From assembly GCA_003151815.1 (NCBI GenBank), contig PLYN01000045.1, positions 1 to 64,000 on the forward strand: a stretch of 64,000 nt of DNA, given 5' to 3'. The stretch's first letter is position 1, and each line of letters begins with the position of its first letter. Below are positions 1 through 64,000 of the stretch, in pieces. The notes under the pieces were generated by a model. It was not told the origin of the DNA, did no database searches, and saw only the letters and a program-made list of their open reading frames with translations. The translations under genes were made by a program, and so were the position numbers. The stretch is from Bacteroidota bacterium. GTDB taxonomy: Bacteria > Bacteroidota > Bacteroidia > 2-12-FULL-35-15.

Positions 1-10
1 TTAACTAAAC

Positions 11-45
11 GACATTGTTCGAGCGTAGTCGAGAAACGAGCGATG
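11..45. repeat. TCGA-rich imperfect palindrome, dispersed-repeat type
   Basis: The stretch ttcgagcgtagtcgagaa has two TCGA blocks around gcgtag and reads, on the other strand, as a ctcgactacgctcgaa repeat. It resembles the TTCGAC-n-GCTCA motifs seen at 15251 and inside purT (35062). It lies just downstream of the S4-domain gene. Assignment to one repeat family is inference from this similarity only. Confidence 0.4.
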
Positions 46-59
46 GCATGGGAGAAATC

Positions 60-266
60 TTATTCTATTACAACAATTTGATTATTAAATTCCACCTTAC
101 TACCATGCACTAATTTATTACGCTTCCGATGTTCAACGATGCCATTCACTTTCACCAAACCTAGGTCAATTAAATTATTGGCTTCGGAACCATTCGCGCA
201 CCAAGCCATTGCTTTTATTAATTGATTGAGTTGAATGTATTCGCCTTTTATTTTAAATGTTTCCAT
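60..266 (-). CDS. RNA-binding S4 domain protein (YbcJ/YaaA type)
   Basis: A 68-residue protein consisting essentially of one S4 RNA-binding domain: METFKIKGEYIQL at the N terminus, then a LIKAM..ANGSEANNLIDLGLVKVNG core typical of S4 domains (helix-loop, then KVNG turn), and a short basic end (HRKRNKL). Proteins of this size and layout are stand-alone S4 proteins thought to bind structured RNA, often ribosomal; the precise role is not known here. The ORF track extends it by 33 residues, but that extension is not S4-like and overlaps the divergent region, so the ATG at 266 is preferred. Confidence 0.8.
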   Translation of the reverse strand: METFKIKGEYIQLNQLIKAMAWCANGSEANNLIDLGLVKVNGIVEHRKRNKLVHGSKVEFNNQIVVIE

Positions 267-471
267 GATGTGCTTTTTAAATGGAACGCAGATGACGCTG
301 ATTATTATGATTAAAACTGATAAAAAATCTCTTTCATACTGGTGGAAACAATTTATGGAAACCACAAATAAAAAATCTTTTTTAAATCATAACAATCAGC
401 GTCATCTGCGTTCTATTTCTATTTCAAACAAAATTAAGAAACTAAATGGATTAAAATTTACCTTTGTATCT

Positions 472-747
472 ATGGATAAAGATGAACAATTCGAGAAGTT
501 GCGTGAGCTGTTGGACAAAGAAAGTAACTGGCCAATGGTGTATATGTTTAAATTTATTATTCCCGCAGACAACCACAAAATAGCATTAGTAGAAGCAAAA
601 TTTTCTGATGAAGCAGTTATTTTACACAAGGAATCTTCCAACGGAAAATACTTTAGCATCACTGTTAAAGAAGTAATGCTGAATGCCGATTCCATTATTG
701 AAAAATATAAAGAAATGAAGGGAATTGAAGGGTTGATGGCGTTGTAG
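472..747 (+). CDS. DUF493 family protein (YbeD-like)
   Basis: A 91-residue cytosolic protein. After MDKDEQFEKLRELLD comes NWPMVYMFKFIIPADNHKI, the hallmark opening of the DUF493/YbeD family (small ACT-like alpha/beta fold), and the C terminus SITVKEVMLNADSIIEKYKEM fits the family's last strand and helix. Function is unknown, although the fold suggests small-molecule binding. The track begins at 235, but the first 79 residues do not match the family; the ATG at 472 starts right at the domain. A TACCTTTG sequence (459-466), matching the Bacteroidota -7 element, lies six bases before this ATG, so the message could be leaderless or nearly so. Confidence 0.8.
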   Translation: MDKDEQFEKLRELLDKESNWPMVYMFKFIIPADNHKIALVEAKFSDEAVILHKESSNGKYFSITVKEVMLNADSIIEKYKEMKGIEGLMAL

Positions 748-810
748 GAACTCGACTATTCTTATATTATTTTAGCTAATATTATAGACCACACACCTAA
801 TAAAGTTATA

Positions 811-1557
811 ATGGACTACTTAGAAACAAATAATAGACGAATGAGATTCCTTTTTGAATGGAACAAATTATACAAACGGCTTTTTTGGTTTAAGTATGAA
901 AATGATGAATTTTATTTCGGTTCGTCATTAAATCCAATTATTTGCGCCGGACTTCAAGACATTCAAGATATTATTTTTACGGACACTACATTTAGCATTA
1001 AAATTAATAATGCTTTGCAACAAAAAAAGTTTGACTCGCTTAAATTTTCGTTTCATGCTAGTGGAGTAAGGCATTTAAAAATGAGAAATAGTGAATTGAA
1101 AATTCCAGAGCAACTGTATCGTAAAAAACATATAAAACTTAATGAGTTAGAAAAACCCGAAATGCTCTTTACCATTTTATCAAAAAGAATTTCATTGTAT
1201 GAAGATTATAAAGCCAAAGTAACAAAAAATGATACAAATGCTATTTTGTTAAATACACCTGAAGAATATTTAAAATATAGACAAGTTTTTGAGTTCTATA
1301 TCTTAACTGCACCAAAACAAACAGCTCCTTTTTTCATGATACAAAAAGACACTCCATTTGAACACTTGACCATAAAGCTAAAGGATAAAATTTACCTTCA
1401 TATTAAATACGTTATTAACGCGGCAGACAATGTTTTAAAGGTAACTACATACAAGTTTACACCAATTGAAAAAATTGGATTTTATTTTGTGATTTTAATG
1501 CTTAATCTCAAAGATGGTCGAAACATCTTTACCCTCTTGGGAAGTTGGGGAACTTAA
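811..1557 (+). CDS. hypothetical protein
   Basis: A 248-residue protein I do not recognise. It has no signal peptide or clear membrane segment, except for a hydrophobic stretch near residues 222-232 (IGFYFVILMLNL) that looks like a buried strand or helix. Aromatic and lysine-rich composition matches the surrounding AT-rich DNA. It begins 63 nt after the DUF493 gene in the same direction, without a visible terminator between them. The C-terminal end (LLGSWGT) is encoded by a short palindrome aagttggggaactt, so the natural end may have been altered. Likely an accessory gene; no function is proposed. Confidence 0.55.
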   Translation: MDYLETNNRRMRFLFEWNKLYKRLFWFKYENDEFYFGSSLNPIICAGLQDIQDIIFTDTTFSIKINNALQQKKFDSLKFSFHASGVRHLKMRNSELKIPEQLYRKKHIKLNELEKPEMLFTILSKRISLYEDYKAKVTKNDTNAILLNTPEEYLKYRQVFEFYILTAPKQTAPFFMIQKDTPFEHLTIKLKDKIYLHIKYVINAADNVLKVTTYKFTPIEKIGFYFVILMLNLKDGRNIFTLLGSWGT

Positions 1558-1702
1558 GATTAACATTTAACTTTTAAGGAACGATTACAAATTTATAGTT
1601 GCTTTACAGTTATGTAAACACCACTAAATACGCCTTAAACGATTTGCAATAGAACAAATATAAATAAAAAAAATTAGTTTAATATTTAATGATATTTTTG
1701 TT

Positions 1703-2533
1703 ATGATTATAATTAAAAAAAACAGGATGTTTATAAAGGCTTTGATTATAGGATTTGCTTTAATAAATGCTGTTTTAGGTATTGACAGGAAAAAGTGGGA
1801 AGACCAAAAAACCAAAACAGTTTGGATTATAATTATTCTTTGCGTAATGGCTCTTTTATCTTTATATCAATATATGGATGATAAAAACATATCCGATAAA
1901 AATAATTTTGACAATAAAATGCAAAGAAAAAATGATAGCATTAATTATGTAAACGATTGCAAGAAAAATGAAAGTGGGTTAAGAGAACTTTTTTTTAAGC
2001 AACAACTACAAAGTGAATTGCAAACAGAATTATTAAAAAAGGAATTACATAAAAGAGATAGCACTATTTTAAGTTTAAATCAAAGTTTCGGAGAAAATCC
2101 TTTTTTAACTATGCCGAGTGTTCCTAAAATATCTATTTATTCAGATTCCATTTTGAGGACTAAAATATCGCTAAAGCAAACAAATTTATTAGGGGTTATT
2201 AATTATACTTCTACTACAATTTGTTTTGTTGTTGATATAAACGATAAATTAAATTATATTGGAGGTGAGATATATAAAAATAAATCAATCTCTAATAATG
2301 ATTGGACAACAAGCCAAGATTTTAATATTATATTTCCTTCCAAGAATAATTATATTTATTTATGTATTCAAATATCGTACACAGATAAAAACAACAAACA
2401 ACAACCTCCATGTAGAAAAATATATGGATTTAATAAAGATTATATTAATAAAGGGAGAGATGTTGATATAATTGCAGAGGAATATCAATATAATAAATTA
2501 GAAAACTATTTGGTTGAAAAAAAATATTGGTAA
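1703..2533 (+). CDS. hypothetical membrane-anchored coiled-coil protein
   Basis: A 276-residue protein with two hydrophobic segments near the N terminus (about residues 10-24 and 41-56, IIIILCVMALLSL), followed by a Lys/Glu/Gln-rich helix (about 65-125, QLQSELQTELLKKELHKRDS) that should form a coiled coil, then a beta-rich C-terminal domain. The predicted topology is a membrane anchor with a soluble C-terminal domain. It ends 4 nt from the convergent stop of the RhuM gene. The start codon ATG at 1703 is followed by a second ATG 24 nt on, which is an equally possible start. No family recognised; probably part of the same accessory region as the transposase. Confidence 0.5.
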   Translation: MIIIKKNRMFIKALIIGFALINAVLGIDRKKWEDQKTKTVWIIIILCVMALLSLYQYMDDKNISDKNNFDNKMQRKNDSINYVNDCKKNESGLRELFFKQQLQSELQTELLKKELHKRDSTILSLNQSFGENPFLTMPSVPKISIYSDSILRTKISLKQTNLLGVINYTSTTICFVVDINDKLNYIGGEIYKNKSISNNDWTTSQDFNIIFPSKNNYIYLCIQISYTDKNNKQQPPCRKIYGFNKDYINKGRDVDIIAEEYQYNKLENYLVEKKYW

Positions 2534-2537
2534 TTGA

Positions 2538-3665
2538 TTATTTTCCTACTTTTTTATCCTTGTTGGGATTGTATTCTAAAGCAGTTTTAAGGCTTTTATT
2601 AAAATCCGATAAGGGTTCTTCTTTTTCGGGGGAAGGTAATTTCCCTGTTTCAATTATTTTTTCTGCTACCTTACTAAATTTATCATAATCAGATATATAA
2701 TTTTTATCTTGGATTGGTCTAAATTTAGCATATTCTTTTTCAGCAAACGCTTTTGCCACGTCATGGCTAATTCTACCAGCATTAGTCAAAATTTCATATT
2801 CATTGAACTTAAGAAAGGCATCTAATTTAATAACCCAATCACTCATTTTCATTAGTCTTAGATTTCTTGCTTGTAACATTGCATAATCTAAATACATTGT
2901 AACAATATGGTTTAAATCTCCAACCTCTTTTTCGGTTAAATAATTTTTTCCAACAGACACATCGCTTTTAATTATTTTACCATCAGGAGAATTTTTCCAT
3001 GTTTGTAACCCCATATTAGGCATTAAATAATTTGCTCTCGATTTAATTAATCCACTTGCTGTTTTATGTGTAATAGCAAACTCTAATTTATTTTGTACGG
3101 TTGCAAAAAATGTTTGAGTTAACGGAGAATCCACATCATAGTCAGCACTGCATTGTTTGTATATGTCAGTTATCTTCTGATAAAATCTTCTTTCTGAAGC
3201 CCTTATCTCTTTTATTCTTTCTAATAATTCATCAAAATAATCTTTACCAAAAATATTTTTACCTTGTTTCAGTCTTTCATCATCCATTACAAAGCCCTTT
3301 TTCAAAAACTCTTTCAATGTATTGGTAGCCCAAACTCTAAACTGAGTCGCTTGATATGAATTAACCCTATAACCAACGGCTATAATCATATCAAGATTAT
3401 AAAAATCTATTTCTCTGGAAACTTTTCTACCTCCTTCCATTTGAACTATTTCCATTTTGGAAACAGTTCTATCTTCCTGTAATTCACCTTCTTGATAAAT
3501 ATTTTTAATGTGTTTTGAAATTGCAGGGATCTCTACCCCAAATATTTCAGCGATATTTTTTTGAGAAGTCCAAATTGTTTCAGTTTCTCTATCTGCAATA
3601 ATGCTTGCTTTTTTATTTCCATCTTTATCCGAATAAAGGATGAAATCTATATTTTTTTGTTCCAT
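2538..3665 (-). CDS. rhuM: RhuM family virulence/mobile-element protein
   Basis: A 375-residue protein. The N-terminal part shows the RhuM family signature: a winged-helix-like block TIWTSQKNIAEIFGVE followed by ISKHIKNIYQEGEL, EIDFYNLDMIIAVGYRVNS and FRVWATNTLKEFLKKGFVMDDERLK. The C-terminal half is helical with a final lysine-rich tail. RhuM proteins occur in pathogenicity islands, prophages and near transposases; the biochemical role is unknown, and the HTH-like region suggests DNA binding. Its ATG shares one base with the stop codon of the upstream transposase (TAATG), a translational-coupling arrangement, so it is probably a passenger gene of the same element. Confidence 0.8.
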   Translation of the reverse strand: MEQKNIDFILYSDKDGNKKASIIADRETETIWTSQKNIAEIFGVEIPAISKHIKNIYQEGELQEDRTVSKMEIVQMEGGRKVSREIDFYNLDMIIAVGYRVNSYQATQFRVWATNTLKEFLKKGFVMDDERLKQGKNIFGKDYFDELLERIKEIRASERRFYQKITDIYKQCSADYDVDSPLTQTFFATVQNKLEFAITHKTASGLIKSRANYLMPNMGLQTWKNSPDGKIIKSDVSVGKNYLTEKEVGDLNHIVTMYLDYAMLQARNLRLMKMSDWVIKLDAFLKFNEYEILTNAGRISHDVAKAFAEKEYAKFRPIQDKNYISDYDKFSKVAEKIIETGKLPSPEKEEPLSDFNKSLKTALEYNPNKDKKVGK

Positions 3666-4573
3666 TATTTTGCTATTAATGTTTTATAAGTTAAACGATT
3701 TTCTGTATTTGATAATAATAAATTGAAACGGTATGAATCAGTTGCGATGCGTGAATTATATCTAAAAACAAATTCATCAACGTATTTCTGTAAATGTTTT
3801 TTAGAGGTTGAATGATAGATACCAAAGATACCTCTTTTTAGTAATGACCAAAAGCCTTCAATTGTATTTGTGTGAACCCTCCCATTTACATACTGTCCTT
3901 CGCTGTGTTTTATTGTACTGTGATCGTAAATCCTTTGCATACTTTCATAAGATACATATTCGTCAGTATAAAGTTGTGCTGTTTCTTTTACGCTTGCAAT
4001 GATCTCTTTGCTTAATGTTGCGCCTTTTGTGTCTTCTATGTGTTTTGCTTTAATCTTACCGCCACGCTCAACCATTCCCATAACAGGAGCTTTATTGCTA
4101 CCGCCTTGGCTACCTTCTGTTTTTTTATTTTTGTGTTTATTTCCTTCTTTGCCACCTATGAAAGTTTCGTCAACCTCAACTTCATTATCTAACTTTCCAG
4201 TATCAATACCGAAACAATTACGAATACGTTGCAACATAAACCAAGCAGTTTTTTGTGTAACGTTAATATCACGACCTAACTGTAAAGATGAAATTCCTTT
4301 TTTGTGTGCAGTAACCAACCAAATGGCTAAGAACCATTTTTGTAAATCAATTTTAGTATTATCAAACAATGTTGCGGTACGAACATTAAAATACTTTCCG
4401 GTGTTCTTGCATTTGTATTTATTGCCTTTACAATCGTAAACTTTTGAATTTGCATCAAAAGGAGATACCACGTTACCGTTCCAACGTAGTTCTTCTAAAT
4501 GATTTATACAAGTTTGTTCATCGGGGAAAGCCCTTACTAATTCGATGATTGAGGAGAAATGTTGATTTATCAT
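3665..4573 (-). CDS. IS1595 family (ISXO2-like) transposase
   Basis: A 302-residue DDE transposase. The N-terminal zinc-binding-like segment is partly kept (DCKGNKYKCKNTGKYFNVRTATLFDNTKI), followed by the helix-turn-helix block SLQLGRDINVTQKTAWFMLQRI. The catalytic core has VEVDETFIGGKEGNKH (first D), LYTDEYVSYESM (second D) and NTIEGFWSLLKRGIFGIYH (final E), the ISXO2/IS1595 order. It appears intact. RhuM follows with a 1-nt overlap. Terminal inverted repeats and target duplications could not be assigned confidently, so the element's borders are open. Confidence 0.9.
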   Translation of the reverse strand: MINQHFSSIIELVRAFPDEQTCINHLEELRWNGNVVSPFDANSKVYDCKGNKYKCKNTGKYFNVRTATLFDNTKIDLQKWFLAIWLVTAHKKGISSLQLGRDINVTQKTAWFMLQRIRNCFGIDTGKLDNEVEVDETFIGGKEGNKHKNKKTEGSQGGSNKAPVMGMVERGGKIKAKHIEDTKGATLSKEIIASVKETAQLYTDEYVSYESMQRIYDHSTIKHSEGQYVNGRVHTNTIEGFWSLLKRGIFGIYHSTSKKHLQKYVDEFVFRYNSRIATDSYRFNLLLSNTENRLTYKTLIAK

Positions 4574-4598
4574 GTCGCTTGTTTTGATATTTATACGA

Positions 4599-4606
4599 CA
4601 AAGATA
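4599..4606 (-). promoter_or_regulatory. candidate -7 promoter element for the transposase
   Basis: On the minus strand this reads TATCTTTG, an exact match to the Bacteroidota -7 consensus TAnnTTTG, 26-33 nt upstream of the transposase ATG. No good TTTG -33 box was found at the expected distance. Confidence 0.4.
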
Positions 4607-4615
4607 AGTAGAATG

Positions 4616-4644
4616 TTACACTAATCCTAATTTATTTAGTGTAA
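4616..4644. repeat. 9-bp inverted repeat upstream of transposase
   Basis: ttacactaa (4616-4624) and ttagtgtaa (4636-4644) are perfect inverted copies separated by 11 nt, lying just upstream of the transposase -7 element. It could be an operator for the transposase or part of the element's end. No matching copy was found at the other side, so neither reading is established. Confidence 0.45.
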
Positions 4645-4819
4645 AATTATATATAGTTACCGTTTTAAATTCAATGCATCCTGACAGAGAAATTTTACTT
4701 TTTAGAGACGGAGATTCCGTGAAATCATTTAGTTTCAAATGAGCGGGTAAAAGTTCGTTCAAGTGTTGCAAGCGATAATACTTATTTCTATCTTATTAAG
4801 TTATCTAATCCCAAAAACA

Positions 4820-4853
4820 AAAAATACGTTACTAAAAAAGTAACGCATTTTTC
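4820..4853 (-). terminator. Rho-independent terminator of nucleotidyltransferase gene
   Basis: aatgcgttact / agtaacgtatt stem (minus strand, one G-U pair) around an A/T loop, followed by a T-run on the minus strand, placed 28 nt after the nucleotidyltransferase stop. Its stem is almost the same as that of the terminator at 5568-5603. The rest of the 307-nt space between this gene and the transposase (4574-4880) holds only the promoter and inverted repeat listed above; I see no gene in it. Confidence 0.75.
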
Positions 4854-4880
4854 TTGACTCTTAAATCTTATATCTTGACT

Positions 4881-5336
4881 CTATTTTTTCAAATTATTAA
4901 TATCATCAATATCTTTAGGGCGATGTGCTTCATTTTTCGTTTTAATTAAATGGTTATAATTTATTACCCTTATTTCAAGACCATCATCAGTAAAAAATTG
5001 AGCTTCTTTGAAGCACTCTTCAAAAGTAAGACCTTTGACATTAACCATAATGTCAATACATATCGGAGGAACGCCAAACGAAAAAACATCCCAAATGGAG
5101 TGATTTAAAAAATTCTCTTCTGTCATATCAAAAACAGACATCCCAAATTCATTAAATGCCTTTATTAATTTGTCGTAATTATTTTTATCTCTTTTTACCC
5201 AAATATCCATATCACCGGTTGTTCTGGAATAACCATGAAAAATTACAGAATAGCCACCAATTAATATATAATCAACTTGATTATTATTTAATGCTTGGAT
5301 AAAATCTCTAAAATCCTGATAAAATATATTCCCCAT
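4881..5336 (-). CDS. nucleotidyltransferase-fold protein (MNT/DUF1814-like)
   Basis: A 151-residue protein with the minimal nucleotidyltransferase signature GGYSVIFHGYSRTTGDMDIWV: the GG(Y)S motif and a D-x-D metal-binding pair. The C-terminal INYNHLIKTKNEAHRPKDIDDI matches the usual closing helix of antitoxin-style NTases. Members add a nucleotide to protein or RNA targets, in several cases as part of toxin-antitoxin modules. It starts 1 nt after the stop of a 65-residue gene, so the two are an operon. Whether this pair is a toxin-antitoxin system or a simple modifying enzyme with partner cannot be told from sequence. Confidence 0.8.
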   Translation of the reverse strand: MGNIFYQDFRDFIQALNNNQVDYILIGGYSVIFHGYSRTTGDMDIWVKRDKNNYDKLIKAFNEFGMSVFDMTEENFLNHSIWDVFSFGVPPICIDIMVNVKGLTFEECFKEAQFFTDDGLEIRVINYNHLIKTKNEAHRPKDIDDINNLKK

Positions 5337-5337
5337 T

Positions 5338-5535
5338 TTAGTTTCTTGCTCTTACCTTAAAAACAGTTTTGTCCATTCTTGGTTCAGGTATTCCCACCAA
5401 ACGAAAAGCGATACTATTCAAATACATTGTTATTCTTAATCTCTCTTGCCAGGATAGTGATTTATAATACGAAGCATGTTCAGAGGCTTCTTCTACTGTT
5501 GAGGCTTTAAAAGCAGTGCGATCTAATTTATACAT
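5338..5535 (-). CDS. small conserved partner of the nucleotidyltransferase
   Basis: A 65-residue protein: MYKLDRTAFKASTVEEASEHASYYKSLSWQERLRI and a C-terminal VGIPEPRMDKTVFKVR. I recall similar small proteins opening with YKLDRTAFK next to nucleotidyltransferase genes in other Bacteroidota, but know of no assigned function. It is predicted to be mostly helical with a short beta-strand at the end and no membrane segment. Its stop codon is one base from the downstream gene's ATG (TAAAATG), so expression is coupled. It could be an antitoxin or specificity partner. Confidence 0.65.
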   Translation of the reverse strand: MYKLDRTAFKASTVEEASEHASYYKSLSWQERLRITMYLNSIAFRLVGIPEPRMDKTVFKVRARN

Positions 5536-5567
5536 CTAATATTAATTTTCCGCTAATTTACAAAACA

Positions 5568-5603
5568 AAAAATGCGTTACGAAATTTTTCGTAACGCATT
5601 TTT
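5568..5603. terminator. bidirectional-looking terminator after aconitase
   Basis: A perfect 17-bp stem (aaaaatgcgttacgaaa / tttcgtaacgcattttt) with a 2-nt loop, 22 nt downstream of the aconitase stop on the minus strand. The stem core tgcgttac also forms the terminator at 4820-4853. Confidence 0.85.
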
Positions 5604-5624
5604 CTCAAATCTTGATTCTAAAAC

Positions 5625-7892
5625 TTACGCTTTTACATTCGCACGAATAATATTCAAAGCACCACCTGCTTTGAACCACTCAATTTGTTGTTCGTTGTAA
5701 GTGTGGTTTGCTTTGATCTCATCTTTAGTTCCATCAGCATGGTTCAACACCAATGTTAAAGGAGTGTTTGGAGCAAATTTTGTTAAACCGTTAATATCGA
5801 TTACATCGTCTTCTTTGATTTTATCGTAATCAGATTTATCAGCAAATGTTAAACCTAACATTCCTTGTTTCTTCAAATTGGTTTCGTGAATACGAGCAAA
5901 TGATTTCACCAATACCGCACGAACACCCAAGTGACGAGGCTCCATAGCTGCATGTTCGCGGGAAGAACCTTCGCCATAATTTTCGTCACCCACTACTATT
6001 GAACCTATTCCCTTTGCTTTGTATGCACGTTGTACTTTCGGCACAGAGTCATACGTTCCGGTTAATTGATTTTTTACGTTGTCAGTTTTTTCATTGAAAA
6101 AATTAACAGCTCCAATTAACATGTTGTTAGAAATATTATCTAAATGACCTCTGAATTTCAACCATGGGCCAGCCATAGAAATATGGTCGGTAGTACATTT
6201 ACCTTTTGCTTTGATAAGCAATTTCAAGCCTTTCAAGTCAACACCTTCCCAAGCAGCAAAAGGATCCAATAATTGTAAACGATCAGAAGTTGGAGAAACA
6301 TTTACAACAACTTTACTTCCATCAGCAGCCGGCGCTTGAAATCCTGCATCATCAACTGCGAAACCTCTTGGAGGTAACTCATCACCTGATGGTGCATCTA
6401 ATTTTACTTTCTCACCTTTTTCGTTTGTTAAAAAATCTGTTAATGGATTAAAAGTAAGATCACCTGCAATTGCCATTGCTGTAACGATTTCCGGAGATGC
6501 AACAAATGCGTATGTGTTTGGATTTCCATCAGCACGTTTCGCGAAATTTCTGTTGAATGAATGGATAATAGTATTTTTTTCTTGTTTCTCAGCACCCATT
6601 CTATCCCACATTCCGATACATGGTCCGCAAGCATTGGTAAATACCTTAGCACCAATTTTATCAAACACATCTAAAAATCCATCACGTTTAATCGTGAAAC
6701 GAATTTGTTCGGAACCCGGATTGATCAAATACTCTGCTTTAGATACAAGGTTTTTTGTAGATACTTGTTTTGCAATGCTCACAGCACGAGAAATATCTTC
6801 GTAAGAAGAGTTGGTACAAGAGCCTAAAAGACCAACTGAAATTTTTAAAGGCCAGCCATTTTTTACAGCTTCTTCTTTTAATTTAGAAATTGGTGTTGCT
6901 AAATCCGGAGTAAAAGGACCGTTAACATGTGGCTCCAATTCTGATAAATTGATCTCGATGATTTGATCAAAATATTTCTCAGGGTTAGCATATACTTCCG
7001 CATCAGCAGTTAAATGTTCTTTTACTTTATTAGCTAATTCAGCAACATCGGCACGACCGGTAGCTTTCAGGTAACGCTCCATAGAAGCATCATATCCGAA
7101 AGTAGAAGTAGTAGCACCAATTTCGGCACCCATGTTGCAAATTGTTCCTTTACCTGTGCAACTCATGGATGTAGCACCTTCGCCAAAATATTCAACAACA
7201 GCACCTGTACCACCTTTAACAGTAAGGATGCCAGCCACTTTTAGGATAACATCTTTAGGAGCTGTCCAGCCATTTAATTTACCTGTTAATTTAACACCAA
7301 TTAATTTTGGCATTTTTAATTCCCAAGCCAAGCCAGCCATTACATCACAGGCATCAGCACCACCAACACCAATCGCGATCATCCCTAAACCACCTGCATT
7401 TACAGTGTGTGAATCAGTACCGATCATCATTCCACCGGGGAATGCATAATTTTCTAAAACTACCTGGTGAATAATTCCTGCACCCGGTTTCCAGAAACCT
7501 AAGCCGTATTTATTGGAAACAGAACCTAAGAAATCATATACTTCTTTACTTTCATGATTCGCAAAATCTAAATCGGTCGCGGCTCCGTTTTTCGCTGTAA
7601 TCAAGTGATCACAATGAACTGTTGAAGGCACTGCAACTTTCGGGCGACCTGCTTGCATAAATTGCAACAATGCCATTTGGGCTGTTGCATCTTGCATCGC
7701 AACTCTATCCGGTGCGAAATCTACATATGAATTTCCACGTTGAAAATTCTCTATTTTTTGTTCCGCATTTAAGTGGGAATAAAGAATTTTTTCCGTTAGT
7801 GTCAATGGATGCCCCAACAATTTGCGAGCTGCATTTACCTTAGCCGGCATCTTTTCATAAAGCGCCTTAATCATTTCAATATCAAATGCCAT
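5625..7892 (-). CDS. acn: aconitate hydratase
   Basis: A 755-residue TCA-cycle enzyme interconverting citrate and isocitrate, of mitochondrial-type length (about 750-780 rather than about 890). Iron-sulfur cluster ligands are visible in [14 protein letters not shown] and [13 protein letters not shown]; the substrate-binding HCDHLI and [23 protein letters not shown] blocks and the C-terminal swivelling-domain motif [22 protein letters not shown] are intact. Transcription probably starts from the TTTG-17-TATCTTTG promoter at 7957-7985 and ends at the perfect hairpin at 5568. Monocistronic. The cluster ligand and active-site residues show no degeneracy. Confidence 0.97.
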
Positions 7893-7956
7893 AATGTTAA
7901 ATTTTTATTGGTTAGTGTTTATTTTCCGACAATGTTGTATTCAATTTCCGAGTTGG

Positions 7957-7985
7957 CAAAGATAAGCTATTGTTATATTCTCAAA
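7957..7985 (-). promoter_or_regulatory. Bacteroidota-type promoter for aconitase
   Basis: Minus strand: TTTG (7985-7982), 17 nt, then TATCTTTG (7964-7957). This fits the -33 TTTG / -7 TAnnTTTG promoter of the primary sigma factor of Bacteroidota. It leaves a 5' leader of about 60 nt before the ATG at 7892. Confidence 0.6.
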
Positions 7986-8028
7986 ACAATTTTTGCTTAA
8001 AATTTTTAAATCCCTTTATTTATTAAGC

Positions 8029-8517
8029 CTAAGAAGGGTATTTACTGTCAATTATAATAGTAACCGGTCCGTCATTTAATAATTGCACTTTCATATCCGC
8101 CCCAAACTCCCCTGTTTTTATTGATTTACCAAGATCATTTTGTATTTGAGAAATCATTTTTTCATACATCGGAATGGCAATATCGGGTTTAGCGGCTTTA
8201 ATGTAAGATGGCCTGTTCCCTTTTTTTGTAGATGCATGCAAGGTGAATTGAGAAACTAAAATAATATCGCCAACAACCTCTTTCACGGAAAAATTCCCGC
8301 CCGAATGACTGGAGCCATCCGGTCGGGCGGGCATTACTTGATTCACATCATTAAAAATACGAAGATTCACAATTTTTGAGCTCAGCCAAATAATATCATC
8401 TTGTGTATCGGCATCTTCAATGCCTAACAAAACCAATAAGCCTAAGCCAATAGAACTTTTAATTCCTCCGTCAATTGTAACCGATGCCTGTGTAACACGC
8501 TGTATAACTGCTTTCAT
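8029..8517 (-). CDS. dtd: D-aminoacyl-tRNA deacylase with 12-residue insertion
   Basis: Hydrolyses D-aminoacyl-tRNA, recycling tRNA mischarged with D-amino acids. The protein starts MKAVIQRVTQASV, keeps the catalytic-site VSQFTLHAS (SQxT) and the GNRPSY and NDGPVTI (Gly-cisPro-like) motifs. Length is 162 residues against about 145-150 usual; the difference is a 12-residue block (residues 63-74, PARPDGSSHSGG) between RIFNDVNQVM and FSVKEV, encoded by the palindrome at 8296-8331. The ORF track's earlier start adds MGRVREGF, which is just translation of another repeat, so the ATG at 8517 is used. Lies downstream of rsgA in the same direction. Confidence 0.93.
   Translation of the reverse strand: MKAVIQRVTQASVTIDGGIKSSIGLGLLVLLGIEDADTQDDIIWLSSKIVNLRIFNDVNQVMPARPDGSSHSGGNFSVKEVVGDIILVSQFTLHASTKKGNRPSYIKAAKPDIAIPMYEKMISQIQNDLGKSIKTGEFGADMKVQLLNDGPVTIIIDSKYPS
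8296..8331. repeat. GC-rich palindrome inserted in frame in dtd
   Basis: cccgcccga (8296-8304) and tcgggcggg (8323-8331) are perfect 9-bp inverted arms around an 18-nt centre which itself contains tgg-agc-cca-like symmetry. Total 36 nt, exactly 12 codons. It is far more GC-rich than its surroundings and accounts exactly for the extra residues in the Dtd protein. Confidence 0.85.
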
Positions 8518-8520
8518 AAA

Positions 8521-8556
8521 CCCCTCTCTAACTCTCCCCACAAGGGAGAGGATGTG
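8521..8556. repeat. C/G-rich palindromic repeat (copy 1) between rsgA and dtd
   Basis: ctctccc (8532-8538) and gggagag (8544-8550) with loop cacaa, preceded by cccctctctaa. Same layout as copies at 48837, 48911, 51829, 51921 and 62653: a C-rich lead, then a C-rich arm, a short loop and a G-rich arm. It fills the junction between rsgA (stop 8564) and dtd (start 8517). Confidence 0.75.
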
Positions 8557-8563
8557 TTAGCTC

Positions 8564-9484
8564 TTAATTAAGTTCTTCTCCATTCATAATTCCAATATAA
8601 CTATTGTACCTTGATTGAGCAATTTCACCCTTCTCAACAGCTTCAATAACCGCACATTTCGGTTCATTGATATGAATGCAATTATTAAATTTACATTGAT
8701 TTTTCAAGGCACGCATTTCAGGAAAATAACCTGAAATTTCTTCCTTTTCCATGTCTACTAATCCTAATTCCTTGATACCCGGCGTATCAATAATAAATCC
8801 ACCATAAGCCAATGGATGCATTTCTGCGAAGGTTGTAGTGTGTTTTCCTTTTGAATGCATATCAGAGATCTCACCGGTACGCAGATCTAATCTTGAATCC
8901 ATCGCATTTACCAAAGTAGATTTCCCAACGCCTGAATGCCCTGAAACCAATGTGATTTTATCCTTTGTTAATTCTTTCAATACATCAATTGCTTTATTTT
9001 TTGTTGCGGAAACCTTATAACATTTATATCCTATTTTTTCATAAATACTAATGAACGCATCTAATTCAGTCATTGCCTTTACATCATCCTCAAATAGATC
9101 CACTTTATTAAAAATTATACTTGTTGGAATGTGATATGCCTCAGCAGTCAATAAAAAACGATCAATGAAACCGGCTGATGTACGCGGAAATGCAAGCGTT
9201 ACAATTAAAAATGCCTGATCAACATTGGCTGCAATAATATGCGATTGTTTGGATAAATTAATGGATTTCCGGATGATGTAATTTTTGCGTTCATCCACTT
9301 TATGTATCACCCCTCTTCCATCGGCTTCCATCTCTAACTCAACGTTATCACCAACAGCAATCGGATTTGTTGTTTTTATTCCTGCTATTCTGAACTTTCC
9401 TTTGATACCGCATTCAACAATTTTTCCACTTTCTACTAAAACTGAATACCAACTACCCGTAGATTTTATCACTTTGCCTTTCAT
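8564..9484 (-). CDS. rsgA: ribosome small-subunit-dependent GTPase A
   Basis: A 306-residue circularly permuted GTPase that helps 30S ribosome maturation. Order seen: N-terminal OB-fold (residues 1-75), then G4 (IIFNKVD), G1 P-loop GHSGVGKSTLVN, G3 DTPG and, at the C terminus, the zinc-binding knuckle CKFNNCIHINEPKCAV. The permuted G4-before-G1 order is diagnostic. It starts with ATG at 9484 (MKGKVIKSTGSWY) and runs into a repeat element before dtd. No degeneracy seen. Confidence 0.97.
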   Translation of the reverse strand: MKGKVIKSTGSWYSVLVESGKIVECGIKGKFRIAGIKTTNPIAVGDNVELEMEADGRGVIHKVDERKNYIIRKSINLSKQSHIIAANVDQAFLIVTLAFPRTSAGFIDRFLLTAEAYHIPTSIIFNKVDLFEDDVKAMTELDAFISIYEKIGYKCYKVSATKNKAIDVLKELTKDKITLVSGHSGVGKSTLVNAMDSRLDLRTGEISDMHSKGKHTTTFAEMHPLAYGGFIIDTPGIKELGLVDMEKEEISGYFPEMRALKNQCKFNNCIHINEPKCAVIEAVEKGEIAQSRYNSYIGIMNGEELN

Positions 9485-9676
9485 TGATTAATAGAAAATT
9501 AGAGCATCAAATTTATCAAAAAGAATTAGCTTTGTCATAAAATTAAATTGGAGAGATAGCGAGGGAAGGAATCAGAGAAATGGATAATTTGGGAATTTAA
9601 TAATTCTCCAATTCATCTAATCTCAATTTTTTTTAATTCAACAAACCTCTAATTCACTAATTCATCAATTAAAAAG

Positions 9677-10585
9677 ATGTCAATAAAAGTAAGTAACATA
9701 ACAAAAATATATGGAGAACAACGTGCATTGAATAATGTTTCGTTTGAAGTAAATACAAGTGAAGTAGTTGGTTTTTTGGGTCCTAACGGCGCGGGCAAAT
9801 CTACGATGATGAAAATTTTAACTTGTTTTATTCCGCAGACATCCGGACAAGCCTCTGTATGTGGTTATGATGTAGCAGAAGAAAGTCTGGAAGTAAGAAA
9901 AAATGTTGGTTACCTGCCGGAACACAATCCGTTGTATTTGGATATGTATGTGAAAGAATATTTAGAATTTATTGCGGGCTTGCATAATTTAAAAAATACC
10001 AAACAGCGTATTTCTGAAATGATTGAAATCACAGGATTACAGGTAGAACAAAAAAAGAAGATAGGTGCGCTCTCAAAAGGATATCGTCAGCGCGTAGGAC
10101 TTGCGCAAGCCATGATACACGATCCGAAAGTATTGATATTAGATGAACCTACAACAGGTTTAGACCCTAACCAATTAGCTGAAATAAGAAATTTAATTAT
10201 TGAAGTAGGCAAACAAAAAACCGTTCTGCTTTCAACACACATCATGCAGGAAGTGGAAGCAGTTTGTAATCGCGTTATAATTATCAACAACGGACAAATT
10301 GTAGCGAATGATAAAACATCTGTTTTACAAAATTCTCAAAACCTTAACAAGCAGTTCATCACTGTTGAATTCGACAAAGCGACATCTTACAGCGAATTAA
10401 AAAATATTGAAGGGGTTTTTGATGCTAAAAATATAAAAGGAAACATTTGGCAAATCGAAGCACATACCGAAAAAGACATTCGTGGCGACATTTTCCAATT
10501 TGCTGTAAACAATGGAATGGCAGTTCTTACACTGCAAAAGGAAGAACAAAGATTGGAAGATGTTTTTAAACAACTGACGAAATAA
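9677..10585 (+). CDS. gldA: ABC transporter ATP-binding protein, GldA-like
   Basis: A 302-residue ABC ATPase: Walker A FLGPNGAGKSTMMKIL, Q-loop/LPEHNPLY, signature LSKGYRQRVGLAQAM, Walker B VLILDEPTTGLDP and H-loop STHIMQEVEAV. The opening MSIKVSNITKIYGEQRALNNVSFEV and the C-terminal extension (about residues 225-302) match GldA, the ATPase of the gliding-associated GldAFG exporter. The membrane partners GldF and GldG are not in this window. In many Bacteroidota GldA homologues exist without gliding, so the name reflects family rather than proven motility. Confidence 0.8.
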   Translation: MSIKVSNITKIYGEQRALNNVSFEVNTSEVVGFLGPNGAGKSTMMKILTCFIPQTSGQASVCGYDVAEESLEVRKNVGYLPEHNPLYLDMYVKEYLEFIAGLHNLKNTKQRISEMIEITGLQVEQKKKIGALSKGYRQRVGLAQAMIHDPKVLILDEPTTGLDPNQLAEIRNLIIEVGKQKTVLLSTHIMQEVEAVCNRVIIINNGQIVANDKTSVLQNSQNLNKQFITVEFDKATSYSELKNIEGVFDAKNIKGNIWQIEAHTEKDIRGDIFQFAVNNGMAVLTLQKEEQRLEDVFKQLTK

Positions 10586-10591
10586 ACAAAA

Positions 10592-10852
10592 ATGTATTTA
10601 TTTAAAAAGACAATAATTTATTCTCTGCCAATCTGGTTATATATAATAATTGCTTGTTATTTTACATTGCCTGAAAGTCTTATTAAATATACCTCTTGGA
10701 TAGATTTACCTGGAGTTTTTGTAGGAATGTTGTTTTCAAAGGGTAGTATTCACAACATGAATAGAGAATTAATTCTAATCGGGAATATCCTTTTTTATTA
10801 TTTATTGATATTGTTTGTGCTTTCCTTGTTTGAGCAGAAAAGCAGAAAATAA
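10592..10852 (+). CDS. small membrane protein, hypothetical
   Basis: An 86-residue protein starting 6 nt after the ABC ATPase stop. It has a hydrophobic N-terminal segment (about residues 10-27, YSLPIWLYIIIACYFT) and a C-terminal one (about 61-80, ILIGNILFYYLLILFVLSLF) ending in a basic EQKSRK tail, so two membrane helices with both ends inside are likely. No family recognised. Close spacing implies co-transcription with the ATPase. Confidence 0.6.
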   Translation: MYLFKKTIIYSLPIWLYIIIACYFTLPESLIKYTSWIDLPGVFVGMLFSKGSIHNMNRELILIGNILFYYLLILFVLSLFEQKSRK

Positions 10853-10928
10853 ATATTTTCCAATTAATTAATTAATTGTATTTTAGCCATCGCAAATTAT
10901 TAAAAAATAAAACCCTAAAAATAAATAA

Positions 10929-12182
10929 ATGCCATACTTATTTACATCAGAATCCGTGTCGGAAGGACATCCGGACAAAGTTGCAGATCAAATTTCTGAC
11001 GCCTTAATTGACAACTTTTTAGCATTTGATCCTGAATCAAAAGTTGCTTGCGAAACATTAGTAACCACCGGACAAGTAATTCTTGCAGGAGAAGTGAAAT
11101 CAAAAGCGTATTTAGATGTACAAACTATTGCGCGTGATGTGATCAAAAAAATTGGTTATACCAAAAGTGAATATATGTTCGAAGCAAACTCTTGTGGTGT
11201 GCTTTCTGCTATTCACGAGCAATCTGCTGATATCAATCAAGGAGTTGATAAAAAGAAAAAAGAAGAACAAGGTGCAGGTGATCAGGGAATGATGTTCGGT
11301 TATGCAACAAACGAAACCGATAATTATATGCCTTTAGCATTGGATTTAGCTCATGCTATTTTATTAGAACTTGCTGCTTTACGTAAAGAAGATAAACAAA
11401 TTAAATATTTGCGTCCTGATGCAAAATCACAAGTAACATTGGAATACAATGATAATAATGTCCCTGTACGTATTGATGCAATTGTTGTTTCTACACAACA
11501 TGATGATTTTGATGCTGAAGCAAAAATGTTAGCTAAGATCAAAAAAGACATCGTTGAAATTTTAATTCCAAGAGTAAAAAAGAATTATCCTAAATACGCT
11601 CATTTATTTAATAATAAGATCAATTATCACATTAACCCAACAGGCAAATTTGTTATTGGTGGGCCACACGGTGATACAGGATTAACTGGTCGTAAAATTA
11701 TTGTTGATACGTATGGTGGAAAAGGTGCTCACGGTGGTGGTGCATTCTCAGGTAAAGATCCTTCTAAAGTAGATCGTTCAGCAGCGTATGCTACCCGCCA
11801 CATTGCAAAAAATTTAGTTGCTGCCGGTATTTGTTCTGAAGTATTGGTTCAAGTATCATATGCAATCGGTGTTGCGCAACCAATGGGTATTTATGTTAAC
11901 ACTTACGGGACTGCAAAAGTAAAAATGAATGACGGTCAAATTTCTAAATTAGTAGAAAACACATTTGATATGCGTCCTTACTTTATTGAACAACGTTTAA
12001 AATTAAGAAATCCTATTTATAGTGAAACGGCTGCATATGGCCATATGGGACGCAAAAACGAGATCATTACAAAAACATTCAAATCTCCTGACGGCAAAGA
12101 GAAAAAAATAAAAGTTGAATTATTTACCTGGGAAAAATTAGATTATGTTGCGAAAGTAAAAGCAGCATTTAAATTAAAATAA
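10929..12182 (+). CDS. metK: S-adenosylmethionine synthetase
   Basis: Makes S-adenosylmethionine from methionine and ATP. The 417-residue protein carries [20 protein letters not shown] at the N terminus, the ATP-binding [15 protein letters not shown] hexapeptide region and the phosphate-binding [19 protein letters not shown] motif. Length exceeds the E. coli enzyme (384) but is typical for Bacteroidota, which have an extra segment in the middle. It is followed by a clear terminator at 12201-12231. No SAM riboswitch was recognised in the 76-nt leader. Confidence 0.97.
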
Positions 12183-12200
12183 TATCTTTAAATTATAAAA

Positions 12201-12231
12201 AATCCCGCTACAAATTACTTGTAGCGGGATT
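12201..12231 (+). terminator. metK terminator
   Basis: Perfect 13-bp stem aatcccgctacaa / ttgtagcgggatt with loop attac, followed by a T-rich stretch (tttacatttt), 18 nt after the metK stop. Confidence 0.9.
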
Positions 12232-12328
12232 TTACATTTTAATTATAACAAACAATCGTAACAAAACTATTATCATTAACCGCTGTTGAAACTAACCTCG
12301 ACTCAAAATAGATAAATAATAAACTCAT

Positions 12329-12799
12329 CTATTTTTTTGTTTTCTCTTTTAGCATCATATTCTCCTTTTCTGCATTTTCAATTGCTTCATTAAAATTTTT
12401 AGCATGCTCTTTCACCTTTATTTGATCAGGTTCAGGCTTTTTCAACTCTTCATGTAATAAATTAGAATGTTTTGTGGCTTCTTCATGATGTTTTGTAATA
12501 TTTGTATTATGAGGTTTTGCCGCTTCCTTTTTATTTTCAGGAATTGACGCCTTTAAATTTTCATGTGCCATTTTCGCCTTCTCTAAATGTTTTGTTGCTT
12601 CTTTTGCATTCTTACTTTGTTCTTCTTTTGTTTTAGCTTCTCCACTTGTAATTTTCTGAAGGTGACTTTTAACAGCTGCATGATGCATTGAAAGCGAATC
12701 GTGATGAGCCGCTACATGCTGTGCCGACAACGTTCCAACAATAGTTACAAATAACAATGTAGCCAAAGTTGCGTTAATTTTTTTCTTTAATTTTTTCAT
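12329..12799 (-). CDS. secreted His/Lys-rich helical protein
   Basis: A 156-residue protein with a signal peptide (KKLKKKINATLATLLFVTIVGTLSAQ, probable cleavage after SAQ) and a mature part rich in His, Lys, Glu and Ala (HVAAHHDSLSMHH, THNTNITKHHEEATKHS-like runs). It should be almost all helix, with periodic charge suggesting a coiled coil. Histidine-rich periplasmic proteins can bind metal ions; here that is only a guess from composition. It faces metK tail to tail. No family recognised. Confidence 0.65.
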   Translation of the reverse strand: MKKLKKKINATLATLLFVTIVGTLSAQHVAAHHDSLSMHHAAVKSHLQKITSGEAKTKEEQSKNAKEATKHLEKAKMAHENLKASIPENKKEAAKPHNTNITKHHEEATKHSNLLHEELKKPEPDQIKVKEHAKNFNEAIENAEKENMMLKEKTKK

Positions 12800-13010
12800 A
12801 GTTACTATAATTTTAGTTTAATGATATTTAATTTTCGGAAGCAAAAGTATATCTGATTATTACCTTTGAAAATGACCTTTGCCATTTCTTTAATTGATTT
12901 TGGTCTTTTCAAAATTTCCTAAATCAAACAAAACAACATTATTAATAATCTCTGAAAACCCATAAAACTTTTATTAACTTTAAACTTTCAAACTTTAAAC
13001 TAAAATAAAA

Positions 13011-13454
13011 ATGGCATTAGAAGAAAAAATTAATTCCGATATTAAAACTGCTATGTTAGCTAAAGATGCTGCAAGGTTAGACGCTTTACGTGCTGTGAAA
13101 TCAGCGATATTATTATTAAAAACTTCCGCCGAAGGGTATTCGGATGATACTGAATTAAAGGCATTGCAAAAAATGGTGAAGCAACGCAAAGAAACAGCTG
13201 ATATCTATAAAACCCAAAGTCGCGCTGATCTGGCAGATGTTGAATTATTTCAGGCAAATGTTATTGAATCTTATTTGCCAAAACAAATGAGTGAAGAAGA
13301 TGTGAAAGCCGAAATTGTAAAAATTATTGCTTCAGTTGGCGCTACTTCATCTGCCGATATGGGAAAAGTAATGGGAGTTGCCTCAAAACAATTAGCAGGT
13401 AAAGCGGATGGTAAAATTATTTCAGTTATTGTAAAAGAATTATTGAGTAAATAA
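13011..13454 (+). CDS. GatB/YqeY domain protein
   Basis: A 147-residue protein of the YqeY family: MALEEKINSDIKTAMLAKDAARLDALRAVKSAI, KMVKQRKETADIYK and the end DMGKVMGVASKQLAGKADGKIISVIVKELLS match the C-terminal tail domain shared with GatB of the Asp/Glu-tRNA amidotransferase. The domain binds tRNA; the free-standing protein's role is not well defined. Full length, with a bidirectional terminator after it (13472-13506) shared with groL. Confidence 0.92.
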   Translation: MALEEKINSDIKTAMLAKDAARLDALRAVKSAILLLKTSAEGYSDDTELKALQKMVKQRKETADIYKTQSRADLADVELFQANVIESYLPKQMSEEDVKAEIVKIIASVGATSSADMGKVMGVASKQLAGKADGKIISVIVKELLSK

Positions 13455-13471
13455 AAAAAACTTTAGTTCAA

Positions 13472-13506
13472 AAAAAACCTCCATGCAAAATGCATGGAGG
13501 TTTTTT
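13472..13506. terminator. bidirectional terminator between yqeY and groL
   Basis: Perfect stem aaaaaacctccatgca / tgcatggaggtttttt around aaa. It lies between the convergent yqeY (+) and groL (-) genes, with T-runs on both strands, so it should work in both directions. Confidence 0.92.
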
Positions 13507-13536
13507 AGAATTTAGATTTGAGTTTAGAATTTTACA

Positions 13537-15195
<1,659 letters not shown>

Positions 15196-15248
15196 TTAAT
15201 TGTTAATTATCATTGTTTTTTTTACAACACACAAATTCGTAATTCGTT

Positions 15249-15275
15249 TGTCACCCTGAGCTTGTCGAAGGGCGT
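15249..15275. repeat. dispersed repeat CACCCTGAGCTTGTCGAAGGG
   Basis: The groES-groL gap contains gtcaccctgagcttgtcgaagggc, an imperfect palindrome (ccct ... aggg) that I recognise as a motif recurring in many bacterial genomes. Relatives in this window are at 11-45 and inside purT at 35062-35085. Confidence 0.7.
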
Positions 15276-15288
15276 AATTCATAGAGGA

Positions 15289-15591
15289 TTATACTACCGC
15301 AAAAATATCGCTTTCGCGCATGATCAAGTAATCTTTACCTTCTAAAGAAACTTCTGTACCGGCGTATTTACCATATAACACAACGTCACCAACTTTCACC
15401 TCCGGTTTATTACCCTTGTCATCTATCGCACTAACCGCAATTACTTTTCCTCTTTGAGGTTTTTCTTTTGCCGTATCCGGAATTATAATTCCTCCTTTGG
15501 TTTTTTCTTCAGCTGCTGCTGCTTCCACCACTACTCTGTTTTGAGTGCCTGCAACTGGCTTGATGTTTATTTTCGTACTTTCTTTTGCCAT
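15289..15591 (-). CDS. groS: co-chaperonin GroES
   Basis: A 100-residue GroEL lid protein. It has the mobile-loop region [26 protein letters not shown] and the [34 protein letters not shown] end. The N-terminal [22 protein letters not shown] is slightly longer than the E. coli protein. It heads the groS-groL operon. I found no CIRCE element in the upstream 180 nt. Confidence 0.97.
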
Positions 15592-15717
15592 TTTGTATTT
15601 ATAATTTAAAGGTTTATTATTTTAAAAATTTCGTTCCTGCAATGTCAGTTATTATGCCAAAAAGTTGATCAATATCTTTTATGGACAATTTTTCAGTTTT
15701 ATCAAAAAAGCAAAAAA

Positions 15718-15749
15718 AATGTCAGAGTATGTGGTGACACTCTGACATT
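15718..15749 (-). terminator. secG terminator
   Basis: Stem aatgtcagagt / actctgacatt (11 bp, perfect) with loop atgtggtgac; on the minus strand it is followed by TTTTTTTT. Located 24 nt after the secG stop. Confidence 0.85.
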
Positions 15750-15772
15750 ATTCATGTAAAATGTTAGATAAC

Positions 15773-16105
15773 TTATTTTGCAGCCGGACTTGGTGCTGCT
15801 ATAGGAGCTTCCGGTGCAGATGCTCCAGCTTCTACACCTTTTTGACGAGTTACAGATTCTGTTCCTGCAGCTTCACCATCAGATGGTTTGTTATAGGCTG
15901 TCGAAATCAAACTTAATACAAATAAAGCACCAGCTAATGTCCATGTTGCTTTTTCTAAAAAGTCACCTGTTTTACGAACTCCCATTACTTGATTTGATGA
16001 AGCAAAAGAAGATGCCAATCCCCCACCCTTAGAGTTTTGTACTAAAACGACTAAAATTAAAAGTAGACAAACTATTATTATTAATATTGATATCAGAGTT
16101 CCCAT
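15773..16105 (-). CDS. secG: preprotein translocase subunit SecG
   Basis: A 110-residue SecYEG subunit. The first membrane helix (LISILIIIVCLLLILVVLVQNSKGGGL) with the QNSKGGGL signature, and the second (ATWTLAGALFVLSLIST), are typical SecG. The C-terminal Ala/Pro-rich tail (EAGASAPEAPIAAPSPAAK) is common in Bacteroidota SecG. It follows the TPR-like gene by 14 nt, so both are probably in one transcript with lptE and the sigma-54 regulator. Confidence 0.93.
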   Translation of the reverse strand: MGTLISILIIIVCLLLILVVLVQNSKGGGLASSFASSNQVMGVRKTGDFLEKATWTLAGALFVLSLISTAYNKPSDGEAAGTESVTRQKGVEAGASAPEAPIAAPSPAAK

Positions 16106-16119
16106 TTTTATTGTTTTAT

Positions 16120-17250
16120 TTATTGTTTTTGTTGATTAATAAGTTTTCTTAAATTTTTAATTTGGGACGCAAAGTAAAGTCTTTTTTCCGGATATTTCAA
16201 ACGTAAATTCTCATATGCCTCCAAAGCCTTGATATAATTACCTTGCATCATAAATATTTTAGCCAACGTTTCGCTTACAAAAGTGATATCATCCGCCACG
16301 CTTTGTTTGGCCATGTTCACAGGATTATAAAATTCCACCTTAGGTTTTGGCAATTTAGGTTCCTCACGTAAAAATTTATCTATCAAATCAATGTCCGATT
16401 TTTTCTCTACAATTGCTTCTACTTTGATTTCTTCCTTTATAACTTCGGGAACCCTTGCTGACGCATGTTTCAACCAGTCTAAAAACGAATGCTGTTGGGA
16501 AATATCATCACGCACGTGCGTAACAATTTTTTCTTCGGGTGAAATTTTAATATCAGCAGCAACTAAAGGCGCTGCCGGAATATTTAAAACAAAATTTGAT
16601 TCAACAATAACTTGTTCTTCTTCCTCCTCTATTACCCCGTCATCTTCACTGAAAGGCTCTATATTTAATACTTCCAGTTCAATTGTTGCAATCGCTACTT
16701 GCGATAAATATTCTTTTTCCAACTCATCATTACCCTCAACGCTTTCTTGAACAAGAATGCCATTACGAATTTCTACGACCTCTGTGATCCCAATAAATTC
16801 AACCTTTTTTTCAAGTATAGGTTCATTAGACGTTTCTATAATTTCTAATGAATTTATACTTACTTCTAAGTTCGTTTCTTGTACTTCAACTTCAACAACA
16901 AGTTGATCTATTGAATTAATTTTAACTTCCTGATCAACAATTTGATTTATCTCTTTATCGATAACCAAATTTTTAATTACTATTTTTTCTTCAGGTTGTT
17001 TTACTATTTCTGGTTCTGATTGCTTGGTAATTAAGCGATGCAGCACTTTTCTATCAGTGGCATAAGCAGCAGTTATTTTCAACTGATTATTATAATGGAT
17101 GCTATGCTGATTATGCAAACTTTTAGCATACAATAAATGTGCGGTTTGAAAATAGGGGAAATTTTTCAAGAGTTCCGCAAGCAAAACTCCATCGTTGCCC
17201 GATAATTTATCAGGATGATTGATATAGGATATGAATTGATTACGGTTCAT
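16120..17250 (-). CDS. hypothetical protein with C-terminal TPR-like repeat
   Basis: A 376-residue cytosolic protein. The first 75 residues (MNRNQFISYINHPDKLSGNDGVLLAELLKNFPYFQTAHLLYAKSLHN in part) form a helical block, the middle (about 85-260) is very acidic and low-complexity with many Glu/Val, and the end (LAKIFMMQGNYIKALEAYENLRLKYPEKRLYFASQI) is one TPR-like pair. The family is conserved in Bacteroidota between lptE and secG; its function is unknown to me. The position suggests an envelope or secretion link. Confidence 0.7.
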   Translation of the reverse strand: MNRNQFISYINHPDKLSGNDGVLLAELLKNFPYFQTAHLLYAKSLHNQHSIHYNNQLKITAAYATDRKVLHRLITKQSEPEIVKQPEEKIVIKNLVIDKEINQIVDQEVKINSIDQLVVEVEVQETNLEVSINSLEIIETSNEPILEKKVEFIGITEVVEIRNGILVQESVEGNDELEKEYLSQVAIATIELEVLNIEPFSEDDGVIEEEEEQVIVESNFVLNIPAAPLVAADIKISPEEKIVTHVRDDISQQHSFLDWLKHASARVPEVIKEEIKVEAIVEKKSDIDLIDKFLREEPKLPKPKVEFYNPVNMAKQSVADDITFVSETLAKIFMMQGNYIKALEAYENLRLKYPEKRLYFASQIKNLRKLINQQKQ

Positions 17251-17325
17251 TTGTTTGACATACGAGTTGCGATTGTCGAATAACGAATTTTCGTACCTCG
17301 TTAATCGTACTTCAATAATTTATTC

Positions 17326-17862
17326 TTACCAATCGTTTAAAGCCCTATTAAAAATATCTTGCACCAATTGTACATTTATGTCATGTATCAACTGATCTTC
17401 AACTGATGCGATGCCTTGCGCGCTTGGATAATCGGCAAAACGACTAAAAGATTGCTCGAAATTTTTTTTCTCATCAAACGAACAGGTATATTTTACATTT
17501 ACCGTTATCGTCAACCTATTCATAGCTGCTTGATCAATGCCAGCTTGTATGGCAATGGGTTTCGTTAAATATCCGGTTACACTGCCTTCAAAATTTAAGT
17601 CGCCTCCTTTATTAACAAGTGCTAAACGGGTTTGTGTACTTAATTTATCACGCAACGCTTCGGAAAACGTTTGACTTAAAGTTGGCGGAGCGAGAGATGC
17701 ATTGTTAACAAAATAGAGTACAGAAACCGTCTTCGCTTCAGGAGGAATAGAAGCTCCACTAAAAGAATAACTCATTTTGCAACTTGATAGAAGAAGCAAG
17801 ACACAAGACACAAGAATCAAGATTTGTTTCTTGCCTGAAAGAAATGTTAGTATTTTATTCAA
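17326..17862 (-). CDS. lptE: LptE family LPS-assembly lipoprotein
   Basis: A 178-residue lipoprotein. Signal peptide with lipobox ends LLLLSSC (Cys 28); after it SYSFSGASIPPEAKTVSVLYFVN is the Bacteroidota LptE opening, followed by SQTFSEALRDKLSTQTRL and ANFEGSVTGYL-like beta-strands. LptE sits with the LptD barrel in the outer membrane and delivers lipopolysaccharide to the surface; lptD itself is not in this window. It is followed by the TPR-like gene and secG, in the same direction. Confidence 0.87.
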   Translation of the reverse strand: MNKILTFLSGKKQILILVSCVLLLLSSCKMSYSFSGASIPPEAKTVSVLYFVNNASLAPPTLSQTFSEALRDKLSTQTRLALVNKGGDLNFEGSVTGYLTKPIAIQAGIDQAAMNRLTITVNVKYTCSFDEKKNFEQSFSRFADYPSAQGIASVEDQLIHDINVQLVQDIFNRALNDW

Positions 17863-17901
17863 TTTTTATTTTTTTATTCCCTATTCGCTTTTAACTATTC
17901 G

Positions 17902-19140
17902 CTATATGCTGTATTCATTAATCTTACGATAAAGCGTCCTTTCAGAGATACCCAATTCTTTAGCAGCATTTTTACGCTTACCTTTATGCTTTGCCAAGGC
18001 TTTTTTAATCATATCTTCTTCGATCTCATGCAATGATAAATTTTCTTCCGTTACAACTGCCTGAATAGGACCATCCTCTTTCTGTTTAATAAAAGTTGGC
18101 GTGGTAGTATTATAACCCAATTGCAACGTTGTTTCAGGAGAACCTACCTCCTGATATAATTTTTTAATAAGGGGGGCATTTTCAGGTTGAAAATCCTGAT
18201 TGAGCTGATTATCATTTTCAATAAGATCAACCACAATTTTTTTCAGATCCTGTAGATCTTTTTTCATATCGAACAAAACTTTATATAAAAGATCCCGTTC
18301 GCTAAAATCTCCACCACCTTGTGCTGTATTACTTATTATCATTGGCAATTGAGATGTTGAGCGTTGAGGAAGATAGTTGCTCATTATTGCAGCATTGATT
18401 TCACGTTGTTTTTCTATCACCGAAATTTGTTCAGTAATATTTTTCAACTGACGAACATTTCCTTGCCAGTAATAATTCGTCAACAACTGTTCGGCTTCTT
18501 CATCCAGCTTTATTGCAGGCATTCGATATTTTGCCGAAAAATCAGCAGCAAATTTCCTGAACAACAAATAAATATCCTGTTTACGATCACGCAATGATGG
18601 AACAATGATCGGCACCGTATTTAAACGATAATACAGATCTTCTCTGAACTTGCCTTTTTCAATGGCTTGTGTAATATTTACATTAGTTGCAGCCACAACA
18701 CGTACATCTGTTTTTAACACTTTAGATGAACCTACTTTAATAAATTCTCCACTTTCCAATACCCGCAACAAACGTGCTTGTGTGGCAGAAGGCATTTCAG
18801 CTACCTCATCTAAAAAAATTGTTCCACCGTTTGCAACTTCAAAATAACCCTTACGCGCTTCATGTGCACCTGTGAAAGAACCTTTTTCATGTCCGAAAAG
18901 TTCAGAGTCGATTGTCCCTTCGGGTATCGCACCGCAGTTTACAGCAATGTATTGACCATGTTTACGAGCGCTTAAATTGTGTATGATCTTTGGAAACACT
19001 TCTTTACCGGTACCGCTTTCTCCTGTTATCAAAACCGTTAGATCAGTTGGTGCAACCTGCTTTGCAATGTCAATTGCACGGTCAAGTAAAGGAGAACTGC
19101 CAATAATACCAAACCTGTTTTTTATTTCTTGTATTGTCAT
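17902..19140 (-). CDS. sigma-54-dependent transcriptional activator
   Basis: A 412-residue AAA+ activator without a receiver domain: the sigma-54 interaction domain begins almost at the N terminus (FGIIGSSPLLDRAIDIAKQVAPTD), with Walker A GESGTGKEVF, the sigma-54 contact loop GSFTGA (Ser for the usual Ala), Walker B GTIFLDEVAEM and the arginine-finger region REDLYYRLNTVPI. The C-terminal HTH_8/Fis domain (KHKGKRKNAAKELGISERTLYRKINEY) binds DNA. Lacking a sensor, it may be constitutively active or controlled by abundance. In the order miaB, regulator, lptE it is conserved in Bacteroidota, as far as I recall. Confidence 0.93.
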   Translation of the reverse strand: MTIQEIKNRFGIIGSSPLLDRAIDIAKQVAPTDLTVLITGESGTGKEVFPKIIHNLSARKHGQYIAVNCGAIPEGTIDSELFGHEKGSFTGAHEARKGYFEVANGGTIFLDEVAEMPSATQARLLRVLESGEFIKVGSSKVLKTDVRVVAATNVNITQAIEKGKFREDLYYRLNTVPIIVPSLRDRKQDIYLLFRKFAADFSAKYRMPAIKLDEEAEQLLTNYYWQGNVRQLKNITEQISVIEKQREINAAIMSNYLPQRSTSQLPMIISNTAQGGGDFSERDLLYKVLFDMKKDLQDLKKIVVDLIENDNQLNQDFQPENAPLIKKLYQEVGSPETTLQLGYNTTTPTFIKQKEDGPIQAVVTEENLSLHEIEEDMIKKALAKHKGKRKNAAKELGISERTLYRKINEYSI

Positions 19141-19224
19141 TTTTACGAAAAAATAAGTTTATATAAATTCATTTTTTTTCTCTGTGTAACTCTGTTTTCT
19201 CTGTGAACTCTGTGTTGAAAATAA

Positions 19225-20658
19225 TTACTCAACAGCTACGCCTATCAACGTCGCACTTGTACAATCAGTTGCCAACACATTCACATAATCACCCGGTTTA
19301 AAATTTCCTTTCGGAAAAACTACCGTCGTATTTTGTGAATTGCGTCCGGATAATTCATCCTTTGATTTTTTTGATACACGTTCCGCCAACACTCTATGAA
19401 TTTTTCCTACTCCGGCTTTTGTCCGCTCACCAGAATGTTTTTGTTGCAGATCAACTATCTCTTGTAACCTCCTCTTTTTAATATCTTCCGGCACATCATC
19501 TTTATATTTTCTTTCTGCTAATGTCTTCGGACGTTCATTATATGCAAACATGTATGCAAAATCATATTTTACCCATTCCATTAACGATATTGTATCCTTG
19601 TGTTCCTCTTCTGTCTCCGAACAAAACCCAGTGATCGAATCGGTAGAAATAGCACAATCAGGAATAATCTTTCTAATTGAATTAATGCGTTCCATATACC
19701 ATTCGCGGGTATAACCGCGATTCATCATTTCTAAAATACGTGAATTACCAGACTGAACAGGAAGATGAATGTAATTACAAATATTCTCATATTTGTTAAC
19801 CATGTGCAGTACCTCATCATTCATATCTTTTGGATGCGATGTACTAAAACGCACTCTCAGATCAGGATGCACCAAAGCCACTTTTTCCATCAACTGAGCG
19901 AATGTTGTTGCATTCTGCAATTCTTCCGAAGATATATTTCCTTTTTTCAATCCTCCTCCGGTCCACAAATAAGAATCTACATTTTGTCCAAGCAATGTTA
20001 CTTCTCTATATCCCTGGCTAAATAGATCTTTCGCTTCATTCACAATTGTTTCAGGATCACGGCTGCGTTCACGTCCTCTTGTAAAAGGCACCACACAAAA
20101 TGAGCACATATTGTCACAACCACGTGTAATGCTTATAAATGCTGCAACTCCATTTGAATCCAAACGCACAGGTGCGATATCAGCGTAGGTTTCCTCTTTC
20201 GAAAGCAAAACATTAACGGCCTTCTGTCCTGTTTCTGCCACCTCAATAAGTTCAGGTAAACTGCGGTAAGCATCGGGTCCAACCACTATATCAACTAATT
20301 TCTCCTCTTCTAAAAACTTTGATTTTAACCTTTCAGCCATGCAACCTAAAACCCCGATAATTAAATCAGGATTGGTCTTCTTAACCTTTTTAAAATCAGT
20401 TAATCGTTTTCGCACACGTTGTTCGGCGCCTTCGCGGATGGCACACGTATTTACAAATATTACATCCGCTTCTGTAAAATCATTGGTCGTGGTGAAACCT
20501 TGATCTTTTAAAATTGATGCTACAATTTCACTATCAGAAAAATTCATTGCGCAACCGTAACTCTCCAAAAACAATTTTTTACCATTTGGATTCATTGGTT
20601 TTGTAATCAATATTGATTCACCCTGTTTACTCTCATCAATTATTTTGTTCTTGCTCAT
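19225..20658 (-). CDS. miaB: tRNA-2-methylthio-N6-dimethylallyladenosine synthase
   Basis: A 477-residue radical-SAM methylthiotransferase that modifies A37 of tRNAs. The N-terminal cluster cysteines are in [27 protein letters not shown] and [11 protein letters not shown]; the radical-SAM CxxxCxxC is [16 protein letters not shown]; the C-terminal TRAM domain ends at about residue 475. The enzyme looks complete. It is transcribed divergently from topA across a 273-nt AT-rich gap that holds no recognisable gene. Confidence 0.97.
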
Positions 20659-20931
20659 TTTAAAATTTTATATTTGCCCCCCAATTTTACACTGGACAAA
20701 AAATAGAAATGCAAAGATAATTAAAATAAACGGGTGACAAAATGTCGTATTCGTGGTAATTCTAAAAAAAATTAAAAATCTTATATATATATAATATATA
20801 TACCAACTGACATTTCCAAATCAAATTAGGAAATGTGCATTCAAATTATTTTCCTTTGCAGTGTTTATAGGTGGGAACGCCTCAAAAAAAATTTTTTATT
20901 TTCGATTCTTACACCTAATATATACAAATCA

Positions 20932-23358
20932 ATGAACAAAAATTTAGTAATAGTAGAGTCCCCTGCAAAGGCGAAAACAATCGAAGGTTTTTTAGGAGAA
21001 GGCTTTACTGTAAAATCAAGCTACGGCCATGTCCGTGATTTGGCAAAAAAAGGATTTGGTGTTGATATTGAAAATAAATTTACTCCTAATTATGAGATAT
21101 CACCCGATAAAGCGAAAGTAGTTGCTGAACTTAAAAAATTAGCAAAGGGCGCAGAAACGGTTTGGTTAGCGACTGATGAGGATCGTGAAGGAGAAGCTAT
21201 TTCATGGCATTTATTTGAATCGTTGAATTTGGATGAAAAGAAAACCAAACGTATTGTATTTCATGAGATCACCAAAACGGCTATTAAAAATGCAATTGCT
21301 AATCCACGTAAAATCGACAAACATTTAGTAGATGCTCAACAAGCTCGAAGAATTTTAGATCGTTTGGTAGGGTTTGAACTATCTCCTGTATTGTGGAAAA
21401 AAGTTCGCCCTTCCTTGTCTGCAGGGCGTGTTCAATCAGTTGCTGTTCGTTTGATCGTGGATCGTGAACGCGATGTAATGAATTTTAAAAGCTCCTCCTC
21501 TTATAAAGTGACCGCTAATTTTGATTTGGGAAATGCACATGTAAAAGCAGAACTTGGAACTAAATTTAAAATGCTGGATGAAGCACGCGCATTTTTACAA
21601 AAATGTGCAAACGCAAATTTCACCATCGATAGCGTTGAAACAAAACCTGCAAAAAAATCACCATCGGCTCCTTTTACTACTTCTACTTTGCAACAGGAAG
21701 CAAGTCGTAAACTCGGTTTTTCGGTAGCGCAAACAATGGTGGTGGCTCAAAGATTATACGAAAGTGGTATGATCACTTATATGAGAACAGATTCCGTAAA
21801 CCTTTCGGATACTGCGATAAATCAGGCGAAAGAAGCAATCACCGGAAATTACGGAGCAAAATATTTAAATGTCCGTCAGTATAAAACCAAATCAAAAGGC
21901 GCACAAGAAGCCCACGAGGCAATCCGTCCAACTTATATAGAAAACTCAACCATAACAGGAGATTCGGCTGACAAACGTTTGTACGAATTGATTTGGAAAC
22001 GTACCATCGCTTCTCAAATGAGTGATGCAGAGTTGGAAAAAACTACTGCGATCATTGGTGTTTCCAATGCCATCGAAAAATTTGTTGCACAAGGTGAAGT
22101 GTTAAAATTTGATGGTTTCCTGAAAATATACATGGAGGGAACTGATGACGAGAATGAAGAAAATCAGGAAGGTATGTTGCCTCCAATGAATGTAGGTGAA
22201 CAACTTAAAGCAAATGAGATAGTGGCAATGGAACGATTTACACATCATCCTGCGCGTTATACAGAAGCCAGTCTGGTTAAAAAATTAGAAGAATTAGGTA
22301 TTGGTCGTCCATCAACATACGCACCAACAATTTCAACAATTCAAAAAAGGGAATATGTTGTAAAAGAAGACAGAGAAGGAATCCAACGTAATTTTAATGT
22401 AGCTGTTTTAAAAGCCGGTAAAATTACTGAAGAGGTTAAAACAGAAGGTACAGGTGCAGAGAAATCAAAATTATTTCCAACCGATATCGGGATGGTAGTT
22501 ACAGATTTTTTATTAGAGCACTTTCCGCAAATCATGGATTTCAATTTCACTGCTAAGGTAGAAGAAGAATTTGATGACATTGCTGAAGGCAAAACGCTGT
22601 GGACAAAAATGCTGGAAGAGTTCTATAAACCTTTCCACAAAAATGTTGTGGAAACATCAGAAAATTCAGAGCGCGCATCTGGGGAACGATTGCTTGGAGT
22701 TGATCCTGTTACCGGGAAAAATGTATACGTTCGTATCGGTCGCTTTGGGCCAATGGCTCAACTGGGAGAAGGTAATGATGAAAATAACAAACCTAAATTT
22801 GCAAGTTTACGCAAAGATCAACGCATCGATACAATTACGTTCGAAGAGGCTCAGGATCTATTCAAGTTGCCACGTGTAGTGGGTGAATTTGAAGACAAAG
22901 AAATGGTTGTTGCGGTTGGCCGCTTTGGTCCTTATGTTCGCCATAACAGCATATTTGTCTCATTAAAAAAAGAAGATGATCCAATGACCATCACTGCTGA
23001 TCGTTGCATTGAACTTATTTTAGCAAAACGCCAGGCAGAAATTGATAAATACATAAAATCATTTCCTGAGCGCCCCGATGTTCAATTGCTTAACGGTCGT
23101 TGGGGACCTTACCTGGTAATCGACAAAAATAATTTTAAGATCCCGAAAGGAATTGATCCTTTAACATTATCTTTACAGGAATGTTTGGATATCGCAGCAG
23201 ATCCAAAAAATGCAAGTAAAGGAAATCGCTTTAAGAAAAAAGAAACCGCGAAACCATTTAAAAAAGTTGCCGTAAAAAAGGCTGCTACAAAAAAAGCTCC
23301 TGCAAAAAAAACAGCGCCGAAAAAAGCAGCAAAAAAAGCAGTCGCAAAAAAGAAATAA
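20932..23358 (+). CDS. topA: DNA topoisomerase I
   Basis: An 808-residue type IA topoisomerase that relaxes negative supercoils. TOPRIM opening MNKNLVIVESPAKAKTIEGFLG, acidic WLATDEDREGEAISWHL, the active-site tyrosine in MITYMRTDSVNL, and GIGRPSTYAPTISTIQKREYV are intact. The C-terminal part has three repeats like GRFGPYV instead of zinc fingers, then a Lys/Ala-rich tail (AAKKAVAKKK), which probably aids DNA binding. The ORF track's 33 extra residues are not part of the family, so ATG 20932 is the start. Confidence 0.96.
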   Translation: MNKNLVIVESPAKAKTIEGFLGEGFTVKSSYGHVRDLAKKGFGVDIENKFTPNYEISPDKAKVVAELKKLAKGAETVWLATDEDREGEAISWHLFESLNLDEKKTKRIVFHEITKTAIKNAIANPRKIDKHLVDAQQARRILDRLVGFELSPVLWKKVRPSLSAGRVQSVAVRLIVDRERDVMNFKSSSSYKVTANFDLGNAHVKAELGTKFKMLDEARAFLQKCANANFTIDSVETKPAKKSPSAPFTTSTLQQEASRKLGFSVAQTMVVAQRLYESGMITYMRTDSVNLSDTAINQAKEAITGNYGAKYLNVRQYKTKSKGAQEAHEAIRPTYIENSTITGDSADKRLYELIWKRTIASQMSDAELEKTTAIIGVSNAIEKFVAQGEVLKFDGFLKIYMEGTDDENEENQEGMLPPMNVGEQLKANEIVAMERFTHHPARYTEASLVKKLEELGIGRPSTYAPTISTIQKREYVVKEDREGIQRNFNVAVLKAGKITEEVKTEGTGAEKSKLFPTDIGMVVTDFLLEHFPQIMDFNFTAKVEEEFDDIAEGKTLWTKMLEEFYKPFHKNVVETSENSERASGERLLGVDPVTGKNVYVRIGRFGPMAQLGEGNDENNKPKFASLRKDQRIDTITFEEAQDLFKLPRVVGEFEDKEMVVAVGRFGPYVRHNSIFVSLKKEDDPMTITADRCIELILAKRQAEIDKYIKSFPERPDVQLLNGRWGPYLVIDKNNFKIPKGIDPLTLSLQECLDIAADPKNASKGNRFKKKETAKPFKKVAVKKAATKKAPAKKTAPKKAAKKAVAKKK

Positions 23359-23422
23359 GCATTGAGTAAAAATCTTAGGAATAGATCTAATACTCATAAC
23401 TTACATCTCGACACTAAAAAAT

Positions 23423-24592
23423 ATGCAAGAATATTTTACACCCGTTGATATTACTAAATTTAGCGGAACAAACCAATATATAGCTGCTTCCTACGGCAAA
23501 CTTATCAATGTATATACTGAAAATGAAGGTTTCCCTGATCTGGAAAATATAAATATTGCAATTATTGGATTGCATGAGGATAGAAAAGCTTTAAACAATG
23601 AAGGCTGTGGACTTGCCCCTGATTACGTGCGGGAAAACCTCTATAAATTATTCCAAGGGAGCTATTCAACTAAAATTGTTGATCTGGGTAATATTTTGAA
23701 AGGGAACACTATTGAAGACAGTTATTTCGCGATAACAGATGTTCTTTCACAATTACTAAAGAAAAATATTATTCCAATCATTATTGGTGGCGGACAAGAT
23801 CTAACATATTGCAATTATATCGCTTATAAAAGCCTCGAGCAAACAATCAATATTGTTACTATTGATTCTTGTTTTGATATTGGCGACGGAGATAAAGACC
23901 TGAACTCTCAAAGTTATTTGAGCAAAATAATTTTACATAAACCCAATATCCTCTTTAACTATAGCAATGTAGGCTACCAAACTTATTTTGTGGAGCAAAA
24001 TGCTATCGATCTTATGGATAAACTATACTTTGATTCCTACCGCTTAGGACAAGTCAGGGAAAACCTTGAAGATGTAGAACCCATTGTTCGTAATGCAGAC
24101 ATTGTAAGTTTTGACATCTCTGCTATAAGGCAAAGTGATGCTCCGGGTAACGGAAATGCTTCTCCGAATGGCTTTTATGGGGAAGAAGCTTGTCAAATAG
24201 CCCGTTATGCAGGATTAAGCGATAAACTTTCATCCATCGGTTTTTATGAGATCAATCCGGCATTCGATACCAACAAACAAACGGCACACTTGGTTGCACA
24301 AATGATCTGGTACTTTATTGATGGGTTTTATAATCGCAAACAAGACTATCCGATAGTAGATAAATCAGAATATACTAAATATCGGGTTTCAATAAAAGAT
24401 CACGATCATGAGATCGTTTTTTATAAAAGCAATAAAAGTGACCGTTGGTGGATGGACGTACCATACCCTATTAATCATCAAATAAAACATGAGCGCCATC
24501 AGATGGTTCCTTGCTCCTATCGTGATTACGAAACAGCTTGCCGAGATGAAATGCCCGACAAATGGTGGCAAACTTATCAGAAATTAGGCTGA
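23423..24592 (+). CDS. arginase-fold protein lacking metal ligands
   Basis: A 389-residue protein of the arginase/agmatinase/formimidoylglutamase fold: NINIAIIGLHEDRKALNNEGCGLAPDYVRENL and IIPIIIGGGQDLTY match its core. The dinuclear manganese ligands are mostly lost: GGxHD is GGGQD (about residue 121), DAHxD is DSCFD (about 147) and SxDxD is SFDIS (about 229). A long extra C-terminal part ends KWWQTYQKLG. It sits directly upstream of the PorP/SprF gene. I recall arginase-like genes near gld loci of other Bacteroidota. Probably a non-catalytic or repurposed protein; it could still bind a ligand. Confidence 0.8.
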   Translation: MQEYFTPVDITKFSGTNQYIAASYGKLINVYTENEGFPDLENINIAIIGLHEDRKALNNEGCGLAPDYVRENLYKLFQGSYSTKIVDLGNILKGNTIEDSYFAITDVLSQLLKKNIIPIIIGGGQDLTYCNYIAYKSLEQTINIVTIDSCFDIGDGDKDLNSQSYLSKIILHKPNILFNYSNVGYQTYFVEQNAIDLMDKLYFDSYRLGQVRENLEDVEPIVRNADIVSFDISAIRQSDAPGNGNASPNGFYGEEACQIARYAGLSDKLSSIGFYEINPAFDTNKQTAHLVAQMIWYFIDGFYNRKQDYPIVDKSEYTKYRVSIKDHDHEIVFYKSNKSDRWWMDVPYPINHQIKHERHQMVPCSYRDYETACRDEMPDKWWQTYQKLG

Positions 24593-24724
24593 TTTTGAAA
24601 AATATATTTGGGTCGATGAACAATAAAATGTTAAAAAAGTTTGTTTTTGTAAACATAATATTTAATTTAGCGACCTGACTTTAGTGAAAAATGGCAAAAA
24701 ATTGTTAATTTTCAACAAGAAAAT

Positions 24725-25693
24725 ATGAAAAAAACCCTTACTACTATTGCTTTATCCTTAACCGGATTGCTGGTGTTAGCCCAGCAGGATGTACAATTCA
24801 GTATGAATACATTTAACCGTTTAGCTATTAATCCTGCTTATGCCGGAATGAACAAAGCCCTTTGCGCTACTATGTTATATCGTCAACAATGGACAAATTT
24901 TCCTGGAGCACCTAAAACAGGTTTAATAAGTGTTGATTACGGTCAAATACTTCATGGAGGTTTAGGGATAACAGCTTGTCAAGATCAATTGGGCGCTGAA
25001 AAAACATTTAGTACAAAAGTGTCTTATTCTTACCATTTACCGCTTGCGGGAGGTACCTTAGGAGTAGGTGTAGATGGAGGAATGATTCAGAAATCAATAT
25101 CAGCTAATTTTATTGCCCCGGATGGAACTACATCCGCTACAGGTGGAGGACTTGACCAAGCTATTCCTTGGTCTGGAGCAAAGTCAACAACATATGATGT
25201 TGGATTCGGTTTATACTATCAGACACGTAGATTATACGTAGGATTATCATCTTTGCATTTACCGGAACAACAATTCTCAGCCACAGGTACTGTAAGCAAA
25301 TTTAATTGGGATTATAAATATAGAGAAGCGCGTCATTATTATGTAATGGCTGGTTATACATTTATTCCGGATCCTGCTTGGGAAATTACACCTTCTATTT
25401 TGTTAAAATCTGTTGCTTCTTCATCGCAATTAGATGCAAATTTGATGGTAAAATGGAATAAAATGATTTTTGGTGGTGTTTCATACCGAATAAGCGATGC
25501 AATAGTTGCAATTATAGGATTAGAAAGACCTTTCTCCAAAAAAATTACCGCAAAATTCGGATATTCTTATGATATGACCACATCAAATATAAAGACACAA
25601 AGTAGTGGTTCACACGAAATTATGTTGGGCTTTTGTTATAAAATTAAGCCTGATGCTAGTAAAACAAGTCACATGAACGTGAGATTTTTGTAA
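24725..25693 (+). CDS. PorP/SprF family type IX secretion outer membrane protein
   Basis: A 322-residue outer membrane barrel. Signal peptide KKTLTTIALSLTGLLVLAQQ, then the family hallmark QFSMNTFNRLAINPAYAGMNKALCATMLYRQQWTNFPGAPKT, and beta strands to the end. PorP/SprF proteins partner with T9SS adhesins or the GldK/GldN ring and, in flavobacteria, are needed for surface export of SprB-like cargo. It directly precedes gldK, as in gliding members of the phylum. A paralogue count cannot be given from this window. Confidence 0.93.
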   Translation: MKKTLTTIALSLTGLLVLAQQDVQFSMNTFNRLAINPAYAGMNKALCATMLYRQQWTNFPGAPKTGLISVDYGQILHGGLGITACQDQLGAEKTFSTKVSYSYHLPLAGGTLGVGVDGGMIQKSISANFIAPDGTTSATGGGLDQAIPWSGAKSTTYDVGFGLYYQTRRLYVGLSSLHLPEQQFSATGTVSKFNWDYKYREARHYYVMAGYTFIPDPAWEITPSILLKSVASSSQLDANLMVKWNKMIFGGVSYRISDAIVAIIGLERPFSKKITAKFGYSYDMTTSNIKTQSSGSHEIMLGFCYKIKPDASKTSHMNVRFL

Positions 25694-25818
25694 TAATACA
25701 TTTTTATTTGTAACCTTTGTTAATCAGTATCGTTTAAAATGCCCCGTTAACTTTTTAATTATCTTTTTATTTAAGACAATTATTTCAAAGGATGGGATTT
25801 AATTTAAAAACAACAAAA

Positions 25819-27273
25819 ATGAAAAAGTTGCTCTTGTTAGGTTCGATAGTTGCCATAACTACAACAGGTTGTAAAACAAGTACCGGAGAATTGGTAGGTG
25901 TTCAACCACGTATGCAATGGTGGGATGTTGACCCTTTTGGTATGTTGTATATTCCAATGGGAAGTTATAATATGGGACCAAGTGATGAAGATGCCCCATA
26001 CGCACATACTACAAAAGCCAAAACAGTTTCTGTTCAGGCATTTTACATTGATCAAACTGAAATATCAAACAATGAATATCGCCAATTTGTTGATTGGGTA
26101 AGAGACTCTATCGCTCATAGGGCTTTATTTGAAAACGGTACTGTAGAACATGGTATTGAAACAGATGCTTGGGAACAACCACTTGACCCACCTTTGGTAA
26201 ATTGGGACGAAAAAATTGCATATGAAGAACAAGAGGTAAGAGAAGTTCTCGAGTTTATGTATCTCCCCCCTGAAGAACGCTTTTACAGAAGAAGACAAAT
26301 TGATGCCCGCAAATTAAATTATGAATATTATTGGTTGAACTTTCGTTTAGCTGCTGCAAGAACTAATACTTTTAAACCCGCAAAATCACCTGACCCGGTA
26401 TCTGGCGTAGATTATATAAATGGAGGTCAATCAACTAGTGTTGGAGATAATAAAACATTGGGACGCTATGATGTAAAAGATGAAATTTCTGATGGTACCG
26501 GAAATTATAGCCCACGTGAAAGAAAAGATAAAGACAGAAGTGTATTTATTGTTAAAGACATAATTAACGTTTATCCTGATACTTTGGCTTGGGTTCGTGA
26601 TTTCACTTATTCATTCAATGAACCAATGACCAATATGTATTTTTGGCATCCCGCCTATGATGATTATCCTGTAGTAGGTATTAGCTGGAAACAAGCACGC
26701 GCATTTTGTATTTGGAGAACACAACTGTTTAATAGTTGGTTAAGCTATAATGGTCAACCAATTGTAAATGATTTCCGTTTGCCTACAGAATCTGAATGGG
26801 AATATGCTGCACGTGGTGGTTTAGCTTTAAGTCCTTATCCTTGGGGTGGTCCATACATCCTTAATTCTCGCGGTTGTTATTTAGCAAACTTTAAGCCTAG
26901 ACGTGGAAATTATATTCCTGATGGTGGTTTTCATACTGTAAAAATTGGTTCATATAATCCGAATGATTATGGTTTATATTGTATGGCAGGGAATGCTGCA
27001 GAATGGACAAGCAATGCGTTTGACGAGTCTTCCTATGATTTTTCCCATGATTTGAATCCTGACTATGTATATGAGGCGCAGGACAATGAGGCAAATGTAT
27101 TGAAACGTAAAGTAATCAGAGGTGGTTCTTGGAAAGATATTGGTTATTATCTTCAAACAAGTACACGCACTTATGAATACCAAGATACTGCAAAATGCTA
27201 CATTGGTTTCCGTTGTGTCCAAACATACCTTGGACGTGCTAAAGGTGATGCCTTTGGAGATGGAGGACTTTAG
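25819..27273 (+). CDS. gldK: T9SS ring lipoprotein GldK (PorK)
   Basis: A 484-residue outer-membrane lipoprotein with a formylglycine-generating-enzyme-like (FGE-sulfatase) domain. Signal peptide KLLLLGSIVAITTTGC gives the lipidated Cys 18; LYIPMGSYNMGPSDED, VVGISWKQARAFCIWR, FRLPTESEWEYAARGG and VIRGGSWKDIGYYLQTSTR define the domain. With GldN it forms the periplasmic ring of the type IX secretion system. The track begins at 25792, but MGFNLKTTK lacks purpose and the signal peptide starts at ATG 25819. Confidence 0.97.
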   Translation: MKKLLLLGSIVAITTTGCKTSTGELVGVQPRMQWWDVDPFGMLYIPMGSYNMGPSDEDAPYAHTTKAKTVSVQAFYIDQTEISNNEYRQFVDWVRDSIAHRALFENGTVEHGIETDAWEQPLDPPLVNWDEKIAYEEQEVREVLEFMYLPPEERFYRRRQIDARKLNYEYYWLNFRLAAARTNTFKPAKSPDPVSGVDYINGGQSTSVGDNKTLGRYDVKDEISDGTGNYSPRERKDKDRSVFIVKDIINVYPDTLAWVRDFTYSFNEPMTNMYFWHPAYDDYPVVGISWKQARAFCIWRTQLFNSWLSYNGQPIVNDFRLPTESEWEYAARGGLALSPYPWGGPYILNSRGCYLANFKPRRGNYIPDGGFHTVKIGSYNPNDYGLYCMAGNAAEWTSNAFDESSYDFSHDLNPDYVYEAQDNEANVLKRKVIRGGSWKDIGYYLQTSTRTYEYQDTAKCYIGFRCVQTYLGRAKGDAFGDGGL

Positions 27274-27328
27274 AATTATATTTGAATCCCTAATTTAATA
27301 ATTATTAACCTTTAAAAAAAAGAAAAGT

Positions 27329-28120
27329 ATGAGCGGTTTTATTGGAAGTCCAGGATGGAAAAAAATGATGGCCAAAATATATGGTATCGGAGCAGCAGTT
27401 GTAATTATGGGTGCTATGTTTAAAATTATGCACTGGCCGGGTGCAGGACCGATGCTTGTAATCGGTTTATCTACAGAGGTTCTTATTTTCTTTTTCTCGG
27501 CATTTGAACCATTACATGAAGAAATTGATTGGACACTAGTTTATCCTGAATTAGCAGGAATACATGGTGAAGAAGGAGCCGAAGGACAAATTGAAGATAA
27601 AGGTTCATTAACTGAACAATTGGATAACATGTTGGAAGATGCCAAAATCGGACCCGAATTAATTGCCAGTTTGGGTGAAGGGATGCGCAGTTTGAGTGAT
27701 CAAGCAGGCAAAATTTCAAACATAACTGATGCAACAGTTGCTACTAAAGAATATGTATCTAGTGTGCAATCTGCTGCAAAAAATGTAAACTCTTTATCTG
27801 ATTCATATACAAGTGCGGCAAATTCTTTAAACGGCTTATCAATAACGCCTGTTGACACGACGGTATTTGGTGAGCAAGTAAATAAGGTTTCAAAAAATTT
27901 AGCAGCCTTAAATGCTTCTTATGAATTGCAATTGCAAGGTTCTAATGAACATCAAAAAACAACAGCTAATTTTTATGCCGGAATTGGAGACTTAATGAAA
28001 AACTTAAGCGATTCTGTGGACGATACCAAAAAATATAAAGAACAGATTGCTCAACTTTCGTCTAATTTGGAATCGTTGAATACTGTTTATGGTAATATGC
28101 TCACAGCAATGAGAAAATAA
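27329..28120 (+). CDS. gldL: T9SS motor protein GldL (PorL)
   Basis: A 263-residue inner membrane protein. Two membrane helices near the N terminus (about residues 16-33 and 41-58) flank MFKIMHWPGAGPMLVIG; the second carries a membrane-buried glutamate (STEVLIFFFSAFEP) of the kind essential for proton-driven rotation in GldL. A long cytosolic coiled-coil tail follows. GldL forms a pentamer around a GldM dimer and powers secretion and gliding. In the order gldK-gldL-gldM-gldN. Confidence 0.96.
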   Translation: MSGFIGSPGWKKMMAKIYGIGAAVVIMGAMFKIMHWPGAGPMLVIGLSTEVLIFFFSAFEPLHEEIDWTLVYPELAGIHGEEGAEGQIEDKGSLTEQLDNMLEDAKIGPELIASLGEGMRSLSDQAGKISNITDATVATKEYVSSVQSAAKNVNSLSDSYTSAANSLNGLSITPVDTTVFGEQVNKVSKNLAALNASYELQLQGSNEHQKTTANFYAGIGDLMKNLSDSVDDTKKYKEQIAQLSSNLESLNTVYGNMLTAMRK

Positions 28121-28206
28121 AGGAAAGTTTTTAATATTTTATATAAATTTTTAAATATTTTCTTTTGAAGTTATAGTATTAATCTTTTGAAAAACAATAT
28201 ATAAAT

Positions 28207-29829
28207 ATGTCAGGAGGAAAAGAAACCCCAAGGCAAAAGATGATTGGAATGATGTATTTAGTGTTAACAGCTTTGTTGGCAATGAATATATCAAAAAATG
28301 TTCTTGAAGCTTTTGTAACCATTGAAGAAGGTTTAAATAAAACGAATGAAAATTTTGATGAAAAAAATGGACTATTATATGCCAAATTTGAAAAAGGAAT
28401 GTCCGAAAACAAAGTAAAGACTAAACCCTACTATGATAAAGCATTTAAGGTTAAAAAAGCAGCCGAAGAACTTTGTAAATTTATTGATGATTCAAAAGCT
28501 GAATTATACATGCTAGCTCAACCTGAATTAACAAAACAAATAGCAGATACTTTTAAACTTAAAGATTGTATTGTTAAAGACAATTATGATATTCCCACCA
28601 ATTATCTTATTGGACCTGAGGTAGCTGCTCCTACAGGAAAAGGTGTTGAGATAAAGAAAAAAATAATTGATTACAAAAAATTGCTGTATGATCAGCTTGA
28701 TGCAAAAGATAAGGCATCCCTTAAAATAGGCTTAAACACGGATGATGTATACGATGATCATGAAGAAAAAAAAGTGCCTTGGGAAGTTTTCAATTTTGAT
28801 CACACGACAGTTTGTGCTTGTATGGCTCTTTTAGCAGGCGTTAAGAACGATGTTAAGAATTCCGAAAGTGATGTAGTAAAAAAATTATTGGAAGCTATTG
28901 ATGCAGGTGATTTTAAATTTGATGCTATTGAAGCGAAAGTGGTAGCAAATGCAAATTATATCACTGCAGGTGAAGATTACACTGCTGATATTTTCGTTTC
29001 TGCTCACAGTTCTACACAAAACCCTGAGATTTTAATTGGGCATGTAGATACAACGACTAAAATTGCAAAACTTGTTGGAACCGGAGAACCTGTTCCTGTG
29101 TCTGCCGGTGTTGGAAAATACGTTATTCATACCGGAGCAGAAGGTGAACAGGAATACAGCGGTCTTATTAATGTAAAAGCTCCGGATGGTTCTATTAAAC
29201 CATACCCGTTTCATGGAAAATATACTGTAGCGAAACCTTCAATGGCAGTTTCACCTACAAAAATGAACGTGTTCTATATTGGTGTTGAAAACCCTGTAGA
29301 TATTTCAGTTGCAGGTGTTGCTCCAATGGATGTACAAGCTACTTTGAGTGGCGGAAGCGGAGCCATCGTTAGTAAAGGCGGCGGACACTATATTGTAAAT
29401 GTTAAATCCGGAGATGCCAAAGGTATGATTAATGTTAATGTATCTAAAAAAACCAAGGACGGAAATAAATCAGCAGGTCCTCCAATGGTTTTCCGTGTTA
29501 AAAAAGTACCTAGTCCGCAAGCCTCATATGCCGGTATTGTTGGTGATGGTAAAATATCTAAAGGTGAAATAGCCGCTGCTGGAGGTGTAATTCCTAAATT
29601 AGAAGATTTCGTTTTCGATTTAAAGTTTCCGGTTGTTTCATGGAATATGTCAATATTTGTAAACGGTGTTTATGTTGATTATACTGCCAACGGAGCAAGT
29701 GCTACTCCTCAAATGAAAGACATTTTGCAAAGAGTAAAAGCGGGTCAAAAAGTAATGATTGAGGAGGTAAAAGTTCAGGCACCTGATGGAATTAGAAAAA
29801 TACCTGGTTGCGTACTTAAAATTAAATAA
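28207..29829 (+). CDS. gldM: T9SS motor/stalk protein GldM (PorM)
   Basis: A 540-residue protein: one N-terminal membrane helix (KMIGMMYLVLTALLAMNISKNVLEAF) after MSGGKETPR, which conserves the arginine 9 and tyrosine 17 that I recall as important in the flavobacterial motor, and four periplasmic domains reaching to the ring. The last domain ends GIRKIPGCVLKIK. GldM transmits GldL rotation across the periplasm. Next gene gldN starts 18 nt later with a strong ribosome-binding site. Confidence 0.96.
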   Translation: MSGGKETPRQKMIGMMYLVLTALLAMNISKNVLEAFVTIEEGLNKTNENFDEKNGLLYAKFEKGMSENKVKTKPYYDKAFKVKKAAEELCKFIDDSKAELYMLAQPELTKQIADTFKLKDCIVKDNYDIPTNYLIGPEVAAPTGKGVEIKKKIIDYKKLLYDQLDAKDKASLKIGLNTDDVYDDHEEKKVPWEVFNFDHTTVCACMALLAGVKNDVKNSESDVVKKLLEAIDAGDFKFDAIEAKVVANANYITAGEDYTADIFVSAHSSTQNPEILIGHVDTTTKIAKLVGTGEPVPVSAGVGKYVIHTGAEGEQEYSGLINVKAPDGSIKPYPFHGKYTVAKPSMAVSPTKMNVFYIGVENPVDISVAGVAPMDVQATLSGGSGAIVSKGGGHYIVNVKSGDAKGMINVNVSKKTKDGNKSAGPPMVFRVKKVPSPQASYAGIVGDGKISKGEIAAAGGVIPKLEDFVFDLKFPVVSWNMSIFVNGVYVDYTANGASATPQMKDILQRVKAGQKVMIEEVKVQAPDGIRKIPGCVLKIK

Positions 29830-29834
29830 CGAAT

Positions 29835-29841
29835 AAGGAGG
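29835..29841 (+). promoter_or_regulatory. strong Shine-Dalgarno of gldN
   Basis: AAGGAGG with six bases to the gldN ATG. Bacteroidota genes generally lack Shine-Dalgarno sequences, and others in this window do too, so this one stands out. Confidence 0.7.
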
Positions 29842-29847
29842 ATACCC

Positions 29848-30717
29848 ATGAAAAAATTAAAATTTCTTTTAGCTATACTAGTTGTTGCAATTGTAGCAGT
29901 TAATATAAATGCACAAGAAGTAATAAAACCACCTAAGTATCCTGATGGTATCTATACAAAAGAAAATAGCCGGACCAGAAGAGCTATTCCTTATGCATAC
30001 TTGCGCGAAGCAGATGTAATGTGGAGCAAACGTGTGTGGCGCGTGATTGACCTTCGTGAAAAAATGAATCATCCTTTGTATTATCCCACAGCTCCTATTC
30101 TGGATAGAAAAAGTTTATTTGATGTGATAAAAGATGCTGCTATTAAGGATGGTACTATTACAGCTTTTGGAAATCCTGCTATGGATGATGAGTTTCGCAT
30201 GGAATTAACTAAAAGTGAAATTGAATCTATGCTGATTAAATGGGATTCTACAGCTCAAGCAGAAGATCCTAATAACCCTGGAACAATGATTTCTGCTCCA
30301 GTAAAAAATGTAACATCGTCCGATAAAGTTTGGAAATATTGGATAAAAGAAGATTGGTTCTTTGACAGACAACGTTCCGTATTGGATGTGCGTATTATAG
30401 GCATTTGTCCTTTAATTGAAAAAAGAACTGAAACAGGCGAATCCACAGGTGCCGATCAAGCTTTATTTTGGGTTTACTTTCCTGAAGCAAGACCTGTATT
30501 GGCTAACCAAGAAGTATATATGCGTCACAATGATTCTGAGAGAAGAACATTGGAAGATATTTTTTGGAAACGAATGTTTTCAAGTTATGTTCGTAAAGAA
30601 TCAAACGTTTATGACCGTTCAATTGCAGAATATCAATCAGGTTTAGATGCTTTACTAGAATCAGATCGTGTTAAAGATGATATTTTTAAATTTGAACACG
30701 ATTTATGGCATTTTTAA
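29848..30717 (+). CDS. gldN: T9SS ring protein GldN (PorN)
   Basis: A 289-residue periplasmic protein with a signal peptide (KFLLAILVVAIVAVNINAQ) and the GldN/PorN pattern: PYAYLREADVMWSKRVWRVIDLREKMNHPLYYP, LFDVIKDAAIKDGTITAFG and VLDVRIIGICPLIE. It pairs with GldK in the outer-membrane ring. It ends with a clear terminator, closing the gldK-N operon. Confidence 0.96.
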   Translation: MKKLKFLLAILVVAIVAVNINAQEVIKPPKYPDGIYTKENSRTRRAIPYAYLREADVMWSKRVWRVIDLREKMNHPLYYPTAPILDRKSLFDVIKDAAIKDGTITAFGNPAMDDEFRMELTKSEIESMLIKWDSTAQAEDPNNPGTMISAPVKNVTSSDKVWKYWIKEDWFFDRQRSVLDVRIIGICPLIEKRTETGESTGADQALFWVYFPEARPVLANQEVYMRHNDSERRTLEDIFWKRMFSSYVRKESNVYDRSIAEYQSGLDALLESDRVKDDIFKFEHDLWHF

Positions 30718-30736
30718 TTTACGATTTTTCATAATA

Positions 30737-30770
30737 AAAACCTCTGAGCGAAAATTTCAGGGGTTTTTTT
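30737..30770 (+). terminator. terminator of the gldKLMN operon
   Basis: Stem aaaacctctga / tcaggggtttt (one G-U) followed by seven T, 20 nt downstream of gldN. Confidence 0.8.
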
Positions 30771-30828
30771 ATGACCTATTTTTATACGCGGATTTTTGTT
30801 ACTTTTGAGCATCACAAAAAATAAAATA

Positions 30829-31443
30829 ATGGAAACAGCAATACGTATCACACATTTATTATCAGTAATAATTTTTTTATTGATTTACCTTATAAAAACA
30901 ACTTTATTGTTAGCCAATAAAAATGAAAATCTGGAAAAATTCACTAAAATAATTAAAGTACCCGAAATGATAATTTCTACTTTATTTTTAGCCACAGGTA
31001 TTTATTTGCTTACCCAAATCCCTGAAATAAAATCATTGTTAATTATAAAAATAATTGCTGTATTTGTTTCTATTCCTTTGGCAATAATTGGATTTAAAAA
31101 GAAAAATAAAGCTTTGGCGGTAATCTCATTACTATTAATAATTGGTGCGTATGGTTTGGCTGAAATGAGTAAAAAAGAAAAAACAAAAGCAATGGAAACA
31201 ATTGCTCCATCTGATGTAAACAGCAAGGAATTATTTGACGCAAGTTGTGTAACTTGCCATGGAGTTGATGGAAAGTTAGGATTGATGGGAGCTCCCGATC
31301 TATCTTTGTCTATGATTGATCTGGTTACACGTATTGATATTATTAAAAATGGTAAAGGGGGAATGACAGCATTTGGCGGATCACTTAATGACGAGCAAAT
31401 AGTTGCTGTTGCGGAATACGTAGAAACTCTTAGAAATAAGTAA
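30829..31443 (+). CDS. membrane-anchored cytochrome c protein
   Basis: A 204-residue protein: four hydrophobic segments (about residues 5-24, 42-60, 67-83, 89-105) of SirB-like arrangement, then a c-type cytochrome domain with haem motif CVTCH and distal methionine in GGMTAFGGSL. The haem would face the periplasm and transfer electrons, probably to a terminal oxidase or another cytochrome; the partner is not visible here. The start ATG at 30829 is used rather than the upstream TTG/ATG extension. A TACTTTTG -7-like element lies at 30800-30807. Confidence 0.8.
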   Translation: METAIRITHLLSVIIFLLIYLIKTTLLLANKNENLEKFTKIIKVPEMIISTLFLATGIYLLTQIPEIKSLLIIKIIAVFVSIPLAIIGFKKKNKALAVISLLLIIGAYGLAEMSKKEKTKAMETIAPSDVNSKELFDASCVTCHGVDGKLGLMGAPDLSLSMIDLVTRIDIIKNGKGGMTAFGGSLNDEQIVAVAEYVETLRNK

Positions 31444-31513
31444 ATTTAGGTTTCGGATCATTAAAATAACAAAACTGGTTTAGGCAACCAGACTTATAAA
31501 TTGAAAAAATTAA

Positions 31514-32716
31514 ATGTTCGATACTTTAAAGAAACAGGAAACGGCAATACTTGTTGGGTTGATAAGCAAAAAGCAAGACGAAGAAAAAGTAAAGGAATAT
31601 CTTGATGAACTTGAGTTTTTGGCTGATACAGCAGGAGCGAAAGTATTAAAAAGATATACTCAACGTTTGGAACATCCCGATTCCAGTACTTTTATAGGTT
31701 CCGGAAAGCTAAATGATGTTCGCAACTTTGTGAAAGAAAACAAAGTGGATATTGTTATCTTCGATGATGAACTTTCTCCTGCCCAACAACGAAATTTAGA
31801 GAAGGCAGTTAATGACGGAGAAGAAATTAAAGTAAAGGTAGTTGACCGCACAAGATTGATTCTTGATATTTTCGCTTCAAGGGCGCATACAGCGCACGCC
31901 AAAACACAAGTAGAACTTGCACAATCCATTTATCTTTTGCCTCGCCTTACAAGGATGTGGTCTCACTTGGATCGTATTAAAGGTGGTATCGGAATGAAAG
32001 GTGCCGGTGAAACAGAAATTGAAACAGACAGGCGAATTGTTCGTGATCGTATTGCTTTACTGAAAGAACGACTGAAGACGATTGACAGGCAAATGGAAAC
32101 GCAGCGTAAAAATCGCGGTGAGATGATACGCGTTGCGTTGGTTGGCTATACCAATGTCGGCAAATCCACTATCATGAATTTGTTAAGTAAAAGTGATGTG
32201 TTTGCTGAAAATAAATTATTTGCCACATTGGATACTACGGTCCGTAAAGTGGTAATTGAAAATTTGCCTTTTTTACTTTCTGATACTGTTGGATTCATCC
32301 GCAAACTACCTACCACTCTTGTAGAATCATTCAAATCAACATTGGATGAAGTTCGTGAGGCTGATATTTTAATACATGTGGTAGATATTTCTCATCCCGG
32401 ATTTGAAGATCAAATAAATGTTGTTAATCAAACATTAAGTGATATTGGCGCTGGGGATAAGCCTACTTTATTGGTATTCAATAAAATTGATGCTTTTACT
32501 TTTGAGAAAAAAGATATTGATGATCTGAGCCCGATAACAAAGCACAATATTAGCCTTGAACAATTAAAAAAAATGTGGATGAGTAAAATGGATACTGAAT
32601 GTCTTTATATATCGGCTGCGAACAAACAAAACATTGATGAGTTTAAAAGTGTACTTTATGAAAAAGTAAAAGAAATGCATCTGAAAAGATACCCATATAA
32701 TAAGTTTTTATTTTAG
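31514..32716 (+). CDS. hflX: ribosome-associated GTPase HflX
   Basis: A 400-residue GTPase that splits or rescues stalled 70S ribosomes. The N-terminal domain (VDIVIFDDELSPAQQRNLEKAV), the glycine-rich GGIGMKGAGETEIETDRR and the G domain (G1 GYTNVGKSTIMNLL, G3 DTVGFIRKLP, G4 NKID) are intact. No extra domains. A 45-nt gap without a hairpin separates it from the convergent L,D-transpeptidase gene. Confidence 0.96.
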   Translation: MFDTLKKQETAILVGLISKKQDEEKVKEYLDELEFLADTAGAKVLKRYTQRLEHPDSSTFIGSGKLNDVRNFVKENKVDIVIFDDELSPAQQRNLEKAVNDGEEIKVKVVDRTRLILDIFASRAHTAHAKTQVELAQSIYLLPRLTRMWSHLDRIKGGIGMKGAGETEIETDRRIVRDRIALLKERLKTIDRQMETQRKNRGEMIRVALVGYTNVGKSTIMNLLSKSDVFAENKLFATLDTTVRKVVIENLPFLLSDTVGFIRKLPTTLVESFKSTLDEVREADILIHVVDISHPGFEDQINVVNQTLSDIGAGDKPTLLVFNKIDAFTFEKKDIDDLSPITKHNISLEQLKKMWMSKMDTECLYISAANKQNIDEFKSVLYEKVKEMHLKRYPYNKFLF

Positions 32717-32761
32717 TTTAAGACTTACCTAAAGATTTTGTGTCAAATTCATAATGCCAAA

Positions 32762-34477
32762 TTATTTTCCATACAATTCCTTCAACATTTTTTCATCTCG
32801 CATATACACATCCATAAAATAAAATAGTTTATTATTTTCATCCGCTTCAATGGTGAAGTAATTGACATAGATAGGTATTGGTCTTTTTAAATAAATATAC
32901 TTTTGTACCGGCTTTGATAAATCAATTTGCAATTGATCTACAGTATATTTCAGGCTATCATCGCGAATAAGGTATTCTGCAAAATCAACCGATTTTTCGA
33001 GACGAATACAGCCGTGGCTTAGTGCTCTCAAATCTTTGCTAAATAATTTATGATTATTGGTATCGTGCAAATACACTCCGTATTTATTATTGAAATTAAA
33101 TTTTAAAATCCCAAGAGAATTATCTTCGCCAATGCGCTGACGGAGCGTAAATGGGAAAAAATTTACTTTATATCTATTCCAGTTGACAAGTGTATCAACT
33201 AACTTATTATTTCTATCAAGCACATCAAAATGTTCTCTATTTAAATATGAAGTATCACGTTTTAATTTAGGTAAAATTTCTTTTGTAACGATACTATAAG
33301 GAACTGTCCAATAAGGATAAATTATGAAATAACGAATGGTGCTTTTGAGCAGCGGTGTTGGCATTTTGGGGTTTCCGACAATTACTCTTGATCTCATTAC
33401 CAGTGTATCTTGTTCGATCACTTTCATTTCATATTTTGGAATGTTTATCCATACAAATTTATTTTCGTTTGGTGCGTCATAATATCGCCATCGTTCCATG
33501 TTCATTTCAATTTGCCAGATGCAATCCTGTTTTGTTTGTTGAAGCGCTTTATAAGTTAGCGATCCGATTTTGCCATCGTCAGTTAAATTATGTTGGAACT
33601 GAAAGTTTTTAATTGCTTTTTCTAAATTACTTAAATCCGAAATTTTAGGATCTTTAAAATAATTATGACCCGCAATCAATCGTTGTTTCAAACGTTCGTT
33701 AAATGTCAGTGTATCCATTCCAGATTTTAAAAGGCCATCCCAATTAGAATCTTTAAATTCCATTTTAAATTTTGCCAGTCCTCGTTTTAGCGCTTTATAC
33801 TGTTTACCAGCCGGCTCCAATGAATCAATTGAAGTTCGAATAGCATTGCGTTTTACTGCATCGTTCAAAACATCAACGATATTTGTATCCAACTTCTCGC
33901 CCTTCCATTCCCTTTTAAAACTCTCCGGGTTTAACCGACCTTTATGAACATGCACTGCAAGTGTAATTAATGCATCAGTCAATAATATATCTACTTCCGA
34001 AATTTTAACAGCATCATATTTTTTTGTAACAGAATCTTTTTCAGAAGTTATTAATTTAAGTATCTGACCGAGGTGATAATCATTTGAAATCAGTCCATAA
34101 TCGGCCGAATTTTTAATTAAATCTATTAGGGAATCACTTTGCCTTAAATGCTTTCCTTTATCTGTCCAAATAGGATTAAAATTATTTTTTTTGTAAAATT
34201 CAATGACTTGTTTTATCGCATAAAGATTGGCATCGGCGATAACCGATACTTTTAAAGTATCGAAATCGTTTAATTGCGTTTCAATTAATTTTGCAACTTC
34301 CTCATTTACATGTTCGGGTTCCGTAACCAGAACAATAGGTCTCGCTTTTCCCTGCGAACATTTGTTGCAACTAATAATGCATATTGCAGAAAATAATAAA
34401 AGAAAAAAGTGATGATGTTTCAATTGGAAGAAATATTTTTTCCAAAAGTAAACAACATTCATTAAAACCATACTCAT
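32762..34477 (-). CDS. murein L,D-transpeptidase (YcbB-like)
   Basis: A 571-residue envelope enzyme that forms 3-3 peptidoglycan crosslinks. A membrane or lipoprotein signal (HHHFFLLLFSAICIISC, Cys 38) is followed by the scaffold domain, a peptidoglycan-binding motif (AIKNFQFQHNLTDDGKIGSLTYKAL) and the YkuD catalytic site HGCIRLEKSVDFAEYLI with Cys. The GVYLHDTN block upstream belongs to the active site too. Whether the protein is lipidated at Cys 38 or cut elsewhere is uncertain. Divergent from purT. Confidence 0.9.
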   Translation of the reverse strand: MSMVLMNVVYFWKKYFFQLKHHHFFLLLFSAICIISCNKCSQGKARPIVLVTEPEHVNEEVAKLIETQLNDFDTLKVSVIADANLYAIKQVIEFYKKNNFNPIWTDKGKHLRQSDSLIDLIKNSADYGLISNDYHLGQILKLITSEKDSVTKKYDAVKISEVDILLTDALITLAVHVHKGRLNPESFKREWKGEKLDTNIVDVLNDAVKRNAIRTSIDSLEPAGKQYKALKRGLAKFKMEFKDSNWDGLLKSGMDTLTFNERLKQRLIAGHNYFKDPKISDLSNLEKAIKNFQFQHNLTDDGKIGSLTYKALQQTKQDCIWQIEMNMERWRYYDAPNENKFVWINIPKYEMKVIEQDTLVMRSRVIVGNPKMPTPLLKSTIRYFIIYPYWTVPYSIVTKEILPKLKRDTSYLNREHFDVLDRNNKLVDTLVNWNRYKVNFFPFTLRQRIGEDNSLGILKFNFNNKYGVYLHDTNNHKLFSKDLRALSHGCIRLEKSVDFAEYLIRDDSLKYTVDQLQIDLSKPVQKYIYLKRPIPIYVNYFTIEADENNKLFYFMDVYMRDEKMLKELYGK

Positions 34478-34541
34478 TAATTTTAACAGGTTATCATTTG
34501 AACAAATAATTTATTACACTTCCATAAATGTTTCAAATCAT

Positions 34542-34549
34542 TAACTTTG
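34542..34549 (+). promoter_or_regulatory. candidate -7 promoter element of purT
   Basis: TAACTTTG, matching TAnnTTTG, 27-34 nt before the purT ATG. No convincing -33 box. Confidence 0.4.
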
Positions 34550-34575
34550 AGCTATCAATTTCGAATTAAAGTATT

Positions 34576-35772
34576 ATGAAAAAAATAATGTTATTAGGCT
34601 CCGGGGAGCTGGGGAAAGAGTTTGTAATTGCGGTAAAGCGTTTAGGACAATATGTGATAGCAGTAGATTCATATAACGATGCACCCGCACAACAAGTTGC
34701 TGATGAACGTGAAGTAATTAATATGTTGGATGGAAATGAATTGGACAGGATCGTTGCCAAACACCAACCTGATATTATTGTTCCGGAAATTGAAGCCATC
34801 CGTACCGAACGTTTTTATGATTACGAAAAGCAAGGAATTCAAGTAGTACCCAGCGCCAGAGCAGCGAACTTTACTATGAACCGTAAGGCAATCAGAGATC
34901 TGGCAGCAAAAGAATTAGGTTTAAAAACTGCAAAATATGAGTATGCAAATAGTTTAGATGAATTGATCGCTGCTGTAAAAATTATAGGGATTCCCTGTGT
35001 GGTAAAGCCGTTGATGAGTTCATCCGGTAAAGGACAATCAGTAATTAAAAATGAAGAAGATGGTTCGACTTCGCTCACCACAAGTATTGAAAAAGCCTGG
35101 AAATATGCGCAAGCAGGCAAACGCGGGGATCATACAGAAGTAATTGTTGAAGCTTTTGTTAATTTTAATTCTGAAATTACGTTATTGACCGTTACACAAA
35201 AAAATGGCAACACCTTGTTGTGTCCACCCATTGGCCACAGACAGGAGCGTGGTGATTACCAGGAAAGTTGGCAACCGGCTGAAATAAAACCCGAGCATTT
35301 AAAAGAAGCACGATCAATCGCTAATAAAGTTACTAAAGCGTTAACCGGATCAGGAATTTGGGGAGTGGAATTTTTCCTTGCCGATGATGGCGTTTATTTT
35401 TCTGAGTTATCACCTCGTCCGCACGACACAGGAATGGTGACATTGGCGGGAACACAAAATTTTTCTGAATTCGAATTACATGCACGTGCTGTATTAGGTT
35501 TGCCCATACCCGAAATTATATTAGAGCGAGTTGGTGCCAGTGCAGTTATTTTAGCGTCTAACGAAGGATCGCATCCTATTTATATTGGAATTGAAAATGC
35601 GATGGATAACAAGCTAAGTGATATACGGATCTTTGGAAAGCCCACTACCCGTCCCTATCGAAGGATGGCTGTGGCGTTGACATACGACAAAACAGGAAGT
35701 GATGTAGATGCCGTTAAACAACGTGCCATTGAAATTGCAAAAAAAGTGAAAGTGGAATCTAAAGCATTTTAA
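34576..35772 (+). CDS. purT: formate-dependent GAR transformylase with short insertion
   Basis: Makes formylglycinamide ribotide from formate, ATP and GAR in purine synthesis. The 398-residue ATP-grasp enzyme has [35 protein letters not shown] and [29 protein letters not shown]. Compared with the form I expect, eight residues (163-170, DGSTSLTT) lie between IKNEE and SIEKAWKYA; they are encoded by ggttcgacttcgctcacca, a dispersed-repeat motif. The site is a surface loop of the ATP-grasp lid, so function is probably kept. Confidence 0.95.
35062..35085. repeat. TTCGACTTCGCTCA-type repeat inside purT
   Basis: 24 nt, in frame, encoding eight extra residues. The core ttcgacttcgctcacca resembles the motifs at 15251 (reverse complement cttcgacaagctcagg) and 11-45. 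Assignment rests on this similarity and on the apparent insertion. Confidence 0.55.
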
Positions 35773-35776
35773 TGTT

Positions 35777-36031
35777 TCAACCGTGTTTTATTTTAAAGAA
35801 CACAATAACGCTTGCTAAAATTAATGTGACCGCATTGGCGGCAATGATCGGAAAATCATTTAAAAGAATCCCATAGATCAGCCAACAAAAAATTCCAATT
35901 GTAAATATAATATACATGACTAAAGATATTCCGTTGGTGTTTCGTGTTTTAACAATTTGTAATACTTGAGGGATGAAGGCAATGGTAGTAAAGCTTGCTG
36001 CTAATAATCCTATGATCGTTATCGAATTCAT
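35777..36031 (-). CDS. SemiSWEET-type transporter
   Basis: An 84-residue membrane protein with three helices. The PQ-loop signature FIPQVLQIVKTRNTNGISLVMY lies in helix 1 to loop, as in SemiSWEET/MtN3 sugar transporters that work as dimers. It ends 4 nt from purT, tail to tail. Substrate, probably a small sugar, is not evident. Confidence 0.88.
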   Translation of the reverse strand: MNSITIIGLLAASFTTIAFIPQVLQIVKTRNTNGISLVMYIIFTIGIFCWLIYGILLNDFPIIAANAVTLILASVIVFFKIKHG

Positions 36032-36195
36032 TTTGCATTAAATTTGGTTGCAAAGCTAATCAAATAAGCAAAAAACAGAGTATCAAAATACTTTTTTAAA
36101 AATGATATATCCGATTCTAAGTCTAAATTTGCAGATATGAATTGAGAAAATATTTTATCAATAAGTATATTTAAAAATTATCAAATTACAATTTA

Positions 36196-36909
36196 ATGGC
36201 TCTTATCCTAAACATAGAAACTGCATCAACAGTATGCAGTGTATCGCTTGCAAAAGATGGAGATCTACTAACATTCAAAGAACAAAACGGAGACTATTCC
36301 CACTCGGAAAATCTTACGCTTTTTATTCAGGAAATATGCCGGCAAGCAGATATTAAACTATCAGCAATTGATGCGATAGCAGTAAGTAAAGGCCCTGGCT
36401 CATACACAGGATTAAGGATCGGAGTGAGTACTGCAAAAGGATTGTGTTATTCTTTAAATAAACCTTTAATTGCAATTAATACATTAGAACATCTTTCGTT
36501 ATCCGTCTCAAAAAATTTCAAGTTGCATCCTGATAGTTACATGAACTCCGCTATCCCAACTTTGTATTGTCCTATGCTAGATGCAAGAAGAATGGAAGTA
36601 TATTGTGCCGTATATGATTCGTTAAATAAGGAAGTAATACCGACTGCTGCTGAAATAATTGATGAACATTCTTTTATAAATTTGTTAAAAGAAAATAGAG
36701 TTGTATTCTTTGGTGACGGCTCAACAAAATGCAAAGAAATTTTATTTGTAAATAAAAATGCACTATTTATTGATGATGTGACCCTATCAGCAAAAAACAT
36801 GATACTCCTTTCTGAGAATGCCTTCATTAATAAACAATTTGAAGATGTTGCCTATTTTGAACCTTTTTATTTGAAAGATTTTATGGTCGGGAAAAGCAAT
36901 AAACAATAG
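36196..36909 (+). CDS. tsaB: tRNA threonylcarbamoyladenosine biosynthesis protein TsaB
   Basis: A 237-residue partner of TsaD in making t6A37 in tRNAs. Typical ILNIETASTVCSVSLAKDG opening, HSENLTLFIQEI and AIAVSKGPGSYTGLRIGVSTAKGL (the ASKGD-fold phosphate loop). It is inactive alone but needed for the complex. A TAAATTTG -7-like element lies at 36124-36131. Confidence 0.95.
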   Translation: MALILNIETASTVCSVSLAKDGDLLTFKEQNGDYSHSENLTLFIQEICRQADIKLSAIDAIAVSKGPGSYTGLRIGVSTAKGLCYSLNKPLIAINTLEHLSLSVSKNFKLHPDSYMNSAIPTLYCPMLDARRMEVYCAVYDSLNKEVIPTAAEIIDEHSFINLLKENRVVFFGDGSTKCKEILFVNKNALFIDDVTLSAKNMILLSENAFINKQFEDVAYFEPFYLKDFMVGKSNKQ

Positions 36910-36974
36910 AATCTGGCATTAAAAATTAAAATCTTTAATTGAAATAAAATCTCTATATAAATAATGTTTTTCGG

Positions 36975-36982
36975 TATATTTG
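36975..36982 (+). promoter_or_regulatory. candidate -7 element of the PorT-like gene
   Basis: TATATTTG, fitting TAnnTTTG, 23-30 nt upstream of the ATG at 37005. No clear -33 box. Confidence 0.4.
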
Positions 36983-37004
36983 AGCTTTACTACGATTGAA
37001 AAAT

Positions 37005-37619
37005 ATGAAAAGAATAGTTCTATTACTTTTACTTATTTCTTCCAAAATAAATGCACAAGAACATTTTAATTGGGGATTGAAAGAAGGAATGACTACAAGC
37101 CGATTGTCGGGTAATACATACAAAGGATTTCATAAATTTGGATTTGTAGGTGGAGGGTTTATTAAAACTACATTGAAGGGAAACTGGGTTGTAGCACTTG
37201 AAATAATGTATACAGAAAAAGGCTGCAGAAACGTGCCGACTGATTATTCGAATAGTTATTTTTTACAACTAAGTTATCTTGAATTTCCTTTATTGTTTCA
37301 ATACCGTATAAACAGATTAGGTATAGAATTAGGTCCCGGGTATGGCTTTTTAATGAAAACAAAAGAAATTATAGAAATAAATGGCAGAGATTACTCCGGA
37401 ACACAATCGTTTAATAGTAGAGAAGTAACTTTTAATATAGGTGCTCATTACACATACAGTAGTCGTTTTGGACTTAATTTACGTTTTACAAATTCTTTGA
37501 TTCCTGTTCGTAAAGATCCTTCTGCAGGAGGAAAATATTACCAATACGGACAAAAGAATACTCTATTGGCTTTGTGTTTAACATACGAATTTGGAAATTT
37601 AGGTTCTATTTGGAGGTGA
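37005..37619 (+). CDS. PorT family outer membrane beta-barrel protein (1)
   Basis: A 204-residue protein: signal peptide KRIVLLLLLISSKINAQ, then barrel strands with LEIMYTEKGC, LSYLEFPLLFQYRI, ELGPGYGFLM and NLRFTNSLIPVR. Similar blocks occur in the gene at 42695, so the two are paralogues of the PorT/OmpA-like barrel group. Role unknown; some PorT proteins aid T9SS. The ATG at 37005 is used instead of the track's TTG at 36996. ubiX starts within the stop codon of this gene. Confidence 0.8.
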   Translation: MKRIVLLLLLISSKINAQEHFNWGLKEGMTTSRLSGNTYKGFHKFGFVGGGFIKTTLKGNWVVALEIMYTEKGCRNVPTDYSNSYFLQLSYLEFPLLFQYRINRLGIELGPGYGFLMKTKEIIEINGRDYSGTQSFNSREVTFNIGAHYTYSSRFGLNLRFTNSLIPVRKDPSAGGKYYQYGQKNTLLALCLTYEFGNLGSIWR

Positions 37620-38215
37620 AAGATAATAACAAACATAAAATAGTTATAGCAATAACAGGCGCCAGTGGTGCCATTTATGCGAAAGTATTGTTGGATAAAC
37701 TTCGACAACTGCATGAACAAAGCTTGCCCATGGGCAGTCAAGTTGAAATTATTAGTATTGTGATGTCTGACAATGCTAAAGATGTTTGGAAATTTGAATT
37801 GGGAAATACTGATTATGAAAAATTTCCATTTACTATTTACAATAAAAATGATTTTTTTGCTCCCTTTGCATCAGGCTCGGCAAAATATGATATCATGATC
37901 GTATGCCCTTGTTCGATGGGAACTTTAGGACGTATTGCCAGCGGTATCTCTAATGATCTGACCACCCGTGCTGCCGACGTGATATTAAAGGAACGAAGAA
38001 AATTAATTTTAGTCACCCGCGATACCCCTTTGAGCTTGATCCATATCAACAATATGAAAGCAGTTACAGAAGCAGGAGGGATCATTTGCCCTGCCAGTCC
38101 GTCATTTTATAGCCAACCAAAAAATTTCGAAGAGCTTGCCTCTACTGTGATCGACAGAGTAATTGATCTTTGCGGCCTTACCCATTCCATGTATCGTTGG
38201 GGCGAAAAGGCTTAA
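37616..38215 (+). CDS. ubiX: flavin prenyltransferase UbiX
   Basis: Produces prenylated FMN for UbiD-type decarboxylases. The 199-residue protein has HKIVIAITGASGAIYAKVLLDKL, MIVCPCSMGTLGRIASGISNDLTTRAADV and TRDTPLSLIHINNM. The start is uncertain: the track's GTG at 37574 is inside the previous gene, whereas GTG 37616 overlaps that gene's TGA (GTGA) and is preceded by ttggag, so it is preferred. No ubiD is in this window. Confidence 0.92.
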   Translation: MKDNNKHKIVIAITGASGAIYAKVLLDKLRQLHEQSLPMGSQVEIISIVMSDNAKDVWKFELGNTDYEKFPFTIYNKNDFFAPFASGSAKYDIMIVCPCSMGTLGRIASGISNDLTTRAADVILKERRKLILVTRDTPLSLIHINNMKAVTEAGGIICPASPSFYSQPKNFEELASTVIDRVIDLCGLTHSMYRWGEKA

Positions 38216-38363
38216 CGACTAGCAATTTCCATGTTTTGTTTTTTTATTAACAATTTTTGTTGATAAATTACACGGTCGAAAAGCAACTTTAACATTTACA
38301 ATTTCGTTTTAAATTTTGTATTTTAGTTAAATGAATTTGTTAACCCCTTAATACAAAACATAC

Positions 38364-38558
38364 ATGTTTGAATTAAGTAAAAATATATTGGAAAAAGTAA
38401 GTTTTGATAAAACACTTTTCCGTAAAGAATTGACCAAGGCTGTTAAATGGCTGAAGCCGGATGAGAAAATGCTATTAATGGTTTGGTGCATCAGTATGTA
38501 CGGAAATCAATATAAAGATGTGATCTCAGAGGTTTTTAAGAATGTCACAAAATCTTAA
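38364..38558 (+). CDS. small conserved protein, hypothetical
   Basis: A 64-residue basic helical protein ([38 protein letters not shown]). No membrane segment, no family name known to me. It overlaps the last 14 nt of the convergent queG. Similar short proteins with the [11 protein letters not shown] pattern are, I believe, common in Bacteroidota, but function is open. Confidence 0.6.
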
Positions 38559-39471
38559 TAAAATCAATATTCCGTTTTAATCCATTGAATTTTGTTCGCT
38601 TAACCGCAGAATTTTTAAACACACGTTTAAAAGTTTCTTCTGTTAATTCTTCCCAGTCATTTTTTTTCATGCCCAATAGTTCATTATTGGCTTGAAAGTA
38701 TTTCTCTGTACTCGATTTCGAGAACCGGTTCCAGGGACAAACATCCTGGCAAATATCACATCCAAATACCCAATTATCAAATTTGCCTTTCATTTCAGAA
38801 GGAATATTTTCTTTCAATTCAATTGTGAAATAGGAAATGCATTTGCTTCCATCAACCACGTAAGGTGCGATAATAGCGTCAGTTGGACATGCATCTATAC
38901 ATCGAGTGCAAGAACCACAATAATCTTTTATAGGACCATCGGCATCCAACTCTAAGTCAACAATTAATTCAGCAATAAAATAAAAGGAGCCACTTTCTTT
39001 ATTGATGAGATTACTATTTTTACCGATCCAACCCAAACCACCTTTTTTAGCCCATGCTTTATCCAGAACCGGTGCAGAATCCACAAATGCTCGTCCATCC
39101 ACTTCACCGATATTGTCTTTAATAAATTCCAACAACTGATTTAGTTTTTCTTTTATCACAAAATGATAATCCTCACCAAAGGCATATTTACTCACTTTAG
39201 GAGCTGTATCATCTTCTTGGATTTCGGAAGGAAAATAATTCAGCAGAAGCGATATTACAGACCTTGCTCCGGGAGCTAATAAACGAGGATCTAAGCGTTT
39301 ATCAAAATGATTTTGCATGTAACTCATTTGTCCATGCATATTTTTGTTGAGCCAATTTTCTAAGCGTGGTGCTTCTTCTTCTAAAAATTCAGCTTTTGAA
39401 ATACCGCAATAATCAAAGCCTAAACGCTTTGATTCGGATTTAATGAGTTGGGTATTTTTGGAGTGATGCAT
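38545..39471 (-). CDS. queG: epoxyqueuosine reductase
   Basis: The last step of queuosine biosynthesis in tRNA. A 308-residue cobalamin- and Fe-S-dependent enzyme: [25 protein letters not shown], the two 4Fe-4S motifs in [17 protein letters not shown] and [14 protein letters not shown]. The ATG at 39471 is used; the track's start at 39486 is a TTG and adds only five residues. The gene's 3' end overlaps the small gene at 38364. Confidence 0.95.
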
Positions 39472-39540
39472 TTCCCAAAGATACAAAACTATGAAGAGTC
39501 TTTAAAATGATCGATTTATAAACGTTGAAGGAATTGTTAT

Positions 39541-39705
39541 TTTTCACAGTTCAGCGTAGCCTCCGGCTACGTTGCATTTATCAATTTCCGGACTGTTACC
39601 TGTTTTTTCAGGCGGGACGCCTTGTTAAACAAGACGGAACTGGACGCTCCGCCCAACGACTTCGTAATTTTATTTATGTTGATACGCTAAGCTCAGCGGG
39701 GGTAA
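39541..39705. repeat. GC-rich palindromic repeat cluster
   Basis: The intergenic space contains cgtagcc-tcc-ggctacg (a 7-bp stem with a 3-nt loop), ggcg-gga-cgcc, cttgt-taa-acaag and tggacgctccgcc. It is much more GC-rich than the genome around it, with no ORF of note. It resembles REP-type repeats, though it is not clearly one of the other families listed. Confidence 0.6.
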
Positions 39706-39706
39706 A

Positions 39707-40291
39707 TTATTCACAAGATGTCCCAACAGATTGCCATTTGTCATTTTCTTTTCGAAACCAATAACAAGTCGTTTTGCGTTTATTTTTTATTAAATTGGTA
39801 AAATAGTCCGTGAAGTAAAATGTTCCGTTCATATTATTATATTTTTTAGTAAAGTCCATTAAAACTTGTAGTTGACCATTATCATATTCACGAAAAACCT
39901 TTGGATAACAACCATTAACAAATGTATATTCACATAATAAAACTGAACTGTCTTTTTTATGATAACTTATCCTTAACGTCCCAAAAATGGCTCTTGGGGA
40001 ACCTTTTATCATTTTCTCTCCATCAAAATAAGTGTATTGATTTTTGTGTTTTTTTACGCCATAACCATTTCTACTATAATCAAAAGCAAATTTGCCGTTA
40101 TCCATATATAAATAAGCCCAAAAGGAGGCATTAATACTGTCAGTCGGAAATACATTTTCATCAAAAAAATACTTCCAATAACCATTTTTTTTTCCTTGCG
40201 CATTAAATTTGTTACAAGAATCCTGTTGCCCAAATGCTATGCTGGATATTGAAAATAAAAATAATATTATACTTCTGATTAACATTGTCAT
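39707..40291 (-). CDS. secreted hypothetical protein
   Basis: A 194-residue protein. Signal peptide TMLIRSIILFLFSISSIAFGQQ is followed by DSCNKFNAQGKKNGYWKYFFDENVFP, KMIKGSPRAIFGTLRISYH and EYDNGQLQVLMDFTKKYNNMNGTFYFTDYF, a pattern like the short repeats of toxin-antitoxin-type MORN proteins (GYWKYF, GKKNG), so it may be a MORN-like secreted protein. The ATG at 40291 is used instead of a TTG at 40303. Confidence 0.6.
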   Translation of the reverse strand: MTMLIRSIILFLFSISSIAFGQQDSCNKFNAQGKKNGYWKYFFDENVFPTDSINASFWAYLYMDNGKFAFDYSRNGYGVKKHKNQYTYFDGEKMIKGSPRAIFGTLRISYHKKDSSVLLCEYTFVNGCYPKVFREYDNGQLQVLMDFTKKYNNMNGTFYFTDYFTNLIKNKRKTTCYWFRKENDKWQSVGTSCE

Positions 40292-40312
40292 TTTATTAGT
40301 CAAAATGAAATT

Positions 40313-41344
40313 TTACTCCCCATCAAACAAACTACCCTTTTGGGCGCGGGGAATTTTGCCCAGATGTTTATAGGCAAGGTCTGTGGCTTCTCGTCCGCGA
40401 GGAGTGCGCATGAGATAACCTTCCTGAATTAAAAAAGGTTCGTAAACTTCTTCTATTGTTCCGGCTTCCTCGCCTACTGCTGTGGAAATGGTAGTAAGTC
40501 CGACAGGACCACCTTTAAACTTTTCTATCAATGCAGAAAGTATGCGGATATCCATTTCATCTAAACCATTTTTATCAACGTTTAAAGCTGCAAGTCCGAT
40601 GTGAGCAATTTCAAGATCAATAGCACCATTACCTTTTATTTGTGCGAAATCGCGGATACGTCTGAGTAACGCATTTGCAATACGTGGTGTACCTCTACTC
40701 CTGCGTGCAATTTCAATTGCTGCCTCATCGGTTATATCAACATTTAAAATACCCGCTGCACGAATAATTATTTTTTTTAGCAATGCGGAATCGTAATAAT
40801 TTAAACGGGAATTAATTCCGAAGCGGGCTCGCAAAGGTGCTGTTAACAAACCACTGCGCGTGGTGGCTCCTACTAATGTAAAGGGATTTAATTTAATTTG
40901 AACGCTGCGGGCATTAGGACCGCTATCAATCATGATATCAATTTTGTAATCCTCCATTGCCGAATATAAATACTCTTCTACAATCGGACTCAGGCGATGA
41001 ATTTCATCAATGAACAATACATCGTATTCTTCTAAATTGGTCAGCAAACCTGCTAAGTCGCCAGGTTTATCCATTACAGGACCTGAAGTAATTTTTATAT
41101 TTACTCCTAATTCGGATGCTATGATATTGGCTAAAGTCGTTTTTCCTAATCCGGGAGGACCATGTAATAGAACATGATCGAGCGCTTCGCCACGTTGCTT
41201 CGCGGCTTGCACAAATATTTTTAAATTCCCTACTACCTCATTTTGCCCTGTAAAATCAGAGAATTCAGCAGGACGCAATACTTTTTCAAACTCTTTTTCA
41301 GCAGAGCTTAAATTTTCGGATTCGGGATCTATGTTCGGATTCAT
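40313..41344 (-). CDS. ruvB: Holliday junction branch-migration helicase RuvB
   Basis: A 343-residue AAA+ ATPase that drives branch migration with RuvA. Walker [20 protein letters not shown], Walker [13 protein letters not shown], sensor [20 protein letters not shown] and the winged-helix end [23 protein letters not shown] are complete. Downstream of metB in the same direction. Confidence 0.97.
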
Positions 41345-41365
41345 TGATTAATTTGTTATATGTTT

Positions 41366-42523
41366 TTAAGCAAGTGCCTGTTTCAAATCAGCAATCAAAT
41401 CCTCAATGTCTTCAATGCCCACACTCAAGCGAAGCAATGATTCTACCACTCCTGCTTTATCACGTTCGTCTTTTGGTATTGATGCGTGAGTCATCGTAGC
41501 TGGGTGGTTCACCAATGATTCCACACCTCCCAATGATTCTGCCAAAGAAAACACTTTCATGCTGGATGCAATTTTAAAGGCTTCCTCTTGTTTATTTCCT
41601 TTCAATGAAAATGAAATCATGCCACCGAAATCACGCATTTGTTTTTTTGCAATATCATGATTATGACTATCCGGAAAACCGGGCCAATACAACTTATCAA
41701 TTTTAGGATGCGTTTTTAAAAACTCCGCTATTTTTCGTCCGTTGTAACAATGACGCTCCATGCGAATATGCAATGTTTTTATTCCGCGCAATACCAAGAA
41801 ACTGTCCATCGGACCGGGTGTAGCACCGCAACTATTATGAATAAAGGCTAATTGCTGATACAAAATCTCATCGCTTAAACATAAAGCGCCCATAATTACA
41901 TCGCTATGGCCACCGAGATATTTTGTAACTGAATGCATTACAATGTCAGCGCCAAGCGCCAATGGATTTTGTAGAAAAGGGGAAGCGAACGTATTGTCAA
42001 CAGCACATATCAACTTGTGTTCTTTAGAAATTTTTGCGCAAGCTTCGATGTCGATAATCTGCATTGTAGGATTGGTAGGTGTTTCCAACCAAACCATTTT
42101 TGTATTGGCATTGATATATTTCCTGATGTTGTTCGCATCTTTCATATCAACGAAATGAAATTTTATTCCAAAATTCGCAAACACCTTTGTAAACATACGA
42201 TACGTTCCACCATACAGATCATCACCTGTAATTACTTCATCACCGGGGCGAAGTAACTTGGCAACAGCATCAATAGCACCCATTCCACTCGAAAAACACA
42301 AGCCATATTTTGCACCTTCCAATTCTGCTAAACATTTTTCCAATGCCGAACGGGTAGGATTTTTACCACGTGCATACGCGTATCCTTTATGATCTCCGGG
42401 ACTTACCTGAGTATATGTTGATGTTTGATAAATGGGAGTCATGATCGCTCCTGTACTCGGATCGGGCTCCTGACCTGCATGTATTGCTTTTGTGCCGAAA
42501 CCTAACTTTGTTGTGTCTTTCAT
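41366..42523 (-). CDS. metB: cystathionine gamma-synthase family PLP enzyme
   Basis: A 385-residue enzyme of the Cys/Met metabolism PLP family. TKAIHAGQEPDPSTGAIMTPIYQTSTY opens it, and the PLP lysine is in HSVTKYLGGHSDVIMGAL. The family includes cystathionine gamma-synthase and gamma-lyase, which cannot be told apart safely here; MetB is the likelier reading. A TACCTTTG -7-type element (42544-42551, minus strand) precedes it, divergent from the PorT-like gene. Confidence 0.85.
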   Translation of the reverse strand: MKDTTKLGFGTKAIHAGQEPDPSTGAIMTPIYQTSTYTQVSPGDHKGYAYARGKNPTRSALEKCLAELEGAKYGLCFSSGMGAIDAVAKLLRPGDEVITGDDLYGGTYRMFTKVFANFGIKFHFVDMKDANNIRKYINANTKMVWLETPTNPTMQIIDIEACAKISKEHKLICAVDNTFASPFLQNPLALGADIVMHSVTKYLGGHSDVIMGALCLSDEILYQQLAFIHNSCGATPGPMDSFLVLRGIKTLHIRMERHCYNGRKIAEFLKTHPKIDKLYWPGFPDSHNHDIAKKQMRDFGGMISFSLKGNKQEEAFKIASSMKVFSLAESLGGVESLVNHPATMTHASIPKDERDKAGVVESLLRLSVGIEDIEDLIADLKQALA

Positions 42524-42543
42524 TTTATATTATGATTTAAGGT

Positions 42544-42551
42544 CAAAGGTA
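42544..42551 (-). promoter_or_regulatory. candidate -7 promoter element of metB
   Basis: Minus strand TACCTTTG, 21-28 nt upstream of the metB ATG. A divergent TAACTTTG (42663-42670) serves the gene at 42695. Confidence 0.4.
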
Positions 42552-42662
42552 ATTCATTAAAGTTTAAAAGTTAACATTACAGCAACCAAATTCACCTTTT
42601 TTCCTAATCAACAAATTATAATAAACACCAAAATTATTTAAACACAGATTACTATAATAAAT

Positions 42663-42670
42663 TAACTTTG
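42663..42670 (+). promoter_or_regulatory. candidate -7 promoter element of PorT-like gene 2
   Basis: TAACTTTG, 25-32 nt upstream of the ATG at 42695. No -33 box found. Confidence 0.4.
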
Positions 42671-42694
42671 TTGCGCAAAATAAAATTATTCATT

Positions 42695-43354
42695 ATGAAA
42701 ATCCGATCTATACAATTATTAGTTGCGTTGCTTGCACTTGTTATAAATGAGGCATCTGCACAAAAATTTAAAATGGGAGTAATTGCTGGTTTTGTAGCTT
42801 CAGATGTGGTGGGCATTGATCCCCAAGATACTGATTTTCATAAAGCAGGTGTTACTTTAGGTGGATTATTAAATACAAAAATATCTGAAAATAATTCGAT
42901 ACAATTTGAAATTTTATTTACACAAAAAGGCAGCTTACAACCAGCAGACTCCGCTAATAATTATAATTTTTATAAATTAAGTTTAAATTATGTTGAAGTA
43001 CCTTTAATGTTCAGGCATAATATAATATTCAATATAAAGCAAAAACCTGTTGACCGATTTTATATAGAAGCGGGACCTTCGTATGGAAGAATAGTGAGCA
43101 TAAAAGAAAATAGTAATGGGAATATCATTACGAATGTTAATAATTTTAATAAAAATGAGGTAGCGTTGAATGTAGGGATAGGTAGTAGAATATTAAAAAA
43201 TCTTTACTTTAATGTTCGATTCTCCAATTCCATTATTTCAGCGGTAAAAAACAATAAACAACTCAATAGTTTTATTTGGTATACTTATAATAAGGGCGAT
43301 AATGTTGTGATGTCATTCAGCCTAAGGTATGTTTTTGATCCGGGGAATAATTAA
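42695..43354 (+). CDS. PorT family outer membrane beta-barrel protein (2)
   Basis: A 219-residue barrel protein with signal peptide MKIRSIQLLVALLALVINEASAQ. FEILFTQKG, LNYVEVPLMFRHNI, IEAGPSYGRIV and FNVRFSNSIISAV parallel the blocks of the gene at 37005, so they are paralogues. The track's TTG at 42668 adds nine residues ahead of the signal peptide and is not used. Function unknown. Confidence 0.8.
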   Translation: MKIRSIQLLVALLALVINEASAQKFKMGVIAGFVASDVVGIDPQDTDFHKAGVTLGGLLNTKISENNSIQFEILFTQKGSLQPADSANNYNFYKLSLNYVEVPLMFRHNIIFNIKQKPVDRFYIEAGPSYGRIVSIKENSNGNIITNVNNFNKNEVALNVGIGSRILKNLYFNVRFSNSIISAVKNNKQLNSFIWYTYNKGDNVVMSFSLRYVFDPGNN

Positions 43355-43405
43355 ACCAACAAATGTTATTTTTTGCACCTTTAATTTAAAGATTAATCAA
43401 TACTT

Positions 43406-44947
43406 TTATATTACCCCAACCTTCACTTTTTTCCCGGGCAACAAATTATAATTAATCCCAAAATTATTTAAACGCTTGATTTCTTCTACTGTAGTTTTAT
43501 ATTTTAGTGCAATTTTATATAAGGAATCACCTTTTTCAATCGTATAATATTTAAATCCTCCGGAATTATTGTTGTTCGGTTTGTGTTCAGCCAATTCGCT
43601 ATTCTCTTTGGACTCCTTTGCAGATGATAATTTAGTTTCAACTTTAGAAACCATATTTTTCTCTACGGGTTTCTTGGCATTTAAATAAATGATTAATTTT
43701 TTTCCCACATGAACAGAATTTGTTGAAATACCATTCCAGGTTTTTATGTCAGCAACTGTGCAACCATTTTTTTTAGCAATTGTATTCAGATTCTCGCCAT
43801 GTTTAACAATATAAGTTTTGGTAGTTGTTTTTTCAATTAAAACATCCTGACTTATTACCACATCCTTTCTTAAATAATTGTAGATGTTCGCCTCATTATT
43901 TACAAACATTCCCATTTTGTTTGCAGGAAGTGTTAATGTGCTAAGTTGTCCTTCTACCACAGGAATTACTCGTTTTTTGTAACATGGATTTAAGTATTGA
44001 AGTTCTTCCTCGGGAATATTGAGCATGGAAGAAATCTGATAAAATGAAAGTTGTTTTTTTACTGTTACCGTATCCACTTGTAAAAATATTTTTTTAGGAA
44101 TTGCAGATCGGATATTATGCTCGGCAGTGTAATTCATAATGTAATTTACTGCAATAAATGCCGGAATATATCCTTGTGTTTCTTTCGGTAAAAACGGCCG
44201 AATTTCCCAATAGGTTTTTTTTCCTCCGCTTCTGCGAATAGCCTTGTATACGGTTCCCGGACCACCGTTGTATGCGGCAAGAACTAAATCCCAATCACCA
44301 AACATTTTGTATAAATATTGAAAATATTCGCATGCCGCAGTCGTTGATTTATAGGGGTCGCAGCGTTCATCAACATAAGATGAAACTTGTAATCCAAACA
44401 TTTTGCCGGTTGGATACATAAATTGCCATAAGCCCATTGCACCCGTTCGGCTTTTTGCCATTGGGTTTAAAGCCGATTCACAAATTGCAAGGTATTTGAG
44501 TTCTAAAGGCAAATTATATTTATCCAAGGATTCTTCAAATAGAGGAAAATATAATTGCGACAATGCCATTACCCTTGAAACTAATTCGCGCCTACGCATG
44601 GTATACATATTAATGTATCCTTGAACAACAGAGTTGTATTGCAAATCGAAAGGAGAAGCAGCGTCTAATTTCATCAAACGTGCTTCATAAATCATTTCAT
44701 CGTAACGGGGAACAGAATCAATCTTAAAATTATATTTGGGATTAACCGAATAATTTACTTTTTCATATCCTCTTTCAAACAGATCCAGTTTGTAAAGACT
44801 GTCGAGTGCAGCAACAATGGGATCATCTTCTATTGTAACCGGTTCGTAACTTACCTGAGAAAAACTACGAACAATGTTTCCCGTCCCAAAAAACGCAAAG
44901 AAAAAGGTGATACAAAATAAAATTTCAGGATGCTTTTTCAAATTCAT
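43406..44947 (-). CDS. LysM lytic transglycosylase (MltD-like)
   Basis: A 513-residue envelope hydrolase that cleaves peptidoglycan. The transglycosylase (SLT) domain has the catalytic glutamate in LAICESALNPMAKSRTGAMGLWQFM and VLAAYNGGPGTVYKAIRRSGG; two LysM domains follow (YIVKHGENLNTIAKKNG, YYTIEKGDSLYKIALKYKTTVEEIKRLN) for wall binding. An N-terminal membrane or signal segment (ILFCITFFFAFFG) is present. It follows gatA in the same direction by 19 nt. Confidence 0.93.
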   Translation of the reverse strand: MNLKKHPEILFCITFFFAFFGTGNIVRSFSQVSYEPVTIEDDPIVAALDSLYKLDLFERGYEKVNYSVNPKYNFKIDSVPRYDEMIYEARLMKLDAASPFDLQYNSVVQGYINMYTMRRRELVSRVMALSQLYFPLFEESLDKYNLPLELKYLAICESALNPMAKSRTGAMGLWQFMYPTGKMFGLQVSSYVDERCDPYKSTTAACEYFQYLYKMFGDWDLVLAAYNGGPGTVYKAIRRSGGKKTYWEIRPFLPKETQGYIPAFIAVNYIMNYTAEHNIRSAIPKKIFLQVDTVTVKKQLSFYQISSMLNIPEEELQYLNPCYKKRVIPVVEGQLSTLTLPANKMGMFVNNEANIYNYLRKDVVISQDVLIEKTTTKTYIVKHGENLNTIAKKNGCTVADIKTWNGISTNSVHVGKKLIIYLNAKKPVEKNMVSKVETKLSSAKESKENSELAEHKPNNNNSGGFKYYTIEKGDSLYKIALKYKTTVEEIKRLNNFGINYNLLPGKKVKVGVI

Positions 44948-44966
44948 TCAATGAAGATAAGAAAAA

Positions 44967-46394
44967 TTAAAACTTATCCATCAAATATTTAGAGAAGGAC
45001 AATAAATTTGCTTCGGAAAAACTTTTTGAAATCAGCTGAACGCCGAAAGGCAAGCCATTGGAATGTTTCCCCATAGGTAAAGAAATAGCAGGAAGTCCGG
45101 CAATATTAGCCTGTACAGTATAAATATCTTCCAGGTACATTGTTATAGGATCAGCACTTTTTTGTCCGAATTCAAAAGCGGTTCCGGGAGTTGTAGGTAA
45201 AATAATAAAATCATAATCAGCTAAAATTTCATTGGTTTTATTTTGAAGAATTCTGCGAACACGTTGTGCTTTGGAATAATATGCATCGTAATATCCTGAA
45301 CTTAATACAAAAGTACCAAGCATAATTCTTCGTTTCACTTCGGTTCCAAAACCTTCTGTACGCGATTTTTTATAAACTGATTCAAGGTCGGTAGAATTGT
45401 CACTTCGGTAACCATAATGTACTCCATCATAACGAGAAAGATTGGAAGAAGATTCGGCAGTTGTTAAAAGATAATAAGTTGGAACCAAATAATCCAAATA
45501 AGGAAAATCAACTGCTTCAACAGTATGTCCTTCAGCCCTTAGTTTGTTTATAATCTCATTTATACGGGTTTTAATTTCAGAGTCGAGCCCGGTACTTTCC
45601 AAACAATCTTTTAAATATGCTATCCGCAATTTTTGAGATTTTGAATTTAATTCCTTTGAATATGCAGGAACAGGTTTGGAAGATACAGTGCTATCGTATT
45701 CATCTTTACCGGAAATCACTTCCATAATGATTGCAGCATCATCAATGTTTTTGGTAATAGGTCCGATTTGATCAAATGATGAGGCATAAGCAATTGCACC
45801 ATAGCGGGAAACTCTTGCATACGTTGGCTTTAAGCCTACTACGCCACAAAAAGATGCAGGCTGACGAATTGAACCTCCTGTATCTGTCCCCAATGCTGCC
45901 AGGCATAAATCAGCGGCAACAGCAACAGCAGAACCGCCGGAAGAACCACCGGGGACACACTTTAAATTGTGGGGGTTTAATGTATTTCCGAAAGCTGAAC
46001 TTTCAGTTGAGCTTCCCATCGCGAATTCATCACAATTGGTACGACCAATGATAATAGCATCTTCGGCTAACAAACGTTCTACAACAGTTGCACTGAAAAG
46101 TGATTCAAAACCTTCCAGTATTTTTGAGGATCCCGAAAGTTGATGACCTTTATAACAAATATTATCTTTGATGGCAATGACCACCCCTGCAAGCTTTCCG
46201 GAAGTTTTATTTTTTATTTTTTCATCGGTAGCTTTCGCCTTTTCCATTGCTGATTTTTCAAACACTTCTAAAAATGCATTCAGGTGCTTATTCGTGTTTA
46301 TTCGGTCAATGTAAGTTTGAGTAAGCTCAACACAGGTAATTTTGTTGTTGAATAGGTCGGATTGTACTTCGGAAAGGGAGTTGTAAGTCTTCAC
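44967..46394 (-). CDS. gatA: Asp-tRNA(Asn)/Glu-tRNA(Gln) amidotransferase subunit A
   Basis: A 475-residue amidase-family subunit producing ammonia from glutamine. The catalytic Ser-cisSer-Lys motifs appear in VVIAIKDNICYKGHQLSG and GGSSGGSAVAVAADLCLAALGTDTGGSIRQPASFCGVVGLKPTYARVS (read in parts). Length is typical. gatB and gatC are not in the window, as often in this phylum. tatA lies just upstream, with a terminator between them. Confidence 0.95.
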   Translation of the reverse strand: MKTYNSLSEVQSDLFNNKITCVELTQTYIDRINTNKHLNAFLEVFEKSAMEKAKATDEKIKNKTSGKLAGVVIAIKDNICYKGHQLSGSSKILEGFESLFSATVVERLLAEDAIIIGRTNCDEFAMGSSTESSAFGNTLNPHNLKCVPGGSSGGSAVAVAADLCLAALGTDTGGSIRQPASFCGVVGLKPTYARVSRYGAIAYASSFDQIGPITKNIDDAAIIMEVISGKDEYDSTVSSKPVPAYSKELNSKSQKLRIAYLKDCLESTGLDSEIKTRINEIINKLRAEGHTVEAVDFPYLDYLVPTYYLLTTAESSSNLSRYDGVHYGYRSDNSTDLESVYKKSRTEGFGTEVKRRIMLGTFVLSSGYYDAYYSKAQRVRRILQNKTNEILADYDFIILPTTPGTAFEFGQKSADPITMYLEDIYTVQANIAGLPAISLPMGKHSNGLPFGVQLISKSFSEANLLSFSKYLMDKF

Positions 46395-46426
46395 AAATTG
46401 GGTGAATCAGTAAATAATAAACACAA

Positions 46427-46450
46427 AATCCCCTACAAATGCAGGGGAAA
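46427..46450 (-). terminator. weak terminator of tatA
   Basis: Minus strand stem cccctgc / gtagggg (one G-U), short loop, followed by atttt; 25 nt after the tatA stop. The T-run is short, so efficiency is uncertain. Confidence 0.5.
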
Positions 46451-46475
46451 AGGGCGTATGAAGAAATAAAAAGTA

Positions 46476-46679
46476 TTAGTCTTTTTTCTCAGGAGTTGTA
46501 GCGCCAGTGTTTCCGGCATCAACACCCTTAGATGCATCCTTAAAATCTTTCATTCCTTTACCTAAGCCCTTCATTAATTCAGGGATTTTTTTACCGCCAA
46601 AAAGCAATAAAACAATCACCAAAACTACTATCATTTCAGAACCACCAAGTCCAAAAAGAAGAAATATACTATTTAACAT
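46476..46679 (-). CDS. tatA: Sec-independent translocase TatA/TatE
   Basis: A 67-residue membrane subunit of the Tat system for folded proteins. [44 protein letters not shown] is the standard TatA helix-hinge-amphipathic-helix layout, with a charged tail. TatC is not in the window. Confidence 0.93.
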
Positions 46680-46798
46680 GTTGCTTGAGTTTTAAATATA
46701 TTACAAAGGTAATAAAATATCAATGAGAATCAAAAGTCTAAAACTAATACTCATTCCTTGACTCAGATTCTGAATCAAATTCAGAATGACTTACGCCA

Positions 46799-48055
46799 TT
46801 AATTATTCTTAAATAACCAATCTTCGGGATTAAACTTAATTTGTCCTTTCCATAATTCGAAGTGCAAAACAGTATTAGAGCCTTCTTCATCAAAAACGAT
46901 AGAAGCAATTTGTTGTTTTGTTTTAACTTTATCACCCACTTTAACATAAATTTCTTTAAGGTTCGAGTATATTGTCAAAAACTCACCGTGGCGGATTAAT
47001 ATAAATTTACCTGAGCCCGGCATATTTACAATCGCTTTCACCTCTCCATCAAAAACTGCACGCGCCAAAGATCCGGTGTTTGTTGTAATGTCGATGCCAT
47101 TATTATTAATATCAATATTAGGCATCAAGGGATGCGGATGAACTCCGAAACGTTCGCTAATAATGCCTTTTACAACAGGCCAAGGAAGCCTGCTTTTATT
47201 GCTGGCGAATGAATTGGAGAGTATTTGTGATTCAGGTGTTAAAATCAATCTTTGCGGTTTTTCTTTGTTCTCTTTTACAGCTTCATTCTGTGCTTTTTCA
47301 AGTTCTTTTTGAATTACCTGCAATATCGCTTGTTGAAATTTTTCTGCGTCGGCTTTCTTTTTCTTTAAGTCTTTTTTAAGTTTACTTTCTTGCTCCTGAA
47401 GTTGTGAAAATACGCGCTCTTTCTCGGTTTTTTCGGTTGATAGATTTTGTTTTTCAGCTTGTTCACTTGTCAGCAAAACACGCTGATCGGATTTTTTAGC
47501 TTCCAGATCCTGAATTTTTTGATTTAAAATAGCTTTCGTTTGTGTGATCAGTTCTGCTTGCTTATGGCGATAATCGCTATACTGCTGAAGATATTTTAAG
47601 CGCATAAATGCCTGTTGAAAATCATTGGAAGCAAAAATAAACATCAAGCGGCTATAAGCATTTTGATTTTTATATGCGTAATAAATCATTTTAGCATACT
47701 CCGCTTTTAATTTTAATAAATCGTTTTGCAGTTCATTAATTGCATAGTTGTTTTCATTTATTTGACGATTAAGCACCCTTATTTCAGAGTTGATAGTTGT
47801 AATTAACTCTTCACGCACACTTATTTTTTTATTTAATGTAACCAGTTGATTTAATGAAAGTCGTTTATTTTTTTTTGTTTCGTCAAGCAATTCATTGGTG
47901 TATTTTATTTCATTTTGTAATTGCTTCTTTTTGTTCTCTAAATATTCTTTGGATTGTTTTTGAGCAAACGAATTACTTGTATTCAGCAGCGCCAAACACC
48001 AAATCACGATGAAAGAAAGACACTTATTGTTTTTCTTTGTAAATAATTTGCTCAT
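46799..48055 (-). CDS. murein hydrolase activator, EnvC-like (degenerate M23)
   Basis: A 418-residue periplasmic protein: signal segment LSFIVIWCLALLNTSNSFAQ, a long coiled coil (about residues 30-265) rich in Lys/Gln/Glu and a C-terminal M23 fold. The zinc ligands are lost: HxGxD is NNGID, the YxHL-type His is Asn in TIYSNLKEI, and HxH is VLHFE. EnvC proteins keep this state and activate amidases rather than cut wall themselves. The last ATG overlaps the DUF4292 gene, so it is the final gene of that operon. Confidence 0.85.
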   Translation of the reverse strand: MSKLFTKKNNKCLSFIVIWCLALLNTSNSFAQKQSKEYLENKKKQLQNEIKYTNELLDETKKNKRLSLNQLVTLNKKISVREELITTINSEIRVLNRQINENNYAINELQNDLLKLKAEYAKMIYYAYKNQNAYSRLMFIFASNDFQQAFMRLKYLQQYSDYRHKQAELITQTKAILNQKIQDLEAKKSDQRVLLTSEQAEKQNLSTEKTEKERVFSQLQEQESKLKKDLKKKKADAEKFQQAILQVIQKELEKAQNEAVKENKEKPQRLILTPESQILSNSFASNKSRLPWPVVKGIISERFGVHPHPLMPNIDINNNGIDITTNTGSLARAVFDGEVKAIVNMPGSGKFILIRHGEFLTIYSNLKEIYVKVGDKVKTKQQIASIVFDEEGSNTVLHFELWKGQIKFNPEDWLFKNN

Positions 48056-48977
48056 AATTATTCGGAATTTTAAATGGGAAACTTTGTTCTTCGTTTAATT
48101 GAATTTTAGTATATACAATAGATATCTTAACATTTTTTTGAGCTTTAACACTAAAATTCATTTTTTGAGGAAACAATTGAGTTGAATCCAACTTTATGAA
48201 ATCATAAAAACCGGCATCAAAACTCCGCTCAGGATTAAATTCATAAAATAGGATACGAGAAATTTTATATGTTTCAGGAGTCAGATAAATGCTTTGTGCA
48301 GGCTCTTTCAATTCTTTTCCTTTTTCCATTACTCTGCGAAGCTTATATTTTCGGATGGTTCCAAGCGTATAATGACAATTACTATTGCCGGCTTTTATTT
48401 TTTCGTCCTCATCATAAAACTCAACACTATTACCTATCAATAATGATTGAAGCATTTCAAAATCCAACTGAGTGTTCAATAATTTGCTAATATATGAGAA
48501 GTCTCCTTTAAAATATTTATTATCGATGCGATTCATAAAACTTACAGAATCTCTAGTAATCAATATTCTAGCCCCTTCAATTCCTAATTTAGAAATTGAC
48601 ATCCAAATAATGCTATCTTTTTTCATGCGCAAAGAAGAGGTAAATGAATTAAAGGAGCTATCAATAACGGTTTCAATAGAGATCTTTGCATTTAACTTGT
48701 TAAAACGAAATTCATTTGATTTTAAATTTGCTGTTAGCGTTTTTGCATTTTTATAATCTAAATTACATCTTGTGGCAGCATGTGAGATTTTTTGTTGCTG
48801 TTTGCAGGAAGTAAGGAGAATTGAAAATAATAATAATCCCCCTAGCCCCTGTTTAAATGGGGAATAAAAAAGAAAATTTATTAATCTATTTTTAAATTTC
48901 GCATATTCGCAAAATCCCCCTAACCCCCTTTGCAAGGGGGAATAGAAAACAAAAAAATGAACAAAAGGATTATTCAT
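48024..48977 (-). CDS. DUF4292 lipoprotein with repeat-built signal peptide
   Basis: A 317-residue lipoprotein of the DUF4292 family (LolA/LppX-like fold probable): KISIETVIDSSFNSFTSSLRMKKDSIIWMSISKLGIEGARILITRDSV, then KISRILFYEFNPERSFDAGFYDFIKLD. The lipobox is LLTSC, but the Cys is residue 58, because two copies of a repeat (YSPLQRGLGGF at 12 and YSPFKQGLGGL at 38) lie inside the N-terminal region. No other in-frame ATG is present before the lipobox. It overlaps the TPR gene stop by eight bases (ATGAATAA) and the EnvC-like gene at the other end. Confidence 0.83.
   Translation of the reverse strand: MNNPFVHFFVFYSPLQRGLGGFCEYAKFKNRLINFLFYSPFKQGLGGLLLFSILLTSCKQQQKISHAATRCNLDYKNAKTLTANLKSNEFRFNKLNAKISIETVIDSSFNSFTSSLRMKKDSIIWMSISKLGIEGARILITRDSVSFMNRIDNKYFKGDFSYISKLLNTQLDFEMLQSLLIGNSVEFYDEDEKIKAGNSNCHYTLGTIRKYKLRRVMEKGKELKEPAQSIYLTPETYKISRILFYEFNPERSFDAGFYDFIKLDSTQLFPQKMNFSVKAQKNVKISIVYTKIQLNEEQSFPFKIPNNYEQIIYKEKQ
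48837..48866. repeat. C/G-rich palindromic repeat (copy 2), in the DUF4292 gene
   Basis: atcccccctagcccctgtttaaatggggaat, a degenerate copy with short arms. In frame in the signal peptide of the DUF4292 gene, encoding YSPFKQGLGG. Confidence 0.65.
48911..48944. repeat. C/G-rich palindromic repeat (copy 3), in the DUF4292 gene
   Basis: ccccctt (48924-48930) and aaggggg (48934-48940) with spacer tgc, preceded by tccccctaa. In frame; encodes YSPLQRGLGGF. Confidence 0.8.
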
Positions 48978-50766
48978 ACAGTTTTTTGTCAGCAATTTTT
49001 TTATCTATAAAATCAGATGTACCACCCGCTTTTTTGGCATCCATCCAATATTTTATTGCGTTTTCGATATCGTTAAGTTTGTATAATACATCACCATAGT
49101 GCTCCAGCAATGTTCCGTTATCACTTCCACCATTGGCAATTGCTTTTCCAATCCAAAGTTTCGCATCATCGTATTTTTTCATCTGATATAGAATCCAACC
49201 ATAAGTATCCTGATACGAACTGCTATTGGGCTCTATTTCTATACTTTTTTTAGACATCGCTTCCGCTTTTTCTAACTTAATATTTCGTAAGGATAAGTAA
49301 TAGGCAAAATTATTTAACACATAACTATTTTTAGGATCTAACTCTAAAGCTTTGTCATAAGCCGAATCAGAAGCTATATAGTTTTTCAATTGATTTTGGG
49401 CATCTCCCAAGTTTGCATAAAATTGAGAAAGGAACTGTTCGTTATCATAAACAAATTCTTTCCCTTCATTCAGTGAAGCAACAGCTGTATTAAAATCTTT
49501 AAGATGAATGTTGGCGGCTCCGTTTAAAAAATAAGGCAATGCCTGGTTTGGAAATAATTCCATTGCTTCCTTGCTTTCTTTTTGCATTGAAACGAAATCA
49601 TTTAATTCCGAATCAATAATCAACAGTTGATTCCAAAGAGCATACTTTTCCTTATCCAGTGTAATTGCTTTTCTGTATTGTATTCTGGCATCTTCTAATT
49701 TTTTATCTCGATATAAAAAATCTCCATAAATAGAAAATGCTTTAGCTTCATCGGGATGTACTTCGATAATTATTTTACATAATTCATCAGCATCTGATTT
49801 CAACTCAGCATACGTTTCGGTAATAGAATAATAAGATAAAAGAATTTTAACCTTCGTATTGATATCTAATTCTTTGCTTTTAAAAGCAATTTTTATTTCA
49901 TCAAATGCTTTATCCCTTTGGTGTTGATTTCGGTAATAATCGGCTAATGTTAAATGGGCGTAAGGATCTTCCGGATTTAATTTTAGTAAATCGTAATATG
50001 CTGCAAACGCTTTTTCGCTTTGTCCGTTACCCTGATATAATTCGCCCAATATGCCATAATATTTACCTTCTTTCGGAAATGTTTTAATTAATTTTTGCAC
50101 TTCGACTAAAGCTTTATCAAAATTATTTGTCGCCTTAAAAATTCTGATCTTTTGCATAGATGCATCATCAGTAACACCAACCCTTTTTTCTACTTCGTCA
50201 TACATTTTTATTGCTTCATTTGCTTTATTTAATACTAAATAAACATTTGCGATTTCATAATAATATTCAATATGATCAGGATATTCCTTCAGCAATTTTT
50301 GATACACGCTTATAACTTCCTGATACTGCTTATCTTCTTTTAAACACTCTATATAGAGCAATTGATACCATGTATTCTTAGGGTCGAGCTGCGCAGCCTT
50401 TTTACTATATATTAATGCGTTACGTTTATTGTTTTGAAATGCATAAATATTAGCCAACTCATACAACGTTGCTGCATTATTGGGGTTAATGCGTAAGGCT
50501 TGCAAAAAAAGTGATTCGGCCAGATCATAGTTTCCTAAAATTTTTTCTTTATTAGCATTAAAAAAATGGTATTCGAATTCAACTCTTTCTTTGTCAGATA
50601 AATGACTTCCATCAGCCCATTGTGAGTTTGTTGAATATTGTTTGGATTCCTTTCTATTCTCTAAATTTGTTCTTAATGTTTTGCATGCAGAAAAAGAAAG
50701 CATAGCAAGCACAACAAGTAAAAAACGAGTGCGAAACAAAGAAAAAGAAATATTAAAATTTTTCAA
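48970..50766 (-). CDS. TPR lipoprotein
   Basis: A 598-residue envelope protein. Signal peptide FLLVVLAMLSFSAC with lipidated Cys 28; then about twelve tetratricopeptide repeats (for example NAATLYELANIYAFQNNKRNALIYSKKAAQLDPKN, and DSAYDKALELDPKNSYVLNNFAYYLSLRN). It should act as a scaffold in the periplasm. Placed between the sugar nucleotidyltransferase and DUF4292 genes; no specific role known. Overlaps the next gene by eight bases. Confidence 0.87.
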   Translation of the reverse strand: MKNFNISFSLFRTRFLLVVLAMLSFSACKTLRTNLENRKESKQYSTNSQWADGSHLSDKERVEFEYHFFNANKEKILGNYDLAESLFLQALRINPNNAATLYELANIYAFQNNKRNALIYSKKAAQLDPKNTWYQLLYIECLKEDKQYQEVISVYQKLLKEYPDHIEYYYEIANVYLVLNKANEAIKMYDEVEKRVGVTDDASMQKIRIFKATNNFDKALVEVQKLIKTFPKEGKYYGILGELYQGNGQSEKAFAAYYDLLKLNPEDPYAHLTLADYYRNQHQRDKAFDEIKIAFKSKELDINTKVKILLSYYSITETYAELKSDADELCKIIIEVHPDEAKAFSIYGDFLYRDKKLEDARIQYRKAITLDKEKYALWNQLLIIDSELNDFVSMQKESKEAMELFPNQALPYFLNGAANIHLKDFNTAVASLNEGKEFVYDNEQFLSQFYANLGDAQNQLKNYIASDSAYDKALELDPKNSYVLNNFAYYLSLRNIKLEKAEAMSKKSIEIEPNSSSYQDTYGWILYQMKKYDDAKLWIGKAIANGGSDNGTLLEHYGDVLYKLNDIENAIKYWMDAKKAGGTSDFIDKKIADKKLYE

Positions 50767-50824
50767 AAAACTTTATGTTAAAAATATATTTGGCAAAAAC
50801 CCGACAGGAATAACGAATTGTGCA

Positions 50825-51823
50825 TTATCTAATAGTACTAAAATCACTCATACTCACATCACTTGATTTTCCTGTAAATTCGGCATAATTGCCTATCATG
50901 GAATTGCTTAATTCAGCATTTAAAATTTTACTGTTTGTTTGAATAATACAATTTTTTACGATAGAATTTTTAACGACAGAATTTCCACCGATAGAAGCAT
51001 ATGGTCCAACAGTTGAATCAATAAGTTGCACATTTTCTCCAATAAAACAAGGCTCTATAATAGTAGAATTATTATTCACAAAGTTAGCATTACGCACCTT
51101 GTTCTTATTAACTTCCAAGATCCGTTGGTTGGTATAAACCGTAGCATCTTTATTTCCGCAATCGAGCCACTCGGTTACTTTACCGGGCGTAAACCTGGTA
51201 CCCTTTGCTTTCATATTTTCAAGTGCATTGGTAAGCTGGTACTCGCCTTTTTCAGTAATTTTATTATCAAGTAAATATTGTAATTCACTTTTTAAATATT
51301 CCCCATCTTTAAAATAGTAGATACCGATAATGGCAAGGTCAGAAACAAATTCCTGAGGCTTTTCAACAAACTCTGTTATCATATTATTGGCATCCAGTTT
51401 CACAACACCAAAAGGTTTTGGTTCCTCTACTTTTTGCACCCAAATAATACCTTCCTGCGAAGAATCCATTTTAAAGTTCGCCACAAAAAGAGTATCCGCA
51501 AAGGCCACAACAATTTTCCCTGTCAGGCATTCCTTTGCACACATTATTGCGTGAGCGGTACCAAGCGGTTCATCCTGATAATAAATGCTACCCTTTGCTC
51601 CCAGACTTTCGGCAACAGCTATCAGATTATTTTCGGCTTCTTTTCCGAAACGCCCAACCACAAAAGCTATTTCATCAACTTGTTCATCACAAACTTTTGT
51701 GATATCTTCTACAATATGCTGAACCATTGGTTTACCGGCAATCGGAATTAATGGTTTTGGGGTTGTAAGTGTATGTGGCCTCATACGTTTGCCCATCCCG
51801 GCCATAGGAATTATTATTTTCAT
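50825..51823 (-). CDS. sugar-phosphate nucleotidyltransferase
   Basis: A 332-residue nucleotide-sugar synthase of the glucose-1-phosphate thymidylyl/uridylyltransferase class: MKIIIPMAGMGKRMRPHTLTTPKPLIPIAGKPMVQHI is the nucleotide- and substrate-binding start, GTAHAIMCAKECL and FADTLFVANF complete it, and a C-terminal left-handed beta-helix (NSTIIEPCFIGENVQLIDSTVGPYASIGGNS) follows. The track's MKGWGLS is repeat-derived, so ATG 51823 is used. Substrate not determinable; it probably feeds surface polysaccharide synthesis with the flippase. Confidence 0.9.
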   Translation of the reverse strand: MKIIIPMAGMGKRMRPHTLTTPKPLIPIAGKPMVQHIVEDITKVCDEQVDEIAFVVGRFGKEAENNLIAVAESLGAKGSIYYQDEPLGTAHAIMCAKECLTGKIVVAFADTLFVANFKMDSSQEGIIWVQKVEEPKPFGVVKLDANNMITEFVEKPQEFVSDLAIIGIYYFKDGEYLKSELQYLLDNKITEKGEYQLTNALENMKAKGTRFTPGKVTEWLDCGNKDATVYTNQRILEVNKNKVRNANFVNNNSTIIEPCFIGENVQLIDSTVGPYASIGGNSVVKNSIVKNCIIQTNSKILNAELSNSMIGNYAEFTGKSSDVSMSDFSTIR

Positions 51824-51828
51824 AGATA

Positions 51829-51877
51829 AGCCCCACCCCTTCATTCCCTCCCCAAAGGGGAGGGGGTATTGGTGAGA
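51829..51877. repeat. C/G-rich palindromic repeat (copy 4)
   Basis: ccctcccc (51846-51853) and ggggaggg (51857-51864) with loop aaa, preceded by gccccacccc. In the junction between the nucleotidyltransferase and dut; inverted relative to copy 5. Confidence 0.85.
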
Positions 51878-51912
51878 TAATTAGTTATTATCAAATAGTT
51901 TTATTCATTCAA

Positions 51913-51953
51913 TCCCACCTCCCTCTCCTTTGGAGAGGGTTGGGGTGAGGCTA
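51913..51953. repeat. C/G-rich palindromic repeat (copy 5)
   Basis: ccctctcc (51921-51928) and ggagaggg (51932-51939) with loop ttt, followed by ttggggtgaggc. It runs up to the dut stop at 51954 and faces copy 4. Confidence 0.85.
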
Positions 51954-52388
51954 TTATTTTGTTCCGGTATGTCCGAAACCTCCGGCTCCACGGTCTGTAT
52001 CAATTAATTGTTCTACTTGTATCCATTCAGCTTGTTCGTGCTTTGCGATAACCATTTGCGCCACCCGTTCACCATCATTAATAATAAAATCCTGATTAGA
52101 AATATTTACCAGGATCACTTTTATTTCACCTCTGTAATCTGCATCAATAGTGCCTGGCGAGTTAAGAACGGTTACCCCGTTTTTAAAAGCCAAACCACTT
52201 CGCGGACGAATTTGCGCTTCAAAACCAAGAGGTATTTCCAAAAATAAACCGGTTGATACCAAGGTGCGTTCTAACGATTTTAATACAATTGGTTCTTCAA
52301 TATTGGCACGTAAATCCATACCGGCTGCTCCTTCCGTTGCATAACCCGGCAATTCGTGTTTCGATCTGTTTATAATTTTTATTTTCAT
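51954..52388 (-). CDS. dut: dUTP diphosphatase
   Basis: Hydrolyses dUTP to dUMP. A 144-residue trimeric enzyme: [67 protein letters not shown] and the C-terminal [12 protein letters not shown] loop (P-loop-like) are all present. The track's start 52421 lies inside the flippase; ATG 52388 overlaps its TGA (ATGA), giving translational coupling. Confidence 0.97.
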
Positions 52389-53857
52389 TGTTTTACAAGA
52401 CCTTTCGCCTCCAGTTTCCAAAGCATTATAATAAAACCTAACAACATGAAATTATTCAGAAATAAATTAATTCCTGCTGATTCAGTTTTAATAAAAACGC
52501 TAATTAAATACAAAGTTAATGATATTCCCAAGTAGCCAAGTATGCGTTTTAAATCGTAATCAACAGGGTAATGTTTATTACCCCAAAAGTAAGATACAAC
52601 CATCATTGAAGCGTAACAAATGAGCGTAGCCCAAGCGGAGCCCATGTATCCGTAACGTGGTATCCAATAAATATTAAGTGTAATGGTGATGAGAGCGCCA
52701 AAAATAGTAAGCATTGCTCCGTAACTGGTTTTCCCGGTGAGTTTATACCAAATGGATTGATTGATAAAAATGCCGAGAAACAAATTTGCAAGTAATAAGA
52801 TGGGGACAACATCCAAACCTTCCCTGAATTTTTCGCCGACAAAATATTGTATCCACTCCATATTCATCATTGTCCCCAGAAATATTACTGAACAAATGAT
52901 CACAAAATATTTCATAATAAGAGCAACAGTTTTTTTTGAATCTGCCTCTTTATAATGGTTGAAAAAAAATGGTTCTGCAGCGAATCGAAATGCCTGAATA
53001 AATATGGTCATCAATATTGCGACTTTATAACAAGCGCCATATATCCCATTTTGACTTTTTCCTATGGCTTCAGGAAGCAGATGTGGTATTAAAACACGAT
53101 CCAATGTTTCATTTGCCATACCCGCTAAACCTGCTATGAGCAAGGGTAATCCGTACTTCATCATTCGTTTCCAAAGTTCGGTATCCACTTTCCATTTAAC
53201 AGTAATAATTTCCGGACTTAACAACAAAAGTGTGATCACACTCGCAAAAAGATTGGAAATAAAAATATATCCAATACCTATTGCAGGATCATAAACCATT
53301 TCAACAAATGGTTTAAAAACCGATTCGGGAGCATCGTAGACACTTTTGCAAAAAACAATAAAAAATAAATTCAAGCCTATATTGATAACAATATTCAGGG
53401 ACCTTATAACAGCAAACCTCTTCGCTTTATTTTGCAGACGGAGCCGTGCGAATGGAATAGCGGCAAGGGCATCGCAACCCAAAATTATTGCAAACCAAAT
53501 TACATATTCCGGATGACCTGAAAACTTAAGTGTTTCGGAAATTGGTACCGCAAAAAAACTTGTAACTAAAATGAAAATTATTGAGGAAACAAAAAGTGAA
53601 ACCAAAGCAGTTGTGTATACTTTTTCTTTTTCGACTTCAGTTTGTGAGAAACGGAAAAGGGTTGTTTCCATACCGTAAGTTAAAAAAACCAGTAAAAAAG
53701 AAACATACGCATAGGCTGAAGTTACATCACCAAATTCGGATGTAGAAAAGAGGTAAGTATAAAGCGGGGTAAGAAAATAATTCAATAAACGCCCTACAAT
53801 AGTAGGTAAGCCATAAATGGCAGTTTGCGAGGCGAGTTTTTTTAGTGGCGCATTCAA
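52385..53857 (-). CDS. polysaccharide flippase (Wzx/MATE-like)
   Basis: A 490-residue membrane protein with about 12-14 helices and the polysaccharide-flippase opening [33 protein letters not shown]. It should move lipid-linked sugars across the inner membrane, consistent with the nucleotidyltransferase in the same operon. It starts 1 nt before the crotonase stop and overlaps dut by 4 nt. Confidence 0.9.
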
Positions 53858-54637
53858 TTATTTCCCTGTAAAATTAGGTTTTCTTTTTTCAACAAATGCT
53901 GTGGTACCTTCTTTAAAATCTTCGGTAGCAAAACAATTTGCGAACTCTTCAATTTCTGTATTGAAACCATCAGCACCATTTTCGAAATAAGCGTTAACAC
54001 TATTAATAACACCCGTTATAGCTCTCGGTGATTTGCTTCTGATCTTAGCAATTAGTTCCAAACACTTTGCCATCAATTGATCCTGAGGAACAACATAATT
54101 CACTAAACCCAAATTCAACGCCTGCTCTGCATTTATCAGATCGCCTGTCATGTGCAGTTCTATTGCCTTTGTTTTACCGATGTATTGAATTAAACGTTGA
54201 GTACCTCCGTATCCGGCAATTAAACCAAGGTTCACTTCCGGTTGTCCGAATTTAGCATTATCACTGGCAACACGTAAATGACAAGCCATTGAAAGTTCAC
54301 AGCCACCACCTAAAGCAAATCCATTAACGGCTGCAATAACCGGTTTGGGACAATTTTCAATTTCTTTAAAAATATTTTGTCCTGCTTGTGCGAGAACTTT
54401 ACCTTGTTCAACAGAACGACCGATAAACTCCGCGATATCAGCACCTGCAACAAATGACTTTTGTCCGGCACCTGTTATTATTATTGCTTTTACCTCGGAA
54501 TTAGATGTTGCATCTTTAATGGCAACACCCATCTCGTCTACCGTTTTTTTATTAAGAGCATTTAGTTTATCCGGACGGTTTATTGTAATGGTTAAAACAC
54601 CATTATCTATTGCTGTTAAAAGATTTTCGAATGTCAT
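53858..54637 (-). CDS. enoyl-CoA hydratase/isomerase family protein
   Basis: A 259-residue crotonase-fold enzyme. ITINRPDKLNALNKKTVDEM, oxyanion-hole KSFVAGADIAEF, FALGGGCELSMACHLRVAS and FGQPEVNLGLIAGYGGTQRL. Both catalytic glutamates (GGGCEL and QPEV) are kept, so hydratase activity is likely. The substrate chain length is not clear. First gene of the minus-strand run through the flippase, dut and others. Confidence 0.92.
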   Translation of the reverse strand: MTFENLLTAIDNGVLTITINRPDKLNALNKKTVDEMGVAIKDATSNSEVKAIIITGAGQKSFVAGADIAEFIGRSVEQGKVLAQAGQNIFKEIENCPKPVIAAVNGFALGGGCELSMACHLRVASDNAKFGQPEVNLGLIAGYGGTQRLIQYIGKTKAIELHMTGDLINAEQALNLGLVNYVVPQDQLMAKCLELIAKIRSKSPRAITGVINSVNAYFENGADGFNTEIEEFANCFATEDFKEGTTAFVEKRKPNFTGK

Positions 54638-54672
54638 AAAATAGTTATTAGTGATTAGTTGTATGTGATCAG

Positions 54673-55080
54673 TTAAAAATTGCGGTGTTCTTTTACGTAA
54701 TTGGTAATATAACTGATGATCTCTTTTGTATCCGTTCCTGGAGGAAAAAGCTTTCCAACGCCAAGTTCATTCAGTTTTAAAATATCTTTATCGGGAATAA
54801 TTCCGCCACCTGTAAGCAACACATCATTGAGTCCCTTCTCTTTCATCAGGGTTATTATTTTCGGGAAAACGGTATTGTGCGCACCCGAAAGGATACTTAC
54901 TCCAATAGCGTCCACATCTTCCTGCAAAGCAGCATTAACAACCATTTCAGGAGTTTGTCGAAGTCCGGTATAAATTACTTCCATGCCGGCATCACGTAAA
55001 AAAGAAGCAATTACTTTTGCTCCTCTATCGTGCCCGTCAAGACCAACTTTTGCAATTAAAACTCTAATGGGTCGTTTCAT
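54673..55080 (-). CDS. cobalamin-binding domain protein (methylmalonyl-CoA mutase small-type)
   Basis: A 135-residue protein with only the B12-binding domain: [27 protein letters not shown] (the DxHxxG motif, binding the lower ligand), then [15 protein letters not shown] and [12 protein letters not shown]. Stand-alone B12 domains pair with a separate mutase large subunit or with MeaB-like proteins; no such gene lies in this window. It lies 35 nt upstream of the crotonase gene, in the same direction. Confidence 0.9.
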
Positions 55081-55118
55081 AAAACAAATAAATTTTCAAA
55101 ATCTTTACAAATATACAA

Positions 55119-55502
55119 TTACAACTTCATCGGGTTAATAATTTTGAGTCCTTTAATACTGGCAAAATCTTTTTCGTTATTGGTAATAAGGGTATAACCA
55201 TAAGCCAAAGTGGTAGCGGCAATAATAGCATCGGGTGTTTTTATTTTTTTGCCTTTGCGAAGTTTTACACATTGAGCAATTACCTCAGTAGAAATATCCC
55301 AGACCAGACTATCGGTAATAAAATCTTTTACTTTTTGTTCGGTAGTAACATCCGTTTTCCAGCAAAGCAGTTCTATATGAGTAATAACTGAAAGATTAGG
55401 TACAGCATCAATAACCTTATCCATAAATTTCATACCAGCACGGGAGAAGGAAGCGGAAAAATAATCGGATACGACATTGGTATCAATTAAATATTGTTCC
55501 AT
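55119..55502 (-). CDS. vapC: PIN-domain toxin (VapC-like)
   Basis: A 127-residue ribonuclease of the PIN fold: the acidic residues in LIDTNVVSDYF, THIELLCW, TPDAIIAATTLAYG and LITNNEKDFASI form the metal site. VapC toxins cleave RNA and are blocked by a cognate antitoxin, here the small gene upstream, which overlaps by 16 nt. Full length and unbroken. Confidence 0.87.
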   Translation of the reverse strand: MEQYLIDTNVVSDYFSASFSRAGMKFMDKVIDAVPNLSVITHIELLCWKTDVTTEQKVKDFITDSLVWDISTEVIAQCVKLRKGKKIKTPDAIIAATTLAYGYTLITNNEKDFASIKGLKIINPMKL

Positions 55503-55699
55503 TCGCTACGCATTTGTTTAATATGTTCATTGAGGTTTTTACCTTCTGCTTTGCTAATAATTCCTTTGTATTTATCAGATAATTTAGGTTTTACAGCAGT
55601 AAAATTTTCTTTCAAGACTTTAATTAAGTGTAATTCTTCCAACTCGTGTATAAGCCCTACAGCTTTATGGTTGGTTACTTGTATGAGCATTGTTTCCAT
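55487..55699 (-). CDS. putative antitoxin of the VapC-like toxin
   Basis: A 70-residue protein: a short beta-strand start (MLIQVTNHKAVGLIHELEELHLIKVLKE) and a charged C-terminal half (GKNLNEHIKQMRSEWNNI) likely to wrap the toxin. The 16-nt overlap and gene order (antitoxin first) fit a type II toxin-antitoxin operon. The DNA-binding fold class is not certain. The track's start includes MET at 55699; ATG at 55690 is also possible. Confidence 0.75.
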   Translation of the reverse strand: METMLIQVTNHKAVGLIHELEELHLIKVLKENFTAVKPKLSDKYKGIISKAEGKNLNEHIKQMRSEWNNI

Positions 55700-56090
55700 A
55701 GTGCAATTATTTTAAGTGCGTATTTTATTTTGTTTTTTTATGCAGATATAATTATCATCAAACTTAAACAAACATTTTTTCTTCTTTAAGTAAATCTCTC
55801 AGTTACAAATATACAAAAACTAATGAACGGATAAATGTGGGATTTTATACTTCTGAAACGCGGAAAAAATCTTTGCTTCAGCTTTACATATCAAAAAACA
55901 AGAAAGAGCTACAATCTCCCACCCGCTCTCCTAATAATAATCGTCTTAAATATTTTGTTTCTATTTCTAAAAAGCCCAACACGGCAAACGCTAATGGGTA
56001 TATTTCCTAGCATTCCGAAAAATAAATTCAGAGCGACGTACTTTGGCGTTTGAAAATTCTAAATTTGACTAATAAATAAAAACAATAACA
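55700..56090. other. 391-nt gap without a recognisable gene
   Basis: An AT-rich stretch between the antitoxin and the next gene. A 72-codon ORF (55835-56053) has no recognisable features and I do not call it. The end holds caaacgc ... gcgtttg inverted bases (about 55988-56052) and a TAAATTTG -7-type element at 56060-56067 that could drive the following gene. Possibly a remnant of an older insertion. Confidence 0.4.
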
Positions 56091-56801
56091 ATGGCTCCTG
56101 AAGATATTATTAAAGATTGTATTCAAAATACCGTCGATGCTTTGGCAAAAAAGGAAATAGTTGTAGTTATAAGCGGCATCCCATTGAAGGATAAAAAAAC
56201 ATTGCAATTATATGCTGACGGTAATACAAAGCATATTTATAATGCTCCGCATTTCATGGTAAAATACTATAAACAATTAAAAAATACAACATTCGAAGAT
56301 CTTGTAAATATGTCCTCTTTAATATTACCGGGAAAAGAGCACATAATGGACAATTATATAAAACGTAGAAATAAATTACAGAAAGTTACTTATCTGCACC
56401 CAATTTTAAAACCAATATTAAATCACACTCAAGGCTTAATAATCTTCTATGAACAATTTATTGAAATATTTAAACAAGTGGGTAATTTATCATACGGAGA
56501 AGCAATGTTATTAATGAATCATTTTTGTACACACGGTATAAATACTCAGGAAGAAATGGAATTTGATTTTGGTGAAGATCCAAAAATGAAATTAAAATTT
56601 ATTAAGAATGCCCAAATGAAAGGATTTACAAATCTCAAAATTAAACAGTTAATTAAACTTGTTTTTCAATCAATTGTTCTTGTTCCTCGTTTATATCATA
56701 CGAACAATAAAATATTATTGAGTTATCAAACAGCCTATTTAAAAACATATTATCCAAAAGAATATATGTTGGAATTTAAGAAAACAGAATTTAATTGGTA
56801 G
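56091..56801 (+). CDS. hypothetical protein
   Basis: A 236-residue lysine- and tyrosine-rich cytosolic protein with no recognised motif. It starts with an acidic helix (MAPEDIIKDCIQNTVDALAKKE) and alternates strands and helices; the only hint of a binding loop is VVISGIPLKDKKTLQ. No signal peptide or membrane helix. It precedes the zinc-ribbon gene by 68 nt. Part of the accessory island; no function proposed. Confidence 0.5.
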   Translation: MAPEDIIKDCIQNTVDALAKKEIVVVISGIPLKDKKTLQLYADGNTKHIYNAPHFMVKYYKQLKNTTFEDLVNMSSLILPGKEHIMDNYIKRRNKLQKVTYLHPILKPILNHTQGLIIFYEQFIEIFKQVGNLSYGEAMLLMNHFCTHGINTQEEMEFDFGEDPKMKLKFIKNAQMKGFTNLKIKQLIKLVFQSIVLVPRLYHTNNKILLSYQTAYLKTYYPKEYMLEFKKTEFNW

Positions 56802-56869
56802 TAAACATATTGAAAAAATGGGGACACCGAAAACCAATTAGAGTAGGTAAAATAATAATTCAAAAAAAT

Positions 56870-57121
56870 ATGGCAAACTTTTATTGTAAATACTGCGGAA
56901 TACACCATTCCAGCGTATCAAATTTAACTTCCAGTTCATGCCCAAGACACCCTAATGGCGTTGGTAAGGGTAAACATGCACTTTATGAGGGAGACGAGAA
57001 ATCACAATACACCTGTAAATATTGTGGGCATAAATCTTCAACCATTTCAAATTTGACCCCAGGTTCATGTCCACGACATCCTGACGGAATTAACAAAGGT
57101 CATCACGAACCTGCATTGTAA
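56870..57121 (+). CDS. tandem zinc-ribbon protein
   Basis: An 83-residue protein made of two copies of the same module: CKYCGIHHSSVSNLTSSSCPRHPNGVGKGKH and CKYCGHKSSTISNLTPGSCPRHPDGINKGHH. Each has CxxC and a CPRH pair, so each could bind one zinc ion with CCCH ligands. The track's start at 56795 overlaps the previous gene; ATG 56870 begins right before the first module. Modules of this sort in bacteria are usually of unknown role, sometimes nucleic-acid binding. Confidence 0.7.
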   Translation: MANFYCKYCGIHHSSVSNLTSSSCPRHPNGVGKGKHALYEGDEKSQYTCKYCGHKSSTISNLTPGSCPRHPDGINKGHHEPAL

Positions 57122-57123
57122 AT

Positions 57124-57615
57124 ATGGAAAATTCATTTACAGCAATTGATTTTGAAACTGCACAAGGTAAGCGTTGGAGCATTTGTCAAGTAGGTTTGAT
57201 ACGTGTAGAAAACGGAATCATTAAAGACCAGTTATCCGTTTTGGTACAACCGCCGACTAATTATTATTGAGATAGATTTATTGATATTCACGGTATAACT
57301 CCGGAACGAACGGCAAATGCTCCAACCTTTGACAAGGTTTGGCATCAGATAGAACCGTTTATTAAAAATAAAAATGTAGTGGTACACAATGGTTTTTCAT
57401 TTGATTTCCATTGTTTGAAACATACTTTAGAATATTATAACATAGAAACTCCTGCATATACAGGGCATTGCACATACAAGATTTTTAAAAACAACTTGGC
57501 TGCGTTATGTAAGGAGTATAAAATCCCTTTGAATCATCACGATGCGTTGAGTGATGCAATGGCTTGTGCAAAACTATACCTATTGCATTTAGAAAAAAAT
57601 AAAATTGCGAAATGA
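57124..57615 (+). pseudogene. DnaQ-like 3'-5' exonuclease with in-frame TGA
   Basis: Read through, a 163-residue DEDDh exonuclease: AIDFETAQGKRWSICQVGLI (ExoI, D and E), HNGFSFDFHCLKHT (ExoII), and NHHDALSDAMACAKLYL (ExoIII, with HxxxD). Codon 49 is TGA (57268-57270) in the context PTNYY*DRFIDIHGI, where homologues have Trp (TGG). One G-to-A change, a sequencing error or read-through would explain it. The ORF track shows only the downstream half (57379-57615). It starts 3 nt after the zinc-ribbon gene stop, so they share a transcript. Confidence 0.75.
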
Positions 57616-57652
57616 TTATTGTGTCTTTCGATAAAATCAACAACTAAAGGAA

Positions 57653-58375
57653 ATGGAAGAATTACTATTAACAACAAAATTTGATGAGGTTATTAAAAAT
57701 AATTTACCTCACATCAATAATTATCCTGAGATGTTACCATTTATTGGGGCTAATTATGAAAAAATGAAACATAGAATATTCATTTTAGGAGAAAGTCATT
57801 ATATCGATGATACTCAAATAAAAAAATTAAAAGAAGGTGAACGATTTTTAACGGACGACTGGTACACTAAAAATTCACTAGAATTTAATCCAACAATGAA
57901 ACAATATATTACAACGAGAGATAATTTAAAATCTGTAGAAGCTAATAAAATCACTCCACCACTTAGAAGTTATTCTAATTTAAGGAAAGAGTTAAAAGTT
58001 CATGTGGATTTATTTGATCAAGATAAAGTATTTAGCAATTTCGTTTACTTTAATTATTTTCAAAGACCAGAAAATAAATCAGGGGAATCTATTTGTAACA
58101 CAGATGTAGATAATAAAAAAGCATATCAAACACTTCTATTTATGGCCAACTTGCTTCAACCTAATAAAATAATCTTCGCCACAACAAAAGGTTTTGAAGC
58201 CTTTACCAAATCAAATATTAGTTCAGCAATAGCAATGTCTTGTAAGTTAGATTTTGTCCCACATGCCAGTTCAATATGGTGGAATAGGGCATCGAGAAAA
58301 TATAAAATGATTGGAAATGAAAAAATGAAAGGCAAAGACAAGTTTATTGCTCTTTTAAAAAGTGAACTATCATAA
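57653..58375 (+). CDS. hypothetical protein, possibly uracil-DNA glycosylase-like
   Basis: A 240-residue protein. RIFILGESHYIDDTQ resembles the first loop of the uracil-DNA glycosylase superfamily (GESHY in place of the usual GxxPG), NFVYFNYFQRP could be its second element, and VPHASSIWWNRASR sits where the HPS-type loop lies. This is a fold-level guess, and other superfamilies fit as well. It ends 19 nt before the WYL regulator and shares its direction. The role in the island is unknown. Confidence 0.5.
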   Translation: MEELLLTTKFDEVIKNNLPHINNYPEMLPFIGANYEKMKHRIFILGESHYIDDTQIKKLKEGERFLTDDWYTKNSLEFNPTMKQYITTRDNLKSVEANKITPPLRSYSNLRKELKVHVDLFDQDKVFSNFVYFNYFQRPENKSGESICNTDVDNKKAYQTLLFMANLLQPNKIIFATTKGFEAFTKSNISSAIAMSCKLDFVPHASSIWWNRASRKYKMIGNEKMKGKDKFIALLKSELS

Positions 58376-58394
58376 AAATTACTCTTATTCAAAA

Positions 58395-59315
58395 ATGTCC
58401 AAACGAGGCTACATATCCCGCTATTCGCTAATTATAAAAAAGCTAAAATCCAAATCCTACTCTACCTATGAGGAGTTGAAAAGCTATATTGAAAACCAGC
58501 TTGAATACATACAAATGCAAGACGACACTCTGAATATGGGGTTTTCAAAGCGAACCTTACAAAGAGATATTAAAGACATAAGGAATACTTTTGGAATTGA
58601 AATTGAATTTTCAAAATCAGAAAAAGGCTATTTCATCAGCCAAAGCGAAGCGGAAAACTTGAATTTCCAAAGAATGATGGAGGCGTTTGATATGTTTAAT
58701 TCATTAAATATTGCGCAAGACTTAACGCCCTTTATTCATCTTGAAAAACGCAGACCGCAAGGAACAGAAAACCTATATGGTTTACTTCACGCCATTAAAA
58801 ACAAATTGCAAATTAAATTTTCATATCAAAAATTTTGGGAAGGAGAAACAAGTCAGCGAACTGCCGAACCCCACGCTTTAAAAGAATTTAAGAACCGTTG
58901 GTATATTTTAGCGAATGACGATAAAGATGGAAACATCAAAAGTTTTGCATTAGACCGCCTAACAAATCTTGAAATAACGAAGAAGAAATTTGAGCTTCCT
59001 AAAACCTATAACATTGAAGAAAGTTATCGTTATTGCTTTGGTATCATAAGTCCGAACGATAATAAACCATTGGAAATAATTTTATCCTTCGATCCATTTC
59101 AAGGGAAATACATTAAAACATTGCCTTTACATCATACACAGGAAACAATTATCAATACTGAAAAAGAACTAAGAATAAAATTGAAACTCTCTATTACACA
59201 TGATTTTATTATGGAATTACTTTCTTACGGAGATACTTTAAAAGTTATTAAGCCGGATTCATTAATTACAGAAATAAAAATAGCTCATCAAAACGCTTTT
59301 AAACAATATAAATAA
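58395..59315 (+). CDS. WYL-domain transcriptional regulator
   Basis: A 306-residue regulator: N-terminal winged helix (SKRGYISRYSLIIKKLKSKSYSTYEELKSYIENQ, with NMGFSKRTLQRDIKDIRNTFGIEI), then the WYL domain (LQIKFSYQKFWEGETSQRTAEPHALKEFKNRWYILAND) and the C-terminal WCX part. WYL proteins sense nucleic-acid ligands and often control phage-defence or DNA-repair genes. The ATG at 58395 is used instead of 58362. It might regulate the upstream gene, but no operator is visible. Confidence 0.87.
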   Translation: MSKRGYISRYSLIIKKLKSKSYSTYEELKSYIENQLEYIQMQDDTLNMGFSKRTLQRDIKDIRNTFGIEIEFSKSEKGYFISQSEAENLNFQRMMEAFDMFNSLNIAQDLTPFIHLEKRRPQGTENLYGLLHAIKNKLQIKFSYQKFWEGETSQRTAEPHALKEFKNRWYILANDDKDGNIKSFALDRLTNLEITKKKFELPKTYNIEESYRYCFGIISPNDNKPLEIILSFDPFQGKYIKTLPLHHTQETIINTEKELRIKLKLSITHDFIMELLSYGDTLKVIKPDSLITEIKIAHQNAFKQYK

Positions 59316-59331
59316 TTAACACCGAAATATT

Positions 59332-59598
59332 ATGAGTTCCAAAACAGCTACTATGAAGGATAAATTAATACAACATTTTACTAATTTATGTGCGACACTT
59401 GATAAAGAGATGAAGCAATCAGCTATCTTAAGAAACGAACTGATGAAAGAGCGGAAGTATAATATAGCAAATTATATTACTAGATTCGAAAGAGATATTC
59501 TTATCCTTCAGGGTAGGGCTTATAGAGAACTCAATGATTTAACAGATATTGATAAGACTATTGAGAATTACCCATTTCTTCATGACGATGTTGACTAA
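59332..59598 (+). CDS. small helical protein, hypothetical
   Basis: An 88-residue protein following the WYL gene by 16 nt. It is almost entirely helical with many Lys/Glu (MKDKLIQHFTNLCATLDKEMKQSAILRNELMKERKYN), and ends in a DLTDIDKTIENYPFLHDDVD tail. No family known. Possibly a partner of the WYL regulator. Confidence 0.55.
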   Translation: MSSKTATMKDKLIQHFTNLCATLDKEMKQSAILRNELMKERKYNIANYITRFERDILILQGRAYRELNDLTDIDKTIENYPFLHDDVD

Positions 59599-59667
59599 AA
59601 TATAGATCATTTTTTCTTTAAATTTGAAATGTATTTTATAAATCCCAATGAATGAATAATGCAGGTT

Positions 59668-62600
59668 TTACACTTCCGAATAACAAGGCAAAGCAACAAA
59701 AAATGTACAACTTTCATCGCTTCTGCTTTCGAACCAAATTTTGCCATCAACACTTTCTACAATACTTTTTACCATCGCCAAGCCTAAACCCATCCCTCCT
59801 GTTTTTGTAGTGAAATTAGGAACAAATATTTTATCCAACGCATCATCACTTATACCGATGCCGTTATCTTTTATGCTGATAATATAAAATTTATTTTCCT
59901 TTTTCAACTCGATTTCAATTTTTCCTTTTCGCCCTTCCGGAATGGCTTGTATCGCATTTTTTATAAGGTTATTAAACACACGTAACAGTTGCTCTTTGTC
60001 GGCAAGGACGAATGGCTCTATTTTTATTTCATTCTTATATTCAATTTGAATAGTTGATGAGTCCGTATATAATGCGATACTGTTCAATAGAATTTTATGC
60101 ACATTAATTTTATCCAAATTTGCTTTGGGCATCTTCGCGAAATTTGAAAATTCTGTTGCGATGGTGGATAGTGTATCAATTTGCTCAATGATAGTTTGTG
60201 TAAGCCCTTCCATTTTCTGATCCATATCCGGTGTATGATCTTTCCAGATTCGTTGCAAATGCTGAACACTCAGTTTCATTGGCGTTAACGGATTTTTTAT
60301 TTCATGGGCCACCTGCTTTGCCATTTCGCGCCATGCACTTTCTCTTTCTGATTTTGCAAGCAACTCAGCACTTTTAGTAAGTTCTAAAATCATTCTGTTG
60401 TATTCACTCACAAGGCTGCCAATCTCATCTTTCTCCTGCCATTCGATCAATTCATTGGTGGTACCCAATTTAATTTTACTCAATTTATCCTGAATTAATT
60501 TAAGTGGTTTTGTAACATAATTGGAAATAAAAATTGCCATAACAATGGATAGCGCAAATAATAAAACGTAAATATTAATTAGCGCGACGAGGAATCCTGA
60601 AATTTCTTTTTCCAGTTCACTTTGCTTCGCAAAATAGGGCAAATTAAGGTAAGCAAGCAATTTACCATCTTTATTTTTAAATGAAATATAAGCAGATAAA
60701 TATTCTAATTTACCAATACGTTCATCATGTATAAATTCTGTTTTTCCTAAAACAGCCATTTGCAAAAATGCTTCAGGATTCATCTTTTTTGATGTTAGCC
60801 CTTCGTCGAAAACTTTTGGACGCGAGGATGCATATAGGTTTCCATGGACGTCATACAAATTAATATCTGTAAAAAAGATGTTAGCCGATTTTTTAAGAAC
60901 AAAAGTAGAATACTCCGACAAGGATCCATCGAGTGCATTTTCAGCAGCCAATTTACTGTCAATATCTATCAATACCGAATGAATTTTTTCACTAATGTTC
61001 TCACGATTTTTAATTTCAAATTGTTGCTTGATATAATAAATGGTTCCTCCGCCAAACAGTGCCAATGATGTTAAAACGATCAAAACCAAAAGCAGTTGAA
61101 TCCGATATTTAAAATTAAAATTTTCAAATAGGGAACCACCAAAAACCTGGCGAAAAAATAAAATTGCAAGCAAGAGCAAACTAAAAAATGCAAACAAATA
61201 CGAGAAGGTAGTCACCTGACCTATTAACCCTTCTTTTCGTTTACTCAATACGATCAATGTATTTGAATCGGGGCGGTATAAAAGATGGTTGAAATCTTCT
61301 TTGTCAATGATTATAAAACTACCGCGATTGTTATAAAAATCTATCCCACTGCGATTGTATGGAAATTTACCATATTGATTAATGAGTTGATTGTGTTTGT
61401 ATTTTGCATACGAGTAATTGTTCAATTCCTGAGAAAGTCCCACATTTTTGTCGAGTAACAATTCAGGGAAACCAATTTCATCTGAAATAAATTTCGCATC
61501 CAATTCAATGTAAAGTGTTCCCAGTTTTGCCTTGGATCCAATAGATCGGGTAAGAGGGAATTTTGCCAGATAACTAATTTTTCCTGTAGTGTTATTCAGG
61601 AAAAAGAGGTGTTTACTTACGGTTGGAATTCCTTTTTTTTCAATTAATTCATCAAAATAAAGAGTGTTATCCAACAATGCATTTTGCGACTTTATAACAG
61701 GTACACACATGCTGTCGAACAAGGCTATTCGTATATCGTACTTTTCCCAAAAACCGCTGAAATACTCTTGTTTCAGTCTCTTTTCAAACTCTCCGGTTTG
61801 TTGGCCGACTCCGTTTATATATGAAATTAAAATTGAATCAGTATTTATATTATTCTCTATATCCTGAAATAAAAATTCGGCAACAGGATCCTGCTCGGCA
61901 GCCAATTTTTCAGCATATATTTTACGGCTTTCAATTTCTTTTATATCAGTATATTTAATTAATACATGAACTGCAAACAGAGAAAAAATAAAAACAAAAA
62001 AAACAATCCCTGAAAAATAATAAACGGACTCTTTTCTTTTGATCAATACAATTGCAACCACCAATACAAAGGGCCAAAAAACCAAAATCAAATCGAGCGT
62101 TCCCAGCAAGTGCCAAATTATTGTATGAACCAATGCGGAAGCTATAAAAACAAGGGCATATTGTTGATTGGATAATTTAAATTGCTTTAATACAGAAACC
62201 ATTTTATCCGCAAATAAAAAACAAACAAACAAAAGCAAACCAATAACAATCAGTGCAACGAAGCTATATTGATTTAAACTAAATAAATTATTGATGCTAA
62301 AAGGAATATTGGAATTTTTAATCAACCCTACAAAAAGAGAAGTAATAATCCATGAGAACCAGAAGAAACCAAGAAAGCAGAATAAAGAAAGAATGAGCTT
62401 ATTGATACGTTTCAATTTTAACAAAATTCCATCTACATTATATTCTTTGATAATGACATAGCTGATAAAAAATAGTAGTAAAGTATTTATCAACAGATCG
62501 CCCAAAGACATGAGCCAAACAGAACTTGCGTCCGCATATATTTTAGGGCTGAATAAATTAAATTCATAAAAAATTCCGGGAAATGAAAACTTGATGGTGA

Positions 62601-63384
62601 GGTAACGTAAAAAAATAACAGACAGTGCAAACAAAAACAAGGAAACATTATGCCTCACCCCCTGCCCCTCTCCTTCAGAGAGGGGAGTATGAGAGCTGAA
62701 TAATTTTTTAAGAAAAAGAACGACCAGCAAAAATCCGAGTAAATTAAATATCAGTGAAAAATAGGATGACAAGGCAATTGAATTGATGGCAGAATTAAAC
62801 TCTAATGAAAACAAATAATCGTTGTTGAAATTTTTCACCTCATGTGAGGAATTAGATGGGTTGGCTATGAGTTTTGTTTCCGGAGGAACGGCAAAGTCCT
62901 CTTGAAATTCATTTACCAGATATTTATTTTGGTATGGATATTCGCTTTTTATTAAAATTAAACCTATTACAGTTTTTGCAGTGGAAGCATTGGTTTCCGG
63001 CCTCATTACTTCAAACCAGCCGTTATGAAGTTTTACCATTTTTGTGTCCAGGCAAACTTCTTTTTGCCAATTTTCTACGGCAATAGAATTATCGCTCCAA
63101 AATTTTAAGGTATCATTTTCATAGATCAACAATGCAATACCTTCGTCTTCCAATAAAGTAGTAAAATAAGCCGGATTTTGTGCAAAAAGTTGATTGTAGT
63201 TTTGTGTTGCGGTACGCTTTGCCAATGCTAACATTTCCTCATTTAATCGCAATTCCTTTTTGTGTAATTTTTTCTCGAAATCAGCAACAGTAGAGGAAGC
63301 ACTATCCACAAATGGATGATACAAAAAATACGCTGTAATAAAAAGGAGTACAGCAAAAAAAAGGAGGAAAAGTTTGTTTTTCAA
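59668..63384 (-). CDS. large sensor histidine kinase, NtrY-like
   Basis: A 1238-residue membrane kinase. The N-terminal helix (1-20), an extracytoplasmic part (about 25-200), a multi-helix membrane block (about 205-480), a second extracytoplasmic domain (about 490-780), further helices, HAMP (about 955-1005), the phosphorylated His in HEIKNPLTPMKL (His 1027) and an ATPase with NNLIKNAIQAIPEG, DNGIGIS and TGGMGLGLAMVKSI. Residues 232-245 (HTPLSEGEGQGVRH) come from a repeat. No response regulator follows in this window. Confidence 0.93.
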   Translation of the reverse strand: MKNKLFLLFFAVLLFITAYFLYHPFVDSASSTVADFEKKLHKKELRLNEEMLALAKRTATQNYNQLFAQNPAYFTTLLEDEGIALLIYENDTLKFWSDNSIAVENWQKEVCLDTKMVKLHNGWFEVMRPETNASTAKTVIGLILIKSEYPYQNKYLVNEFQEDFAVPPETKLIANPSNSSHEVKNFNNDYLFSLEFNSAINSIALSSYFSLIFNLLGFLLVVLFLKKLFSSHTPLSEGEGQGVRHNVSLFLFALSVIFLRYLTIKFSFPGIFYEFNLFSPKIYADASSVWLMSLGDLLINTLLLFFISYVIIKEYNVDGILLKLKRINKLILSLFCFLGFFWFSWIITSLFVGLIKNSNIPFSINNLFSLNQYSFVALIVIGLLLFVCFLFADKMVSVLKQFKLSNQQYALVFIASALVHTIIWHLLGTLDLILVFWPFVLVVAIVLIKRKESVYYFSGIVFFVFIFSLFAVHVLIKYTDIKEIESRKIYAEKLAAEQDPVAEFLFQDIENNINTDSILISYINGVGQQTGEFEKRLKQEYFSGFWEKYDIRIALFDSMCVPVIKSQNALLDNTLYFDELIEKKGIPTVSKHLFFLNNTTGKISYLAKFPLTRSIGSKAKLGTLYIELDAKFISDEIGFPELLLDKNVGLSQELNNYSYAKYKHNQLINQYGKFPYNRSGIDFYNNRGSFIIIDKEDFNHLLYRPDSNTLIVLSKRKEGLIGQVTTFSYLFAFFSLLLLAILFFRQVFGGSLFENFNFKYRIQLLLVLIVLTSLALFGGGTIYYIKQQFEIKNRENISEKIHSVLIDIDSKLAAENALDGSLSEYSTFVLKKSANIFFTDINLYDVHGNLYASSRPKVFDEGLTSKKMNPEAFLQMAVLGKTEFIHDERIGKLEYLSAYISFKNKDGKLLAYLNLPYFAKQSELEKEISGFLVALINIYVLLFALSIVMAIFISNYVTKPLKLIQDKLSKIKLGTTNELIEWQEKDEIGSLVSEYNRMILELTKSAELLAKSERESAWREMAKQVAHEIKNPLTPMKLSVQHLQRIWKDHTPDMDQKMEGLTQTIIEQIDTLSTIATEFSNFAKMPKANLDKINVHKILLNSIALYTDSSTIQIEYKNEIKIEPFVLADKEQLLRVFNNLIKNAIQAIPEGRKGKIEIELKKENKFYIISIKDNGIGISDDALDKIFVPNFTTKTGGMGLGLAMVKSIVESVDGKIWFESRSDESCTFFVALPCYSEV
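62653..62696. repeat. C/G-rich palindromic repeat (copy 6), in the sensor kinase
   Basis: cccctctc (62665-62672) and gagagggg (62678-62685) with loop cttca, preceded by cctcaccccctg. In frame in the kinase gene, encoding HTPLSEGEGQGVRH in a loop between membrane helices. Confidence 0.85.
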
Positions 63385-63508
63385 TTTTTTTTCAGAAAAA
63401 GATTTTATTCGTGTATTTTTACAACCACGGAAAATTAATTAACACAAAACTACTATTTTATAAATCAATTACCGGTGACATTAAGTCGCACAAATTGTAC
63501 CAAATCAA

Positions 63509-64000
63509 ATGGCAAAAAAAAATAACAATTCTTCACCTAAGCCCAACACGAAAAATTCATTGCCTCCAATTACTGAAAATGCGCCTTTTACTTTTAACAA
63601 TTTTAAAGTACAGGCAATCATATTGGTGATCCTTGGATTTATCCTATACGCCAACTCATTCCAAAATGAATATTGTTTGGATGATGGTATTGTAATTCTG
63701 AAAAACGAATATGTACAAAAAGGAATAGCAGGGATTCCTAAAATATTAAGTACCGATGCCTACGATAGTTTTTACAGGCAAATGGGCGCTAAACAGGAAC
63801 TTGCCGGCGGACGATACCGTCCACTTTCTGTCATCACCTTTGCTATTGAAGAATCGTTATTCGGAAGTAAAGAAAAAGTAAAACCACCTGATGACGTTGC
63901 ATTTGTGAGACATGTTTTAAATGTTGTTTTTTATATTTTTTCAATAATCGTACTGTTATACTTTTTGAGAAATTTTATTTTTAAAGACACTCCGCTTGTC
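63509..64000 (+). CDS. large membrane protein, N-terminal part (glycosyltransferase-like, TMTC type)
   Basis: A gene cut by the window end; 164 codons are visible. After a short polar start MAKKNNNSSPKPNTKNS come a membrane helix (VQAIILVILGFILYANSF) and QNEYCLDDGIVILKNEYVQKGIAGIPKILSTD, then GGRYRPLSVITFAIEESLFG and a second helix. This is the layout of the N-terminal part of multi-pass glycosyltransferase-like TPR proteins (TMTC/DUF1736 type), in which an acidic D(D) motif follows the first helix. The rest, where TPRs would be expected, is outside. The ATG at 63509 is used. Confidence 0.75.
   Translation, partial: MAKKNNNSSPKPNTKNSLPPITENAPFTFNNFKVQAIILVILGFILYANSFQNEYCLDDGIVILKNEYVQKGIAGIPKILSTDAYDSFYRQMGAKQELAGGRYRPLSVITFAIEESLFGSKEKVKPPDDVAFVRHVLNVVFYIFSIIVLLYFLRNFIFKDTPLV

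Follow-up and report, generated by a model that had tools for sequence, protein, structure and literature searches.

Palindromes that are translated as part of a protein were reportedly first described in Rickettsia in 2000 and are said to have been a curiosity since, and to our knowledge no enzyme that mobilises them is known. The classic case is the Rickettsia palindromic elements (RPEs), which lie in frame in unrelated housekeeping genes, where they are translated and tolerated (PMC10969869). Coding palindromes have also been named for Wolbachia and M. jannaschii, and the PARCEL repeats are palindromic coding repeats tied to lipoproteins and mobile elements (PMC2996958). REPs have been described inside ORFs, among them recB and tRNA synthetase genes, and REP-RAYT elements have been described as well (PMC3733652). 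DUF559, a domain that will recur below, is often found in Vsr-like nucleases according to a report on Caulobacter VsrA (PMC12907096).

The palindrome studied here (family A) resembles the RPEs in having many palindromic copies per genome, placed in frame in unrelated conserved genes. RPEs are about 150 bp long, whereas family A, found in Bacteroidota, comprises 31 bp made up of a hairpin and a half-site, a comparison made by description; unlike RPEs, palindromes here also bracket DUF559 genes. In this last respect they are reminiscent of REPs and REPtrons, where short palindromes flank a nuclease gene and many further copies stand alone, but RAYT is a Y1 HUH enzyme whose REPs are tagged GTAG/CGTC, and the partner here is a Vsr-like PD-(D/E)XK protein whose palindromes lack such tags. 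PARCEL repeats form tandem amphipathic domains, whereas family-A copies are mostly single short insertions. As with inteins and homing endonucleases, a nuclease domain is found in frame in conserved enzymes (MetH, LeuRS, IleRS); unlike inteins, the insert of about 140-150 codons has no splicing domain that we could see by eye and, with its palindrome-coded linkers, would stay in the protein. Caulobacter VsrA shares its Pfam domain with the DUF559 partner and has been proposed to act in mismatch repair, and the part of that source available makes no mention of a palindrome association (PMC12907096). The pairing of DUF559 or Vsr with repeats, palindromes or insertion was not found in a literature search of mostly open-access coverage, and we do not claim priority for it.

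The window, that is, the whole 64,000-nucleotide stretch of DNA that was analysed, contains two family-A copies within the signal peptide of a DUF4292 lipoprotein. The gene (48024..48977, minus strand; 317 aa) matches PF14125 (DUF4292) with an E value of 5e-46, its ATG (48977-48975) overlaps the stop of an upstream TPR protein gene (48970..50766, minus strand; TATGAATAA), and its end overlaps a downstream M23 peptidase gene (46799..48055, minus strand). As the preliminary description had stated, the lipobox LLTSC ends at Cys58 (residues 54-58, 48804..48818, minus strand; Cys codon 48806-48804), where it aligns to the SCK of relatives, and residues 12-22 and 38-48 are the translations of two copies of a palindrome family. 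Copy 1 (ATTCCCCCTTGCAAAGGGGGTTAGGGGGATT; 48913..48943, minus strand; 31 bp) encodes YSPLQRGLGG in the n-region and retains an intact hairpin, with a 7-bp fold of about -7 kcal/mol. Copy 2 (ATTCCCCATTTAAACAGGGGCTAGGGGGATT; 48835..48865, minus strand) encodes YSPFKQGLGG and is probably the older of the two, because its hairpin has decayed. The 31-base palindrome pattern matched once in the window and never in 100 shuffles. Exact matches to the 13-base core CCCCCTARCCCCY occur only at both copies across the whole window, and the core with mismatches allowed is not significant alone (0.68 expected by chance). A local 78-bp tandem duplication was rejected as the source of both copies, which differ at several positions and have flanks that match only in T-rich runs.

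The late position of the cysteine had been judged against a norm of about residue 20, a standard that does not fit this family. In the orthologue comparison that the preliminary description had called for, the lipobox Cys lies at residues 30-35 in 21 relatives (those whose lipobox was automatically readable) and at 23 in the nearest relative, G050. The excess leader consists of the two 31-bp copies; deletion of twice ten codons puts the Cys at residue 38 and leaves MNNPFVHFFVF-FCEYAKFKNRLINFLF-LLLFSILLTSC, a signal of normal lipoprotein type, from which we infer that both copies are later insertions into a normal signal. The earlier wording that the signal is built from repeats was thus overstated: it carries two translated copies, but a normal signal remains without them. 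The orthologues also support the claim that copy 2 splits the hydrophobic core. Copy 2 contributes a Lys and the GLGG stretch directly before LLLFSILL, and the core is weakened, not abolished. Both features of a bacterial lipoprotein, a hydrophobic core and a lipobox with Cys (LLTSC), are present, and the most hydrophobic 10-residue stretch near the Cys has a mean hydropathy of 2.47 (3.21 with the copies deleted in silico); since 2.47 falls inside the range of the relatives (2.24-3.83), the signal need not be damaged by the copies.

Whether the copies are translated depends on the start codon. The overlapping ATG is also where the gene begins in the relatives examined (TATGAATA or TATGAGTA), and it is conserved in the genus. 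The preliminary description had found no alternative start after the first copy, which is correct for the stretch between copy 2 and the Cys, where no in-frame ATG, GTG or TTG occurs, but an in-frame TTG does lie within copy 1 (codon 15, 48935-48933). Translation from that TTG would also include copy 2, which is therefore translated whichever ATG, GTG or TTG serves as the start, because none separates it from the Cys. An out-of-frame ATG further down (GAATATGCG) was rejected as the real start, its frame ending after seven codons. It is improbable that the repeats are confined to an untranslated leader, with the start at a downstream rare codon such as ATT or at the TTG of copy 1, although G050 starts some ten codons downstream of the usual position in the genus and several family copies in the window's own genome lie a short way before the start codons of other genes. 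In G050, a stop closes the frame of the overlapping ATG after six codons and the start has shifted; starts therefore shift in this lineage, and the ancestral start is not certain. Against an untranslated leader stand the conserved genus start at 48977, the entire 58-codon stretch being open despite AT-rich DNA, and the translation of copy 2 even from the copy-1 TTG; a non-ATG start past the repeats, which the preliminary description had named as the outcome that would overturn it, is likewise unlikely, with only rare codons such as ATT available downstream. Still less credence is due to the view that the gene is a decaying pseudogene in which both copies are neutral debris. The interruption of the hydrophobic core by copy 2 would suit such decay, but the ORF runs for 317 codons without a stop or frameshift, the mature domain is 76-80% identical to its nearest relatives (80% to G050), its end branch in the mature-domain tree (0.19 versus 0.16 in the sister) is normal and gives no sign of decay, and the signal hydropathy lies within the range of the relatives.

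The comparison with orthologues shows the in-frame insertions in the DUF4292 gene, and we consider it likely that they are independent arrivals of a 31-bp coding palindrome in the signal-peptide region of a working lipoprotein, the family being probably DUF559-mobilised. The gene may have tolerated them because the leader of this protein family varies over its first 35 residues and would need no more than a hydrophobic stretch ahead of the lipobox; the lengthened leader of 57 residues would still be processed.

Family A is spread across the genus, for which a set of 36 genomes was used that includes the window's own genome (G000, 76.6% complete). In total, 126 distinct copies were detected, with at least one in 19 of the 36 genomes and 15 in G000 by each of two patterns, while a reversed-pattern control across the genus genomes returned 0 matches. 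The column profile of the 126 copies ends sharply at 31 bases (AAT-C5-T(A/G)(G/C)-C5-TTT-NN-AA-G4/5-AAT) and contains neither a GTAG nor a CGTC tag; the unit consists of an outer hairpin (C5-TTT..AAA-G5), a three-base spacer that is mostly TAG, and a C5 half-site. By a count made by hand, about 28 of the 126 copies are in frame within ORFs of 150 or more codons, with 15 codons or more between the copy and each ORF end. The host genes (NCBIfam) include MurF, GcvP, YbeY, an IscS-like cysteine desulfurase, a PabB-like synthase, allantoicase and a RecB-like helicase, as well as PyrF, which has two tandem copies. In the RecB-like gene of G000, one copy occupies the site that is also filled in the G021 orthologue, and another lies further on. 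Family-A copies are read in several frames, and therefore the common factor is that the frame is kept, and not the peptide itself.

At the MurF site, family A is absent in nine of the 12 aligned genomes; the palindrome is found in G003 and G048, and eight genomes have no insert. The loop is also occupied by other sequences of this kind, namely three tandem palindrome-derived units of type QFPLGDLNVEKDNLNRESE in G049 (L348) and a different in-frame palindrome, CCTGCCCGAACTTCAGGCGGG, read as PARTSGG, in G000 (L352). The net gain at MurF is only 6 codons, so insertion may be accompanied by loss of adjacent bases, and no target-site duplication was established at the insertions. PabB was rejected as a gauge of insert length, its loop being variable with remnants in several species. 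In the PabB of G045 (L305), another small palindrome seems to have split a family-A remnant, as in a nested insertion.

The lead to DUF559 (PF04480) came from four family-A copies located at the ends of short ORFs. PF04480 matches above the curated cut-off are present in 31 of the 36 genus genomes, and at the DUF559 genes bracketed by family A the upstream copy is on the minus and the downstream copy on the plus strand in all eight cases, the nearest within 130 bp. Other DUF559 genes of the genus are bracketed by a second palindrome class (CCCCTCTCC..GGAGAGGGG). When a C4+..G4+ palindrome was sought within 200 bp on each side of a gene, both sides scored at 17 of 30 DUF559 genes in a phylum-wide sample and at 20 of 37 in the genus, compared with 10/314 and 3/271 control windows, respectively; the same test was negative at all PabB (0/30), DUF4292 (0/21) and Y1-transposase (0/10) loci. 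Most of the 13 phylum genes that fail it show partial or diverged palindromes when their flanks are read. A strict hairpin finder missed most of the phylum DUF559 palindromes, and the flanks were accordingly read directly and scored by the C4+..G4+ rule. The left and right palindromes of a gene are concordant in class in 51 cases and discordant in 2, and class changes 16 times on the DUF559 tree, compared with 40 in shuffles. Genomes with a family-A-flanked DUF559 gene also have more family-A copies (Fisher p 0.015), and this excess persists after the flanking copies are subtracted (Mann-Whitney p 0.008), both values ignoring kinship. G000 has two DUF559 genes, and the one examined (L250) has class-B flanks, not family A; its family-A nuclease is therefore missing from the assembly, lost, or was never present.

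DUF559 and its palindrome-coded linkers were also found in frame inside enzymes, namely MetH (two sites), LeuRS, IleRS, acetyl-CoA synthetase (acetate-CoA ligase) and PaaZ, and in three genomes (L370, L377, L385) coproporphyrinogen oxidase (HemF) has a DUF559 element as an in-frame fusion at its N-terminus. One MetH site occurs in a series of states: empty, with six residues and no insert (six genus genomes); with one palindrome standing alone (G050 and G012); with both palindromes retained but the element deleted internally (G008); and with a full insert of 144-157 residues (nine genus genomes). G000 has a 21-residue linker without a palindrome at this site. Read by eye, the MetH inserts consist of palindrome-coded linkers and DUF559 only.

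Two other accounts of how the palindromes spread need to be weighed. If they were ordinary REPs with a RAYT/Y1 tyrosine transposase as their mover, their association with DUF559 would be a neighbourhood effect; Y1_Tnp genes are indeed present in 29 of the 36 genus genomes, and REPs within genes were already known (PMC3733652). We nonetheless hold this to be improbable, given that none of the 10 Y1 loci has palindromes on both sides, that family-A copy number bears no relation to Y1 number (rho -0.08), that genomes without Y1 matches still carry copies (9 in G006, 6 in G010 and 5 in G044), and that the GTAG and CGTC tags are missing from the family-A consensus. Somewhat better placed, though still unlikely, is the view that DUF559 is not the mover and that homologous recombination between pre-existing repeats of other origin has spread them, since palindromes outnumber DUF559 genes and recombination between flanking repeats could explain the full and solo states of MetH. 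It sits poorly with the fixed orientation at DUF559, where the hairpins are outer and the half-sites point inward, and with both ends agreeing in class and co-clustering with the DUF559 tree.

On balance, the data are best read as coding palindromes that resemble the Rickettsia palindromic elements and are probably mobilised by DUF559. On the simplest account, DUF559, a Vsr-like PD-(D/E)XK nuclease, would recognise the hairpin and half-site of its own DNA and nick it there, thereby moving full elements (palindrome-DUF559-palindrome) as well as solo palindromes, so that the two would form a selfish pair in which palindromes spread with the nuclease or alone. Copies within genes would survive only if the frame is kept and the place is tolerant, as in loops, linkers and the variable n- and h-region of the DUF4292 signal peptide. 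Which way each site has changed is likewise a presumption of this scheme. The palindrome family is now paired with a candidate nuclease, with which both of its ends co-vary, and the in-frame entry of repeats into genes becomes directly testable, MetH showing four site states. For annotation, segments such as SPLxRGxGG and LTPNPSPKERG, and DUF559 domains within enzymes, are probably mobile insertions.

A broader proposal, to which we assign roughly even chances, is that DUF559 and its paired hairpin-TAG-half-site palindromes make up a class of protein-coding selfish elements that is widespread, with members in Bacteroidota, Cyanobacteriota, Deinococcota and Alphaproteobacteria, and that would enter essential enzymes and signal peptides in frame and be kept as translated linkers or whole nuclease domains with no self-splicing. 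Among eight plasmid loci from other phyla inspected by eye, those of Pseudanabaena, Picosynechococcus, Deinococcus and Sphingomonas showed two-sided palindromes, in several cases with the G5-CTA-G5 / C5-TAG-C5 layout, and others were one-sided or partial. 

A plasmid CDS of 4,866 bases in Pseudanabaena galeata (L440) contains an in-frame DUF559 with flanking palindromes that also lie within the CDS.
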